Part shown: positions 1 to 64,000 of the stretch, in pieces
Layout of the letters: the number at the start of each line of letters is the position of its first letter
Numbering within the stretch: the first letter of the stretch is position 1
The notes under the pieces: generated by a model
What the model saw: the letters and a program-made list of their open reading frames with translations, nothing else
Told to the model about the DNA's origin: nothing
Database searches by the model: none
Position numbers and translations under genes: made by a program
NCBI GenBank assembly: GCA_021783235.1
Contig: JAJXUD010000001.1
Coordinates: 183,569 to 247,568, forward strand
Direction of reading: 5' to 3'
Length of the DNA: 64,000 nt
Source of the DNA: Myxococcales bacterium
GTDB lineage: Bacteria > Myxococcota > Myxococcia > Myxococcales > JAKAPL01

Positions 1-2
1 CC

Positions 3-158
3 TGGCTCGACAACCACCACACCATCTTCGGCGAGGTGGTCAAGGGAATCGACGTGGTGCAGAAGATCGCCCACGCGCCGACGGGCCCCGGCAACAAGCC
101 GAACACGCCGATCGTCCTCACCCATGTCGTCATCGGCGAGCAGCCGCCCAAGGGGTAA
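3..158 (+). CDS. Peptidyl-prolyl cis-trans isomerase (cyclophilin), C-terminal fragment
   Basis: Frame 3 reads WLDNHHTIFGEVVKGIDVVQKIAHAPTGPGNKPNTPIVLTHVVIGEQPPKG*; cyclophilin C-terminal motif; gene starts outside the window. Confidence 0.85.
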   Translation, partial: WLDNHHTIFGEVVKGIDVVQKIAHAPTGPGNKPNTPIVLTHVVIGEQPPKG

Positions 159-1143
159 GGGGAGGGCGACCTCGTCGGCCCCCCATCCCGGCCCCCCCGC
201 GCCCGCGCGGGGGGGGCCGCCGCATCGCGCCGGCTTCGTGGCGCTGGTGGGCGAGCCGAACGTCGGCAAGTCCACCCTGCTGAACCGGCTCATCGGCGCG
301 AAGGTCGCGATCGTCAGCCCGAAGCCGCAGACCACGCGCAACCGGATCCTGGGCGTCGTCACGGGCGAGGGGCACCAGCTCGCGCTCCTCGACACGCCCG
401 GGATCCACAGCCCGCGGCAGGGGCCGCTGAACCGGAGCCTCGTCGAGGCGGCGCTCGGCGCCGTGGGCGAGGTCGATCTGGTCGCGCTGGTGGTCGAGGC
501 GACGAGGCCGCCCGAGGCGGGCGAGGGGAGCGAGAACGGCCGGCTGCTCGCGGTCGCGCGGCGCTCCGGCAAGCGCACCGCGCTCGTCGTCAACAAGGTG
601 GACGAGGTGGCGAAGCCGAAGCTGCTGCCGCTCCTCGAGGCCTGGAGCCAGCTCCACCCCTTCGACCTCGTCTACCCGCTGAGCGCGCTCAAGGGCGACA
701 ACGTCGAGGGGCTCGTCCCCGCGCTCGCGGAGCTGCTCCCGGAGGGGCCGCCGCTCTTCCCGCCCGACGTCCTCACCGACCAGGCGGAGCGGATGCTCGC
801 GGCCGAGCTCGTGCGCGAGCAGGTCTTCCGCCAGACCGGGCAGGAGATCCCGTACTCCGTGGCCGTCGAGGTCGAGGAGTTCGACGAGAGCCGCCGCGAG
901 GGGGCGAGGCCGCTCGTCCGCATCCTCGCGACGCTCCACGTGGAGCGGCTGTCGCAGAAGGGGATCCTCATCGGCAAGGGCGGCGCCCGGCTCAAGTCGA
1001 TCGGCACGAAGGCGCGCGCGGAGATCGAACGGATGCTCGGCTGCAAGGTCTTCCTCGGACTCAACGTGCGAGTCGAGGAGGGCTGGAGCCAGTCCGAGCG
1101 CGCCCTGCGCCGCTTCGGCTACCTCGGCCCGGCGGAAGGCTGA
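124..1143 (+). CDS. era: GTPase Era
   Basis: GEPNVGKSTLLNRLIGAKVAIVSPKPQTTRNRILG, DTPG, NKVD, C-terminal KH domain (GKGGARLKSIGTKAR); true start may be internal. Confidence 0.95.
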   Translation: MSSSASSRPRGKGRATSSAPHPGPPAPARGGPPHRAGFVALVGEPNVGKSTLLNRLIGAKVAIVSPKPQTTRNRILGVVTGEGHQLALLDTPGIHSPRQGPLNRSLVEAALGAVGEVDLVALVVEATRPPEAGEGSENGRLLAVARRSGKRTALVVNKVDEVAKPKLLPLLEAWSQLHPFDLVYPLSALKGDNVEGLVPALAELLPEGPPLFPPDVLTDQAERMLAAELVREQVFRQTGQEIPYSVAVEVEEFDESRREGARPLVRILATLHVERLSQKGILIGKGGARLKSIGTKARAEIERMLGCKVFLGLNVRVEEGWSQSERALRRFGYLGPAEG

Positions 1144-1152
1144 GCGGCGCGG

Positions 1153-2484
1153 ATGCTACCGGTCATCGCCATCGTCGGACGCCCCAACGTGGGCAAGTCG
1201 ACCCTCTTCAACCGGATCGTCGGGCGGCGCGCCGCCATCGTCGAGGACGTGCCCGGCGTGACGCGCGACCGCCACTACGCCGAGGCCGACTGGGACGGCC
1301 GCCGCTTCACCCTCGTCGACACGGGCGGCTTCTGGACCGACGTCGCCGATCCGCTGCTGCGCGACGTGCGCGCCCAGGCCGAGCTCGCCGTGGCCGAGGC
1401 GGCGCTCGTCGTCCTGGTCGTCGACGGCCGCGCCGGCGTGACCGCCGGGGACCTCGACCTCGCCGCGCGGCTGCGGCGCAGCGGAAGGCCCGTCCTCGTC
1501 GCGGTGAACAAGATCGACTCGGCGCGGACCCTGGCCGAGACGGGCGAGGCCGACTTCTACCGGCTCGGGCTGCCGGAGCTCGTCCACCTCTCGGCCGAGC
1601 ACGGCCGGGGCGTCTCCGATCTGCTCGATCTCGCCGTCCAGCGGCTGCCCGAGCAGACGCCCGTCGAGTCGCCCGCCGAGGAGGGGCTGCCGCGGATCGC
1701 CATCCTCGGCCGGCCGAACGTCGGCAAGTCCACCCTCGCGAACCGGCTGCTCGGCGAGGCCCGCTTCATCGAGAGCCCCGTCGCCGGGACCACGCGGGAT
1801 CCGCTGGACGCGGAGCTGACCTTCCGCGGCCGCCGCTTCATCCTCACCGACACCGCCGGCATCCGGCGCAAGGCGCAGACCTCCGAGGGGCACGAGCTCG
1901 AGAGCACCGATCGGGCGATCGGGGCGCTCGACCGGTCGGACGTCGCGATCGTCGTGATGGACGCCGCCGAGCCGGCGGTGGAGCAGGACGCCCGGCTCGC
2001 GGGCGAGGTGATCGAGCGGACGAAGCCGCTCGTGCTCGCGGTGAACAAGGCCGACCTCGTGAGGGGCGAGGCCGCCCGCAAGCTGGTGCGGGAGACGATC
2101 GAGGAGCGGCTCCCGTTTTTGCCGCAGGGGACGCCGCTCGCCTGGATCTCCGCGACCGCGGGAACCGGCGTCGACCGGCTCTTGCCGCTCGCCGGGCGGC
2201 TCTACGACCAGGCGGACCGGCGCATCTCGACGCCCGAGGTGAACCGCTTCCTGCGCGACGCCGAGGACGCCCACCCGCCGCCCCGGGCCGGCGGCCTGCC
2301 GGTGCGGCTCTACTACATGGCGCAGGTCGGGACCCGGCCGCCGTCGTTTCTGATCCACGTGAACCGGCCGGAGGGGATCACCGAGTCCTACCGCCGCTTC
2401 CTGTCGAACCGGCTGCGGGAGCAGTTCGAGATCGAGGTGCCGGTGCGGCTGGTCTTCAAGAAGCGATCGCGCCGCGGGAGTTGA
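1153..2484 (+). CDS. der: Ribosome biogenesis GTPase Der (double G domain)
   Basis: Two GRPNVGKST P-loops, C-terminal KH-like domain. Confidence 0.97.
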   Translation: MLPVIAIVGRPNVGKSTLFNRIVGRRAAIVEDVPGVTRDRHYAEADWDGRRFTLVDTGGFWTDVADPLLRDVRAQAELAVAEAALVVLVVDGRAGVTAGDLDLAARLRRSGRPVLVAVNKIDSARTLAETGEADFYRLGLPELVHLSAEHGRGVSDLLDLAVQRLPEQTPVESPAEEGLPRIAILGRPNVGKSTLANRLLGEARFIESPVAGTTRDPLDAELTFRGRRFILTDTAGIRRKAQTSEGHELESTDRAIGALDRSDVAIVVMDAAEPAVEQDARLAGEVIERTKPLVLAVNKADLVRGEAARKLVRETIEERLPFLPQGTPLAWISATAGTGVDRLLPLAGRLYDQADRRISTPEVNRFLRDAEDAHPPPRAGGLPVRLYYMAQVGTRPPSFLIHVNRPEGITESYRRFLSNRLREQFEIEVPVRLVFKKRSRRGS

Positions 2485-2547
2485 CAGGGGCGCCCCCGCG
2501 GTTGAAAGTCTGCACCCTTTTGACGGTCTGAACCGAAGGAGACGAAC

Positions 2548-3327
2548 GTGGCACGCGCCGCCGAGAAGCTGGACCGCCATGATCTCAAGGGCGAGGACGC
2601 CTTCGTCGAGATGATGACGCCCCTCGCCGAGGGACTCGAGAAGAACTGGCGCTACGTCGCCATCGCGGTGGGGGTGGCGCTCACCGCCGCCATCGCCGTG
2701 GCCGTGGGCCTCTCGATCTCCTCGAGCCACCGCGAGCGGGCCGCCCGGGCGCTCGGCGCCGCGCTCGCCGACGTGAACAAGCCGGTGGTCGGCGAGGAGG
2801 GCGCGGCCGAGAAGACCGCCGACTCCTTCTCGAGCGAGCAGGAGAAGCAGCGGGCGCTCGCGAAGGCGCTCGAGGCGGTCGTCGTCGGCAAGGCCGGGAC
2901 GCGCGCGGCGGAGACGGCGCTCCTGAGCCTCGGCGACGCGCAGTACCGGCTCGGGCAGTTCGACGACGCGCTCGCGAGCTACCGGAAGTTCTTGGGCGAC
3001 GCGTCGCCCGAGGACACGCTGCGCGCCTTCGCGATGCAGGGCGAGGCGTTCGCGCTGCTCGGGGCGGGGAAGGGCGACGACGCGCTGGCCGCGGCGAAGC
3101 GGCTCGCGCAGGAGCCGCCGGCCGGCTTCGGCCGCGACCTCGGGCTGCTCGCCGAGGGGAGGATCGCCCAGCAGGTCGGCAAGGCCGACGCCGCGAAGGA
3201 GGCCTTCCAGAAGCTCGTCGCCGACTTCCCGACGACCGCCGCCGGGCGCGAGGCGAGCGAGCGGCTCGCCGATCTCGGCGTCACGCCGAAGCAGCCGCCG
3301 TCCCCCTTCGGCAAGAGGACGCCCTAA
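2548..3327 (+). CDS. Membrane-anchored tetratricopeptide protein (YfgM-like)
   Basis: N-terminal TM segment, TPR-like helices, located between der and a BamB-like gene. Confidence 0.75.
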   Translation: MARAAEKLDRHDLKGEDAFVEMMTPLAEGLEKNWRYVAIAVGVALTAAIAVAVGLSISSSHRERAARALGAALADVNKPVVGEEGAAEKTADSFSSEQEKQRALAKALEAVVVGKAGTRAAETALLSLGDAQYRLGQFDDALASYRKFLGDASPEDTLRAFAMQGEAFALLGAGKGDDALAAAKRLAQEPPAGFGRDLGLLAEGRIAQQVGKADAAKEAFQKLVADFPTTAAGREASERLADLGVTPKQPPSPFGKRTP

Positions 3328-3339
3328 GGGCGGCTCGCG

Positions 3340-4491
3340 ATGAGGGGAACGATCGCTCTGGGGGCCGCCTGCCTCGCCGCTCTGGCCTGCGCGCCGCCGC
3401 CCGCCGGGCTGCGCCTCGTCAACTCCGAGGAGGCCCCGCGCGTGCGGCGCGTCTACGATCTCGGCTGGCGGGTGCCGCTCGTCTCGATGCAGTCGACCGA
3501 GCCGCCGCTCAACGTGAGCCTCTTGCGCTGGGAGCCGCTCGAGACCGCCGGACCGCTGGTCGTCGCCGATGACCGGGAGGTGGTGGCGGGCTCGATCGAC
3601 GGCAAGCTCGTGGCCTTCTCGTTCGAGGGCAAGAAGCTCTGGAGCTTCGACACGGGCGGCGTCATCGAGGCCACGCCGGTTCGCGACGGCTCCCGAATCT
3701 TCGTCGCCTCGGACGTGGGGCGGCTCTACTGCCTCGAGGCGGCGAGCGGCCGCGAGATCTGGCGGGCGCCGCTCGGCGAGGCGGCCTCGGCGTCGGCCGT
3801 CGTCGGGGGCGGCGCGGTCTACGTCGCCACCGCCGAGGCGAGCCTCTTCGCCTTCGACGCCGAGACCGGCAAGCGGCGCTGGCACTACCGGCGCGAGCTG
3901 ACGGGCGAATTCAGCATCCGCACCCATTCGAATCCCTGGGTCGACGGCAAGGTGGTCTACGAGGGCTTCGCGGACGGGTCGCTCGTCGCCTTCGAGGCGA
4001 AGGACGGCTCGATCCGCTGGCAGCGCGCCGCGGCGCCCGACTCGAAGGCGCTCGACGCCGCCACGGACCCGCTGGCGGCCGGCGGACGCGTCTACGTCGC
4101 CTTCTACGGCCAGGGCATCCTCGCGCTCGACGCCCGCGACGGCACGGTCCGCTGGCGGAGGCCGCTCAACGGCGCCACCGGGCTGCTCCTCCACGACGGA
4201 CTTCTCTTCGCGACCGCCGTCGGAAAGCTCGCCGCGTTGGCGCCGGGGGATGGCACCATCATCTGGCAGAAGGGCTTCGCCGACCGGACGCCGCGCAAGC
4301 CGAGCCTCGTCGGCGGCCTGCTCGCGGTCCCGACCTCCGACGCGCTGGTCTTCCTGGACGATCGGACCGGGACCGTCCAGGGGGCGCCGTTCAACCCGGG
4401 CCGCGGCGTCGACGCGCCGCCCGCCGCGCACGGCCGAAAGCTCTACGTCACCTCGAACGCGGGCTGGCTCTACGCCCTGGAGCTGCGATGA
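3340..4491 (+). CDS. BamB-like PQQ beta-propeller lipoprotein
   Basis: Signal peptide with lipobox-like AALAC; repeated YCLEAASGREIWRAPL / ALDARDGTVRWRRPL PQQ motifs. Confidence 0.85.
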   Translation: MRGTIALGAACLAALACAPPPAGLRLVNSEEAPRVRRVYDLGWRVPLVSMQSTEPPLNVSLLRWEPLETAGPLVVADDREVVAGSIDGKLVAFSFEGKKLWSFDTGGVIEATPVRDGSRIFVASDVGRLYCLEAASGREIWRAPLGEAASASAVVGGGAVYVATAEASLFAFDAETGKRRWHYRRELTGEFSIRTHSNPWVDGKVVYEGFADGSLVAFEAKDGSIRWQRAAAPDSKALDAATDPLAAGGRVYVAFYGQGILALDARDGTVRWRRPLNGATGLLLHDGLLFATAVGKLAALAPGDGTIIWQKGFADRTPRKPSLVGGLLAVPTSDALVFLDDRTGTVQGAPFNPGRGVDAPPAAHGRKLYVTSNAGWLYALELR

Positions 4492-4880
4492 CGGCGAAGC
4501 GGGTGGTCGCGGCGCTCATCGAGAACGCCGGCCGCTTCCTGGTTCAGCGCCGCCGGCTCGACGGCGCCCGCGCCGGCCTCTGGGAGTTTCCGGGCGGCAA
4601 GCGGGAGCCCGGCGAGAGCGACGAGGCGGCGCTCGCCCGCGAGTGCCGCGAGGAGCTCGGGCTCTCGGTCGAGGTCGGGCCGCTCGTCTTCGAGACCGAG
4701 CACGCCTATCCCGACCTCACGGTCTCACTCGGCCTCTTCGCCTGCCGGATCCTGGACGGAACGGCCGTGGCGAAGGAGGGACAGCTCGTGAGCTGGCTGC
4801 CCCGGGCCGAGCTCGCCTCCGTGCCGTTCTGCGAGGCCGATCTCGAGCTCGTGCGCCGGCTCTCCGAGGGCCAGCCGTGA
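4488..4880 (+). CDS. (d)NTP pyrophosphohydrolase, MutT-type NUDIX
   Basis: NUDIX box GGKREPGESDEAALARECREELGL. Confidence 0.85.
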   Translation: MTAKRVVAALIENAGRFLVQRRRLDGARAGLWEFPGGKREPGESDEAALARECREELGLSVEVGPLVFETEHAYPDLTVSLGLFACRILDGTAVAKEGQLVSWLPRAELASVPFCEADLELVRRLSEGQP

Positions 4881-5344
4881 GCGCGCCTGGGCCCCTCCAT
4901 TTCCGGGTGGGCGCCTACGGGCTGCTCGTCGCGGATGGGCGAATCCTCCTCACCCGCACGATCACCCGCTCGGGGATCCTGAACAACTTCCCCGGCGGCG
5001 CCATCGAGCTCGGCGAGGCGCCGCTCGCGGCGCTGGTGCGCGAGCTGCGCGAGGAGACCGGGCTCGTCGTGCGGCCCGGGGAGCTCGTCCACGCCACCGA
5101 GGGCTACCACCAGTCGGCCGACTATCCCGAGAACCAGCTCGTCAAGATCTACTGGCGCGTCCAGGCGATCGGCGGCGAGCTGCGGCTCGAGGGGAACGGC
5201 GACGACGTGGCCGGCTGCTTTTGGGCCGACCTTCGCGAGGTCGACCGGCTGGGGCTCGGCGACTCCGATCACGAGGCCATCGAGCGGCTGCGAGCCCAGG
5301 GGCTGCTCGGGCCTCAGCCCGCCGTGCGTGGCACCGCGGGCTGA
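4877..5344 (+). CDS. NUDIX hydrolase
   Basis: GTG start overlapping the previous stop; NUDIX box GGAIELGEAPLAALVRELREETGL. Confidence 0.85.
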   Translation: MSAPGPLHFRVGAYGLLVADGRILLTRTITRSGILNNFPGGAIELGEAPLAALVRELREETGLVVRPGELVHATEGYHQSADYPENQLVKIYWRVQAIGGELRLEGNGDDVAGCFWADLREVDRLGLGDSDHEAIERLRAQGLLGPQPAVRGTAG

Positions 5345-5360
5345 GGGCCACGCGACGCCT

Positions 5361-5924
5361 TCAGGAGCGGTGGTGGCGCCTGCGGCGCCGGCGCTGCTTG
5401 CCGGGCTTCGCGTGCGCGGTCGCCGGCGCCGGCCAGACCGAAAAATGGAGCACGAGCGGCAAGAAGCGCCGGCCTCCGACGTCGGTCGGCAGCGACCCGG
5501 CCTCGCCGTCGATGACGAGCCGGCAGCAGAGCTTCGACGGCAGCGGCTCGCTGGGCCGAAGGACGAACGACGTGCCGCCGTCGGCCGCCTCGATCTCGAG
5601 CCGGTTCGGCCGGAGCCGGTCCTCGGAATCGATGATGCGGACGCGCACGTCCGAGAGCTCCGCCGAGGTCCGCAGCGTCAGCTCCGCGCCGCCCGGAACC
5701 GATGCGTCCGGGGCCATGAGATCGGCTCGGCCGCCGTCCCACTCCGCCTCGGCGCCAAAGCCCGGCAACGGCCCGGGACCGGCGTCGACGGGCGGCGGCG
5801 GCGGGGGGCCGGCGTCGGGCGGCGCCGGCGGTGGCGCGGGCAAAGGCCTCTGGCAGGCGCCGAAGACCACGAGCAGCGCTCCGGCCAAAGGGCCGAGAAG
5901 GGACGTTCTTGTTACTCGTGCCAT
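5361..5924 (-). CDS. Host lipoprotein, Pro-rich; 5' codons apparently replaced by prophage A DNA
   Basis: MARVTRTSLLGPLAGALLVVFGAC lipobox; first codons lie right of the att-like sequence at 5893-5907. Confidence 0.65.
   Translation of the reverse strand: MARVTRTSLLGPLAGALLVVFGACQRPLPAPPPAPPDAGPPPPPPVDAGPGPLPGFGAEAEWDGGRADLMAPDASVPGGAELTLRTSAELSDVRVRIIDSEDRLRPNRLEIEAADGGTSFVLRPSEPLPSKLCCRLVIDGEAGSLPTDVGGRRFLPLVLHFSVWPAPATAHAKPGKQRRRRRRHHRS
5893..5907. repeat. att-like site 1 (left end of module A)
   Basis: CCGAGAAGGGACGTT, identical to 15666-15680. Confidence 0.65.
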
Positions 5925-5929
5925 GGAAG

Positions 5930-6462
5930 TCGCTCCTGCCTGACAGACCGGGTTTGCTTCCGCCATGCCCATCCGGCGAGGGGCCGGGGCCGAGCAGCCA
6001 CTCGGAGATCCACGACCATCGCGGCTCCGCGTCCTCCGCCTCGCGTCGTGCCCCGGCGAGGCCGTCAGGGTACCTCTGACATGCCTGCGACCAACAGCCC
6101 GGCGGGAGCGCCGCCGGCGAGAGGCCGACGAGCCAGACGAGCGGGGAGCGGAGTCCGCCATGGTCCGGCTCGTCGCCGAGCTGGCGCTGTAAAACGATTA
6201 TGCCAGCGAACTCGAGGCGGTCGAGGGCGCGCGAAATTGACGGCCGCCCGTACGGCCCGACAAGCCCAAGCCCCGCGCCGCTCGCGCCCGTCATGTTGAA
6301 GCTCAGGGGCAGCGTCGGCCGCTCCCAGACCGACCGCGCGAGCTCGCGCACGAGCTCGCGCTCGAGGCCGCGGCGCCCCTCGAGGGAGCGCCGCTGCCAC
6401 TCCTCGACGGCGTCTCTCCAGACGTCGATGGCGCGGCGGAGCTCGAGCGCGGGCGCGGTCAC
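5930..6462 (-). CDS. Module A ORF with winged-helix-like segment, running open through att site 1
   Basis: GTG start overlaps the upstream TGA at 6459-6461; GPYGRPSISRALDRLEFAGIIVLQRQ; no stop before the att site, 3' boundary approximate. Confidence 0.4.
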
Positions 6463-7118
6463 GGCGAGCAGACCCCCTCGCTCGCGCTGCAGCCCGAGAA
6501 GGTCGGGATGGTCCAGCTCGCCGAGCAGGTCGTACCGCCGCACTGGCTCGCGCTCGTGCACTGGGTCACGCAGACATCGTTGCCGTTCGCATCGGTCGCG
6601 CAACAGCCCTGGGAGCACGTCTGCGCGCCGTTGCAGCCATCGTAGAGGGCGCCGTCGTTGGCCTTGCAGACATACGGCCCCACGGGGTTCCCGCTGGAAT
6701 CCGCCAGTGGAGCGCACGCGCCCCCAGTGGCGCACTCGGCCGCGGTCGTGCACCTGCATGCCTGAGTCGTGGCCGCACCGTTCGGAGCGCAGGCGGACTG
6801 GCCGGTTTCCTTGCCGGATGAATCGAAGAGCACGCTGCAGCACTGGGCGTCCGCCGGGCACTGGGCGCTATCCGTGCAGATCGTTCCGCAGGCCTTGTTG
6901 CCCGCTGCGTCGGCGATGCAGACGGCGCCGGTGCTGCAGCATGTGGCGCCGCAGGGCGCGGAGCAGCATGAGCCGTTCAAGCACGACTGGCCGGTGCCGC
7001 AGCAGCTCGAGCCGCAGGGGCTCGAGCATGAGCCGCTCGTCGTCCCTCCACCTGGTGAACCGCCGCCGCACGCTGCCAGCACCGCTGCGAGGCCAAAGAC
7101 GACGAGGATCGGACGCAT
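6459..7118 (-). CDS. Cys-rich lipoprotein, module A
   Basis: MRPILVVFGLAAVLAACGGG lipobox then many Cys pairs; same relative position as 26090-26365 in B. Confidence 0.7.
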   Translation of the reverse strand: MRPILVVFGLAAVLAACGGGSPGGGTTSGSCSSPCGSSCCGTGQSCLNGSCCSAPCGATCCSTGAVCIADAAGNKACGTICTDSAQCPADAQCCSVLFDSSGKETGQSACAPNGAATTQACRCTTAAECATGGACAPLADSSGNPVGPYVCKANDGALYDGCNGAQTCSQGCCATDANGNDVCVTQCTSASQCGGTTCSASWTIPTFSGCSASEGVCSP

Positions 7119-7284
7119 GGGGTTTCCCCTCCCGGGGGAAAGGCCCCGCCCAGATCGCGCCTCCGAAGCGCGACCGGGCAGGGGTTCGAGGCTCGCGGGC
7201 GCGAGCGATGAACGGGATTGACCGTCGGAGTCGGCCACGTGCAGATTCTAACTAGATCCTCTGACGGTCGGTCAAGCCCGAAAT

Positions 7285-7668
7285 CTAACCCGACGCCTGC
7301 GCGCCGCCCTGGAGGAGCTGGAGCCCACCGTCCGACGACGAGCCCTCCCGACGGTGCCGGAGCGCTCTGACTGCTGCCCAGGCCCCGCCAGCGAGCGCCG
7401 CGGCGAGCGCCAGGCCCGCGAAGACGCCCCAGGCGGACGTGCCGTCGGACTTGTCGGACTGACGGTCCGAGTTTTCGGAGGTCCGACGCTCGGACCCTTC
7501 GGACTTCTGGTCGGACTTCTTGGTCTGACGCTCGTCCGACTTCTCGGTCCGGATGGTCTCCCAGCCGACGAACTTCCCCTTGCCGCCGCCGTCCGGGGCG
7601 TCGTACTTCGCTCGGACAACGCGTCCGTCTTTGAGCTTCCTCTCAGCTCCGACCAGTTTGACCGCCAT
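7285..7668 (-). CDS. Small charged/TM protein, module A
   Basis: N-terminal VGAERKLKDGRVVRAKYDAP, Ser/Lys-rich linker, C-terminal TM; positional counterpart of 25661-25972. Confidence 0.65.
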   Translation of the reverse strand: MAVKLVGAERKLKDGRVVRAKYDAPDGGGKGKFVGWETIRTEKSDERQTKKSDQKSEGSERRTSENSDRQSDKSDGTSAWGVFAGLALAAALAGGAWAAVRALRHRREGSSSDGGLQLLQGGAQASG

Positions 7669-7879
7669 CGGCCACCTCACTCTCGACTCGCGGAGGCTCC
7701 CAAAGGGCTTCCTCTAGCCGGCGACGCACCTTCGCCTCGCGCAGCCGCACCCGCGCGGCCGACTCGAGGGCTGTGTCGATAGCGAGCCAGAGCATCCAGA
7801 ATCCGCCGAGAAAGAACGCCGCGACGAGCCGATCGGACCGGCGGTCCGCCGCGGCGCTCTCCTTCGATGAATCGATCAC
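7643..7879 (-). CDS. Small TM protein, module A
   Basis: Single TM LVAAFFLGGFWMLWLAIDTAL; counterpart of 25491-25664. Confidence 0.6.
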   Translation of the reverse strand: MIDSSKESAAADRRSDRLVAAFFLGGFWMLWLAIDTALESAARVRLREAKVRRRLEEALWEPPRVESEVADGGQTGRS

Positions 7880-8178
7880 GCCGGGACCGACCCGCCCTCA
7901 CCGGAGGAGGCCTGCGGGAGCGCGGGGGCGTCCGCCGGGGTGTCGAGCGCGTCGATGACGCCGTCGACGGCATCGGCGAGCCCGCGGACCCCCTCCGCGA
8001 CGAGCTGCACCGTGCCGACGACGGCGCCGATGCCGGGGAGTTTCTCGAGGACGCGACCGAGGGGACCGTCGGCGGTCTTCTCGATGACGTCGTCGACCTG
8101 GTCGACCTTCGTACGGACCTCATCGCAGAGCTTGCGGGCCTTGTCGAGCGCGGCCTGGACCTTCGGGGGGCGGCTCAT
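7876..8178 (-). CDS. Conserved small helical protein, module A
   Basis: ALDKARKLCDEVRTKVDQVDDVIEK..LPGIGAVVGTV resembles SALDKAKKIADQVDDSVDKL..IPGLGEIEAVV at 25210-25494. Confidence 0.75.
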   Translation of the reverse strand: MSRPPKVQAALDKARKLCDEVRTKVDQVDDVIEKTADGPLGRVLEKLPGIGAVVGTVQLVAEGVRGLADAVDGVIDALDTPADAPALPQASSGEGGSVPA

Positions 8179-8390
8179 GCGTGCTCCTTGGCTGTGGCGA
8201 GCGTGAGCTCGCGGGTGACCTCGCGTCGGACGAGGATCTGTTGCTCGAGCCGACCGATGCGCCGCTCGAGCGGGGTGAGATTGCGCGTGAGCACGTCCTC
8301 TACGGCGCGCGTGAAGAGTACCTTCGCGGCCCAGAGGCAGCCGCCAGACAGGGCGGCCGACGCGGCTCCGATGATGAGCTCCCGCATCAT
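8175..8390 (-). CDS. Small TM + coiled-coil protein (holin/spanin-position), module A
   Basis: MMRELIIGAASAALSGGCLWAAKVLF then RRIGRLEQQ; counterpart of 25013-25213. Confidence 0.6.
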   Translation of the reverse strand: MMRELIIGAASAALSGGCLWAAKVLFTRAVEDVLTRNLTPLERRIGRLEQQILVRREVTRELTLATAKEHA

Positions 8391-9004
8391 GCGAGGTCCC
8401 ATCCAAACGAGGCCGCCAGCGCGACCGCTCGATTGCCGTAGTCGACGGCGGCCGGGTTTGGGTTCGGGCCGACGGAGTGTGGACCGCCGTTGTGGACGCG
8501 GAAGGCAAGCGCCATGTCGTTCCCCGCCGGCGGCATGTCCTCGCGGAGGAAGAACTCCGCCGCGTGCCAGGCCCACTCGTAGAGCTCGAGCCCCTGGGTG
8601 TCGACGCCTGCGTACGCCTCGCGCGCGGCCAGCGAATCGGGAGCGACGCCGGCGGGCGGCGCCCAGAAGCCAAGCTTGATGGCGTTGACGCGCTCGATTT
8701 GCCACGGGGAGATGGACGGACCGCCCGGGGCAAGGTGCGGGTTCGCGTCGCCCACTCCGCCATTGAAGGACCGCTCCGTGGCAGCGAGGACGAGCAGCGC
8801 GCGCATGACGTCGACGGCCCTTGCGAGCTCGGCGGGCGAGAGAGGCCGCATCGCCCGGATGACGCCGTAGATCACCGGGAGGCGGAGCGCGTCGACGTGC
8901 GGGTTCCCCGTGCGGAGGAGCTGCATCAGATCCATCACGAGCGCGGCTCCTCCGGCGAGGACGACGCCGGCGACGGCGAGCAGGGCGAAGACCGTCCGCC
9001 GCAC
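8387..9004 (-). CDS. Membrane-anchored lysozyme/transglycosylase-like protein, module A
   Basis: N-terminal TM; LAATERSFNGGVGDANPHLAPGGPSISPWQIERVNA..FRVHNGG; counterpart of 24492-25016. Confidence 0.65.
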   Translation of the reverse strand: MRRTVFALLAVAGVVLAGGAALVMDLMQLLRTGNPHVDALRLPVIYGVIRAMRPLSPAELARAVDVMRALLVLAATERSFNGGVGDANPHLAPGGPSISPWQIERVNAIKLGFWAPPAGVAPDSLAAREAYAGVDTQGLELYEWAWHAAEFFLREDMPPAGNDMALAFRVHNGGPHSVGPNPNPAAVDYGNRAVALAASFGWDLA

Positions 9005-9005
9005 G

Positions 9006-9332
9006 TCACGGGACCGCCCGGAGCTCGAGGCCCATGATGGCGAGGAGCAGCACGGCGCCGACCCCGCCGACGATCCAGAGCGTCTTGCCCAGCCCGGTTC
9101 CGATCTCCTGCTCGGTCTTCTTGGCTGCCTTCTCGACGATGCCCTTCGACTGCTCCGCCTGCTTTGCCTGCGCCTTGACCTGCTGTGCGGCCTGCGGGTC
9201 GAGTCCCTGGTCTTTGGCCGTCTGCGAGCCGTAGACATCGGCGGCGAGGGTGGACTTGCCGCCGAAGTAGTGGTCGACGAGGTCGCCCGTGCCGGCGAGC
9301 CCAAGCTCAAAGTTCTGGAACGCGGATGCCAC
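9006..9332 (-). CDS. Small structural protein with C-terminal TM, module A
   Basis: Ala/Lys/Gln-rich coiled-coil then TLWIVGGVGAVLLLAIMG. Confidence 0.6.
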   Translation of the reverse strand: MASAFQNFELGLAGTGDLVDHYFGGKSTLAADVYGSQTAKDQGLDPQAAQQVKAQAKQAEQSKGIVEKAAKKTEQEIGTGLGKTLWIVGGVGAVLLLAIMGLELRAVP

Positions 9333-10094
9333 TCAGCGCGCCCCGTAAATCGTCATGCGGCCGGCCACTCCCGCCGGGGTATTGGTCCCGGTCTGAAAGA
9401 GCACCTGGACCAGCGGAGGGCATCGGATCGGGGAGTAGAACCACAGTGGATTTGTGCCGCCCGAAACGCTGGACCCGGGATTGGAGCCGCCCAATTGAAA
9501 GATCGCTTGTCCGCCGGACGGAGCTGCGAGTCCGCCATTGGCGAGCATGAATTGCGTCCCGTCAGAGCGCACCCCGAGGACGGTCAGCGCGGTCCCGCCT
9601 GAGGTAAGTACACCGATTTCCGTCTCGATAACGATGTATGGAAAGTCCGACACGTCAAGGATGCCGGAGTCCACGATCGTCGCTAACGACCCTGGCGTGT
9701 TGCCCGTCCCGTCGAAAAGCTGCTTCGCGGCGGATGCTTGCAGCGGAGCGATATTCCCGAGACGATCGAGGCCCGCCACGGCCAGGGGATTCTCCGATGG
9801 CACGCCGCCGGTCGGATCTGGGCCGTAGACGACGCCGGAGGCCTGCGGGGCATCGGGCAGCTCGAGCAGGTCGGACTCCGAGCTGGCGATCCAAATCGAG
9901 AGCGGCATGGCGCCGGCCTGAAAGACCACCTGCGCGCGCGCGCGATTCCACGCCTGCTTCGAGAGCTGCATCGGGAGCCAGAGGCCGCCCTCGGGCTGGT
10001 AGGTCGCGGCTCCAATCGCCGACGCCGGCGAGAAGCCCCACACCGGCCCCGGGACGAGGATCTGCGCGCCTGCGGCGATCTTCTGGAGGCGCAT
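9333..10094 (-). CDS. Putative virion protein, module A
   Basis: beta-rich 253 aa protein, positional counterpart of 22852-23721. Confidence 0.55.
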   Translation of the reverse strand: MRLQKIAAGAQILVPGPVWGFSPASAIGAATYQPEGGLWLPMQLSKQAWNRARAQVVFQAGAMPLSIWIASSESDLLELPDAPQASGVVYGPDPTGGVPSENPLAVAGLDRLGNIAPLQASAAKQLFDGTGNTPGSLATIVDSGILDVSDFPYIVIETEIGVLTSGGTALTVLGVRSDGTQFMLANGGLAAPSGGQAIFQLGGSNPGSSVSGGTNPLWFYSPIRCPPLVQVLFQTGTNTPAGVAGRMTIYGAR

Positions 10095-10095
10095 G

Positions 10096-10617
10096 TCAGC
10101 TCCCCCCGAACGAACTGCGCGCCTGCGACCCGAGCGTCCGCGTGAACCCGCCCGGCGCCGGCGGGTTGAACGTCGGCGTCGGTGGGGGGTTGAACTGCGA
10201 CGGTGGCCCCGGGTTCGCCGGCGACGAGCCGCCGCCGAAGACGCCCGAGAGCGCCCCGCCCCCCATGATGGCGAGCGCGGCGGTCGAGGTCATCTTCGAA
10301 CCCTGCGTCAAGGATCCGAGGAGGGCCTCGTCGCGAGCATCGAGGCCTCCCATTGTCCCGTTGTCGATGAGCGACTTCCCGAAGCCGAAGGCGTTGAGCG
10401 CGGGAATCGTCTCGACGGTGGCGCCGAGACCCACCTCGGCGCCGCGACCAATGGCGGTCCCTACGTCGCCCAGGGCGGCGCCGACGTTGCCCTTCGCGAG
10501 GTCCTTACCACTCTTGGCGAGCTCCGTGGCCGTGACCTTGGCCGATGCGCCGACGGCGTCGACCGCTGTTTTCGCCGGCGACAGGAGCTTACCCGCCCAC
10601 GTGTTCCAGAAGCTCAC
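10096..10617 (-). CDS. Putative virion protein with Gly/Pro-rich tail, module A
   Basis: Position between capsid candidate and virion protein; 173 aa. Confidence 0.55.
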   Translation of the reverse strand: MSFWNTWAGKLLSPAKTAVDAVGASAKVTATELAKSGKDLAKGNVGAALGDVGTAIGRGAEVGLGATVETIPALNAFGFGKSLIDNGTMGGLDARDEALLGSLTQGSKMTSTAALAIMGGGALSGVFGGGSSPANPGPPSQFNPPPTPTFNPPAPGGFTRTLGSQARSSFGGS

Positions 10618-10618
10618 G

Positions 10619-10867
10619 TTAGAACGCCGACACCAGCTGGCTGGCGCTGCTGATCAGCCCTGGCGCGGCGGAGACGAGCGCGTTCAGGTTGAAGCCTCCG
10701 CCGGCCGCGGGCGCGGCCGCCGGCGCCGCAGGCGCGGCCGCCGGCGAGCTCGAGCTCGAGCTCGCCGAGCTGCTTTTCCTGCCCTTCCAGAACTCCCAGG
10801 CGGCGAACCCGCCGCCGGCGACGGCGACGGGAGCCGCGATGAGAGCGATGATCGTGCCGGTCTTCAT
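10619..10867 (-). CDS. Small TM protein, module A
   Basis: MKTGTIIALIAAPVAVAGGGFAAWEFWKGRK. Confidence 0.65.
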   Translation of the reverse strand: MKTGTIIALIAAPVAVAGGGFAAWEFWKGRKSSSASSSSSSPAAAPAAPAAAPAAGGGFNLNALVSAAPGLISSASQLVSAF

Positions 10868-10904
10868 GTGACCTCTCGTGCAGCGGGAGACTGCCTGGCG
10901 CCGA

Positions 10905-12365
10905 CTAGAAGATCGAAGCGATGCGCTGGACGAGCGCCTGCGCCGTCACGTTGGCCACCTTCAGCTGGCCCTGGTTCTCGACGCCGTGCCCCAGGATCTT
11001 CTGCGCCATCTGCATGTGGAAGATCGTCCCGATGCCGCCGCCCCGGTTCGAGCTCGCGTAGCCGGGCATCGCGGCCGTCAGCCACTTCACCGCGTGGGCG
11101 AGCGACGCCGTCCCTGCCGACGAGTCGAGCCCGCCAGGGTGGTTGGCCGCCGCGCTCTGCGCCGATGCCGCGAGGTAGGACGGCACGTCGTCCACCGGCG
11201 GCGCACCCCGCGCGAAGATCGTGCCGGGCGCGAGGTCGTAGCCGGGGTGGCCCTCGCGCAGCACCGAGAGGGGAGCGATGGCCCCGACGTGCTCGGGGAC
11301 GCGCTTCCCCTCCGCGCCGAACCTCGTGGCCAGCCGGAACTTCTTCGGGCCGTGCTCGCTCCCAAGCAGGTTGGTGCCGACGCGGGAGACCGAGGACTTC
11401 GTGTTCTTCTCAACGTAGACGACGCAGAGCTTCGGCGCCGTGAGATCGTCGTTCGGCTGGCTGAAGACCAGCTCGTCCGCCGAATCGAGCGAGGCGAGCT
11501 CGTCGAACGCCGGGGCGACGTAGAGCGGCGTCGCGAGCGAGCTCCAGTCGAAGCTACCGAGCGGCAAGTCCTCGAAGTAGCTCGAAAGAACCTGCGCCGC
11601 AGTCGCGATGCCCTGCATCCGGCGGCCGTCGGCGTCGATCGTGAAGAGCGTGAGCGGCGAGGCGGCCGCCGCGTAGCCCTGATCCATGACGGCGAGGATC
11701 GAGCCGCCGGCGCCGGTCGGCAGGGGGATGTTGATCCCGGCCGTGGTGGTCTCGCGCAGCTTCGGGACGGTCGCCCAGTCGTCACCGTCGGCGGGGATGT
11801 CGTCGAAGATGACGAGGACCGGAACGTTCGTGGCGTTCGCGACGGAGACTTTGCCCCCGTCGAACGTCGGGATCGCGCCGGGCGTCAGAGCGAGCTGCAG
11901 CTGCTTCATCTGCGAGGCGCCGGGGCAGGTGTCGTGCATCCGCGACCCGAGCCGCTCGAAGCTGAATGAACGGACGATCTCGACGATGGGCGTCAGCGAG
12001 CCCCCCGCCGGCACCGCGACCTGGCCGGCGGCAACGGACGAGAGCGGGATGTTGGAAATCTTGAAGTCCTGCTCCTCGAGGACCCCTTGGAGGAGCCGAA
12101 GCAGCGGGAAGGGCGTGTTCGGGTCGACCACCTCCGGCTCCGTGTCGCCGAACTGGAGGGAGAGATTGCCGGCGATCGCTGCGGCGAGGGTGGCGCAGTC
12201 TGCCGGGGTCATGTTGTAGGCCGCGGCATCGGTCGAGGTCAGCTGCGGAGAGCAGCGCAGGCGAATCCGCGTGCACTTGCGGCCGGCGTCGAAGCGGATC
12301 GGCTTCTGGAGGACGCCGGGGGCGCCACTGCCGAGAGCGACGGAGAACTGATTGGCCTGCTTCAT
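10905..12365 (-). CDS. Candidate major capsid protein, module A
   Basis: Largest structural-size protein (486 aa), beta-rich, downstream of packaging-type ATPase and small TM gene; syntenic with 19926-21218. Confidence 0.55.
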   Translation of the reverse strand: MKQANQFSVALGSGAPGVLQKPIRFDAGRKCTRIRLRCSPQLTSTDAAAYNMTPADCATLAAAIAGNLSLQFGDTEPEVVDPNTPFPLLRLLQGVLEEQDFKISNIPLSSVAAGQVAVPAGGSLTPIVEIVRSFSFERLGSRMHDTCPGASQMKQLQLALTPGAIPTFDGGKVSVANATNVPVLVIFDDIPADGDDWATVPKLRETTTAGINIPLPTGAGGSILAVMDQGYAAAASPLTLFTIDADGRRMQGIATAAQVLSSYFEDLPLGSFDWSSLATPLYVAPAFDELASLDSADELVFSQPNDDLTAPKLCVVYVEKNTKSSVSRVGTNLLGSEHGPKKFRLATRFGAEGKRVPEHVGAIAPLSVLREGHPGYDLAPGTIFARGAPPVDDVPSYLAASAQSAAANHPGGLDSSAGTASLAHAVKWLTAAMPGYASSNRGGGIGTIFHMQMAQKILGHGVENQGQLKVANVTAQALVQRIASIF

Positions 12366-12427
12366 CGAATACCTCTTCGCGTTGGACTACGTTCGGGGGG
12401 GGGTGCCTTTGGGGGGGTTCGGCGCTC

Positions 12428-12550
12428 TCAGCCCGTGGTGGCGGGCTTGAGCCTGCCGATCTTCGGGATCCCGCTGTAGGCGGCGGCGACGGCGCCGCCG
12501 GCGAAGGCGAGCAGGGTGGCGGTGACGAGCATCCAGGTCTTGATCTTCAC
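12428..12550 (-). CDS. 40-aa TM protein, module A
   Basis: VKIKTWMLVTATLLAFAGGAVAAAYSGIPKIGRLKPATTG; counterpart of 19762-19917. Confidence 0.6.
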   Translation of the reverse strand: MKIKTWMLVTATLLAFAGGAVAAAYSGIPKIGRLKPATTG

Positions 12551-13239
12551 GACGTCTCCTCTTTGCGGTCGCCCTGCTTCCAGAGGACCGGCGGGTTGCC
12601 CTTCTTGAACGTGGCGAGAGAGGCCGCGACAACGCGACCGATCTTCGGCGCGAGTAGCGCGAGGTCGCCCTCGTCCTCCTGCGCGAACAGCAGCGCGCGC
12701 GTGACGTTGCGCCGCGCGTCCTTGCAAATCCGACCCCACCCCTGCGCGATGAGGATGAGCCTGATCCCGGCATGGCCGCCGCCGGTCGAGAGGCGATTGA
12801 TGAGGGGGACGGCGAGGCGCGAGTAGAGGCCCCCTTCCTCGAGGACGACGTCGACGTCGCCGGCGGCCCAGCACCAATCGAGCGCGCGAGAGACGCGGCG
12901 GCCGAGTTCGGCCTCGTCCAGCGTGTGCGGGTCGAGGACCACCCTGCAGCGCGACGCGCGCAGGGGCGCGCAGCGGGCCTCGACGAGCTCCTCGTAGGTC
13001 CAGGCGTCGCCCTGCCAGGTCCGCCGGCGGGCCTGCCCGGCCGCGGCCCGGCGGCGGTCGAGCGACGAGTAGGGATCGAAGACGACGAGGCGAGGCGAGC
13101 CGGCGAGGCCCCGCTGCACGATGGTCGTCTTCCCGAAGCCCGAGAGTCCGCAGGCGGCGAGGGTGCCACCGTCCTCGAGGGCGCTGACATGCTGGGCGGC
13201 GGGCGAAAGGAGGGCTGCCATGAGAAGGGCGAGGGTCAC
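12547..13239 (-). CDS. P-loop packaging-type ATPase (HerA/FtsK-like), module A
   Basis: Walker A GLSGFGKTT, Walker B-like VDVVLEEGG, HAGIRLILIAQG; similar to 19064-19768. Confidence 0.75.
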   Translation of the reverse strand: MTLALLMAALLSPAAQHVSALEDGGTLAACGLSGFGKTTIVQRGLAGSPRLVVFDPYSSLDRRRAAAGQARRRTWQGDAWTYEELVEARCAPLRASRCRVVLDPHTLDEAELGRRVSRALDWCWAAGDVDVVLEEGGLYSRLAVPLINRLSTGGGHAGIRLILIAQGWGRICKDARRNVTRALLFAQEDEGDLALLAPKIGRVVAASLATFKKGNPPVLWKQGDRKEETS

Positions 13240-13691
13240 GCCGGGGCCACCGGGGAGACGGGGTCATTCAGGCCGGCGGCGGCGCGCATGAGCGCCTTCC
13301 GGCCGAAGGCGCAGGCGACCGCGCCGAACTTGACGAGCTTCGATCCGGCGCCCTGCGTCCACTCGCAGAGGAGCCCGGCGAGCTCCTCCGAGGCGTCGTC
13401 CGTGCCGTCGGCCAGCGCGGCGCCGATGTCGCGCGAGGCGAAGGTGCCGACGATGACGGCGATTCCGAGGAGCGCCGTGTCCGTGACCCGACGCATCGAT
13501 CGGCGGTAGGCATCGGGCACGGCGGCGGGCTCGGGGCTGACCGCGGCCGCGGAGGGGGGAGGGGCGCCGTCGTCCTGGTCGCGCGTCTCGGCGAGCTCGG
13601 CCGTGGCCTCGTCGAGCTCGGCCGTGGCCTCGTCGAGGCTCCTCTCGAGGAGCTCGGGGTCGGCGGGAGTGACGGGACGAAGCTGCGCCAT
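13236..13691 (-). CDS. Module A protein upstream of ATPase
   Basis: Coupled to ATPase start; counterpart of 18564-19067. Confidence 0.6.
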   Translation of the reverse strand: MAQLRPVTPADPELLERSLDEATAELDEATAELAETRDQDDGAPPPSAAAVSPEPAAVPDAYRRSMRRVTDTALLGIAVIVGTFASRDIGAALADGTDDASEELAGLLCEWTQGAGSKLVKFGAVACAFGRKALMRAAAGLNDPVSPVAPA

Positions 13692-13730
13692 GGCCCGCAC
13701 CGTGCCCGGGAGACGCCACGGGCGGAAGCG

Positions 13731-13757
13731 ACAAGAGCGACAAGAGCGACAAGAGCG
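13731..13757. repeat. 9-bp tandem repeat (ACAAGAGCG x3)
   Basis: acaagagcgacaagagcgacaagagcg in the divergent control region of module A. Confidence 0.9.
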
Positions 13758-13762
13758 ATAGG

Positions 13763-13978
13763 GTGGCGGAAGCCGGCTTAGACTGGCGTGCGATGACCGA
13801 GGGAGGCCGCGTGAACCGAAAGTGGGTCGACACAGGGGAAGCTGCGCGCGCCGAGTCCGTCACGCGCCGCACCGTCGAGCGCTGGGCACGCGAGCAGCGG
13901 ATCCTCGCGCGACGAGCGACGCGCCAGTCCCCCTGGCGCATCGCCGTCGACGGCGAAGGGTTTACGATCGAGCGCTAG
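13763..13978 (+). CDS. Excisionase/MerR-like HTH protein, module A (divergent from structural genes)
   Basis: VDTGEAARAESVTRRTVERWAREQRI; mirrors 18283-18474. Confidence 0.65.
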   Translation: MAEAGLDWRAMTEGGRVNRKWVDTGEAARAESVTRRTVERWAREQRILARRATRQSPWRIAVDGEGFTIER

Positions 13979-14337
13979 AACAGCCGGGCACTGACGACGC
14001 CCGTGCGCGTCGCCGAGGCGCTGCCCTCTTTCGCCTCGAGCCGGAGGAGCTCGGTCGGCGTCGGCTTGCGCGAAAACTGAGCCGTGAAGGTGACGCCGTC
14101 CACCAGGAGCTCGACGTGCTCAATCACGAGCGGATGAGCCGGCGCAAAGCGGATCTGCATCATCGAGACCGCCGCGTGGCGCTTCCCGCCGAGGGACTCG
14201 AGTCGGTCGACGGCCTCCCTGCTGTCGAATCCCAGCGCGACGCTCGGAAATTCCCCGTGCGGGAGCGATAACACCTTCGCAGCGAGGATCTTCAGGAAGG
14301 ACAGCGGGCGCTCCTCAAACAGGGGTTCGGCGGACAT
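13975..14337 (-). CDS. Hypothetical protein, module A early region
   Basis: Intact 120 aa ORF in coding-like frame. Confidence 0.5.
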   Translation of the reverse strand: MSAEPLFEERPLSFLKILAAKVLSLPHGEFPSVALGFDSREAVDRLESLGGKRHAAVSMMQIRFAPAHPLVIEHVELLVDGVTFTAQFSRKPTPTELLRLEAKEGSASATRTGVVSARLF

Positions 14338-14340
14338 ACG

Positions 14341-14793
14341 TCACCTCGGAGAAGGGGCGCGCGGCCCCGGTGAAACCCCGTCCGGATGGCCGGGGCATGG
14401 GATCGTCGACGTGCATGGGCCGTAGGGTGCCCGCGACGCGCCGCAGAGGCGCAGCTCGTCGACGAAAAAGGAGCCGCAGTCGCACGGCTCCCAGCAGAGA
14501 ACGTCGGAGCTGAGGACGCGCAGCGGCTCCCAATAGGCCGCTCGAAGCCGCCGGCAGTGGCGGCAAAACCGGCCGATGTAGATCGTCACGCCGAGCGAGA
14601 GCTGGCTGGTAGGAGCGGGCACTAAACCTCCGGCGGTAATGCGCTCGGCGGCGTAGAGCTCGTCGGCGAGCTCCGCTAGGTCCCCGCGCTCGAGCAGCTC
14701 GCGCATCCACTGAATCCGCCCCTGCCAGGCGCGGCGCAGCTCTGCGACGCGCCTCATAGTAGTTTCCAATCGAGCCCGCTCGTCTCGCGTCAC
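14341..14793 (-). CDS. Zinc-ribbon-like protein, module A
   Basis: CRHC..CWEPCDCGSFFVDELRLCG..CTSTIPCPGH resembles CRRC..CPLCPGQRADEVPLCG..CTAIAPCLYH at 17093+. Confidence 0.6.
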   Translation of the reverse strand: MTRDERARLETTMRRVAELRRAWQGRIQWMRELLERGDLAELADELYAAERITAGGLVPAPTSQLSLGVTIYIGRFCRHCRRLRAAYWEPLRVLSSDVLCWEPCDCGSFFVDELRLCGASRAPYGPCTSTIPCPGHPDGVSPGPRAPSPR

Positions 14794-15746
14794 GGGGAAC
14801 CTCCCGACGGCGAGGCTCGCTCGGAATCGACGAGGCGCCAGAACTCACCCGCCTCGGGGGAGCAGCTCGAGCTGAGTGCACTCGACGCAGGAGCAGAGGA
14901 ATCCGAGCTCGCGGAACGAGCGGACCCGGGCACAGCAGAGGAACCGCCAGCGATGGCGCGAGACGCGCTCGAGCTTTGCCCGGACGCAACAGCGGGAGCA
15001 GATCCATTCGCGGGGGTTGAAGGCCGGGGTTGGGGCTGGCATGGCTCCTCCGTTCTCCGCACGTCGGCGAGAAAATCCTGCACGATCTGCTCGGGCGATC
15101 TGGGATCCGGGACGAGCTCGAGGCGGCGAGGCGGAGCAGCCGTCCGGCGGAGCTCCGAGATGGCCGCCTTCGCCCGGGTGAGTTCGGCGAGCAGCTCGCG
15201 CTTCTCATGGACGCGCGTGGCCACCGCGGAGCTCAGCTCCGCGTCGCGCTCCCGAAGCTGGCGTTCCAGAAATGCGATCTTTCGTGCGCGAGCCCGCGCC
15301 TTTGCCTGTGCGACGGGAGCCCATCCCCCATCGAGAGCCCCGGCGTCGAGCGGCTTCGGTTCGCCCGCAGGCGGCGGGGGCGCTTTCGGCTCAGAAACGG
15401 GCGCCGGCGGCGCCGGCGCTCCTCCTGCATCCCCCCATACCCCCGAAAGGCTAGAAGCTATGATCGAAGCCTCTTGATCTACAGACAGAGGCGTAGTGCA
15501 CAACGCCACTACGGCGGGGGCCGGAATCGAGCCGCGGCCGGCCGGAGACAACGCCGGCGTTGCCTCTCCGCCGGGCAGGAGGCGGAGGGGCGTTTCTGTC
15601 AGGGGGTCGGGCGGAGCTGCGGGTCGAGGCTCTCCCCAGACGATCCTCGGGGTCCAGCGCGTTGCCCGAGAAGGGACGTTATGTTCCACTCCGGCATCCG
15701 CATCTGACCCCTCTACCCCGCCGCGCCCTTTCCGGACAAGGCCCAC
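14790..15746 (-). CDS. Coiled-coil/Pro-rich ORF, module A; start uncertain, open through att site 2
   Basis: KIAFLERQLRERDAELSSAVATRVHEKRELLAELTRAKAAISEL; stop overlaps next GTG start. Confidence 0.4.
   Translation of the reverse strand: MGLVRKGRGGVEGSDADAGVEHNVPSRATRWTPRIVWGEPRPAAPPDPLTETPLRLLPGGEATPALSPAGRGSIPAPAVVALCTTPLSVDQEASIIASSLSGVWGDAGGAPAPPAPVSEPKAPPPPAGEPKPLDAGALDGGWAPVAQAKARARARKIAFLERQLRERDAELSSAVATRVHEKRELLAELTRAKAAISELRRTAAPPRRLELVPDPRSPEQIVQDFLADVRRTEEPCQPQPRPSTPANGSAPAVASGQSSSASRAIAGGSSAVPGSARSASSDSSAPASSALSSSCSPEAGEFWRLVDSERASPSGGSP
14845..15042 (-). CDS. Small Cys-rich (CxxC) protein nested in another frame
   Basis: MPAPTPAFNPREWICSRCCVRAKLERVSRHRWRFLCCARVRSF..LCSCVEC. 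Confidence 0.4.
   Translation of the reverse strand: MPAPTPAFNPREWICSRCCVRAKLERVSRHRWRFLCCARVRSFRELGFLCSCVECTQLELLPRGG
15666..15687. repeat. att-like site 2 (junction of A and B)
   Basis: CCGAGAAGGGACGTTATGTTCC; left 15 bp match site 1, right 16 bp match site 3. Confidence 0.75.
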
Positions 15747-15837
15747 CCGTCAGGGGGGCCGGTGACCAGCTCGAGCGCCGCCGCTTCCCCTGTTCCCCCG
15801 ACCGCCGGGCCGGCGTTCACACCCAAGGAGATCGAAG

Positions 15838-16080
15838 ATGCACTCGTCAACGACCAACTATCTGCGTCCGACGTTCGAACAGATCGAGCTGATGAAGGGC
15901 GTGCGCTTCTCGATCAAGGAAGCGATCGAGAAGGTGCAGCGGATGGTTCCGGAAGGGCGCTATCAGAGCCTGGCCTTGACGGCTCTGGAGCAGGCCGCGA
16001 TGTGGGCCAACAAGGGGATCACCCGGAACTCGGACGGCTCGCCGCGGGACGGGGCGATCGAGGAGCCGCTCGAGCCGTAG
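15838..16080 (+). CDS. Acb2/Tad1-hairpin-like protein (candidate anti-CBASS cyclic nucleotide sponge), module B
   Basis: 80 aa two-helix protein; RYQSLALTALEQAAMWANKGITRN matches the recalled S(R)xxSLALTxLExAxMWAxxAIxR signature of the family. Confidence 0.6.
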   Translation: MHSSTTNYLRPTFEQIELMKGVRFSIKEAIEKVQRMVPEGRYQSLALTALEQAAMWANKGITRNSDGSPRDGAIEEPLEP

Positions 16081-16169
16081 GGCCAGCGCCGCGGCCGGTC
16101 CTCAGGGGCGCCCTGCGCGCCCTCCGGCTCGAGCTGGAGGCCCTCAGGCACCCGACCGTCAGGCCCACC

Positions 16170-17096
16170 GTGATCGGGCGCCGGAACGCCTTCGGCGAGC
16201 TCGACGTGACCATGGACTTCACGGGCTCGCCCGACGTGCGGCCCCTTATCTTGAAACGTGGCGGGACTAAACACTGCGAGCCCACCCAAGTCCTTGGATT
16301 CTGTAGGGACGGTCACCGGCGGGCCTTCGTCTACGCCTGCACGTCCCGCCGCTGCGAGAGCAAGACCTGTACGAGGCATGCGCTCCGCCAGCGGCAGGAG
16401 ACCCTCCGACCGCTGATGCGCGAGAGCTTCCCGGGGGCCTGGGGCGTCCTCGTCCTGACCTACGCCCCCGAGCTCCGCCCCCTTCTGCAGGACGCCGGCG
16501 TCTTCCGCCGGGCGCGCCGAGCGGCGATCGCGGTGATGGAGCAGACCATCCTCGAGCATCACGGCCTCGGCCGCGGCTGGCGCCTCGGTATCGCCTCGAT
16601 GGATCACCCCGAAGGCGACCGGAACCCGGGCGACTGGAAGCCGCACCATAACCTGCTCTTCCCCTCGGTCGCGTTCCGCGGCGAGGAGCGCCACGACCTC
16701 CGCTACTCCTTTCCGCCAGAGCTTCTTGACCTTCTGCGAGACCGCTGGAAGTGGGTCCAGGAGTTCCTCCTCGGCCGCGCGCTCGGGCGGTCCGCGGACG
16801 TCTGGTACCAGTTCCGCAGGGGCGACCGGAAGAAGGGCCACGCGCTGAAGTACTTCCCCCGGACGTTCCCGGCCTGGCCGGCGCGCGCCCAGCGACTCAC
16901 CTGGTGCGGCGCCTTCGGCGCGGCCGTCCTCCATCGCCTCAAGGAAGTGCAGTCGACTGAGGCAGCGCCTCAGGAGGGCCTCTGCTGCCTCGTCTGCAGG
17001 GCTCAGCTCGTCCGCTTCGAGTACCCCGACGGCCCGGTCCCGCACGGCCACCGCTCGCTGACCGGCGTAGGTCCACCGACAGGAGGAGGCCCATGA
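16170..17096 (+). CDS. Rolling-circle replication initiator (HUH Rep), module B
   Basis: Cys cluster CTSRRCESKTCTRH, VLVLTYAP (motif 1-like), KPHHNLLFP (HUH-like motif 2), KKGHALKYFPR (motif 3-like); start uncertain. Confidence 0.7.
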   Translation: MIGRRNAFGELDVTMDFTGSPDVRPLILKRGGTKHCEPTQVLGFCRDGHRRAFVYACTSRRCESKTCTRHALRQRQETLRPLMRESFPGAWGVLVLTYAPELRPLLQDAGVFRRARRAAIAVMEQTILEHHGLGRGWRLGIASMDHPEGDRNPGDWKPHHNLLFPSVAFRGEERHDLRYSFPPELLDLLRDRWKWVQEFLLGRALGRSADVWYQFRRGDRKKGHALKYFPRTFPAWPARAQRLTWCGAFGAAVLHRLKEVQSTEAAPQEGLCCLVCRAQLVRFEYPDGPVPHGHRSLTGVGPPTGGGP

Positions 17097-17737
17097 GCTG
17101 GGACACGGGAGGAAACCGTGCGCGCGAACGGGCGGCCGAGGTCACCCACCGCCTCTGGCGCGCGCGCGCGGTCCTGCGCGAGCTCGAGCGCTTTGTCGCT
17201 CTAGGGGGCGCCCGGCCGGGGGAACCGAGCGATTGCCTCGCTGGGCTCGTGTCGGAGCTGGCGGCCGCCGTCGACCGCGGCCCCGGCCTCCTCGACGGAC
17301 CATCGCCCCAGCTCGTGCTCCCCCTCCATCGCTGGATCGCCCTCCAGTGTCGCCGCTGCGGCGGCCTGTTCGGCGAGCGCTTCGTGCCGGTGGCGCCCCC
17401 GCGCGACTTCGTCGAGGTCCGCTGTCCGCTCTGTCCCGGCCAGCGAGCGGATGAGGTCCCTCTCTGCGGCCGCGAGATCAGCGGCTCCCGCCACTGCACG
17501 GCAATCGCGCCGTGCCTGTATCACGACCAGGAGGAGGACCATGCCAGACCCGATCGAGCAGCTCCGCGACTGGAAGAGAAAGTTGGGCTTCTGGAGGGAC
17601 GGGAGGTTCCCGACGGTGGCCCAACGCGACTTCGTGGCGGGGCGGCTCTGCCGCCAGCTCCTCGGAGACCTCGACCCGATCATCGAGAGCTTGACGCCGC
17701 CCGGGCCACCGACCCCGAGCGCCCCGACCGAACCTGA
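17093..17737 (+). CDS. Zinc-ribbon-like protein, module B
   Basis: CRRCGGLF..CPLCPG..CG..HCTAIAPCLYH; 3' part overlaps next gene, real end uncertain. Confidence 0.5.
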   Translation: MSWDTGGNRARERAAEVTHRLWRARAVLRELERFVALGGARPGEPSDCLAGLVSELAAAVDRGPGLLDGPSPQLVLPLHRWIALQCRRCGGLFGERFVPVAPPRDFVEVRCPLCPGQRADEVPLCGREISGSRHCTAIAPCLYHDQEEDHARPDRAAPRLEEKVGLLEGREVPDGGPTRLRGGAALPPAPRRPRPDHRELDAARATDPERPDRT

Positions 17738-17867
17738 CATGCTCAATTTCGCGCTCGACCATCTTTTCTCAGCGCTGCACGACCTCTCGGAGGGCCGCCC
17801 AGAGTTCGCCCGTCCGCGCCTGCAGGCCGCCCTTCAACTGCTCCTCGGGACCGAGGTGTTGCCGTGA
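17541..17867 (+). CDS. Hypothetical protein, module B
   Basis: 108 aa, coding-like, coupled start/stop with neighbours. Confidence 0.6.
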   Translation: MPDPIEQLRDWKRKLGFWRDGRFPTVAQRDFVAGRLCRQLLGDLDPIIESLTPPGPPTPSAPTEPDMLNFALDHLFSALHDLSEGRPEFARPRLQAALQLLLGTEVLP

Positions 17868-18058
17868 GGGTCGCCGGCTGTCTTCACGAGGAATTCAACG
17901 GGGAAGCTTGCCCGTGCGCTGGCTCAGGCATTCTTTGCGACAGCGCCGATCTCGGGTGTCTGGGCTGCATCAGGGAGGGACCGCTCCCGTGCGATGGATG
18001 CGCGTGCTGCGCGAGGGACGACGAGGCGGAGCTCGGCGGCGAAGCCGGGGGACCGTGA
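17864..18058 (+). CDS. Small Cys-rich protein, module B
   Basis: Overlapping GTG start; CLHEEFNGEACPCAGSGILCDSADLGCLGCIREGPLPCDGCACC. Confidence 0.6.
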   Translation: MRVAGCLHEEFNGEACPCAGSGILCDSADLGCLGCIREGPLPCDGCACCARDDEAELGGEAGGP

Positions 18059-18327
18059 GCGACCAGCTCGCACTTCCGCTTTTCGGGGCCGCCCCGCGCC
18101 GAGAGGCGAAGGACGGATGCCGAGGATGCGATGCGGAGACGGTGGTCATCGTCGACCCGCACGGCGGCCGGACCGAGTGGTGCCGCGATCTCTGCTCTTC
18201 CTGGGCGCGGGCCGAGTGGCTTCGGTTCTGCCGAGAGACCGGGACGCCGCGCGGCGCGCACCCGGCGTTCGGCCTCACGGCGTCACGGCCGAGCTCGCCG
18301 GCGGACCTGAGCCGAGACGAGCGGTAG
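18055..18327 (+). CDS. Small zinc-finger-like protein, module B
   Basis: GTG start overlapping stop; DGCRGCDAETVVIVDPHGGRTEWCRDLC. Confidence 0.55.
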   Translation: MSDQLALPLFGAAPRREAKDGCRGCDAETVVIVDPHGGRTEWCRDLCSSWARAEWLRFCRETGTPRGAHPAFGLTASRPSSPADLSRDER

Positions 18328-18474
18328 GCCATCCTCGCCGAGCGGGAGCCGCCAGACGCCCCTTGGCCCCGGTCCCTTCCAGCCGGTGATCCGCCTCGAG
18401 GCGAGCCAGCGATAGATGGTCCGCTCATCTACTTCTACGAGCCGCGCGGCCCGCCCCACCGTCACAAAGACCAT
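18283..18474 (-). CDS. Excisionase/MerR-like HTH protein, module B (divergent)
   Basis: VGRAARLVEVDERTIYRWLASRRITGWKGPGPRGVWRLP. Confidence 0.7.
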   Translation of the reverse strand: MVFVTVGRAARLVEVDERTIYRWLASRRITGWKGPGPRGVWRLPLGEDGLPLVSAQVRRRARP

Positions 18475-18563
18475 GCCCTCGCCCCTTCCGTGTCCGATCC
18501 TGTCCTATCCTGCCTAAACCCGTCCAGTATCCACCGTCCGGCCGACGCCAGTAGCCTTGTCGC

Positions 18564-19067
18564 GTGACGTCCGGAGACCAGATCTCGCTGCCCCCCGACC
18601 CCGCCGCGCTCGAAGCGGCCGCCGCGGCGATCGCCGCGAAGCACCAGGAGGCCGACCGTGAGAAAGTAACTCCGCCGCCCGCCGCCGCCCCCCCGGCAGC
18701 CGAGCAGCCCTCCCCCGCAACTGCCTTCTCGCCGGCGGACGACGAGGCGAACCTCGCGGTCACGTTGCCCGCCCTCATCAAGCTCGTCGCGCTGAAGCTC
18801 GCCCGCTCCCAGCCGGAAGGCGCGCGGAGCCTCGCCGCCCAGGCCGCCCGCTCCGCCCAGGCCGTGGCGAAGCAGCTCGCCGTCATGCTGCGCGGCCGCT
18901 ACTCCGCCCAGCTCCCGAGCCTCGCCCTCCTCGCCGCCTTCGCGGACCCCTTCATCTCCGACCGGCTCTCCAAGGTCCTCGGCGGCGCGCCCCCGCCGCC
19001 GCCCTCCCCTCTCCGCCAGGTCCCCGCGGACCTCGGGCTCGAGGAAGACCCGGAGCCCTCCCCGTGA
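18564..19067 (+). CDS. Module B protein upstream of ATPase
   Basis: GTG start, coupled to ATPase; counterpart of 13236-13691. Confidence 0.6.
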   Translation: MTSGDQISLPPDPAALEAAAAAIAAKHQEADREKVTPPPAAAPPAAEQPSPATAFSPADDEANLAVTLPALIKLVALKLARSQPEGARSLAAQAARSAQAVAKQLAVMLRGRYSAQLPSLALLAAFADPFISDRLSKVLGGAPPPPPSPLRQVPADLGLEEDPEPSP

Positions 19068-19768
19068 TCCGCGTCCTCGCGCTCGCCCTGAGCCTCGCCA
19101 TGCCCCGCCCCTCCGTCTCGTCGTCCGCCGCGCTCGCCTCGATGCCCGAGGGCGGCGCGGCCGCGATCTGTGGCCTGCCGCGCTCGGGCAAGAGCCGCAT
19201 CGCGAAGGCCGCCGCCGACCAGCTCCGCCGCGTCGTGGTCTTCGATCCGTATGGCGACCGCGACCGGCTCGAGAGCGCGCACGGCCATGAGCTCTACCCG
19301 TGGACCGGGGACCTCTGGTCCATCCGCGAGCTCGCCCTCCATCCGGGGGCCCTCCTGCCCGACCCCCTACGCCTCGTCGTCACCCCCCGAGCCCTCGATG
19401 AGCACACGCTCGGGCAGGACTTCGCCTCGCTCGCCGAGCTCTGCTGGCATGCCGGCAACCTCGACCTCGTCGCCGAGGAGGCTTCGCTCTACAGCCGCCA
19501 GGCCGCCTCGGCCGTCCTGCGGCTGACCTCCGGCGGCGGCCACGCCCGCGTGCGCCTCATCCTCATCACGCAGTCCATTGGGATGCTCAGCATCATGGCA
19601 GCCCGGCATCTGACCCACGTCGTCGCGCTGAATCAGAGCGACGCGAGCGATTTCAAAATTCTCGCCGCGCGGTGCGGCAAAGCCTTCACCCGCAAGGTGC
19701 AGGCCTGGACGCCGGGCGACCGGCCGAACATCTGGCGCCTCGGCGCCGAGCGGGAGAAGCCATGCTGA
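19064..19768 (+). CDS. P-loop packaging-type ATPase (HerA/FtsK-like), module B
   Basis: Walker A GLPRSGKS, NLDLVAEEAS, HARVRLILITQS. Confidence 0.78.
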   Translation: MIRVLALALSLAMPRPSVSSSAALASMPEGGAAAICGLPRSGKSRIAKAAADQLRRVVVFDPYGDRDRLESAHGHELYPWTGDLWSIRELALHPGALLPDPLRLVVTPRALDEHTLGQDFASLAELCWHAGNLDLVAEEASLYSRQAASAVLRLTSGGGHARVRLILITQSIGMLSIMAARHLTHVVALNQSDASDFKILAARCGKAFTRKVQAWTPGDRPNIWRLGAEREKPC

Positions 19769-19917
19769 AGAAGATCTCCGACAACCTCGACGTGCTGGCC
19801 ATCGGCGGCCTCCTCGGCATCTTCCTCGCCGACCAGCTCATCATCCCCGCCTTCGGCCGGGTCGCGCGCCTCGTCATCATCGCGAACGCCGCCGGCATCA
19901 CCCCCCCGCAGTACTGA
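19762..19917 (+). CDS. 51-aa TM protein, module B
   Basis: MLKKISDNLDVLAIGGLLGIFLADQLIIPAFG. Confidence 0.65.
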   Translation: MLKKISDNLDVLAIGGLLGIFLADQLIIPAFGRVARLVIIANAAGITPPQY

Positions 19918-19925
19918 GGATCGCC

Positions 19926-21218
19926 ATGGCCAACCGCTTTCTCGAAACGCTCTCCTTCGCGGGGAGCGGCACCAAGAAGACCCTCAACCCCGGGGACCTC
20001 ACCATCTCCGAGGGCGACGTCGCCAAGGGCGTCGAGCTTCGCATCTCGCTGCCCATCAAGAACAACGGCGCGGCCGCGATCCTCGGGACGCTCTCCAAGG
20101 CCCTCACCTACGCGCTGAAGACGTTCTCCCTCGCCTTCGGCAAGGAGAAGGCACTGACGCTCTGGAGCCAGGAGATCGGGTCCAACCTGCTCCTCGCCCA
20201 TCGCTGGGCCTATGGCACGGTGCCCGCCGTCGCGAGCTCGACCGGCCTCGGCGCGAGCTACTTCGGAGGAACCGGCCTCGCCGCCGGCGGCACGGAGACG
20301 CTGACGTTCTGGGCGCGCATCCCGTTCGAGGCGTGGCGCATGCTCAACCGCAAGCGGCTCGCGGTCGGCTACAGCCAGTTCAAGACGCTCTTCTTCGAGA
20401 ACCAGACCGGCCAGCCGACGGACCTGGACGCCTCGGGGAACATCGTCCAGAACGGCAACATGAGCATCGACCTCGTGGCGCCGGTCGACGAGGGGGACGA
20501 CGTGGTCTCCCCCGCGATCGCCTGGCGCAAGAACAGCCGCACCGGTCTCTGGGTCGCGCTCTCGAGGGGCCTGCCGCTGATGCTCGCCGAGACGAGCTCG
20601 GGGTTCGCGGGCACGGCGCTCGACCTCGTCAACCTCTTCGTGGGCGACATGCACAACGAGGGGGACCGGGTGAAGTACATCCAGGACTACCATCAGGATA
20701 CGCTGGCCGGGACGAGCGACATCAGCGACACGGTCACGATGCTCCTCGAGCTGATGCCGAACACCGAGTTCCTCCGCCAGCCGAGCGGCCCGATCAAGGT
20801 CACGCAGCCGACGAGCGAGGAGGCCACGCTGAACATCGCGGGGCTCATCGTCCCCGACATGGACGAGAACATCCGGGCCGGCATCGCCGCCGAGATCGCG
20901 CGGCAGACCGAGGGCAACTTCCACCTCGTCAACAGGGTGGCGGCGCACTCGATCCCGGACGTTCCCGTCCGGTCCCTCGACTACGCGGGCTACCTGCTCG
21001 CGCGGCCGGGCGACCCCACCTACGACGCCTACGACGCCGAGAACTACGGCGCCGACGGCGTCAAGACCGGGCTCTACAAGGCCCCGACCGCGAACGCCGG
21101 CAAGGCGGCCGTCCAGAAGATCTCGAAGCTCAGCTCCATCCCGGGCGTCCTCGGGAAGAGCACGAGCCCCGCGATCCGCAAGGCGATCGTCAGGCCCCCC
21201 CACTTCGGCGCGGTCTAA
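19926..21218 (+). CDS. Candidate major capsid protein, module B
   Basis: 430 aa, beta-rich, directly after ATPase/TM genes; syntenic with 10905-12365. Confidence 0.6.
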   Translation: MANRFLETLSFAGSGTKKTLNPGDLTISEGDVAKGVELRISLPIKNNGAAAILGTLSKALTYALKTFSLAFGKEKALTLWSQEIGSNLLLAHRWAYGTVPAVASSTGLGASYFGGTGLAAGGTETLTFWARIPFEAWRMLNRKRLAVGYSQFKTLFFENQTGQPTDLDASGNIVQNGNMSIDLVAPVDEGDDVVSPAIAWRKNSRTGLWVALSRGLPLMLAETSSGFAGTALDLVNLFVGDMHNEGDRVKYIQDYHQDTLAGTSDISDTVTMLLELMPNTEFLRQPSGPIKVTQPTSEEATLNIAGLIVPDMDENIRAGIAAEIARQTEGNFHLVNRVAAHSIPDVPVRSLDYAGYLLARPGDPTYDAYDAENYGADGVKTGLYKAPTANAGKAAVQKISKLSSIPGVLGKSTSPAIRKAIVRPPHFGAV

Positions 21219-21227
21219 GGAGCCACC

Positions 21228-21455
21228 ATGTCCACCGGAACCGCACTCGCCATCGGAGGGGTCGTCCTTCTGCTCCTCCTCTCGAGCCGCAACCAGTACC
21301 CCGCCGGCTACCCCGGCGGGATGATGCCCGGCGGCCTCTTCGGCGGCGGGATGGGCGGCCTCGGCGGCCTCTTCGGCGGCGGAGCGACGATCGGAGCGCC
21401 GAGCGGCTTCGGCGGCTACGGCTCCGCCTACGGCACCCCCTACTCGATCCCCTGA
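21228..21455 (+). CDS. Small Gly-rich TM protein, module B
   Basis: MSTGTALAIGGVVLLLLLSSRN then Gly-rich tail. Confidence 0.65.
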   Translation: MSTGTALAIGGVVLLLLLSSRNQYPAGYPGGMMPGGLFGGGMGGLGGLFGGGATIGAPSGFGGYGSAYGTPYSIP

Positions 21456-21462
21456 GGCCCCG

Positions 21463-21597
21463 ATGCCGAAGAAGCTCTCCGCCACCACGATGCTCCTCCT
21501 CGCCGGGGGCGCCTGCCTCGCCTACTGGGTGTGGAAGTCCCGGCAGTCCTTGAACGCGACGACGTCCGCGCTCGCCGCCGTGCCCCTCGTCCCGTAG
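21463..21597 (+). CDS. 44-aa TM protein, module B
   Basis: MPKKLSATTMLLLAGGACLAYWVWKSRQS. Confidence 0.6.
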   Translation: MPKKLSATTMLLLAGGACLAYWVWKSRQSLNATTSALAAVPLVP

Positions 21598-21608
21598 GAG
21601 CAGCCGCC

Positions 21609-21782
21609 ATGTCCGACACGATGATCCTCGGCGTGCTGGCGATCTTCGGGCTGATCGTCTTCTCGCAGATGGAGAACAGCGCGAGGAGCGCCCAGACCAT
21701 CGGGAACAGCCAGGCGCTCGCGTTCCAGAGCGGGCAGTCCTCCCAGGGGCTCATGGGGCTGCTCTCCGGGGTCGGGCTGTAA
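21609..21782 (+). CDS. 57-aa TM protein, module B
   Basis: MSDTMILGVLAIFGLIVFSQMENSARS. Confidence 0.6.
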   Translation: MSDTMILGVLAIFGLIVFSQMENSARSAQTIGNSQALAFQSGQSSQGLMGLLSGVGL

Positions 21783-22855
21783 TGATCCGCCTCGTGGGCG
21801 CATCGGCCGGCGTCGCCGCCGACCTCTCGCGGCTCGATCCGACGGGCCAGGCGGGGCCGTCCGGGGCGGCGGGAAGTTCGGCCCCGACCGACGCGAGCGG
21901 CGCGCCCTTGCCCTCGCCGCCGCCAGGCTTCCACTGGGCGGTCTCGGTCGGTGAGGGCATCACCGCCCTCGTCTGGGACGCGCCGAAGGCCTCCCAGGCG
22001 TCGGCGCCGACCCAGGCCGCGCCCGCGGGCTACGCCTGGACCAAGATCACGGTGCCTGGGGGCGCCTTCTTCGCCGCGCTGACCCCCGCCGATGCGAGCA
22101 TGATCGGCCGCGTCGACTCGGCGTTCGCGGCGGGCTACCTCGTCGGGCCGCCGTGGCTGGCCGGGAACGCCGCTCGAGCGGCCTCGACCTCGACGGTCAA
22201 TGCCTCGCTCCTCCAGGGCCGACAGCAGCACGCCGCCGCCGCCGCCGCCGATGCCGCCGCGGCCGCAGAGGCCGCGCACGCGAAGGGGCTCACCGATGCG
22301 CTCACGGCGGTCACCGGAGCCGCCCTCGCGGCCTACTCGTCGGCTCAGGCCGCGCTCGCGAGCTCGACCGGGGGCGTGACCCCCGGGGCAACCTCGACCG
22401 TCGCCCCCCAGCAGATCGCGCTCGACCAGTCCGCCATCCAGGCAATCGCCCAGGCCGCCGCGGCAGCTCAGGCCATCGGTCCGGCTCTCACCGCGGCCAA
22501 GGCCGAGCGGCAATCCCTGCAAGCTGCCGCACAAGCAGCCGGCACGGCGGAGTTCGGCTACCCGGACTCGAGTCGCCCGGGGTACGCCTCCGCCGTCGCC
22601 GCCCTGAAGGCGCTCGATGCCGCGCTCGTCGACGGGAAGGCTGCACAGTCGACGGTCGCGAGCTGGGCCAAGCAGCAGTCGGCCAACGTCAACTCCGACC
22701 TCTCGTTCCAGCAACAACAGGCCGGCGGGGGGCAGAGTGGCTCCTCGAGCCTCCCCTGGCTCTGGATCGCCGCCGGGGCGGCGCTCGTCGGCTATCTCCT
22801 CTGGCGGCAGAGCAAGAAGAAGAAGGCCGAGCCCAAGCCGGAGCCGTCCAAGTGA
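21782..22855 (+). CDS. Ala-rich structural protein with C-terminal TM, module B
   Basis: Ala/Gln-rich helical region then LPWLWIAAGAALVGYLLWRQSKKKK. Confidence 0.6.
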   Translation: MIRLVGASAGVAADLSRLDPTGQAGPSGAAGSSAPTDASGAPLPSPPPGFHWAVSVGEGITALVWDAPKASQASAPTQAAPAGYAWTKITVPGGAFFAALTPADASMIGRVDSAFAAGYLVGPPWLAGNAARAASTSTVNASLLQGRQQHAAAAAADAAAAAEAAHAKGLTDALTAVTGAALAAYSSAQAALASSTGGVTPGATSTVAPQQIALDQSAIQAIAQAAAAAQAIGPALTAAKAERQSLQAAAQAAGTAEFGYPDSSRPGYASAVAALKALDAALVDGKAAQSTVASWAKQQSANVNSDLSFQQQQAGGGQSGSSSLPWLWIAAGAALVGYLLWRQSKKKKAEPKPEPSK

Positions 22856-23721
22856 GCGGCCCCGCTCGAGCGAAGCTCCCCCGGACCACTCGCAACGTCG
22901 AGCTGAAGGTCGGCTCCGACATCGCGGGTAGCGCCTGGGGCGTCTCGCTGTCCTGGCCGAAGTTCTACGACGCGCCGAACCTCCTCAGTCCGCCCCTCGA
23001 GGTGCTCTGCTACCTCGACGGGAACGAGACGGACCTCGTCCTGTTGACGCTCGGCCGCGTCTACTACGGCTGGTTCAACCGCCTGACGGTCGCCGACTTC
23101 TCGAAACAGGCGGCCGACCTGGTCGTGGCCGGGGGGCCCACGCCGATCCTCGTCGACGTCACCGTGCTGCCGGACAAGGAGAGCGCGGTGTGGGACCGCG
23201 CGGAATCGCCGCGCACGCTGACGCAGGTCCAGAGCGGCCAACAGCTCGAGTCGCCCTTCGGTGAGCAGCTCGCGGGCCTCGATGCCACCGGAATAGGGCG
23301 GCTCGTCGGGGCCGATGCAGCGGGGCATGCCCTCACGACGCAACGTCGAGGGGTCAACGTGTTCTTCTCCGACGGTGGCATCTTCACCGTCGGCGGTGCC
23401 TATTTTCAGCCGCTCGGGACTGGAGCGCGCTCGGGCATTGCCTCCGGCGCTGACGTTTATTCTGGAGTGATGGGAGTTACCGCGTTCGTGGGAGGGACGA
23501 GCCCCACGCTGAGCTTCAGCTTCTTTAGCTCCAACGATCTGTGTGACACCGGCTCATATGCAAACACGCCCGGGAATGCTTCCTCCGCCGGAGGCAACGC
23601 CATATCCCCGGCAGGACAGCAGGGCATCCCAATCGATTGGCCATTCGTGAATTTCCAAGGCGACATCGCCGGTTCGCCGACCTCGACGACCGTGACCGGA
23701 GTGTATGTTTATGGCCACTGA
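22852..23721 (+). CDS. Putative virion protein, module B
   Basis: GTG start overlapping TGA; beta-rich 289 aa; counterpart of 9333-10094. Confidence 0.6.
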   Translation: MSGPARAKLPRTTRNVELKVGSDIAGSAWGVSLSWPKFYDAPNLLSPPLEVLCYLDGNETDLVLLTLGRVYYGWFNRLTVADFSKQAADLVVAGGPTPILVDVTVLPDKESAVWDRAESPRTLTQVQSGQQLESPFGEQLAGLDATGIGRLVGADAAGHALTTQRRGVNVFFSDGGIFTVGGAYFQPLGTGARSGIASGADVYSGVMGVTAFVGGTSPTLSFSFFSSNDLCDTGSYANTPGNASSAGGNAISPAGQQGIPIDWPFVNFQGDIAGSPTSTTVTGVYVYGH

Positions 23722-24166
23722 TGCAAGAGGCAACCTGCTCATGCTTGGACAGGCCGTGACGCTCCATGCCGATGTCGCGGCCAAGAACGGTCTGCTGACA
23801 GGAGTCATCGAGCACCTCATTCCGTCCGGCTCCGCGATCCCCCGCGGCGGGGGCGCCAGGCTGGGGACCGTCACCGTCCATTGCGGGCCGACCGCCCGGC
23901 CTGCCGCCTTGGAGTATTGCCGAGCGGCTCATCATCCGACTGATGGTTCGCCCGTGCCTGCGCTCAACCCCGTTTCGGTCGACGTCGCGATCGTTCGGCT
24001 AGATGCCGCGGGAGAGGCCGCGCTCGTCGCCTGGGCCGCCGGCCGGCCGGTCCATCCCGATCACGCTCTCGACGATTCCTGCGGCCAGCTCGGCGCGCCT
24101 GTCGGCGCTCGTACCTGCACCTGCCCCGTCCGCGCCTGGCTGCGCGCCGATCTGGTGAACCCGTGA
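23711..24166 (+). CDS. Hypothetical module B protein
   Basis: 151 aa, overlapping start/stop with neighbours. Confidence 0.6.
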   Translation: MATDARGNLLMLGQAVTLHADVAAKNGLLTGVIEHLIPSGSAIPRGGGARLGTVTVHCGPTARPAALEYCRAAHHPTDGSPVPALNPVSVDVAIVRLDAAGEAALVAWAAGRPVHPDHALDDSCGQLGAPVGARTCTCPVRAWLRADLVNP

Positions 24167-24492
24167 TCTCCGGCCTCGATCCCGTCGACCCGAACGCCGC
24201 TGCGAACGGCTGGTCCTCGGACCCGGTCTCGTCGGCGCTCGACGGAATGAGCCCCGACCCCTCGATGGGCGGAACGCCCTATGGGCAGGAGGGCATGTAC
24301 GCCCAGGGCGACCCGAACCAGTCTCCGCTTTCGAAGATCGACAACAGCCTCTTCGACGGGGGCGGCGGCGGCGGGGGCCTCCCCGGCCTGGGCGGCCTCT
24401 TTGGCGTCGGCGGGATGGGCGGCCTCGGCACCGTCGGAATCATGGTCCTCGTCGGACTGGGCCTCATCCTCGCGATCGAGGTGGCGAAGTAA
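24163..24492 (+). CDS. Gly-rich TM protein, module B
   Basis: GGGGGGLPGLGGLFGVGGMGGLGTVGIMVLVGLGLILAIEV. Confidence 0.6.
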   Translation: MISGLDPVDPNAAANGWSSDPVSSALDGMSPDPSMGGTPYGQEGMYAQGDPNQSPLSKIDNSLFDGGGGGGGLPGLGGLFGVGGMGGLGTVGIMVLVGLGLILAIEVAK

Positions 24493-25016
24493 TGGACCCT
24501 CTCCTCGAAGGAGTCGTCCTCGTGAGCGCAGCCCTCTTCCTGGCCCTCTGGATCGCTGCGAAGACCGGCGATCCGAACCTCGATCGCTTCGGCATCCGAG
24601 GCCGCATCATCCTCCGGGGCGCGGAGCACTTCGGCCCGCGGCTCTCTCGGCCAATCGTGCGGGCTCTCATGGCGATCGTCCACCAGGAGAGCGGCGGATT
24701 GCAGGTGAATTACCTCGGCGACAAGACCGCCCCCGGCGGCCCCAGCGTCGGCCCTGGCCAGGTGGAGTACGCGACCGCCAAGGAACTCGGGCTCATCCCG
24801 CAGACCGAGACCCGCGACCAGTACGCCGCCCGCGTCTCCCAGGAGGGCTGGGGAATCGACGCGATGGTGCAGGTCTTCAAGGCGAAGCTCGCCGCGGCGC
24901 ATGGCGACGTGGCCGATGCGATCCGCAGGTACAACGGCGGGGGACAGGCCGCGCTCGGATACCAGGCGTCCGCGCTCGATTGGGCTCAGCAGACCTGGCC
25001 GGGGGCCATCTCGTGA
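24492..25016 (+). CDS. Membrane-anchored lytic transglycosylase (SLT-like), module B
   Basis: N-terminal TM; MAIVHQESGGLQVNY..SVGPGQVEYATAKELG..RRYNGGGQAALGYQ. Confidence 0.8.
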   Translation: MDPLLEGVVLVSAALFLALWIAAKTGDPNLDRFGIRGRIILRGAEHFGPRLSRPIVRALMAIVHQESGGLQVNYLGDKTAPGGPSVGPGQVEYATAKELGLIPQTETRDQYAARVSQEGWGIDAMVQVFKAKLAAAHGDVADAIRRYNGGGQAALGYQASALDWAQQTWPGAIS

Positions 25017-25213
25017 TCCCGCTCGAGCTGCTCTGGGCCGTCGGCGCGGCGATCGTCGTGGAGCTCGCAAGGGCGATCACCCTCTGGCAGGTCCGGAGCA
25101 TCATCGCGGCCGAGCTCCGCCCCTACGGCTCGCAGCTCCGAGCCGTCGAAACCGGTTTGCGCTCCTGTCTGGAGCGCGTCACGCGCCTCGAGGCGCAAGG
25201 AGAGCACCGATGA
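25013..25213 (+). CDS. Small TM + coiled-coil protein, module B
   Basis: GTG start; LELLWAVGAAIVVELARAITLW..LERVTRLEAQ. Confidence 0.6.
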   Translation: MIPLELLWAVGAAIVVELARAITLWQVRSIIAAELRPYGSQLRAVETGLRSCLERVTRLEAQGEHR

Positions 25214-25494
25214 CGACAGGCGGAACGAGCGCGATGGAGAAGATCAAGTCGGCCCTCGACAAGGCCAAGAAGATCGCCGACCAGGTCGACGACTCGGTGG
25301 ACAAGCTCCACAGCTTTGCGGGGACGTTCGCGCGGCTCATCCCGGGCCTCGGCGAGATCGAGGCCGTCGTCGTCACCCTCGCCGATGGGCTCCGCGCGGC
25401 CGTCGACACGCTCGACGGCGTCGTCTCGCTCGCCGCCGGCGATCTCCCCGCCTCGTCGACGAGCCCCACGCAGGCCCTCGAGGGCGCGAAGTGA
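25210..25494 (+). CDS. Conserved small helical protein, module B
   Basis: Similar to 7876-8178. Confidence 0.75.
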   Translation: MTTGGTSAMEKIKSALDKAKKIADQVDDSVDKLHSFAGTFARLIPGLGEIEAVVVTLADGLRAAVDTLDGVVSLAAGDLPASSTSPTQALEGAK

Positions 25495-25664
25495 GCGGCG
25501 AGGCCTCCGCCCCGCCGAAGCCGCCGCCCCCGGGCTACGACTGCGAGTACTGGGCCTACACCCGCGGGGCCATCAAGGGCGGCCTGATCGGCCTCGCTTG
25601 CTGCGTCGCCGTCGCGTTCCTCTGCGACGCGGCGCGGGACTTCACCAGGCTGCGGCGCGCGTGA
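25491..25664 (+). CDS. Small TM protein, module B
   Basis: YWAYTRGAIKGGLIGLACCVAVAFLCDAARDF. Confidence 0.6.
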   Translation: MSGEASAPPKPPPPGYDCEYWAYTRGAIKGGLIGLACCVAVAFLCDAARDFTRLRRA

Positions 25665-25972
25665 TCCACGCCGAGAAGAAAGGGCCGGATGGCACGATCA
25701 CGACGTTGCCGTCCGGCCTCGTCCGCGGTCCGGATGGCAAGCTGCGACGCCAAGCCGCGGCCTCGCCCCCCAAGGCCCCGGCGGTGACCAGGCAAGAGCC
25801 GCCGGCGCGCTCGCCGGAGCCGAAGCTCGAGGGAACGCCAGAACCGAAGCCCGAGAGCAAGAAGCAGGGCGGCGGGGCCATCGCTCTGCTGCTCCTCGTC
25901 CTGCTCCTCGGCTGGGGCTTCGGACGCTCGCGTGAATCGCAGAGCTTTTCGTCCGTCAGTCCCTCGTGGTAG
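25661..25972 (+). CDS. Small charged/TM protein, module B
   Basis: VIHAEKKGPDGTITTLPSGLVRGPDGKLRRQ.. C-terminal TM; counterpart of 7285-7668. Confidence 0.65.
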   Translation: MIHAEKKGPDGTITTLPSGLVRGPDGKLRRQAAASPPKAPAVTRQEPPARSPEPKLEGTPEPKPESKKQGGGAIALLLLVLLLGWGFGRSRESQSFSSVSPSW

Positions 25973-26027
25973 ACGGTAGGTCGGTTGGTGGACCGACGAA
26001 TTCCCTGTGATGCCTGCGGGCATCCGG

Positions 26028-26078
26028 CTGAACCCCGGAGAGTGGCGCCACCACGCCCCTCCGGGGTTCAGTTTTTCT
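26028..26078 (+). terminator. Rho-independent terminator at the end of the module B structural operon
   Basis: CTGAACCCCGGAG...CTCCGGGGTTCAG perfect stem followed by TTTTT. Confidence 0.9.
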
Positions 26079-26089
26079 AGGGAGGCCTC

Positions 26090-26365
26090 ATGCGACCCGT
26101 TGCGTTGCTCCTCGTGCTCCTCGCCGGCTGCGGCCCGGCGCTCGAGCGTCCCGCGGAATCGACGGCTGCTCTCACCCTCGACGGCGGCGGCTGTCCGGCG
26201 GGCTACGACCCCTGCCTGGGCGGCTGCATGCCGAGCGGCGAAGCCTGCTGCGCCTTCGACGGTGGCTCGACGTGGAGCTGCGGTGGTGGCTCGTCGTGCG
26301 CCGGCTTCAAGTGCTTCTCCCCCGACGCCGGCCCGTGGTGCTCCTACATCTGCTACCCGGACTGA
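26090..26365 (+). CDS. Cys-rich lipoprotein, module B
   Basis: MRPVALLLVLLAGCGP lipobox; Cys pairs; after the terminator. Confidence 0.7.
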   Translation: MRPVALLLVLLAGCGPALERPAESTAALTLDGGGCPAGYDPCLGGCMPSGEACCAFDGGSTWSCGGGSSCAGFKCFSPDAGPWCSYICYPD

Positions 26366-26398
26366 CGGCCTTGTCGGACAAGGATCGCGACATGCCTG

Positions 26399-26521
26399 TC
26401 AGGCGCAACAGACCCCCGAGGCCAGTCCTCTCGGGCCCTTCCCGACCTTCGCCCGCGAGGTTCGCGCGGCGAGGGCGGCGGGCCCGGCGGGCGGGAGGGA
26501 CGTTATGTTCCTTCGACGCAT
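26399..26521 (-). pseudogene. Detached 5' end of the host lipoprotein gene fused to module B DNA
   Basis: ATG at 26521, 15 bp past the guaA stop, reads MRRRNITSL then crosses att site 3 into unrelated PPAGPAALAART.. Confidence 0.6.
26496..26511. repeat. att-like site 3 (right end of module B)
   Basis: AGGGACGTTATGTTCC, identical to 15672-15687. Confidence 0.75.
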
Positions 26522-26535
26522 TCCCGACAGACCGC

Positions 26536-28080
26536 TCATTCCCATTCGATGGTCGCCGGCGGCTTCGAGCTGACGTCGTAGACGACCCGATTGATGCCCC
26601 TCACCTCGTTCGTGATGCGCGACGAGATCTTGGCGAGCAGCTCCGGCGGCAGCCGAGCCCAGTCGGCGGTCATGCCGTCGAGACTCTCGACGGCGCGAAC
26701 GACGCAGGTCGACTCGTAGGTGCGCTCGTCCCCCATGACTCCCACCGACTGCACCGGCAAGAGCACGGCGAACGCCTGCCAGAGCCGCCGCTCGAGCGCG
26801 GCCTGACGGATCTCCTCCTGGACGATCACGTCGGCGGCGCGGACGAGCGAGAGCCGCTCGGGGTTGATCTCGCCGAGGATCCGGATGGCGAGGCCAGGCC
26901 CCGGGAACGGCTGCCGCTCGAGCACCTCGGCCGGCATCCCGAGCTCGCGGCCGAGCTCGCGAACCTCGTCCTTGAACAGCTCGCGCAGCGGCTCGACGAG
27001 CCGGAAACCGAGCCGCTCGGGAAGCCCGCCGACGTTGTGGTGGCTCTTGATGGCCGCCGAGGGGCCGTGGACGCTGACCGACTCGATGACGTCCGGGTAG
27101 AGCGTCCCCTGGACCAAGAACTCGAAGCCACCGAGCTCGCGGGCCTCCTCCTCGAAGACCGAGATGAACTCCTGGCCGATCCGCTTCCGCTTGGCCTCCG
27201 GGTCGACGACGCCGCCGAGCCGCTCGAGGAAGCGCGCCGAGGCGTCGACGCAGCGCAGCGGCAGATGGAAGCCGCGCTCGAAGACCTCGCGCACCTGACG
27301 GGCCTCTCCCGCCCGAAGGAGCCCCGTGTCGACGAAGACGCACTGGAGCCGGTCGCCGATCGCCTCGTGGACGAGCAGCGCCGCCACCGCCGAATCGACG
27401 CCACCGGAGAGCGCGCAGAGCGCCCGCCCTGCGCCCACCGTGGTCCGGATGGCCTCGACGGCCGAGGATCGGTAGCCGCGCATGCTCCAGGAGGGCTCGC
27501 AGCCGCAGATCCGGCGGACGAAGTTGCCGAGGATCGCGGCTCCGTCGGGCGTGTGGACGACCTCCGGGTGGAACTGCACGCCGTAGATCGGCCGTGTCTC
27601 ATGGGCCACGGCCGCGGTGGGACAGTCGGAGGTCTCGCCGATGGGGCGGAACCCGGGCGCGAGCCGCTCGACCCGGTCGCCGTGGGACATCCAGACCGGC
27701 AGCCGGCGGCCGAGCCCCTGGAACAGGGGCGAGCCTGGATCGACCGAGATCTCGGCGCCGCCGAACTCGCGCCGCTCTCCCCGACGGACCTCGCCCCCGA
27801 GGAGCGAGGTGAGCAGCTGGAGCCCATAGCAGATGCCGAGCAGCGGGACGCCGAGCTCGAGGATCTCTGGGCGGACCGTCGGCGATCCTGGCGCGGTCAC
27901 GGAGGCGGGGCCACCGGACAGCACGATTCCCTTCGGCGCGAAGGCCCGGATCTCCTCGAGCGAGCAGTGGTAGGGGCGGATCTCGCAGTAGACGTGGAGC
28001 TCACGGATCCTTCGCGCGATGAGCTGGGTCGTCTGGCTGCCGAAATCGAGGATGAGGATCCGATCGACGGGGAGGCTCAT
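26536..28080 (-). CDS. guaA: GMP synthase (glutamine-hydrolysing)
   Basis: [32 protein letters not shown], ..[21 protein letters not shown]. Confidence 0.97.
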
Positions 28081-28133
28081 GGCTGGCTCCGAGCGTTGAC
28101 AGCTCGCGGGGGGGCTCGATACAACCGTCCCGA

Positions 28134-28730
28134 GTGACGCGCTACCCTATCCGATGGGGCCTCCTCGCTGCCAGCGGGCTTCTGAGCGCCTGCGCGCACC
28201 CGGCCTACGGTCCCTCCTCCGACGACCGGCTCTCCGCCGAGGTTCAGGACAGCGCCCAGCTCTCGGCCGCGAAGTCCACCGACCGCGTCCTCTCCTGTGC
28301 CGACCTCGACGAGTCGCTCGCGCGGGCCCGCAACGGCGAGCGGCCCGAGTCCGACCGGCTCCGAAGCTACATGCACCTCTACCGCGAGCTCGTGGGGCGG
28401 ACCCAGGCGAACCAGAAGGCGTTCGACCGCCATCCCGAGCTCGTCTACGGCGGCGGCAAGGAGCAGGCCGCGGCCGCGGCGTCGCGCAGCGCCTCCGACC
28501 AGTGCCAGCAGATGCTCGCCGACGCCCGCTCGGAGTTCGACCTGCTCGTCCGCGAGCTCTTCCAGCCACTCATCATCACGGACGTCGCATCGGGCCGGAA
28601 GCTCAAGGTCGCGCGGATCAGCTTCCCGCTGCTCAAGAGCGCGGTCCAGGAGCTCGCGCCGACCGACCAGGACTCCCTGCTCGAGAAGATCGCGATCGCG
28701 GAGAAGCTCGTCGACAGCCGCCACCGCTGA
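28134..28730 (+). CDS. Lipoprotein of unknown function
   Basis: Lipobox GLLSACAHP; 198 aa. Confidence 0.7.
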
Positions 28731-28732
28731 CG

Positions 28733-30202
<1,470 letters not shown>

Positions 30203-30586
30203 TTACGGAAAGGCGACGACCACCTCATGAGGGCCATCGCCGTCGACGTGGAACGGCAATCTTCGGGGATCCGGACGACTCGATCCGAGGGCCGAGGCCG
30301 AGAGCTCGTAGTCGCCCGGCGGCAGCTCGAGGCGCTGGATCTCGCTTCGTGGTCCCGCCGGAGCGCCGGGCTCGAAGTGCCACTCGGCGTGCCGCTCGAG
30401 ACGACCTCGCGCGTAGATGTCCGACCGGAGCCCGGTCGCGCCCCGGTCCGCGAGTTCGTAGCGCACCGTCACCGTCTCGCGGTGGCCGCGCTCCATGAGC
30501 CAGGCGCCGAAGACGATGACGAGGAGGAGCGGGAGCCGCCGGAGGAGCCGGTGGCCGCCGAACCAGCTTCTCAGCCGCTCGATCAA
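30203..30586 (-). CDS. Hypothetical membrane protein
   Basis: N-terminal TM, coupled to upstream ORF. Confidence 0.55.
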   Translation of the reverse strand: MIERLRSWFGGHRLLRRLPLLLVIVFGAWLMERGHRETVTVRYELADRGATGLRSDIYARGRLERHAEWHFEPGAPAGPRSEIQRLELPPGDYELSASALGSSRPDPRRLPFHVDGDGPHEVVVAFP

Positions 30587-31104
30587 CCGTGGTCCTTCGG
30601 GCCTGGCGAGCCCTGCGATCCCGGGCCGGACCTTCGTCCTCGGCGCAGCCTAACGCTCGGATCGCCCGTCATCTGCGGCTTCAAGCCTTTCCCCTCGTCG
30701 GGGTGGAGGCGGATCTCGGTCTTCACCTCGATGGTGACGTCCGTGAGGAGCTTGAGGATCTCCTGGTGGAGCTGGGCGGACTCGAAGAAGCGGCGGATCT
30801 CCTCGCCCAGAATCCGGATGACGTCCTGCTTCGTCCGATCGGCCTGCGAGAGCAGCGCCCCGATCAGCTCCTTCGGGAGCTTGAGCTCGCCGACCAGGTT
30901 GCGGATCCCCTCCTCGGTCATGAAGAGGGCGCCGACGCCGGCCACGATGGCCTTGCGCATGAAGTCGGTGGCGCGGCCGCGCAGGCCACCGTCGCCGCCC
31001 TCGCCCTCCGGGGGAAGCGCCCCCTCTTCCTCGTCGAACAACGGGTCGGGGTCGGACGGATCGGGCGGCGTCGCCCCGCCGTCGATGGGGTGATGCCTCG
31101 TCAC
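30583..31104 (-). CDS. Hypothetical protein
   Basis: Acidic N-terminus, helical core ATDFMRKAIVAGVGALFMTEEGIRNLVGEL. Confidence 0.65.
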   Translation of the reverse strand: MTRHHPIDGGATPPDPSDPDPLFDEEEGALPPEGEGGDGGLRGRATDFMRKAIVAGVGALFMTEEGIRNLVGELKLPKELIGALLSQADRTKQDVIRILGEEIRRFFESAQLHQEILKLLTDVTIEVKTEIRLHPDEGKGLKPQMTGDPSVRLRRGRRSGPGSQGSPGPKDHG

Positions 31105-32190
31105 CTAGGATCCCGTCCGGAAGATGGGGAGCTTCGTCGTGGAGCTCCGCATCGACAGCTGCCCGGCGACCCGCTTTGCGACCTCGAGGAACGCTCGCGC
31201 CTGCGCGCCCTCCGGCTGGGCGGAGGCGACCGGCTCGCCCTTGTCTCCGCCCTCGCGGATCGACGGCTCGAGCGGAACCCGCCCGAAAAATGGGATCGCG
31301 AGCCGCTCGCAGGCCTTCTCGGCGCCGCCGCGGTCGAAGATGGCCGTCTCGTGCTGGCAGTGCGGGCAGACGAAGCCCGACATGTTCTCGACGAGGCCGA
31401 GCACCGGGATGCCGACCTTGTCGAACATCATCTTGGCCTTGAGGACGTCCGAGAGGGCGACGTCCTGCGGCGTGGAGACGAGGACCACGCCCGCGGAGCG
31501 CACCTGCTGGGCGAGCGTCAGCGGAATGTCGCCGGTCCCTGGCGGCAGGTCCAGGACCAGGTAGTCGAGCTCGCCCCAGTCGACGTCGCGCAGGAGCTGG
31601 ATCAGGGCCCCGTGGAGCATGGGACCACGCCAGACGAGCGCCTGATCGGGATCCACGAGGAAGCCGATCGACATGACCGCGAGGCCGTGGGCGCGCAGCG
31701 GCGCGAGCCGCCGGCCGTCCTTCGACTCCGGGCGGTCGTGGACGCCGGTCATGATCGGGATCGAGGGGCCGTAAAAGTCCGCGTCGAGCAGGCCGACCTT
31801 CGCGCCGCAGCGGGCGAGCGAGACGGCGATGTTCAGCGCGACGGTCGACTTGCCGACCCCACCCTTGCCGGCGCCGACGAGCACGATGTTCTTGACCTGC
31901 GGGACGAGCTCCTGGGCGGGCTGGTTCGTGCCGGCCGCGCGGCGGACCTCCGCGCCCCAGGCGACGTCGATTCGACCGATCCCAGGGATCGCGCCGAGCG
32001 CCTTCTGCACGTCGGCCTCGATCTGCTCCTTGAGCGGGCAGGCGGGGGTGGTCAGCTCGACCTTCAAGGCGACGTTCGCCCCGTCGACGCGCAGATCCTT
32101 GATCATCCCCGCCGACACGAGATCGCGGTGCAGCTCGGGGTCCAGAACTTTCGAGAGGGCCTCGAGGACCTCCCGCTCCGTCAATGCCAT
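31105..32190 (-). CDS. Mrp/ApbC family Fe-S cluster carrier ATPase
   Basis: N-terminal MIP18-like domain; GKGGVGKST, CPHC. Confidence 0.93.
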   Translation of the reverse strand: MALTEREVLEALSKVLDPELHRDLVSAGMIKDLRVDGANVALKVELTTPACPLKEQIEADVQKALGAIPGIGRIDVAWGAEVRRAAGTNQPAQELVPQVKNIVLVGAGKGGVGKSTVALNIAVSLARCGAKVGLLDADFYGPSIPIMTGVHDRPESKDGRRLAPLRAHGLAVMSIGFLVDPDQALVWRGPMLHGALIQLLRDVDWGELDYLVLDLPPGTGDIPLTLAQQVRSAGVVLVSTPQDVALSDVLKAKMMFDKVGIPVLGLVENMSGFVCPHCQHETAIFDRGGAEKACERLAIPFFGRVPLEPSIREGGDKGEPVASAQPEGAQARAFLEVAKRVAGQLSMRSSTTKLPIFRTGS

Positions 32191-32301
32191 GAGCGTCGTC
32201 TCCTCGTTCCGTGGGGTCGCGTCTGCACGGGGCGCCGGATCCTGACGACGCCGTCCCTGAGTGTCAAGAACATCGGGCCGCGCCGTCGAAATCCGGTCGG
32301 C

Positions 32302-33954
32302 TCAACGCAGCGAAGGGCCGTCGTGGAAGGCCAGCGGCCCGGCGCGACTGCCGATCGCGAGATCTCGCACCGCCCCGGCCCACGACAGGGGAGCCGCGCC
32401 CGAGCCGTAGGCGCGGACTTTGGGCTTCCCCCGGATCCCGCCGAGCTCCGCCGTCAGCTCCAGGGCTCGGGCGAAGCCGCCCACCTCGTCGACCAGGCCG
32501 ATCTCGCCGGCGCGCTGCCCCGTGTAGATCCGGCCGCCGGCGACCGCGCGGATCTCCTCGACCGTCCGCCGGCGCGACTTCGCGACGACCTGCAAGAACT
32601 CCTCGTAGAGCTCGCCGACGATCCGGTCGGCCGCCGCCCGCTCCTCCGCGTTCATCGCCCCCCAGGGCTGAGCGAGACCGGAGGTGGCGCTCGTCCGGAG
32701 AAGCTCCCGCCGGACGCCGATTCGGATCAGCGCGTCGCCGGGGTCGAACCGCCCGTAGAAGACGCCGATCGAGCCGACGATCGCGAGCGGCGCGGCCACG
32801 ATCCGGGTCGCGCCGCACGCCGCGAAGTAGCCGCCGCTGGCGGCGACCGCGTCGACGTAGGCCACGACCGGCTTCTCCGCCGCCGTCCGCTCGATCTCGT
32901 GCCAGATGAGCTCGGAGGCGCCCGCCGAGCCGCCCCGCGAGTCGACGTAGAGGAGCACCGAACGAACCGAGCGATCGCGGCGGATCGCCTGGAGAAGCTC
33001 GGCGGCCGATTGGCTCCCGAAGAAGCGCCCGCCCGTCGGGAGCTCGGCGCTCCGTCCCTCTCGGATGAGCCCGCGAAGCGTGACGAGCCCCACGGCCGGA
33101 CCGCGGCGCAAGGGCACGAGCCCGAGCGGCGGGAGGCCGGGACGGAGCCGGCGCCCGCTCCCGGGGCGAGTCTTTTCCGGCGCGAGCTCTCGGAGGGCCT
33201 CGTCCACGAAGCCCACGCGGTCGACGAGCCCCGCGGCGAGCGCCGATCGGCCCGTGAGCGGCCCCCGGTCGAGGGCGCTCTGGACCTCGCCCGGAGGCAG
33301 CCGCTTCCCGAGCGTCTCCGAGAGCTTTCGGTGCGCCTCCGCGAGCAGCCCTCGGGCGGTCTCCCGCTGCGCCTCCGACGCCTCGACGCGGGTGAAGAGC
33401 TCGGGCGCCGTCTTGTGCTCCTCCCGCCGGAAGAACTCCGGCCGCAGGCCGAGCTTTCCGAGCGCCGCTCCCGCCGAGCTGAGCGCCAGCGAAGGGCCGG
33501 TCAGGTCGAGCGTGCCGCTCGGCGGCAAGACGAGCCGCCCGACGCCGCAAAGGGCGGCGTAGGAGCGGCCGTCCAGCGCCTCGGCCCAGACGACGACCTG
33601 CCGCCCAGCCGCGTGAACCCGCTGCAGCTGTGCCGAAAGCGCGTCGAGCTGGGCCCAGGAGCCGTGGATCCCATCGGCGCGGACCAAGAGGCCGCGACAG
33701 CGCCGGGAGGCGACGATCCGATCGCAGAGATCCGCTACCTCCTCGATGCTCGCCGAGGAGGGGGCGCGGCTGAGGTGCCGCTCGAGCCAGCCTGGCCGCC
33801 GCTTCCGGTAGCGAAGCGGACCGGCGAGCCGCAGCTCCACCCACTCGGGCCCCCGGAGACCGAGCGCCCATCGCCCGATCGCCCGCAGGGGCCAGCCGAG
33901 GAGCGCGAGGAGATTCCAGACGAGCGAGACGAGCGCGCGCAGCATGCGGAACAT
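32302..33954 (-). CDS. sppA: Signal peptide peptidase SppA, 67K type
   Basis: VLLYVDSRGGSAGASE, AYVDAVAASGGYFAACGATRIVAAPLAIVGSIGV. Confidence 0.9.
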   Translation of the reverse strand: MFRMLRALVSLVWNLLALLGWPLRAIGRWALGLRGPEWVELRLAGPLRYRKRRPGWLERHLSRAPSSASIEEVADLCDRIVASRRCRGLLVRADGIHGSWAQLDALSAQLQRVHAAGRQVVVWAEALDGRSYAALCGVGRLVLPPSGTLDLTGPSLALSSAGAALGKLGLRPEFFRREEHKTAPELFTRVEASEAQRETARGLLAEAHRKLSETLGKRLPPGEVQSALDRGPLTGRSALAAGLVDRVGFVDEALRELAPEKTRPGSGRRLRPGLPPLGLVPLRRGPAVGLVTLRGLIREGRSAELPTGGRFFGSQSAAELLQAIRRDRSVRSVLLYVDSRGGSAGASELIWHEIERTAAEKPVVAYVDAVAASGGYFAACGATRIVAAPLAIVGSIGVFYGRFDPGDALIRIGVRRELLRTSATSGLAQPWGAMNAEERAAADRIVGELYEEFLQVVAKSRRRTVEEIRAVAGGRIYTGQRAGEIGLVDEVGGFARALELTAELGGIRGKPKVRAYGSGAAPLSWAGAVRDLAIGSRAGPLAFHDGPSLR

Positions 33955-33970
33955 GGTAGCATCCGCGACG

Positions 33971-34663
33971 ATGAATCTCAGGGAAGTTCCGATGCTGGCC
34001 CTCGGCCTTCTCCTCGTCGCCTCGACCGGAGCGTCCCGGTCCGCGCTGGCACGCGATCCCGCGCCGGGCGCCGCCGCGTCCGCCCCCGGCGACGAGGAGG
34101 CCGCGACGGATCCCGAGCCGGTCCACCCGAGGGCCAGCCGACCGGGCGCGCGCCCGGTCGGGCCTCCGCCCCAGTTCGGCGCGGTCCCGACGCCCCCGCA
34201 GCCGACCGAGAGCTACGATCTCATCGATCAGCTGGTCTATTACGGTGGCCTCTTCCTCCTGCTCATCGGCGCCGTCGCCCTGCTCTATCGGCGCCTCGTC
34301 TTCATGTTCTCGCTCGAGCCCACCCCCGAGCTCGCGGTGGGGCTGCCCGCGTCCGAGGCTCCCGAGCCGGAGCCCGCGGCGCGAAGGAGCGCCCCTGCGC
34401 CGCCGCCGCCGCGCGCGCCCGCGCCCGCCGAGCCGCCCAGGCCGCGAGCGGCGGCCCAGCCCTCGCCGGGCGAGCTGCTCTCACGCGCCGCGCAGGCGCT
34501 CTCGAGCCTCGAGGGCAAGTGGGTGACGGCCTCAGGACTCGCGGCGACCCTGGAGGTCGACGAGGCGACGGGCTCGCGGCTGCTCGATCGGCTCGTCGAC
34601 GAGGGCCACGCCCAGGAGGCGCGGACGCAGGACGGCCAGACGGTCTATCGCTCGGCCCGCTGA
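33971..34663 (+). CDS. Membrane protein with C-terminal winged-helix-like domain
   Basis: Signal, internal TM YYGGLFLLLIGAVALLY, C-terminal LATTLEVDEATGSRLLDRLVDEG-like segment. Confidence 0.6.
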   Translation: MNLREVPMLALGLLLVASTGASRSALARDPAPGAAASAPGDEEAATDPEPVHPRASRPGARPVGPPPQFGAVPTPPQPTESYDLIDQLVYYGGLFLLLIGAVALLYRRLVFMFSLEPTPELAVGLPASEAPEPEPAARRSAPAPPPPRAPAPAEPPRPRAAAQPSPGELLSRAAQALSSLEGKWVTASGLAATLEVDEATGSRLLDRLVDEGHAQEARTQDGQTVYRSAR

Positions 34664-34911
34664 GGCCGGGCGGCGCGGAGCGGCTGCAGCGTCCCCGACC
34701 CCCGCGCCAGGTCGCCGAAGCGGACCTGCCCCTCCGTCCAGGCGACGCCCGCCGGGCGCAGCGGCTCCGCGGCCACCGGCGGCGTGGGCGGCAGCTCGAG
34801 AAGAGCGCGCGCGGGCGCCGCTCGACCAGCGCACCCCAAGGGCGAGAGCGCGCTCGACAGCGAGATGATCGTGGAGAGCACGGGCGGCGCGAGGAGTTGG
34901 AGGAGCGTCAT
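34645..34911 (-). CDS. Small secreted/lipoprotein-like protein
   Basis: MTLLQLLAPPVLSTIISLSSALSPLGCAGR. Confidence 0.45.
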   Translation of the reverse strand: MTLLQLLAPPVLSTIISLSSALSPLGCAGRAAPARALLELPPTPPVAAEPLRPAGVAWTEGQVRFGDLARGSGTLQPLRAARPQRAER

Positions 34912-35004
34912 GGTGGGTCGAACCTGCCCGAGCCGTTCGCTGTTCCCGACCCCGACGAAAGCTCTTCGTTTTCGGGGCGCGCGGGACGTGCTAGACCTAA
35001 AGTG

Positions 35005-36090
35005 ATGCGCGCGCTCGTCATCTTCCTCTCCGTCCTGCCGGCCCTCGCCCCGATTCTCGCCAGCCCCTCCGTCGCGCGGGCCGAGATCCAGCCGGATTGG
35101 TACTCGAGCCTGGTCTCCGATCGCGGCCTCGAGATCGACGCCGACGTCCGGCTGTTCACGCTCTTTGCCGCCCTCAATTCGCTCGGCTACGACGACGGCC
35201 CGCTCGCCCGGAAGGATCCCATTCCTCGGCCCGCCCTCTCTGCCGCCCGCTTGCTGGTCCGGACCCGCGCCCCGGTTCCCCCCGCGCTCGCCGCGAGGTT
35301 CCAGGCCTTCTTCGACGCCCATCCCGCGCCGCTGCGAGCCTACGTCGCCTTCGTCACCTCGCTCGGCGCTCCTCCGGAGTTCGCGCCCGGAAGCCCGCCC
35401 GCAGAGGCCGCCTCCCTGAAGGGCTTCGAGGCTCTCCTCGCCGAGTACTACCGGACCACCGGGGTCGCCGCCGCCCATGCGGAGCTGCTCCCGCAATATC
35501 GGACGGCAATCGCCGGTTCGCTCACGAGTATGGATGCCGCATTCGCCTCCGCCGACCGGCTGCTCGCCTCCGCGCGGGGAGAGCAGCCCGCGCCGCCCGT
35601 GATCGCGCTCGACCTGCTCGCGGCCCCCGGCAGCGGGTATGGCCTTCGCCAGGGGGGCGGAACCCTGATCTCGGTCGGCCCGGGCCCGTCGGGCGATCGG
35701 CCGGACGTCGAGCGCGCGATCGAGCTCTACGCGCAGGTCCGGGCCGGCGCCATGATCGAGGAGCGAGCCGCCGCCGTCCGCGGGCTCCCCGATCTCCTCG
35801 CCAAGGTGCGCCGGGCGCACCTCGCGGCGGGCGACCTCGCCCCCGGCGAGTACCTCTCCAGCTGCTTCTCCTTCGCCCTGGCGGCGAGTGCGATTCCCGA
35901 GGAGCGCGCCGCCGAGCTCGACCGGGCCGACGCCAACGGCTGCTGGATCTCGCGCGATCTCGAAAAGGTCCTCTCCGAGACGGCCTCCTCGCCGAGCGCG
36001 AGTCCGCTCGACGCGCTGCTCACCGAGGGGTTGTCGGCGCTCGACCTCCGGCGCGTCGGCCCGGGCCCCGACCAGGCGGAAGGGCGCTGA
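35005..36090 (+). CDS. Secreted hypothetical protein
   Basis: Signal peptide, 361 aa coding-like. Confidence 0.75.
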   Translation: MRALVIFLSVLPALAPILASPSVARAEIQPDWYSSLVSDRGLEIDADVRLFTLFAALNSLGYDDGPLARKDPIPRPALSAARLLVRTRAPVPPALAARFQAFFDAHPAPLRAYVAFVTSLGAPPEFAPGSPPAEAASLKGFEALLAEYYRTTGVAAAHAELLPQYRTAIAGSLTSMDAAFASADRLLASARGEQPAPPVIALDLLAAPGSGYGLRQGGGTLISVGPGPSGDRPDVERAIELYAQVRAGAMIEERAAAVRGLPDLLAKVRRAHLAAGDLAPGEYLSSCFSFALAASAIPEERAAELDRADANGCWISRDLEKVLSETASSPSASPLDALLTEGLSALDLRRVGPGPDQAEGR

Positions 36091-36789
36091 TTGAACCACC
36101 GCCTGTTCCAGCTCCTCGTGGCGGCCCACGGCGCCCCCGCCTACGGGCTCGTCTTCTCCGTGCTGCTCGCGTGCGGCTTCGGGCTGCCCCTGCCCGAGGA
36201 CGTCGCGCTCGTCACCGGGGGCTACCTCGCCTTCACGGGGGCGGCGAACCTGTGGCTGATGCTGACCGTGGGCTTCGCCGGAATCCTCTGCGGCGACCTG
36301 CTCGTCTACTCGGCCGGAAGACGCTACGGCGGCAGCGTCACCCGGACCCGCTGGCTTCGCCGCTACTTCACCGAATCGAAGCGGGAGCGGGTCGAGGGCT
36401 ATTTCGCGAAGTACGGGCAGGGCATCGTCGTCCTCGCCCGCTTCCTGCCGGGCATCCGGGTCCTCACCTACTTCACCGCCGGCGCGGCCCGGCTCGGCCT
36501 CGTCCGCTTCCTCGTCTTCGACGCGCTCGCGGCCTGCGTCTCCGCGCCGCTCTGGGTGCTCGTCGGCCACCACCTCGGCCGCCACCTGCAACAGGCGGTC
36601 CATTGGGTCGAGCGGGCGCATTCCACGCTGATCGTGGCCGCCGCGCTGATGGGAATCGGGCTCGTCCTCTACATCGTTCGGCGCAGCAGCGCGCCCTCGG
36701 CGAGGCGCCGCGCGGCACAGCCCCCCCCCGAGGCGGCGGAGCTGCCGATCGAGCGCCCCCAGGCGAAGCCGATGGGGCGGGTCGGCTGA
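36091..36789 (+). CDS. DedA/SNARE-associated family membrane protein
   Basis: GLPLPEDVALVTGGYLAFTG, ARFLPGIRVLTYFTAG. Confidence 0.9.
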   Translation: MNHRLFQLLVAAHGAPAYGLVFSVLLACGFGLPLPEDVALVTGGYLAFTGAANLWLMLTVGFAGILCGDLLVYSAGRRYGGSVTRTRWLRRYFTESKRERVEGYFAKYGQGIVVLARFLPGIRVLTYFTAGAARLGLVRFLVFDALAACVSAPLWVLVGHHLGRHLQQAVHWVERAHSTLIVAAALMGIGLVLYIVRRSSAPSARRRAAQPPPEAAELPIERPQAKPMGRVG

Positions 36790-36805
36790 AGGTCAGGCGA
36801 GCGGC

Positions 36806-37915
36806 TCAGCGCTTCGCCGCCGCCACCGGGGCCTCGCTCTTGGCGGGGAGCCGCAACAACGAGTAGCTCGCCTTCCCGTCCTGGATCCGGAGGACCGCCG
36901 CGAGCCCGTGGGCCGTCGTGCCATCGTTCATGGCCCAGGGGACGGTGTCGGCGGCGCCCGGGTCGAGGTAGAGCTCGAGGGAGACCTCGTCCGGTCCGAT
37001 CGCCCGGTCGCCATGAAGCGAGGTCGCGTTACCCCCGGCCTCGATGATGTTCGCGAAGACGCCGAAGTGGATCTGGTTCGTCGCGAGGAAGTCCGTCAGG
37101 TTCGGATCACCCACGTTCCCCGGTGGGCTCTGGACGCGGTCGATGGCGTGCAGCCCCTCCCCGTGCGGGGGCCCGTGCGACGCGAGGACGACCGTCGACT
37201 TGAGCTGCGAGGCGAGCCGGCCGAGCGCCTTCAGATCGTCCGTGTGGTAGAGGCAGCCGTCGGCTCCGGCGATCAGGTAACGGGGATCGTGGTAGCCCGG
37301 AAGCGACAGCAGGGCCACCGAGCCGAGGTCCACCTCGCGGGCCCGGCTCAGGTTGAAGACGTTCGGAAACTCCTTCTGCACGCTCGAGATCGCGTCCAGA
37401 AAGCCGCCCTTCGGCTCGCGGTTTCCGATGAGGACGAGGACCGGTAGCCCTGACTTCGCGATGGGTCGGAGAACCCCCGCGATCGCCTCCGCGGAGTCGC
37501 CGCTGTCGCCGTCGACGAGGATCGCCTGCGCCCCCTTCTGCTTGAAGAACTCGAGGTAGGAGCCGATCGCCTGCAGATTCGCCGGGCTCGGCTCGTTCAC
37601 GTTGGCGAGGACTCCCAGGACGACCGGACCCGTCTTCGGGACGTCGAGCGTCAGCTTGTAGCCGTTCAGCGTGGCGCTGTGGCCGGCGTACGTCACTGTC
37701 TCGGGCACCGAGAAGTCGAGTGGCCCGAGGCACTCGGGATCGCTCTTCCCCGACGTCGACGGGGCGAAGGTCACCGGGCCGGCCGCCACGGGCGCCGCTG
37801 CCTGAACGGGGCTCGCCGCGGGCGCAGCCTTCGGCCCGCTCGCCTCCGTCCCCTTCTGGCAGCCGAGAGTCAGCGATCCTCCGGCGAGGAGAAGCAGCGA
37901 GAGCCTGCGCACCAT
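36806..37915 (-). CDS. Metallophosphoesterase-like lipoprotein
   Basis: Signal/lipobox GSLTLGCQKG; VDGDSGD, LIGNREP, VLASHGPPHGEG. Confidence 0.65.
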   Translation of the reverse strand: MVRRLSLLLLAGGSLTLGCQKGTEASGPKAAPAASPVQAAAPVAAGPVTFAPSTSGKSDPECLGPLDFSVPETVTYAGHSATLNGYKLTLDVPKTGPVVLGVLANVNEPSPANLQAIGSYLEFFKQKGAQAILVDGDSGDSAEAIAGVLRPIAKSGLPVLVLIGNREPKGGFLDAISSVQKEFPNVFNLSRAREVDLGSVALLSLPGYHDPRYLIAGADGCLYHTDDLKALGRLASQLKSTVVLASHGPPHGEGLHAIDRVQSPPGNVGDPNLTDFLATNQIHFGVFANIIEAGGNATSLHGDRAIGPDEVSLELYLDPGAADTVPWAMNDGTTAHGLAAVLRIQDGKASYSLLRLPAKSEAPVAAAKR

Positions 37916-38103
37916 GGGAAGCCTCCGGGGACGTTGCGGGTTCGACGAAGCGGGGCCGGAGTATAGGGGGGAGCCCGGCTACCGGGCAAGCGAGGTCGGA
38001 GGCCTCGCGCCGCGGGCCCACCGGCTCGCGAATGAAGGATCAACGAGTGCCGAACGTCAGCCCCGCGATCTAGCTTTCAACCATCGTCTCTTGGAGGTTC
38101 GAA

Positions 38104-38286
38104 TTGAGGGCGCCAAGCTCCAATCCCGTCGTCGTCGTCAAGCCTCGACCCCGCTGCCAGGCGCCGAACTGCGTCGAGAGCGCGCTGGTCCGCTGCCCGA
38201 TCCACCAGAGCCTGCTCTGCCCGGTCCATTTTCGAGACCACGCCCTGGAGAAGGGCTGCCGCCAGCTCCCTCCGGGCGCCGGCTAA
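38104..38286 (+). CDS. Small Cys/His protein
   Basis: CQAPNCVESALVRCPIHQSLLCPVHFRDHA. Confidence 0.6.
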   Translation: MRAPSSNPVVVVKPRPRCQAPNCVESALVRCPIHQSLLCPVHFRDHALEKGCRQLPPGAG

Positions 38287-38750
38287 CCTCTCAGGGCAGC
38301 CTCGACGAGCACGTTCCGCATCCCGTCGAGCGAGCTGCCGACCTGGCTGGCGATCGCCATCATCAACTTCAGGCAGGCCTGCGGCTTCTGGGCCTGCAGC
38401 CGCTGGAAGTCGCGGGCCCGAAGCTCGAGCACCAACGTGTCCTCGGAGGCGACCGCGCTGACCAGCCGGGCCCCGCTCGCGTGGAGTAGCGCCATCTGCC
38501 CCAGCGCCTCGCCGGGTCCCAAGGTGGCGAGTGGCTGGTCGGTCCGGTCGGGGCGCTTGAGGACGACCTGGACCGAGCCCGTCTGCACGACGTACATGGC
38601 GTCCGAGGCCATTCCCTCGACGAAGAGCGGCATGCCAGCCCGGACGGAGCGCTCCGCCGCGATCGTCGCTAGAATCGCGAGGCCGGTCTCCGAGAAACCT
38701 TTGAACAGGTCGCACTTCGAAAGCGCCTGCGCCGCGCCCTGCATCGCCAT
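38283..38750 (-). CDS. Cyclic-nucleotide-binding domain protein
   Basis: LFKGFSETGLAILATIAAERSVRAGMPLFVEG..YVVQTGSVQVV..LGPGEALGQMALL. Confidence 0.85.
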   Translation of the reverse strand: MAMQGAAQALSKCDLFKGFSETGLAILATIAAERSVRAGMPLFVEGMASDAMYVVQTGSVQVVLKRPDRTDQPLATLGPGEALGQMALLHASGARLVSAVASEDTLVLELRARDFQRLQAQKPQACLKLMMAIASQVGSSLDGMRNVLVEAALRG

Positions 38751-38889
38751 CCCCGCTCCTTTTCGAGAACGACCGTCGAGCTCATCCTCCCGGCAGCTGG
38801 GCCGAGCTGTCAACCCGCCGTTCAGCGGCAGGGGCGGGCAGGGTTGATTCCGGATCCGAACCTTCGATAATCTCCGCGGCGAGGGAGGA

Positions 38890-40788
<1,899 letters not shown>

Positions 40789-40824
40789 GGCCGCGAGCGA
40801 GCCCCCTCCCGTCCCCTCCGAGCG

Positions 40825-41220
40825 TCAGGTCGCGGCGCGGCTCCTCCGGCCGAGCCAGCGCGTCGCCGCCAGCGCGAAGAGCGCGCCCAGCCCGCTGCCG
40901 ATTCCGTCGGCGACGACGTCCCCGAGCTCGGCGTCTCTCCCGGGCACGAAGCTCTGGTGCAGCTCGTCGCTCGCCCCGTAGAGCAGCCCGATCAGCGCGA
41001 CCCAGCCGAGCAGCTCGCGTCCCTCGAGGCGGGACGCCAGCGCGATCCCGAGGCAGAGGCCGAGCCCGCCGTACTCCGTCAGGTGGAGGAGCTTGTCCCA
41101 GACCCTCGCCGTGAGTCCGGGCAGCGGGTTCGACTGGGTCGAGAGATAGAAGATGATCCCCGCGTAGGCGACGACCAGGAGCCAGGCGAGCGGGCGCCAG
41201 CGTCTCGGAGCGCCGATCAT
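40825..41220 (-). CDS. VanZ-like membrane protein
   Basis: YAGIIFYLSTQSNP..LLHLTEYGGLGLCLG..DELHQSFVPGRDAELGDVVADGIGSGLGAL. Confidence 0.88.
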   Translation of the reverse strand: MIGAPRRWRPLAWLLVVAYAGIIFYLSTQSNPLPGLTARVWDKLLHLTEYGGLGLCLGIALASRLEGRELLGWVALIGLLYGASDELHQSFVPGRDAELGDVVADGIGSGLGALFALAATRWLGRRSRAAT

Positions 41221-42596
41221 GCGACGACCGGCAGCGGAAGGTGCCGCGGTGCGGCCGCGGGAACGAGCGGCGGCTCGACGAGCGACGCGAGGCGACCGCC
41301 CAGCGAGGCCGTCGTCGCCTCCTCGACGCGGACCCGAACGATCGAGCCCGGCTCGGCGTCTCCCTCGAAGTGGACCACCCAGTTCTCGGAGGTGTGGCCG
41401 CAGCGCCGCGCGGGATCGGACTTCGAGGGCCCCTCGACCAGGACCTCCACCTCGGTGCCAATCGCCCGCTCGTGGAGCTCACGGGTGACGCGGCGCTGGA
41501 TCGCCTGGAGCCGCTCGAGCCGCGCGAGCTTCACGGGTTCGGGCACGAGCCCCCAATCGCGCTCCCGGAGCCGTGCGGCGGTGTGGGGCCGGGAGGAGTA
41601 GACGAACGAGTAGAGGTTGTCGAAGCGGACGCGCTCCAGCAGCCCGAGCGTGGCCTCGAAGTCGTCCTCCGTCTCGCCGGGGAAGCCCACGATGACGTCG
41701 CTCGTCAGCGCCACGTCCGGCGACGAGGCGCGAAGCCGCGCGACCTTCGCCTCGTACTCCGCCGCGGTGTAGCCGCGGCGCATCCGCTCGAGGACTCCGT
41801 CCGAGCCCGACTGGAAGGGCAGGTGCAGGTGGCGGCGAAGCGACCCGAGCTCGGCGAAGCAGCGGACGAGCCCCTCCCCGAAGTCCTGTGGGTGGCTCGT
41901 CGTGAAGCGCAGCCGGGCGAGCCCCGGGACCGAGGAGACGCGGCGCAAGAGCTCCGGGAAGTCGCAACCGCCCGAGAACGAGTTGACGTTCTGGCCGATG
42001 AGCGTGACCTCGCGGACGCCGACCCGCACGAGATCGTCCACCTCGGAGACGATCTCGGCGTAAGGGCGGCTCTGCTCGCGCCCGCGCGTGCGCGGCACCA
42101 CGCAGAAGCTGCAGACGTTGTCGCAGCCCTTCATGGCGGTGACGAAGGCGGTCACCCGTCCGCGGGACTGCTCCGGGTCGGCGCGCGGAAAGAGGTACTC
42201 GGAGGAGTCCATCCAGTCGGTCCGGGCGCCGGCCCGGACCCCCCGCCGCGCCTCCGCCACCAGCTCCGGGAGCGCGGCGAGGTTGTCGGGGCCCAAGACG
42301 AAGTCGACGAACGGGGCCCGCCGCAGCAGCCTCTCCTTCTCCTGCTGGGCGACGCAGCCCGCGACGCCGAGGAGCGCGCCGCCCCCGCCCTTCTGCCGCT
42401 TGTAGCGGCCGAGCGCGGAGTAGAGCTTCTGCTCCGCCTTCTCGCGGATGGCGCAGGTGTTGACGAGGATGAGGTCGGCGTCCTCGGGCGCTTCGGCGTC
42501 CGCCCAGCCGTCGCGGCGGAGCGCCTCGAGCATCCGCTGCGAGTCGCTCTCGTTCATCTGGCAGCCGAAGGTGTGGATGTAGACTCGGTTCCCCAT
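41217..42596 (-). CDS. miaB: tRNA-2-methylthio-N6-dimethylallyladenosine synthase
   Basis: YIHTFGCQMNESDSQRM, CDNVCSFCVVPRTRGREQSRP, TRAM domain. Confidence 0.95.
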   Translation of the reverse strand: MGNRVYIHTFGCQMNESDSQRMLEALRRDGWADAEAPEDADLILVNTCAIREKAEQKLYSALGRYKRQKGGGGALLGVAGCVAQQEKERLLRRAPFVDFVLGPDNLAALPELVAEARRGVRAGARTDWMDSSEYLFPRADPEQSRGRVTAFVTAMKGCDNVCSFCVVPRTRGREQSRPYAEIVSEVDDLVRVGVREVTLIGQNVNSFSGGCDFPELLRRVSSVPGLARLRFTTSHPQDFGEGLVRCFAELGSLRRHLHLPFQSGSDGVLERMRRGYTAAEYEAKVARLRASSPDVALTSDVIVGFPGETEDDFEATLGLLERVRFDNLYSFVYSSRPHTAARLRERDWGLVPEPVKLARLERLQAIQRRVTRELHERAIGTEVEVLVEGPSKSDPARRCGHTSENWVVHFEGDAEPGSIVRVRVEEATTASLGGRLASLVEPPLVPAAAPRHLPLPVVA

Positions 42597-42769
42597 CTGG
42601 ACGGCCCCTCTACCACGTCCCGGCCAGCGGGCGCGAGGGAGATGGGCGGGCTCGGCAGCGGCGGCGGCGTGCAGGCCCGGGCCACGAAGAGCGCGAGGAC
42701 GAGCGCGGCGACCAGGGCGGCGATCCCCAGCTCGAACGTGTGCCAGATGACCAGCCGCTTCGCCTCCAC
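42554..42769 (-). CDS. Small membrane protein overlapping the miaB start
   Basis: MEAKRLVIWHTFELGIAALVAALVLALFVARAC. Confidence 0.5.
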   Translation of the reverse strand: MEAKRLVIWHTFELGIAALVAALVLALFVARACTPPPLPSPPISLAPAGRDVVEGPSRWGTESTSTPSAAR

Positions 42770-42808
42770 CCTGGAAAGCTGGGGCGCGCCGCGCCCGGCC
42801 GAAAGCCC

Positions 42809-44203
42809 TCAGCTCGGGACGATCGAGTCGGCGAGCTTCTCGAGGTCGGCGACGCAGGAGACGATCGCCACCTGGCTCACCTGCCGCTCGTAGGTCAGCA
42901 TCTCGCTGTCCCCGAGCCCCCACGACGAGCGGGGCTCCGGGCAGATCCAGACGACGCGGCGGGCCTTGAGCTTCAGCTCCCGCAGCGCCCAGGCGTTTGC
43001 CGGGTTGTAGTTGTTCCGCCCGTCCCCGATGACCATCACCGTCGTCCGCCGCGTGACCGCGCCGAGTTCGGTTCGGACGAACTGCGAGAGGGCCCGCCCG
43101 TAGCTCGAGTTCTCCGTGAGGCTGACCACCCTTCCGACGACCGAGGGATCGACCGCCCGCCGCACGTCCAGCTCGCGCAGCTCGCGGGTGATCTCGCCGA
43201 TCTCGCTCACGAAGACGTAGCTGCGCACCCGCGCGAAGAGCGACTGGAGCGTGTGCAGGAACAGCAGCATGAGCCGGCTCGTGGTGCGGACCGAGTCCGA
43301 GACGTCGCAGAGCACCACCACGTCCGGCCGGGCGGGGCGCCGGCCCCGGAACGCGACGCGCGCGGGGTAGCCCCCGGCCGAGAGGTTCAGGCGGAGCGTC
43401 CGGCGAACGTTCAGCGCGCCGCGGCGCCGCAGCCGCTGGCGCCGGAGCATCCGGGCCTTGAGCCGCTCGGCCAGCCGCCGGACCGTCCCCTCCATGTCGT
43501 CGATCTCTTGCTGCGAGAGGAGCGCGAACGGCTTCTCCTCGGGGGCCCCCGCGGGCTTGCCCGCGAGTCGGGCCTCTGCCTCGCCCTCGACCAGCCGGCG
43601 GACCGACCGCTCGAGCCCCTCGAGCGCCGCTCGAAGCCGCTGGCCGATGGCCTCGAGCGCCTTCGGGTCGAGCCCCCGGGCCCGCAGGTCGGCCTCGAGC
43701 TCCGCGAGCTCGCGGGCGACGCCTCCGAGCCCCGCCGCGGAGCCCAGCCGCCTCGCGTAGAAGCCTTGCTGCAGCGTCGAGGACATCTGGCCGAGGTCGA
43801 GCCGCAGCGCCGCCCCGCGCAAAAGCGAGGTCACCTGGGCGGCGTCGCCCTCGAGGGCGGCGCGGGTGAGCGGCGAGAGCGGCCGGTTCTGCAGCTCCCA
43901 GGCGAGCATCCGCAGCGTGTCCTCGTCCAGCGCACCCTCCTCTTGGAGCCGCGCCAGGATCCCGGCCTCGATCTCCCCGAGCAGGCCGACGACCCCGGAG
44001 AAGAAGAGCTCGAAGGCCTCGCGGAAGGGCTGCCGGTCGCGGGACCGCTTGACGAGCGCGCTCTCGAGCGCCGCGCGGACCTCTTCCTTCCGGCCGAGGT
44101 CGACCCAGCCGAGGGCGGCGCTGGCGTCCACGAGCTCCGCCGTGGAGACGCGCAGCCCGCGCTGCCGCAGGAGCCCCGCGAGCTCGACGAGCCGCGCCTC
44201 CAC
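42809..44203 (-). CDS. VWA domain protein (CoxE-like)
   Basis: PDVVVLCDVSDSVRTTSRLMLLF..SYGRALSQFV..TVMVIGDGRNNYN. Confidence 0.88.
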   Translation of the reverse strand: MEARLVELAGLLRQRGLRVSTAELVDASAALGWVDLGRKEEVRAALESALVKRSRDRQPFREAFELFFSGVVGLLGEIEAGILARLQEEGALDEDTLRMLAWELQNRPLSPLTRAALEGDAAQVTSLLRGAALRLDLGQMSSTLQQGFYARRLGSAAGLGGVARELAELEADLRARGLDPKALEAIGQRLRAALEGLERSVRRLVEGEAEARLAGKPAGAPEEKPFALLSQQEIDDMEGTVRRLAERLKARMLRRQRLRRRGALNVRRTLRLNLSAGGYPARVAFRGRRPARPDVVVLCDVSDSVRTTSRLMLLFLHTLQSLFARVRSYVFVSEIGEITRELRELDVRRAVDPSVVGRVVSLTENSSYGRALSQFVRTELGAVTRRTTVMVIGDGRNNYNPANAWALRELKLKARRVVWICPEPRSSWGLGDSEMLTYERQVSQVAIVSCVADLEKLADSIVPS

Positions 44204-44204
44204 C

Positions 44205-45467
44205 TCAGGCCGCCCGCCGCTCGAGGCCGACGACGGCCTCGAGGTGATAGGTCTGCGGGTAGAGGTCGAGGACGGCCGCGCTCGCGACCCGGTGGCCGAG
44301 CCGGACGAGCTCCCCCACGTCCCGCGCCAGCGTGGCGGGGTCGCAGGAGACGTAGGCGATGCGACGCGCGCCGAGCCCGCCCAGCAGCCGGACCGCGCCG
44401 CGGGCGCCGGCGCGCGGCGGATCGAGCAGCACGGCGTCGAACGATCCGACCGGCCGGAAGGACTCGACGCGCGAGGCCACCCACTCGACCCGGCTCTCGA
44501 GCTCGGCGGGCGTGGCGCGCCGGGCGAGCTCCAGCGCGACCCCCTCCTCCTCCACGGCGACGACGCTCCCGGCGGCCCGCGCGAGGGAGAAGGTGAAGTT
44601 GCCGGAGCCGCAGTAGAGCTCGAGCAGCCGCTCGCCTGGCCGCGGCGAGAGCGCCCCGAGCGCTTCGTCGACGAGCCGCCGGTTTCCCTCGCGGCTCGCC
44701 TGCGCGAAGACGTCGGGCCGCAAGAGCGCCTCGCCGTCCCAGAGCGCGGGCTCGGCCAGCGCCCGCCGCCGCTCGCCGCCGCGGACCACGAGCCCCGCGA
44801 AGCCGTCGAGCCGTTCGAGGAGCCGCGTGGCCGCGCGGACCGCCGGCTCGAACGGAGCGCCCTCCCCCAGCACGAGCTCCGCCGAGGCCCGGCCGGCCTC
44901 GCAGATCTCGACGTGGGCGAGGCCCGGAACGGGCTCTTCGAGCAGCGCCGAGCCGAGCCGCCGGACGGCGGCCTCGAGCGGCTCGGTGAGGAGCTCGCAG
45001 CCGGAGGAGTCCCCGAAGACCGGGACGATCCGCCGGGAGCCGCGCGCGAAGAGGCCGAGCGCCCAGCCAGGCCCCAAAGCGAGCCGAGCGCGCCGCCGGT
45101 AGCGCCGGGCGAGCGGCGCCGCGATCGCCCGGATCTCCGGCAGCTCGTCCGACGGGATCTTCCCCAGCCGCCGCAGCGCCTGCGCCAGCGTCTCTCGCTT
45201 CGCCTCGAGCTGCGCCTCGGGGGAGAGGTGCTGCCACTGGCAGCCGCCGCACTCCCCCACCTTCGGGCACGAGGCGCGGACCCGCCCGGGCCCCGGCTCG
45301 ACGACGCCCGAGAGCGTCGCGCGGAGCGGGTTCTCGCGCCCGGGCAGGAGCTCCGCCTCCACGAGATCCCCAGGCGCGGTTCCCGGCACGAAGACCGCGC
45401 GGCCCTCGAGGCGGGCGACCCCGTCGCCGCCGTGCGCGAGAGTGTCGATGCGAAGCGTCGCGCCCAT
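44205..45467 (-). CDS. 23S rRNA (uracil-5-)-methyltransferase, RumA/RlmD-like
   Basis: TRAM domain, CPKVGECGGCQWQHL Fe-S motif, LYCGSGNFTFSLA, SCDPATLARD. Confidence 0.92.
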   Translation of the reverse strand: MGATLRIDTLAHGGDGVARLEGRAVFVPGTAPGDLVEAELLPGRENPLRATLSGVVEPGPGRVRASCPKVGECGGCQWQHLSPEAQLEAKRETLAQALRRLGKIPSDELPEIRAIAAPLARRYRRRARLALGPGWALGLFARGSRRIVPVFGDSSGCELLTEPLEAAVRRLGSALLEEPVPGLAHVEICEAGRASAELVLGEGAPFEPAVRAATRLLERLDGFAGLVVRGGERRRALAEPALWDGEALLRPDVFAQASREGNRRLVDEALGALSPRPGERLLELYCGSGNFTFSLARAAGSVVAVEEEGVALELARRATPAELESRVEWVASRVESFRPVGSFDAVLLDPPRAGARGAVRLLGGLGARRIAYVSCDPATLARDVGELVRLGHRVASAAVLDLYPQTYHLEAVVGLERRAA

Positions 45468-45497
45468 GACGGGACCGGCTCGGCCCTGGCGCCGCTC

Positions 45498-45878
45498 CTA
45501 CCGCTTGGACTGGGGCGGCTCGGGCAGATCCTTCTGCAACTTGTCGACGAAGGCGGCGATGCGGCCGCGCTTCTCGTCGTCGATGTCGACGAACTCGATT
45601 CCCATCCCCGGGACGAGGTTCGAGGCGTTGTCGAACTCGTTCACCCACGAGACCTTGCCCTGGAGATCGAACGGGAAGGCGGCGTCGGGCAGCGAGACGA
45701 TGAGCCGCACCTGCGAGCCGACGGGGAGCGGCGTGCGGGTGTTCACGAAGAGGCCGCCCTTCGAGATGTTGACCGCCCAGTCGGTGATGAAGCCATCGAC
45801 GGTTCGGTACGCCACGAGGATCTCGTGGTGGAGCCGCTGCGCCTTCCGCTCCTGGCGCTTGCCCTTCGCCGCGTCCAT
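45498..45878 (-). CDS. PilZ domain protein
   Basis: NISKGGLFVNTRTPLPVGSQVRL. Confidence 0.85.
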   Translation of the reverse strand: MDAAKGKRQERKAQRLHHEILVAYRTVDGFITDWAVNISKGGLFVNTRTPLPVGSQVRLIVSLPDAAFPFDLQGKVSWVNEFDNASNLVPGMGIEFVDIDDEKRGRIAAFVDKLQKDLPEPPQSKR

Positions 45879-46015
45879 GGCCGGCGACTATAGCACCCCG
45901 CCGGCCGGCCCGCCAAAGAAGCGTCGGCTTCGATCGGGCTCGTTCGCGAGCGTTGTCCGAAAGGGGGGCCCTCTGTTATTGATGAAAACGGGTCAGCTCT
46001 CGCCGGGGAGGGAAC

Positions 46016-46639
46016 ATGCGCCAGACTCTCGTGAAAGTCTTCGTCGCCGCGCTTCTCTCGGCTTCGGCCGGCGGCTGCTCCGGAGGGGGCGGTGGGACGG
46101 TTCCCGGCGGAGGCGGATCGACCGGAGGGACCTCCGGAGGATCGTCCTCGGGCGGAGCCGGCGGCGGCCTCTCCGGATCGCTCGCCTTCACGCCGAGCTT
46201 CCAGGGGCTCGAGCTGAGTCTGCTCCCTGACGGCGGCGTCGACCCGACTCGGCTCGGCGTCCTGGTCGCGGACGCCGACTGGGGTGACGCCTGCGACGCG
46301 GGCATCTCCCCCGCCGCGCCCCATTCGCTCGGGCTCTCGCTGTCGAGCCTTCCGGATCCCATCCAGCCGGGCAGCTACGGGCTCCCCGTCGGAGGCGGCT
46401 ACGCCACCTTCGCGACCTACCAGGCGATCTCGGGTGGCTTCGAGGCGACGGGCATGTACGCCGCCGTCTCGGGGACGATCACCCTCACCTCCTACGACGG
46501 CGGCGAGGCGACCGGCTCCTTCGACCTCGTCTTCGACGGAGGCTCCCAGCTGCAGACGAACGGGATCGACGCCGGGTTCTTGAGCGGCACCCTCTCCGGA
46601 AGCTTCGACGCCCGCTACTGCTTCGGTTCGTCGTTCTGA
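46016..46639 (+). CDS. Ser/Gly-rich lipoprotein
   Basis: Lipobox ASAGGCSGGGGG. Confidence 0.75.
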   Translation: MRQTLVKVFVAALLSASAGGCSGGGGGTVPGGGGSTGGTSGGSSSGGAGGGLSGSLAFTPSFQGLELSLLPDGGVDPTRLGVLVADADWGDACDAGISPAAPHSLGLSLSSLPDPIQPGSYGLPVGGGYATFATYQAISGGFEATGMYAAVSGTITLTSYDGGEATGSFDLVFDGGSQLQTNGIDAGFLSGTLSGSFDARYCFGSSF

Positions 46640-46652
46640 CGCCGGCCGCGAT

Positions 46653-47309
46653 CTAGGCGGCGATCTGGCCCACGCTTCCGGGCACGAGCAGCTTCGGCTC
46701 GGTCACCTTCTGCACGTCGGCGGGGGCGAGCCCCGGCGCGACCTCGCGCAGGACCAGCCCCTCGGCCGTCACGTCGATCAGCGCGAGGTCCGTGAGGATC
46801 GTCGAGACGCAGCGCTTGCCGGTGAGCGGCAACGAGCACTGCCGGAGGATCTTGGGCCGGCCGTCCTTCGAGCAGTGCTCCATGGTCACGAGCACCCGCT
46901 TCGCGCCCGAGACGAGGTCCATCGCCCCGCCCATTCCCTTCACCATCTTGCCGGGGATCATCCAGTTGGCGAGGTCGCCCTGCTCGCTCACCTCCATGGC
47001 GCCCAGGATGGCGAGGTCGATGTGGCCGCCGCGGATCATCGCGAAGCTCTCGGCCGAGTTGAAGAAGGCGGTGCCGGGGATCTCGGTCACCGTCTCCTTG
47101 CCGGCGTTGATGAGGTCCGGGTCCTCGGTCCCCTCGATCGGGTAGGCCCCGATGCCGAGCATCCCATTCTCGGACTGGAAGACGACGTCGATCCCCTTCG
47201 GGACGTAGTTCGCGACCAGGGTCGGGATCCCGATGCCGAGGTTCACGTAGAAGCCGTCGCGAAGCTCCCTCGCGGCGCGCGCGGCGATCTGCTCGCGGTT
47301 CAGTGCCAT
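46653..47309 (-). CDS. 3-oxoacid/acetate CoA-transferase subunit B
   Basis: [29 protein letters not shown]. Confidence 0.92.
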
Positions 47310-47319
47310 CGTCGTCTCC

Positions 47320-48018
47320 TCAGGCCCGCGGCCGGACGGTTCGCTTCTCGATCCACTTCTGGTAGCCGCTCCCCCGAAAGATCCGATGCACGTAGATGGA
47401 CGGCACGTGGATCTGGTCGGGCTCGAGTTCGCCCAGCTTCACGAGCTCTTCGGCCTCGACGATCGTCACCTTCGCGGCCATGCACATCAGCGGCGAGAAG
47501 TTGCGCGCGGTCTTGCGGAAGACGAGGTTTCCCCACTCGTCCGCCTTCCAGGCCCGAACGATGGCGAAGTCGCCCGACAGCGGCCGCTCGAGGACGTACT
47601 CGCGCCCCTCGAACTGCCGCGTCTCCTTCCCCTCGGCCACCTTCGTGCCCACGCCGGTCGGGGTGTAGAAGCCGGCGATGCCCGCGCCGCCGGCCCGGAT
47701 CCGCTCGGCCAAGGTCCCCTGGGGGTTCAGCTCGACCTCCAGCTCTCCGGCGAGGTACTGCCGCTCGAACTCCTTGTTCTCCCCGACGTAGGAGCTCACC
47801 ATCTTTCGGACCTGCTTCGCCTTCAGCAAGACGCCGAGGCCGAGCTCGGTCGTCCCGCAGTTGTTCGAGACGACCGTGAGGTTCTTCGTCCCCTTCTCGT
47901 GAATCGCGGCGATGAGGTTCTCGGGGTTGCCGCAGAGGCCGAAGCCCCCCGAGAGGATCGTCGCGCCGTCCTTCAGGTCGAAGAGCGCGGCCTTCGCGTC
48001 CGCGAAGATCTTGTTCAT
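47320..48018 (-). CDS. 3-oxoacid/acetate CoA-transferase subunit A
   Basis: [31 protein letters not shown]. Confidence 0.92.
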
Positions 48019-49205
48019 CGCTCCACCACCATCGCGATCCCCTCGCCGCCGCCGATGCAGAGCGAGGCGACGCCGCGCCTCTTGCCGAGATCCTTCATGG
48101 CGTACAGCAGGGTCACGAGGATGCGGGCGCCGGAGGCGCCGATGGGGTGGCCCAGGCAGACGGCGCCGCCGCGGACGTTGACGTTCGAGGGATCGAGCCC
48201 CAAGAGCGCGTTGTTCGCGAGCGCGACCACCGCGAAGGCCTCGTTGATCTCCCAGAGGTCGATGTCCTTCGTCTGGAGGCCGAGCCTCTGGAGCGTGGCC
48301 CGGATCGCGTCGTTCGGCGCGATGGTGAACTCCTCCGGCTTGCGGGCGGCGACGCCGTGCCCGACGATCCGGCCGAGGATGGTCCGCTTCTCGGCCTGGG
48401 CGCGCTCGGCGGCCATCAGGACCAGCGCGGCGGCGCCGTCGTTGATCGAGCTCGCGTTCGCGGCGGTCACCGTGCCGTCCTTCTGGAACACCGGCTTGAG
48501 CTGCGGGATCTTCTCGGGCCGCGCGTTCTTCGGCCCCTCGTCCTCCGAGACCAGCACGGGCTCGCCCTTCTTCTGCGGCACCGGGACGGGGACGATCTCG
48601 GCCGCGAACGCCCCCGAGGCCTGCGCCTTCTGGGCGCGCTCGGTGCTCATCTTCGCGAACTCGTCCTGGGCCGAGCGCGAGATCTTCTCGGTCGTGGCGC
48701 ACTTCTCGGCGCAGACGCCCATGTGGACCTGGCCGTAGACGTCCCAGAGGCCGTCCCGGATCATGCCGTCGACGAGCTCGACGTTGCCCATGCGCGCGCC
48801 CTGGCGGGTGGCGTAGTCGTAGTAGGGGGCGTTCGACATGCTCTCCATGCCGCCCGCGACCACCACCTCGGCGTCGCCGAGCGCGATCGCCTGCGCCCCC
48901 GAGATCACCGCCTGCAGCCCCGATCCGCAGACCTTGTTGACGGTGACGCAGGGGACGGATTCGGCGAGGCCCGCGAAGATCGCCGCCTGGCGCGCCGGCG
49001 CCTGGCCCACGCCGCCCTGGAGGACGCAGCCCATGATCACCTGGCTCACCTCCCCGGGCTTCAGCCCCGCCCGCTCCACCGCCGCCCCGATCGCGACGGC
49101 GCCGAGCTTCGGCGCGGGGAGGGACGCGAGCGCCCCCTGAAAGGCGCCGAGCGGGGTTCGGGCGCCGGAGACGATCACGACCTCGCGAGGCTTCGAGACG
49201 GCCAT
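48015..49205 (-). CDS. Acetyl-CoA acetyltransferase (thiolase)
   Basis: [45 protein letters not shown]. Confidence 0.95.
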
Positions 49206-49257
49206 GGGATCCTCCTTCGGGTTTCGGGCGGAGGCTTAACCCCCGGGGCGAGAGCGG

Positions 49258-50150
49258 TCAACCCCGCCGGCGCAGGAGCTGCTCCGCTTCGAGTGGCCCT
49301 TCCCGCTCCCGAGGCCCCGGATTCTCCTTGCCCTGACGACTTCGCCAACTTCCCTGGCCTGCGCCCTCTGCGATGTTCAGACCACGAGGACTTCTCGGAT
49401 GAGACCCAGAACCAACGCTCGTCTCGCCGGCGCCCGTGTAGACGCGCAGGATCTCCATCGAGACCTCGGAGCCCAGGAGCTCGAACATCAATCGACCGGC
49501 TCTCCGGTGGCGAGGATCGGCCAGTCGATCGACGAGGAAGCGGATGAAGCCGGGCCTGCCCGCCGCAAGCTCGAGCAGCCTCTTCCGGTCGGGCCCTGCG
49601 ATAGTCGGCGCCGCCTCGCGGCCAGCCAGCGCCTCGTCCAGGAGGCGCCGCATCCAGCGGCCGTGCAGCGGCGGGATCGCGAGCTCGCGGTAGCCGAGTC
49701 GGCGAGCCCGCGCTCGAGCGAGATCCCGCGGCTGCTCCACGTCCGCGGCGATGACGACCCCGAGGCCGAGCCCTCGCAGCGAGCGGAGGTAGCCTTTGAC
49801 GGCGCTGCCCACGTCTCCCAGCCGGTCGAGCAGCAGCGAGCCTCGCCGCCGCTCCGCCGCGAGGCGCAGTGCGCCGCGCAGCTGGCGCTGCGTTCGAGCC
49901 TGCCGGCCGGCGTCCGGGTAGGCTCGTCGAAGGGCCTCGGTCACGTCCGAGAGCCTGGTCGTCTCCTTCGAGCGGCCGCAGGGCCGGCCCTCAACTCGCG
50001 CGCGGCGTTCGAGCTCCAGCAGCAGCGCGGTCTTGCCGATGCCGAGCGGCCCGTGGAGGAGGATCGTCCGTCCCTCTGCCAGTTCGGCCTCGAGCGAGGC
50101 GAGCACGTCGTCGCGGCCGACGACCTTGGGGCAGAGCGGCTCGCTCTGGA

Positions 50151-50151
<1 letters not shown>
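49258..50151 (-). CDS. P-loop ATPase (AAA/NTPase-like), last gene of the fluoride run
   Basis: LLHGPLGIGKTALLLELERRA, LLLDRLGDV; start approximate. Confidence 0.65.
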
Positions 50152-51502
<1,351 letters not shown>

Positions 51503-51591
51503 TCACCAGTCGAGCCGGGCCGCGAGCCCGTCGCGTCGCGACCGGGAAGCGCGCCGCGACCACGATCTCCATTCGGAGGAGCGTTCGAGCT

Positions 51592-53325
51592 TCACGACGG
51601 CTCCTCCCCTTCCTTGCGCTGGGGCGAGGCGGCGAGGTCGGCGACGGCCCGCGTCCACCGTTCGATCCGATCGACCTCGGCACGGACCGCCGAGCTGCCG
51701 GCCCGCTGCGCCGCCTGGGCGCGAGCCAGCGCCCTCTCGGCCGACGAGGAGGCCGCGGTCAGCATCGACCGGATCTCGGCCTCGAGCCGCCGCCGGCTCT
51801 CCAGGATTCGCTCGTCGAAATCGTTCTGGACGCGCGTGGCGTTCACCGAGAGCAGCTCGGTCAGGTAGCCCTCCATGACCTTCCTCACGCTGGCCAGCGC
51901 CTGGGCACGCGTCCCAAAGGTGGTCGCGAGCCAGGCGGGAGGCGAGCGGGAGGCCAGCTCCCAGAGCTCCGTGTAGAAGAGCCGGCTACGGCTGCGAAAT
52001 CCGAGCTCTCGGGCGAGCTCGGGCGGGAGCTGCTCGGCCCCGACCAGGCCCGACCGGCCGAGCCGCAGCAGCTCCTCGTTCGCGAGATCGACGAAGCGGC
52101 GCGCGGCAGCCCGGTAGCGCTCCTCGGCGATCGGCTGCTGGGCCTCGAGCCAGCGATCCAGCTGGACCGCCGCGATCCGCTGCGCCTCCTTCGCTGCCCA
52201 CCGCCAGAGCGAGGCCCCGCGGTCTCGGCGGGAGACGAGCTTCTCGCCCAGCTCGAGACGGGCGGCGGCGGCGGCCTGGGCGACGAACGCCTCTCGCTCG
52301 CGCGTCAGCTGCTCCGCGAGCCGCTGCTGCTCCGCCGCGAAGAGATGGCCCAGATCGACGAGGGTCTCTTCGATCGCCACGGCCGCGCGGCGAAGCTCGG
52401 CGATGCGTCCGGCCGTCTCCTCGAGGGGCCGCTCCAGCGCCGCCCGCTGCTCGGTGAGATCGCGCGTCAGACGGCCCACCAGCAGCTGAAACCAGCGCTC
52501 CTCCGAGCGACGCACGAGCAGGGCGCCGCTCTCGGCCGCCAGCCGCTCCAGCCGCTCGACGAGCGCGGACCAGTTCCCCACGCGACGTCCGGCTCTCTCG
52601 GAGAGGCCGGAGACCTCGAGCAGCGGCCCCACCGGGCGTCCGAGCCGCTCGGTCAGGACCCGCCGGCAGAAGGCCCCAGCCACGACCCGCTCCTCCTCGG
52701 TCAGCCGATCGACCTTGTCGAGCACGAAGATGAGCTCGTCGACGTGCCGGGCGACCTCTTCCACGAGGGCCAGCTCGGCGCCCGTGATAGGAGGATCGGC
52801 GCCGAGCACCACGAGCGCCGCGTCGATGTGCGGCACGAAGGCGCGGGTGGCCTCGGTGGCGCCAGCGAAGACCGAGCCCACCCCGGGCGTGTCCACGAGG
52901 CACATTCCGCGATCGAGGAGCGGACTCGGCAGAAGCAGCTCGACCGCGGCGACCGCTTTGCCGTTGTCGGGGTTGCCCTCCTCCGAGACGAACTCCCGGA
53001 GCTCCGCCAGATCGATGTCCCGGCTCCGGCCGTCCCGGAAGCGCACCCGGCCCCGCCGCGGCTCTCCGAAGCGCAGGGTCGTCACCACCGACGTCACCGG
53101 CACCACGCCGACCGGCAGCACGTCCTCGCCGATGAGCGCGTTGACGAGCGTGGACTTCCCCCGCTTGAACTGCCCCAGGCAGGCCACGTGGAAGAGCCCC
53201 TCGCGCAGCCGCTCGGAGAGCCCGTGGGCCTCCGAGACGAGGCTCTCCACCCCCGCCTGTTCGGCGAGTCGGGTCAGCTCGTGGAGCCGGTCCGAGGCCG
53301 GCGATCCGGGCGAGAGCTCGGCCAT
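51592..53325 (-). CDS. Bacterial dynamin-like GTPase
   Basis: LGQFKRGKSTLVNALIGEDVLPVGVVPVTSVVT, VDTPGVGS, VLDKVD; long helical C-terminus. Confidence 0.85.
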   Translation of the reverse strand: MAELSPGSPASDRLHELTRLAEQAGVESLVSEAHGLSERLREGLFHVACLGQFKRGKSTLVNALIGEDVLPVGVVPVTSVVTTLRFGEPRRGRVRFRDGRSRDIDLAELREFVSEEGNPDNGKAVAAVELLLPSPLLDRGMCLVDTPGVGSVFAGATEATRAFVPHIDAALVVLGADPPITGAELALVEEVARHVDELIFVLDKVDRLTEEERVVAGAFCRRVLTERLGRPVGPLLEVSGLSERAGRRVGNWSALVERLERLAAESGALLVRRSEERWFQLLVGRLTRDLTEQRAALERPLEETAGRIAELRRAAVAIEETLVDLGHLFAAEQQRLAEQLTREREAFVAQAAAAARLELGEKLVSRRDRGASLWRWAAKEAQRIAAVQLDRWLEAQQPIAEERYRAAARRFVDLANEELLRLGRSGLVGAEQLPPELARELGFRSRSRLFYTELWELASRSPPAWLATTFGTRAQALASVRKVMEGYLTELLSVNATRVQNDFDERILESRRRLEAEIRSMLTAASSSAERALARAQAAQRAGSSAVRAEVDRIERWTRAVADLAASPQRKEGEEPS

Positions 53326-53380
53326 TCAGCTCGCTCGGCTCCCTGGGGTCTCTCCGTCGAGGATCCTCATGCGGTTCTCC

Positions 53381-53788
53381 TTACGCGAGGTCGAGCCGCG
53401 ACCACGGCCGCGCGGTCAACCAGCGGGCGATGAACAGGCCGGCGGCGCCGGCCGAGAGGCAGAGCAGCACGGTGACGGCCACGTTCAGGCAGCCGAGCAG
53501 CCAGGCGCCCTGCTGGAAGAGCGAGAGCGACTCGTAATCGAAGGTCGAGTAGGTGGTGAAGCCCCCCATGACGCCCGTGGTGAGCGCCAGCCGGAGATCT
53601 GGCCCGATCAGGGCGGTCGTGAGGCTCAGGTACATGATGCCGGCGATGAGAAACGAGCCGATCGCGTTGACGGAGAGGGTGCCGTAAGGGAAGGAGGCGC
53701 CCGCGACCCGGGCCACCCAGCCCGCGAGCAGGTAGCGAGTCCCGCTCCCGAGGCCTCCGCACGACAGCACGAGTAGGAGTCTCTTCAT
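53381..53788 (-). CDS. crcB: Fluoride channel CrcB/Fluc
   Basis: GGLGSGTRYLLAGWV, FPYGTLSVNAIGSFLIG-like, TGVMGGFTTYSTFDYE. Confidence 0.95.
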   Translation of the reverse strand: MKRLLLVLSCGGLGSGTRYLLAGWVARVAGASFPYGTLSVNAIGSFLIAGIMYLSLTTALIGPDLRLALTTGVMGGFTTYSTFDYESLSLFQQGAWLLGCLNVAVTVLLCLSAGAAGLFIARWLTARPWSRLDLA

Positions 53789-53927
53789 CGCAGCTCCGAC
53801 GATGATGCGCGGTCAGCGCCAGCCGACGCCCGCGCGTCGAGATCGGACGCCGCATCATCGTCGCGCCTCCCCTGGGTCGCGAAGTGCATGGAAGGGACCC
53901 CTCGCCTGAACATCGAGCGCTCCCCTT

Positions 53928-54413
53928 CTACTCTCCGCCCGGGGCTTCCTCGGCGGCGGCTAAGGGATTGGTCGCGGCGACGTGGTCGATGGGCAGGCTG
54001 ATTCCATCGGCCTTCAGGTACTCGACCCGATGGGCTGCCGGCAGCAGCTCACCGGTCTCCACGGGAGGCGACACCTGGACCCCCTCGAGCATGACGAGCG
54101 TCGCCTCCCGCAGCATCTTCGCCTCCTGCCGCACGAACTGCTCGAGGAGCGGCTTCGGCCCCACCAGCTCGATGCAGACCGGAAGCGTGGCGAGCGGGAT
54201 CTCCTGGACGTCCATGGAGACCGCCTTGGCGTCCCGCGAGAAGCCCATGTGCCCCAAGCTGAGGGAGGCGTGGGTGACGCCGGCCTTCAAGGATTGCTGC
54301 AGCAGGTGGGTGGCGAGCGGTCGCCGGAACAGCCGCTGCCAGAACGTCGCGGGAAGCGCGTTGTCCCCACGGCGGAGGTAGATGCGCAGGGCGCACATCG
54401 TCTGAAACGTCAT
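53928..54413 (-). CDS. DUF190 family protein
   Basis: Two ferredoxin-like halves, between crcB and ClC genes. Confidence 0.8.
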   Translation of the reverse strand: MTFQTMCALRIYLRRGDNALPATFWQRLFRRPLATHLLQQSLKAGVTHASLSLGHMGFSRDAKAVSMDVQEIPLATLPVCIELVGPKPLLEQFVRQEAKMLREATLVMLEGVQVSPPVETGELLPAAHRVEYLKADGISLPIDHVAATNPLAAAEEAPGGE

Positions 54414-54468
54414 TGTCGGTCTCCTCTTCTTCGGCACGGCACTGGTCGCTGCGATGATTGATGAGGCA

Positions 54469-56232
54469 TCAGGCCGCTCGCTCGGCGGTGGCCTGCCCGC
54501 GCGCCCGGTAGAGATCCGATCGCGAGACGATTCCCACGAGCCGGTAGCTGCCCGGATCGACGATCGGCACGTAATCGGCCGTGCCGCCCCCGAGCAGCCG
54601 CTCGGCGTCGGCGGCAGAGTGATGAGGACAGAGCGTCGGAACACGGGCGTCCAGCAGTTCGAGCACGACGGCCCGCTTCCACTCGACCATCGGGACCCTC
54701 CGGAGCTGGGCGAGCCCGACCATCCCCTGGAAGATTCCCCGTTCGTCGATGACCGGGAGCGCCTTGAACTGGTGGCCGACCAGAACCGAGTGCGCGAACG
54801 ACTCGAGCGTGACGTCTGGAGAGGTGGTGACGATGCGCCGGGTCATGATCCGTTCGAGCGGGACAGTCCCGAGCTTCTCGTCGAGACCGGGCCGCTTCTT
54901 GCGTTGCGCGTGAGAATTCGAGACGCCCGCGGAGACCAGAAACGCGACCGTCGAGGCGATGAGAGCGGGAGCGACCAGGAACACGTTGCCGGTGGCCTCG
55001 GCGACGAACACGGCGGAGAACAGGAGGCTGTTGTAGCTGGCGGCCGAGAAGCCTGCGATCCCCAGGATCGTGTAGACCCCCGGATGGCCATGGGACAGCA
55101 GCGCATCCCAGCAGGCGCCCAGCGCCGCCCCGATGGTCGCCGTGGGAACGAACAGCCCGCCGACGCCGCCGCTCCCGAACGTCACGGCGGTGGCCAGCAG
55201 CTTCAAAGAGAAGATGACCAGACAGGCCCAGAGCACGTACTGGCCGTTCAGCAGTCGATTGGCGACCGGCAGCCCCGCCTGAAGCGTGACCGGGCTTCCA
55301 ACGGCTCGGTACGCTGCGTACGCGATGGCGACGAGCGCCACGCCTCCGATCCCGGTTCGGACGTAGATCGGGAAGGGCATGTCGCCGAAGCGCTTCCGAA
55401 TCCGCCGCAGGGTCGCCAGAAAGAGGTGCGAAGCGAGGCCGGCGCTGACGCCCAGCGGAACCGCGACCAGCATGTCGCGCGTCGAGAGCTCATAGTGAAA
55501 CCGAATTGGGAAATAGGGCGAGCCCGGCCGCAAGCGGCTGAAGATCCAGAACGACGTCGCCGACGCGACGAGCCCGGGCGCGAGCGCGTCCAGCGCGAGG
55601 TCGTGCTTGTATGGCGACTCGATCCCCATGATCGCCCCGGAGAGCGGTGCGCGGAAGATCGCGGCGATCCCGGCGGCGCCCCCCGCGAGGAGCGTCGTCC
55701 GCCGATCCCAGTGAAACGCCCGGAGCTTCAGCGCATTCAGGCGGCCCTGAACGAGCGTGCCGATGGTGGCCCCGAGCCACTTGCTCGCCCCCTCCATCCC
55801 CGCGCTTCCCCCGAAGCCCATGGTCGCGACCGAGGCCACGAGCTTCGCGCCGGCGGTGTCCATTGGAATTCCAGACTCGGGATCGTGGTAGGCTTTCACG
55901 ACCTCGTCCGCCATCGCGGACGAGCGAACTCGAAACCAGTGCAGGACGAGTCCCGTGAGCAGCATCCCCAGCGCCGGCAGGGCGAGTCGCGCGGGGATGC
56001 CGAGCTCGGCAAATCGCTTCCAGAGAAGCTCGTTGACGACCCAATCATAAGCGGCGATGGCAGCGCCGACGACCAGCCCGAGGGGCGCGACGACGAGCAG
56101 CAGGTGGCGCGCCACCGACAGACTCTCGCCGAGCGATTGCCCCAGCGGGGTCAGCCCATCGTCTTCGCGCTCGGTCGCCACGTACCCCATCCTCCTGACG
56201 AGCTGCCTCGCGCCGCTCCGGCTACGTCCCAT
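54469..56232 (-). CDS. ClC-family anion channel/antiporter with CBS domains (fluoride-type by context)
   Basis: GFGGSAGMEGASKWLGA, GGAAGIAAIFRAPLSGAIMGIE, FGSGGVGGLFVPTATIGA; C-terminal CBS pair. Confidence 0.92.
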   Translation of the reverse strand: MGRSRSGARQLVRRMGYVATEREDDGLTPLGQSLGESLSVARHLLLVVAPLGLVVGAAIAAYDWVVNELLWKRFAELGIPARLALPALGMLLTGLVLHWFRVRSSAMADEVVKAYHDPESGIPMDTAGAKLVASVATMGFGGSAGMEGASKWLGATIGTLVQGRLNALKLRAFHWDRRTTLLAGGAAGIAAIFRAPLSGAIMGIESPYKHDLALDALAPGLVASATSFWIFSRLRPGSPYFPIRFHYELSTRDMLVAVPLGVSAGLASHLFLATLRRIRKRFGDMPFPIYVRTGIGGVALVAIAYAAYRAVGSPVTLQAGLPVANRLLNGQYVLWACLVIFSLKLLATAVTFGSGGVGGLFVPTATIGAALGACWDALLSHGHPGVYTILGIAGFSAASYNSLLFSAVFVAEATGNVFLVAPALIASTVAFLVSAGVSNSHAQRKKRPGLDEKLGTVPLERIMTRRIVTTSPDVTLESFAHSVLVGHQFKALPVIDERGIFQGMVGLAQLRRVPMVEWKRAVVLELLDARVPTLCPHHSAADAERLLGGGTADYVPIVDPGSYRLVGIVSRSDLYRARGQATAERAA

Positions 56233-57091
56233 CGGCGGAATCCGAGTCCAGTCGCCGGACCAGGACGACCGTCACGTTGTCGACGCCGCCCGCCGCGTTG
56301 GCCGCATCCACCAGCCGAGAGCAGGACTCCGTCAGGCTCGAACCGCCCCCAAGGATCCCGGCGATCGCCGGGTCTTCGACCATGCCGTGCAGGCCGTCGC
56401 AGCAGAGCAGCAGCAGATCGCCAGGCCGCAGATCGAGCGCCGAGCACTCGATCTCCACGTTCGCCGCTGGCCCCAGCGCCCGGGTGACGACGTTCTTGTA
56501 GGGGAAGGCTCGAATCGCTTCCGCGGAGGGGTGCGACCGGCGGATGAATTCTTCGAGGAGCGAATGATCCGAGGTGACCGGCCTCAGCGCCCCGTCGCGA
56601 AAGAGGTAAGCCCGACTGTCGCCCGCGTGGGCGATGAAGCTTCGCTCGGGAGAGAGCAGCGCCGCCACGACCGTCGTGCCCATGTTGGACTTGGCCGATT
56701 CCCGCTTCGCCTCGGCTCGGATCCGCTCGTTGGCCCAGCGCAAAGCCACCTCGAGGCGACCGGCCTCGTCACCCTGCCCCGGCTCCGCCCGATGGGGCCA
56801 GGTCGCATCGGGATCGCGCGCGGTTCGTTCGAGGAACTCAGCGGTGACCGCGACGGCCAACTCTGCGGCCACCTCTCCAGCCGAGTGCCCCCCCATCCCG
56901 TCACAGACCATGAAGAGTCCCAGATCGGGCCGCGCCGCGAAACGATCTTCGTTGTGATCCCGGACTCTTCCGACGTCGGTGGCCGCGGCCCACTCCCAGA
57001 GGGAAGCGGCGTCGGACCGAAGCGGCACCGGGCCCGCTCCGCCGGGAGCGGCTACGGCCGAAGAGCGCTTGGGATCGACGTTCGAAGACAT
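56222..57091 (-). CDS. PP2C-family protein phosphatase
   Basis: TDVGRVRDHNEDRF, VCDGMGGHSAGEVAA, DNVTVVLVR. Confidence 0.93.
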   Translation of the reverse strand: MSSNVDPKRSSAVAAPGGAGPVPLRSDAASLWEWAAATDVGRVRDHNEDRFAARPDLGLFMVCDGMGGHSAGEVAAELAVAVTAEFLERTARDPDATWPHRAEPGQGDEAGRLEVALRWANERIRAEAKRESAKSNMGTTVVAALLSPERSFIAHAGDSRAYLFRDGALRPVTSDHSLLEEFIRRSHPSAEAIRAFPYKNVVTRALGPAANVEIECSALDLRPGDLLLLCCDGLHGMVEDPAIAGILGGGSSLTESCSRLVDAANAAGGVDNVTVVLVRRLDSDSADGT

Positions 57092-57111
57092 GACTCCCAC
57101 TCGGAACCCAC

Positions 57112-57170
57112 GGTGGTAGGAGTCATCAGCCGGGCGGACCGGCGCTCAAAGGCGAACTCCATCGCCTCGA
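57112..57170 (-). ncRNA. Fluoride (crcB motif) riboswitch
   Basis: Minus strand GAGGCGATGGAGTTCGCCTTTGAGCGCCGGTCCGCCCGGCTGATGACTCCTACCACC matches the aptamer (GGCGATGGnGTTCGCC ... GCTGATGACTCCTACC). Confidence 0.96.
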
Positions 57171-57394
57171 ATTGATCGTCAGAATAGCCTCGCAGGCAGC
57201 CACGCGTCAAGGAAATCGAGCCTTGCACTGCCCCGCCTTCGGTTGCCCTCTCCCGCTTCAGGGATCCCGGATTCTCACCGACCGTCAGGGGGCAACCGCG
57301 TCTCTCGGAGCACGGAATCGAGAGGCCGCTCCGCGCTCGCGAGGCGCGAGACGCGCAAGCGGCACTTGCGCGTCCCTGCCGCGGAGAGTTCCGT

Positions 57395-57874
57395 TCAGGG
57401 GAGATAGAAGTTGCAGCTCGTGATGGCGCCGCCGTCGACGAACGTGCAGGAGGCGTTTTCTGGGCAGCCGCCATCTGGGCCGAGGCTGTTGCAGCCCTCG
57501 CCGTTCGGCCCGCCGTTGGGCCCGCCGTCGGGCGCGTGGGCGCCGCCCCAGGATTCGCAGCAGACCTGGTTCGGCCCGCACGCGCCCGCATCGGGACCGA
57601 GGCCGCAGGCGGCTCCACCGCTCCCCGCGTCCGCCACGGCGCCGGCACACGTGCAGACGCCCTCGTAGCAGATGAGAGACATGTCGCGGTAGGCGTTGCA
57701 GTCGTCGGGGTTGCTCTTGTGGCAATCGGAGTTCACGACGCAGCCACCGTCGGCGCTCCCGGCGTCCGGGACGGGGCAGGCCGTGCAGGGCCCGGCGTCG
57801 TCGCCTTCGGAGACGGGGTTGAGACATGAGGAGGCGAGCGCGAGAACGGTGAGAAGCGTGGCGGTACGGTGCAT
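57395..57874 (-). CDS. Cys-rich lipoprotein
   Basis: Lipobox ALASSCLNP, multiple Cys pairs. Confidence 0.75.
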   Translation of the reverse strand: MHRTATLLTVLALASSCLNPVSEGDDAGPCTACPVPDAGSADGGCVVNSDCHKSNPDDCNAYRDMSLICYEGVCTCAGAVADAGSGGAACGLGPDAGACGPNQVCCESWGGAHAPDGGPNGGPNGEGCNSLGPDGGCPENASCTFVDGGAITSCNFYLP

Positions 57875-58293
57875 GGCGACCTCGGGCGATCGGGACTGGC
57901 GCTGACCATCTGCAAGAATGCCGCCATGAGCCCGTCGCCTCGCGGGCCGTGACGGACGCACCGTCGTTTGGGGCGTCCCAGGCGGCGATCCGACATCTCT
58001 GTCACGAGCGCCTCAAAGTTCCGTCGGACGTCAACGAATCGATCCCGCCGCTCGCGACGAACGAGCGCGGCCTGGCCGGGTCGTCCCGCCAACCGTCGCT
58101 CAGGGGGCGCAGTCGTTCAGCAGGATGCTCACGCTGCCGTCGCCGTCGCGGACCGTATTCCACGACGGGAACGGGTCCCGTGCCTGCCGACACCGACCAC
58201 GCGAACGGGGTCGCTCGAGCGTCCGGCGCTCGCCGACGGCCCCGTCCTTCCGTGCGGACGGGCCGTTGGCTTCGTGCGATACTCTCCGCTTCG

Positions 58294-60102
58294 ATGCTCT
58301 CGGTCCATCCGTCCGGTTTTCGAGAAGGGGTCGAGTTCGACAGCGACGGCCGCCACCCGCGGCTCCTCGATCGGCGGAGCGGGAAAGGGATGGAGCTCAC
58401 CTCGGTCGAGGCCCAGCTCGTCCTGCTCTACTCGGGCGAGAAGGACCCGCGGCAGCTCTCCGAGCGGGCGCGGGAGCAGGGCGTCGCCGTCGAGCCGGCG
58501 CAGGTCTCGGTCTTCCTCGATCGGCTCGTCCGCGCGGGCTTCCTTCCGAAGGTCGAGACCCGCCCGGCGACGCCGCCGCCGAGCCGCCCGCTCCTCCCCA
58601 CCGACGCCCTGCCGCCGTTCCGGGAGGATCTGCAGGTCGTCCCCTCGAAGAGCTCGCCGGGGCTCGTCGAGGTGATCGACCCGGCGAAGGGGCGCAGCTT
58701 CACGATCTACGACTTCGAGGCCTCGGTGGCGCGCATGCTGGACGGCCGGCGCACGGCCGAGGAGGTCGTCGCCATCGCCGGCCGAATCGGCATCCCGGTC
58801 GGCCTCGAGAGCCTCGAGCGGTTCCTGCGCCAGATGGCCGCCTACGGCTTCCTCGGCCCGGCGGGCCAGCCGGTCAGCGGCGCCGCGGGCGCCTCCGGCC
58901 GCCCTTCGCGCCGCCCCTGGACTCCCGACGTCCGGGAGCTCTTCCAGGGCGCCCTCCGCCATTTCCGCGCGGGGAAGTCCAAGGAGGCGCTCGACTACCT
59001 CGAGGCCTTGCTCGAAATAGATCCCGAGAACGACGAGGCGCGCGAGCTGCGGCAGCGGGTCGAGGGGGAGCCCGCGATCGAGGTCGACTTCGCCGATCTG
59101 CACGACGAAGAGAAGGTCTCCGCCGCCGAGGTCCCTTCCGACGACGACCTCGAGAGGCTCGCCCTGCCTCGCTCTCGGCGCCGGCCCTGGCTCGCCGGCG
59201 GCGCGGCCCTCGCGGCGTCGATCGGCCTCCTCTGGCCGGTGCCGACCAGGCTCGAGCTTCCCTGCCAGCTCGAGCCCGTGACGCTCGCGGTCGTCACCGC
59301 GCCGCGCGACGGGGAGCTCTCCTCGCCTCTACCCGCCGCCGGAAGCCGGGTCGAGGCGCGGCAGCCGCTCGCGACCCTGGCCACGGACGGACTTGCGGCG
59401 CGGCTCGCCGCGCTCCGGCAGCGATCGTCCCAGGAGCTGGCCGAGCTCGACCGGCTGCGGCGCCGGGCGAAGCCCAGGGCCGCCGCGCGCCTCGAGCGCA
59501 CGCGCGCCGCCCGCCAGCGGGCGCTCGACGCGGCGCTCGCGCGGCAGCAGCGCTGGAGGGGCGCGAGCCCTTCGGCGCGCCAGTGCAGGGCGCTCGCGAA
59601 GGCCGACCGCAAGGTCCGCAAGGCCAAGGCCGCGCTCGGGGCGGTCGACCGGAGGTACCAGGCGGCGAGCCACGCGGCCGCGATCGCCGCGTTGGAGGCG
59701 GCGCTCGAAGAGGAGCGGTCGGAGGCCGGACGGCTCGAGCCGCTCATCGCGAGGTCGGCCGTCGTGGCGCCCGTGGCCGGCGTCTTCGAGCCGCAGGCCC
59801 CCTTCCCCACCGGCACGCGGCTGACCGAGGGGGAGCGCTGCGGCCGCATCCTCGCTCCCGGCGTCCTCCGGTTGAGCGCGAGCCCCCCCGAGGCGGCTCG
59901 CGCCCTCGACCTCGAAGGCGCCCTCGTCCGGCTGCCCGGGGGCCGGCAGGCGAGGCTGCCCGGCCTCGCCTGGGGCCAGGGAGCCGCCTCGAAGAGCCTC
60001 GAGGCGACGGTCGCGGGCCTTGGGACGGAGCCGCGGCCGGTGACGGCGACGCTCGAGCTCCCGGCCGGCCTGCGCCCGCGGCTCTGGCACTGGCTGCGCT
60101 GA
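58294..60102 (+). CDS. HlyD/lipoyl-like membrane protein with N-terminal helical repeats
   Basis: TM AGGAALAASIGLLWPVPTRL, VVTAPRDGELSSPLPAAGSRVEARQPLATL, coiled coil, second lipoyl-like VVAPVAGVFEP. Confidence 0.7.
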   Translation: MLSVHPSGFREGVEFDSDGRHPRLLDRRSGKGMELTSVEAQLVLLYSGEKDPRQLSERAREQGVAVEPAQVSVFLDRLVRAGFLPKVETRPATPPPSRPLLPTDALPPFREDLQVVPSKSSPGLVEVIDPAKGRSFTIYDFEASVARMLDGRRTAEEVVAIAGRIGIPVGLESLERFLRQMAAYGFLGPAGQPVSGAAGASGRPSRRPWTPDVRELFQGALRHFRAGKSKEALDYLEALLEIDPENDEARELRQRVEGEPAIEVDFADLHDEEKVSAAEVPSDDDLERLALPRSRRRPWLAGGAALAASIGLLWPVPTRLELPCQLEPVTLAVVTAPRDGELSSPLPAAGSRVEARQPLATLATDGLAARLAALRQRSSQELAELDRLRRRAKPRAAARLERTRAARQRALDAALARQQRWRGASPSARQCRALAKADRKVRKAKAALGAVDRRYQAASHAAAIAALEAALEEERSEAGRLEPLIARSAVVAPVAGVFEPQAPFPTGTRLTEGERCGRILAPGVLRLSASPPEAARALDLEGALVRLPGGRQARLPGLAWGQGAASKSLEATVAGLGTEPRPVTATLELPAGLRPRLWHWLR

Positions 60103-60322
60103 CCCCTCGCGAGGCGCCGTCGCAGGGAAGGCCGCGCCGACGCGCCGGGAGCACGGCTCCGAGGGCCAGCGCGAGGGCAGTGGCTCGCGGGAGCCAGCGT
60201 GACGGACAGGGCCAGCGCCCACGGGGCCTCGGCGGTCCTCTTCCGGCAGGCGGCCAAGTCGAAGAAGCCCCCGTCATCCTTCGTGAATCCCGGCGGACTC
60301 CGAGCGTCATCAATGGATTCGG

Positions 60323-60572
60323 CCGGACTCTCGCCGGAGGCGCCGGGACTCTCGACGAGAGTCGCGGGACTCTCATCGAGAGTCGCCGGACTCTCGCTGC
60401 GATCGCGCGGACTCTCATCGAGAGTCTCGGGACTCTCGATGCGATCGCGCGGACTCTCACCGAGAGTCTCGGGACTCTCGATGCGATCGCGCGGACTCTC
60501 ACCGAGAGTCCCGGGACTCTCGATGCGATCGCGCGGACTCTCACCGAGAGTCCCGGGACTCTCGTCGAGAGA
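60323..60572. repeat. Palindromic 21/42-bp repeat array (REP-like)
   Basis: Repeated GGACTCTC(nnn)GAGAGTC hairpins alternating with GGACTCTCGATGCGATCGCGC units. Confidence 0.9.
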
Positions 60573-61234
60573 TCGCCCGCAGACGGCGAGATCGCCCGGC
60601 AGCTCGCCTCGGCCCCGTCGTCATCCGGCGCGCCCGCCGAGCCCCCCTTCGTCGGGAGGAGGCCAGACCGCTGAGCGCGCCGGTAGAACGTCGTCACCGA
60701 GCGGTAGCCCAGCTCGCGCGCCGCCCGCTTCCACCTGCCGCCCGCCCGAGCGAGCCCCTCGGCCATCAGCTCCCGCTCGATCGCCTCGAGTCTCGCCGGC
60801 ACGTCGTCGAGCCCCCACGCCTTCTTCTTCGGCGCCGCCGCCTGCCCCGGCGCCTCCAGGATCTGGCGCACCGTGCTCGCCTCGATCTCGGCCCCCTCCG
60901 TCTCGATCGCCGCGAGCTCGAGCACCCGCTCGAGCTGCCGCACGTTGCCCGGCCAGTCGAACGTCTTCAGCGTCGCCTCCGCCGCCGTCGAGAGGGTCGG
61001 CTTCGACCTCGCGTCGCGCAGCGAGAGGAAGCGGGCCGCGATGAGCGGAATGTCCGAGAGCCGCTCTCGCAGAGGCGGCACCACGAGCAGCTTGCCGCCG
61101 ATCCGGTAGAAGAGATCCTGGCGGAACTTCCGCTCCTCCACGAACTCATCCAGCCTCTTCCAGCTCGCGTCGTAGGCGGTGACGGACGATTCTGCCCCAC
61201 GCTCTTCGGGTGCGGATGTCCCATTCCTCCCCAC
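60560..61234 (-). pseudogene. C-terminal part of a sigma-54-dependent regulator (AAA end + Fis HTH), N-terminus missing
   Basis: FRQDLFYRIGGKLLVVPPLRERLSDIPLIAARFL, DWPGNVRQLERVLELA, GRWKRAARELGYRSVTTFYRR; no GAFTGA/Walker motifs upstream. Confidence 0.75.
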
Positions 61235-61288
61235 GCTCGTCAGACCCCTCCACTATAGATCCCCTCGTATATCGGCACGCTGCTTGCC

Positions 61289-61975
61289 TTGCCTGCGGCC
61301 GTGCCCCGCATCCCCCGCCGCCTCCTCGTCGACCTCGGCTCCACCAACCACTGCACCTGGCGCAGCCACAACTGCTCCCTCGTCCTCGAGGACGACGCCG
61401 CCAAGCGCTTCTTCCTCGACCTCCTGCGCAAGTACGCCCCGCGCCACGGCATCCTCGTCCGCTCCTACTGCCTCATGGGCACCCACCCGCACGTCGTCGT
61501 CGTCGCGACCCGGGGCCAGGAGGAGTTCAGCCGCTTCTGGAAGGTCGTCAACCAGCTCTTCGCCCGCTGGTACAACGGGCGCCAGCAGAGTCGCCGCGGC
61601 CAGGTCGTGACCCAGCGCATGAAGTCGCCGCTGATCCAGCCCGGCGCGAGCGGTCGCCACGTCCTCACCGTGATGCGCTACGGCGACCTGAACCCCGTGC
61701 GCGCCGGGATGGTCCGCGCCCCCAAGGACTACGCCTGGTCGAGCTACCGCCACTACGCCTTCGGCGAGTCGAACGAGCTCATCGACGACGAGCCGGAGTA
61801 CCTCGCGCTCGGGCGCACACCGGCGCAGCGCCGGGAAGCTTACCGCCAGCTCTTCGCAAGGTCGCTCTCCGAGACACTCCGCGTCCGGCGGCCAGACATC
61901 GTCGAGGGCGCCTTCTACGGCGACGTCGACTGGGCGCTCCAGCGCGCGCCCCGCGCGGCCGGCCCCCCGGGGTAG
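61289..61975 (+). mobile_element. REP-associated tyrosine transposase (RAYT, Y1_Tnp/IS200-like)
   Basis: YCLMGTHPHVVVVA (HUH), MRYGDLNPVRAGMVRAPKDYAWSSYRHY. Confidence 0.9.
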
Positions 61976-62361
61976 GCCCCGTCTCGCGCGCAGCGAAGGG
62001 CAACCGGCCGGCCAGGCGAGCCGCACGGCCCTCGTCCGCCCATTTCGGCCTACCTCGCGGCCGGCTGGAACCCGTCCGCATCGTTCCCGGTCGTTCGTGG
62101 AGCCCCGCGAGCTCACCTTCTGGACCGAAGCCCCAGCATTGCTCCAGACGCAAGACTCCGCACGTCTCGAAGACGGGAATGCGCGCGGTCTTGCTCACGG
62201 AATCGTCCGTCACCATCCGCCCGGACGGGACGAGCAGCTCGACCTGATCCAGGAACGGCTTCGCCGAACCAGGGCGCAGGAGCGGCCCGGGGCGCCCTCG
62301 CCGCGGCGGCCATCGGCCTCGTGCTCGAGGAGCTGCTGCTCTGGGAGGCGGGCGCGGGCCG

Positions 62362-63012
62362 TTGCCCGCCGTCGCGCCGGAGGCTACTGTCGCCGCCTTG
62401 AAAATGGATCCCAGACCCGCCGCCGATCCGCCGGTCCGATCGGGCGCGGATCCCAGCTTCACCGAGCTGGTGCGGCGGCTCCAGCCCTCGCTCCTCCGCT
62501 TCGCGCGCGGCCTCGTGAGGTCCGAGGCAACCGCCGAGGAGGTCGTCCAGGAGACCTGGACGGCCGTGGTCGAACGAATCGGCGAGTTTCGCGGCGACAG
62601 CTCACTCAAGAGCTGGATCTTCGCCATCCTGGTGAAGCGGGCCGCGACGCGCGCGAGGCTGGAAGGGCGGTCGATCCCCTTCTCGGCCCTCGAGCCGGAG
62701 GACTCCGCGAACGGCTCCCCATTCGACGAGCGAGGCGGCTGGCGCCCCGAGGAGGCTCCGGGGGCCTGGCCCAATCCCGAGGACGACGCCATCGCGCGTG
62801 AGGGCGTCCGCCTCCTCGAGGAGGGGCTCTCCCGCCTCCCCGCCTCGCAGCGCGCCGTGGTGATCCTGCGGGACGTCGAGGGGCTGTCGGCCGCGGAGGC
62901 TTGTAACGTTCTCGACGTGGGGGAGACGAACCAACGGGTGCTCCTCCACCGAGGTCGCAGCGCGCTGCGCGCCCTGCTCGCCGAGCGATGGCGGGAACCG
63001 AAAGGACGATAG
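62362..63012 (+). CDS. RNA polymerase sigma-70 family (ECF) factor
   Basis: LVRSEATAEEVVQETWTAVVERIGEFRGDSSLKSWIFAILVKRA; LPASQRAVVILRDVEGLSAAEACNVLDV. Confidence 0.95.
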   Translation: MPAVAPEATVAALKMDPRPAADPPVRSGADPSFTELVRRLQPSLLRFARGLVRSEATAEEVVQETWTAVVERIGEFRGDSSLKSWIFAILVKRAATRARLEGRSIPFSALEPEDSANGSPFDERGGWRPEEAPGAWPNPEDDAIAREGVRLLEEGLSRLPASQRAVVILRDVEGLSAAEACNVLDVGETNQRVLLHRGRSALRALLAERWREPKGR

Positions 63013-63016
63013 CGCC

Positions 63017-63253
63017 GTGCTCGCCTGCAAAGACATCCACGAGCTCGCCACCGACTATCAGGAGCATGCCCTCCCGTGGGGCAAGCGGCTGCAGTTCCGG
63101 CTCCACCTGCTCCTCTGCGACGCCTGCCGCGCCCTTCTCGCCCAGCTCGAGCGGACGCGAACGCTGCTCGGCCGGCTCGGGGGCGGCGAGCTCACGAAGG
63201 CCGAGGAGGACGAGATTCTCTCCGTCCTGCGCGGCCCCGCGCCGCGCCCGTAA
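63017..63253 (+). CDS. Small zinc-finger anti-sigma-like protein
   Basis: CKDIHELATDYQEHALP..RLHLLLCDACRALL. Confidence 0.8.
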   Translation: MLACKDIHELATDYQEHALPWGKRLQFRLHLLLCDACRALLAQLERTRTLLGRLGGGELTKAEEDEILSVLRGPAPRP

Positions 63254-63322
63254 CGTTTCTCCCCGATGGGAGACTGATCTCCAGACCGCCCGATCCACGG
63301 GCGGCGGAGCAGGAGGTCGACC

Positions 63323-63454
63323 GTGGCGAAGATCTGTCCCATCGATGGCTGCAAGAAGAAGCCCGGCCTGTGCGTGCACGACTGGATGATGATCGCGATG
63401 GCTGGCGCGATGATGATCCTCGCGGGCGCCCACTGGGGCCTGCACGTCGTCTGA
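63323..63454 (+). CDS. 43-aa Cys-rich single-TM protein
   Basis: GTG start; VAKICPIDGCKKKPGLCVHDWMMIAMAGAMMILAGAHWGLHVV; below the 60-aa ORF-track cut-off. Confidence 0.55.
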   Translation: MAKICPIDGCKKKPGLCVHDWMMIAMAGAMMILAGAHWGLHVV

Positions 63455-63466
63455 GGAAGGGCGACC

Positions 63467-63919
63467 GTGTCCGCGACGGCAAACGCCCAGCTGCCGTGGG
63501 AAGGCCGGCGAGCCACGCCGGCCTTCCCCTGGCGCATCCTCTCGAAGGCCGGCGAAGGCGCGATGGGCGAAGTCTACCTCGCCGAGGATCAGGATCTCGG
63601 CCGGAGGGTCGCGATCAAGGTCATCAAGCCCGAGCTGCTCTCCTCGCTCTCGGCCGCCGACGCCCAGGCCGCGATCCAGCGGTTCGTCCAGGAGGCGCGG
63701 GCCGCCGCGGCCCTCTCCCACCCCGGCGTGCCGGCGGTCCACCGGATCGGCACCGAGGGCGGCTGGCCCTACATCGTCATGGAGTGGCTCGACGGCCAGA
63801 CCCTCGACGGGATCCTCGCCGGGAGGCGACGGTTGCCAGCGGAGCAGGCCGCCTGGCTCGGTCTCCAAGTTCTCTCGGTATTGGAGACCGCTTGTATGAC
63901 CTGCACTCATGGGATCTGA
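63467..63919 (+). pseudogene. Ser/Thr protein kinase truncated before the catalytic loop
   Basis: GEGAMGEVYLAEDQDLGRRVAIKVIKP..GVPAVHRIG..YIVMEWLDGQTL..GLQVLSVLETACMTCTHGI*; HRDLKP never reached. Confidence 0.7.
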
Positions 63920-64000
63920 CCTTCATGAGTCGCCGCCGTACTGACGAGACTCGGAACGAGTCTTCTCTGCGCCTGTTCCCGGAGGGGTGGAGGGGGGGCC

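Follow-up and report, generated by a model that had tools for sequence, protein, structure and literature searches.

Fluoride riboswitches form a well-studied class, and fluoride regulons are known to contain exporters together with additional copies of enzymes that are sensitive to fluoride. In a study that describes aptamer and expression platform as overlapping, fluoride riboswitches from Pseudomonas syringae and Burkholderia pseudomallei served as translational controls (PMC13273304), and terminators overlapping the motif have been reported as well (PMC2864571). With respect to the genes that are controlled, the Enterobacter cloacae FRM fluoride operon has the composition ppaC-uspA-eno-gpmA-crcB-orf5249 (PMC5533749). 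Duplication of enolase under a fluoride riboswitch has also been described, in a paper that discusses phosphatases too and leaves PP2C enzymes unmentioned (PMC11139923).

Here we analysed a stretch of 64 kb of DNA (the window), in which a fluoride riboswitch is followed on the minus strand by genes for a PP2C-type phosphatase, a CLC-type antiporter, a DUF190 protein, CrcB, a dynamin-like GTPase and enolase, in this order (Table 1). As the best explanation of the locus as a whole, we consider it likely that the riboswitch switches on an operon for fluoride resistance at the level of translation. The riboswitch resembles those of P. syringae and B. pseudomallei (PMC13273304) in P1, P2 and P3, in the shared 3' strand of the aptamer and in its place before exporter genes. 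It differs from them in two unusual linker positions, in a start codon that lies within a hairpin, and in having a PP2C gene as the first gene. Like the E. cloacae FRM operon (PMC5533749), the operon is riboswitch-led and multigenic, and contains an exporter, an enolase copy and duplicated fluoride-sensitive enzymes. However, PP2C, CLC and DUF190 are absent among the genes named for E. cloacae, orf5249 aside, and the operon in the window is without pyrophosphatase and UspA. The riboswitch itself is an ordinary member of its class and the interest lies in the genes that it controls; the operon appears to be a variant with a new, possibly undescribed regulon member, the dynamin-like GTPase. Elsewhere in the window, at about 60290-60560, a repeated LSTRVAGLSSRVAGLS-like tract is present in ORFs of both strands and looks like a tandem repeat region.

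Table 1. Features of the riboswitch and operon (window positions).
Feature	Position	Strand	Basis and remarks
Promoter-like site TTGACG-18-TATTCT, sigma-70-like	57181..57210	-	9/12 consensus positions; predicted start at about the first aptamer base
Fluoride riboswitch aptamer	57110..57175	-	RF01734, 46.0 bits; R1, 56.4 bits
P1 hairpin GGCG-AUGGAGUU-CGCC	57151..57166	-	RF01734 alignment
P1 loop GGAGUU, 5' strand of pseudoknot P3	57160-57155	-	RF01734 alignment
J1/2 linker GAG	57145..57147	-	23-riboswitch alignment; AAC or AAT in nearly all relatives
P2 hairpin GCCGG-UCCGC-CCGGC	57129..57143	-	RF01734 alignment
Switch strand AUGACUCCUAC	57116..57126	-	GACUCC with P1 loop, ON; whole strand with 57100-57090, OFF
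OFF hairpin 3' arm GUGGGAGUCAU	57090..57100	-	Includes SD-like GGGAG (57098-57094), GTG (57100-57098) and the first two bases of the ATG (57091-57089)
PP2C-type Ser/Thr phosphatase	56222..57091	-	PF13672, E 1e-18; best solved relative 5iti
CLC-type anion transporter, two CBS domains	54469..56232	-	PF00654; ORF overlaps PP2C ORF by 11 bp
DUF190 protein	53928..54413	-	PF02641; start MTFQTM by similarity to L034; ORF open to 54644
CrcB/Fluc fluoride channel	53381..53788	-	PF02537; TIGR00494, 81.9 bits (cut-off 80.45)
Dynamin-like GTPase of riboswitch-linked family	51592..53325	-	PF00350, E 2.6e-26
Enolase, second copy	50151..51472	-	One frameshift in assembly

The comparative data support the view that the aptamer is a genuine fluoride-sensing one of ordinary class membership. 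Its Rfam match (57175-57110, E 1.4e-9) lies above the curated gathering cut-off of RF01734, 34 bits, and covers all model positions, 1-64; it is the sole Rfam match within the window and the single fluoride riboswitch found genome-wide. The higher score in Table 1 was obtained with a covariance model, R1, built from riboswitches of the phylum, the window's own aptamer among them. We also aligned 23 riboswitches of the phylum, including that of the window and excluding the weak RF01734 matches L021-L023. P1 and P3 are paired in all 23, and in P2 three of four pairs show changes in both partners. Furthermore, 97.0% of the cells in this alignment are paired, against 33-60% when the partners are slid, and the covariation score is 0.223, against 0.093 in shuffles. 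Exporter-type genes (CLC-type and CrcB) lie downstream on the same strand, with the aptamer in the position of their 5' UTR. The class named in the preliminary description was correct, and so was the pairing that it proposed between GACTCC and a GGAGT loop; however, this loop belongs to the first hairpin, P1, and not to P2, and the strand had to be corrected to minus. The preliminary description stopped at the PP2C gene, short of the remaining and more interesting operon genes.

The aptamer strand GACUCC (57124-57119) is followed by GUGGGAGUCAUG at 57100-57089, and it can enter two mutually exclusive pairings. The six pairs of P3 are worth -6.7 to -8.1 kcal/mol, and the OFF hairpin formed by AUGACUCCUAC and GUGGGAGUCAU has 11 bp and -16.3 kcal/mol alone, which makes it about 8-10 kcal/mol stronger. 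Because of this difference we infer that switching would have to be kinetic, with the outcome set by which helix forms first as the RNA is transcribed. Downstream of the aptamer strand, its complement reaches -18.0 kcal/mol, a value attained in 53 of 5000 shuffles that keep dinucleotides (p about 0.011). Equally strong duplexes were found at 1609 of 4000 random positions in the window, which is GC-rich. Since strong duplexes are common in such DNA, energy alone is unremarkable, and we dropped this comparison in favour of the shuffle test and of recurrence in relatives, the case being made by recurrence and by the position of the hairpin in the start region. The folding energy of the whole leader was dropped as evidence too, as it is not unusual (z -0.22 against shuffles).

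Comparison of 116 riboswitches, taken from relatives and from dynamin loci, provides stronger evidence for the platform than the shuffle statistics. In 78 of them the aptamer strand has a pairing partner further downstream (p<=0.05); the partner sequences vary, and the extension beyond CUCC differs on both sides from one riboswitch to another. Moreover, 12 riboswitches have an AUG at the end of the arm, and in 9 of these it is the start of an ORF of 100 aa or longer (binomial 0.004 for an expected one third, kinship ignored). It had been proposed previously that GACTCC pairs with GGGAGTC ahead of the PP2C ATG and that fluoride thereby releases the ribosome-binding site. The pairing is confirmed, although as part of a helix of 11 bp and not of 6-7. 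As to the translational switch, the exclusive pairings, the lack of a terminator and the same architecture in many of the 116 riboswitches speak for it, as does a simple folding model in which GGGAG is unpaired 0.1% when free and about 20% when P3 is imposed. The release is not clean, however: the spacing between GGGAG and the ATG, 2 nt, is shorter than usual, and in the same rough model the accessibility of the ATG drops from 0.32 to 0.03 with P3 imposed.

The site TTGACG-18-TATTCT is the sole promoter-like site found in the leader (0.0 expected in shuffles; a consensus match only). It ends just 5' of the aptamer, so that the RNA probably starts with the aptamer. A scan of the leader for terminator-like sites found none, and no U run follows the OFF hairpin. 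Given a promoter-like site directly next to the aptamer and the lack of a terminator behind it, control of the PP2C start at the level of translation is the most likely reading. We regard it as unlikely that the riboswitch acts instead on transcription, through intrinsic or Rho-dependent termination. On the one hand, a U run is present behind the equivalent hairpin in 37 of the 116 related riboswitches, and Rho acting on untranslated RNA would shift both levels together. On the other hand, the riboswitch in the window is among those without such a run or a terminator-like site, and a start codon lies inside its hairpin.

The reading of translational control also depends on where the PP2C gene begins. 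The encoded protein has 289 aa from the ATG and 292 aa from the GTG at 57100. A further GTG is present at about 57028, which is codon 25 from the GTG start; it has a GGAG 8 nt upstream and lies outside the OFF hairpin. If PP2C started there, the hairpin would be a by-product of the aptamer strand and would leave translation uncontrolled. The spacing of 8 nt, compared with 2 nt for the ATG, fits this start, as does the fact that the PP2C domain begins only after residue 35. Yet we think it improbable, in view of the shuffle result for the hairpin complement, the recurrence of the AUG-in-arm layout across other lineages, and a paralog in the same genome (G000:C91, 64% identical) whose N-terminal tail is similarly long, which favours the upstream start.

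The PP2C protein matches the general Pfam PP2C families and scores 224.5 bits with the NCBIfam Stp1/IreP model NF033484, below the cut-off of 230. In a phylogenetic tree it clusters with PP2C proteins from the same taxonomic family (99/98) on a long branch (0.71); the program flags a meeting of long branches. Judged by these sequence relationships, it is most likely a diverged duplicate. Among the loci examined, PP2C stands beside a fluoride riboswitch at this locus only, and PP2C as a recurrent gene of fluoride riboswitches was rejected, with 0 of 80 dynamin loci and no other riboswitch locus of the phylum. The 29 best PP2C relatives are without a fluoride riboswitch, save for one match of 15.7 bits (L179) that we take as chance, and no paper joining the two was found in the open literature.

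With control of the PP2C start by the riboswitch as the favoured reading, the operon may function as follows. Without fluoride, AUGACUCCUAC would pair with GUGGGAGUCAU and mask the PP2C start codon and the region where ribosomes bind. Upon binding of Mg-fluoride, GACUCC would be kept in the pseudoknot with the P1 loop and the start region would be freed. Ribosomes could then pass from PP2C into the overlapping CLC gene by translational coupling, and strand and spacing suggest that the remaining genes are on one mRNA. Fluoride would be exported by the CLC-type protein and CrcB, with DUF190 and the dynamin-like GTPase, which is regularly encoded near fluoride riboswitches and perhaps acts on the membrane, being produced along with them. 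Enolase and PP2C would serve as spare metal-dependent phosphoryl enzymes, probably replacing fluoride-poisoned housekeeping copies.

Among solved structures, the closest relative of the CLC protein is the CLC-F fluoride/proton antiporter 6d0j (E 1.5e-16), which is likewise riboswitch-linked. The protein differs from 6d0j in its selectivity motifs, ESGIP and GMEGA, and in two added CBS domains, and its transport activity is putative. In L029, L032 and L034 a gene for this type of CLC comes first after the riboswitch, and the riboswitch-linked proteins may form a fluoride-type clade separate from CLC-F. In the CLC proteins of the window, L029 and L034, GMEGA replaces GREGP and the central serine residue is variable. 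The enolase gene is split by the frameshift after VGDEGGF, which may reflect decay or an assembly error; the other enolase copy of the genome is at G000:C90:13286-14122.

It should be noted that the G at 57147 and the G at 57145 are unique to the window among the 23 aligned riboswitches, and that a GAG linker in place of AAC could weaken ligand binding. These two changes, together with the frameshifted enolase, might be taken as signs of an aptamer that has decayed or does not bind. We consider this very unlikely, as the aptamer scores 46 bits and retains every paired element and the other near-invariant positions, and the ORFs of five of the six operon genes are intact.

Other fluoride riboswitch loci show further arrangements. 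L033 (G046:C207) has two divergent riboswitches, at 2422-2486 (-) and 2618-2680 (+); one lies 12 nt before a dynamin-like gene and the other about 200 nt before a glutamine synthetase-like gene, an unusual neighbour. In L030, L036, L039 and L044 the riboswitch is followed by a gene that, by the look of its sequence, is Na/H exchanger-like and, in L044, by a HyfC-like formate hydrogenlyase gene. L048, L050, L059 and L125 contain 3 to 5 riboswitches per locus of about 10-14 kb, with terminators on some.

In the window, 4 kb separate the riboswitch from the downstream gene for the dynamin-like GTPase, a protein that keeps all of the GTPase motifs G1-G4. This protein shares the GTPase domain and a long helical neck/trunk with BDLP (2j68/2j69), IniA (6j72) and the Campylobacter jejuni DLP pair (5owv), from which it differs as a separate, riboswitch-linked family. 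An AlphaFold model (pLDDT 88.5) has IniA and BDLP as best solved matches at 16-19% identity and a TM-score of about 0.4, a fold match that would be consistent with a dynamin-like protein in a different conformation. Elsewhere in the phylum, a gene for this type of dynamin comes first behind the riboswitches of L027, L031 and L037 and behind the second riboswitch of L033 (L033b). Dynamin remnants are present in L040 (G055:C1) and L028 (G168:C71), after crcB and after a riboswitch, which suggests loss of the gene.

A scan of GTDB genomes with four riboswitch-linked dynamins as query detected 413 relatives, and DNA was retrieved for the best 80 of them. Fluoride riboswitches were detected with the phylum covariance model at 70 of these best 80 loci, and the Rfam RF01734 model confirmed the riboswitch at 13 of 13 loci tested. 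By estimated gene starts, the riboswitch lies <=400 nt upstream of the dynamin gene at 48 of these best loci; with full-length ORFs this number is 45 of 70, at a median distance of 98 nt. At three of the ten loci without a riboswitch (L049, L060 and L078) the contig ends just before the gene. By chance, about 0.02 riboswitches would be expected in the 0.85 Mb concerned, as estimated from the density in the phylum (26 matches, weak ones counted, in 197 genomes of several Mb). According to record names, the lineages include Myxococcales, Acidobacteria, Desulfobacterota, Synergistota, Brocadia, Desulfotomaculum and Desulfotruncus, together with two archaeal records, methanogen-type archaea being among the lineages. 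Although all four proteins in the query alignment were riboswitch-linked and the 80 loci rank highest in similarity among the 413, an artefact of this choice is hardly credible, since the link continues to about 25-30% identity across many phyla and archaea, far exceeds the chance expectation and was confirmed by the Rfam model at every locus tested. Within the phylum, the link looks specific to one dynamin family. Among 30 phylum dynamin loci fetched, only three family members and two remnants have a riboswitch in their 1.5-kb flanks (L127, L129, L130, L145 and L149); L131, a family member by score, has none in this range, and neither has any of the other, lower-scoring dynamins.

We found no paper in the open literature that links a fluoride riboswitch with a dynamin; this search did not include the founding paper, Baker 2012, so that prior notice is possible. 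On balance, we lean towards the view that this dynamin family, which spans many bacterial phyla and extends to archaea, is a dedicated and undescribed fluoride-stress factor under riboswitch control that protects membranes or exporters, and that the duplicated PP2C joins the same response in this operon. By analogy with IniA and BDLP, protection of the membrane is our first guess for the role of the dynamin, and our second is that it substitutes for a fluoride-sensitive GTPase. The link between dynamin and riboswitch suggests that fluoride damages membranes or a GTPase and that cells have a genetic response to this damage, and it would supply a concrete inducing signal for a bacterial dynamin family.
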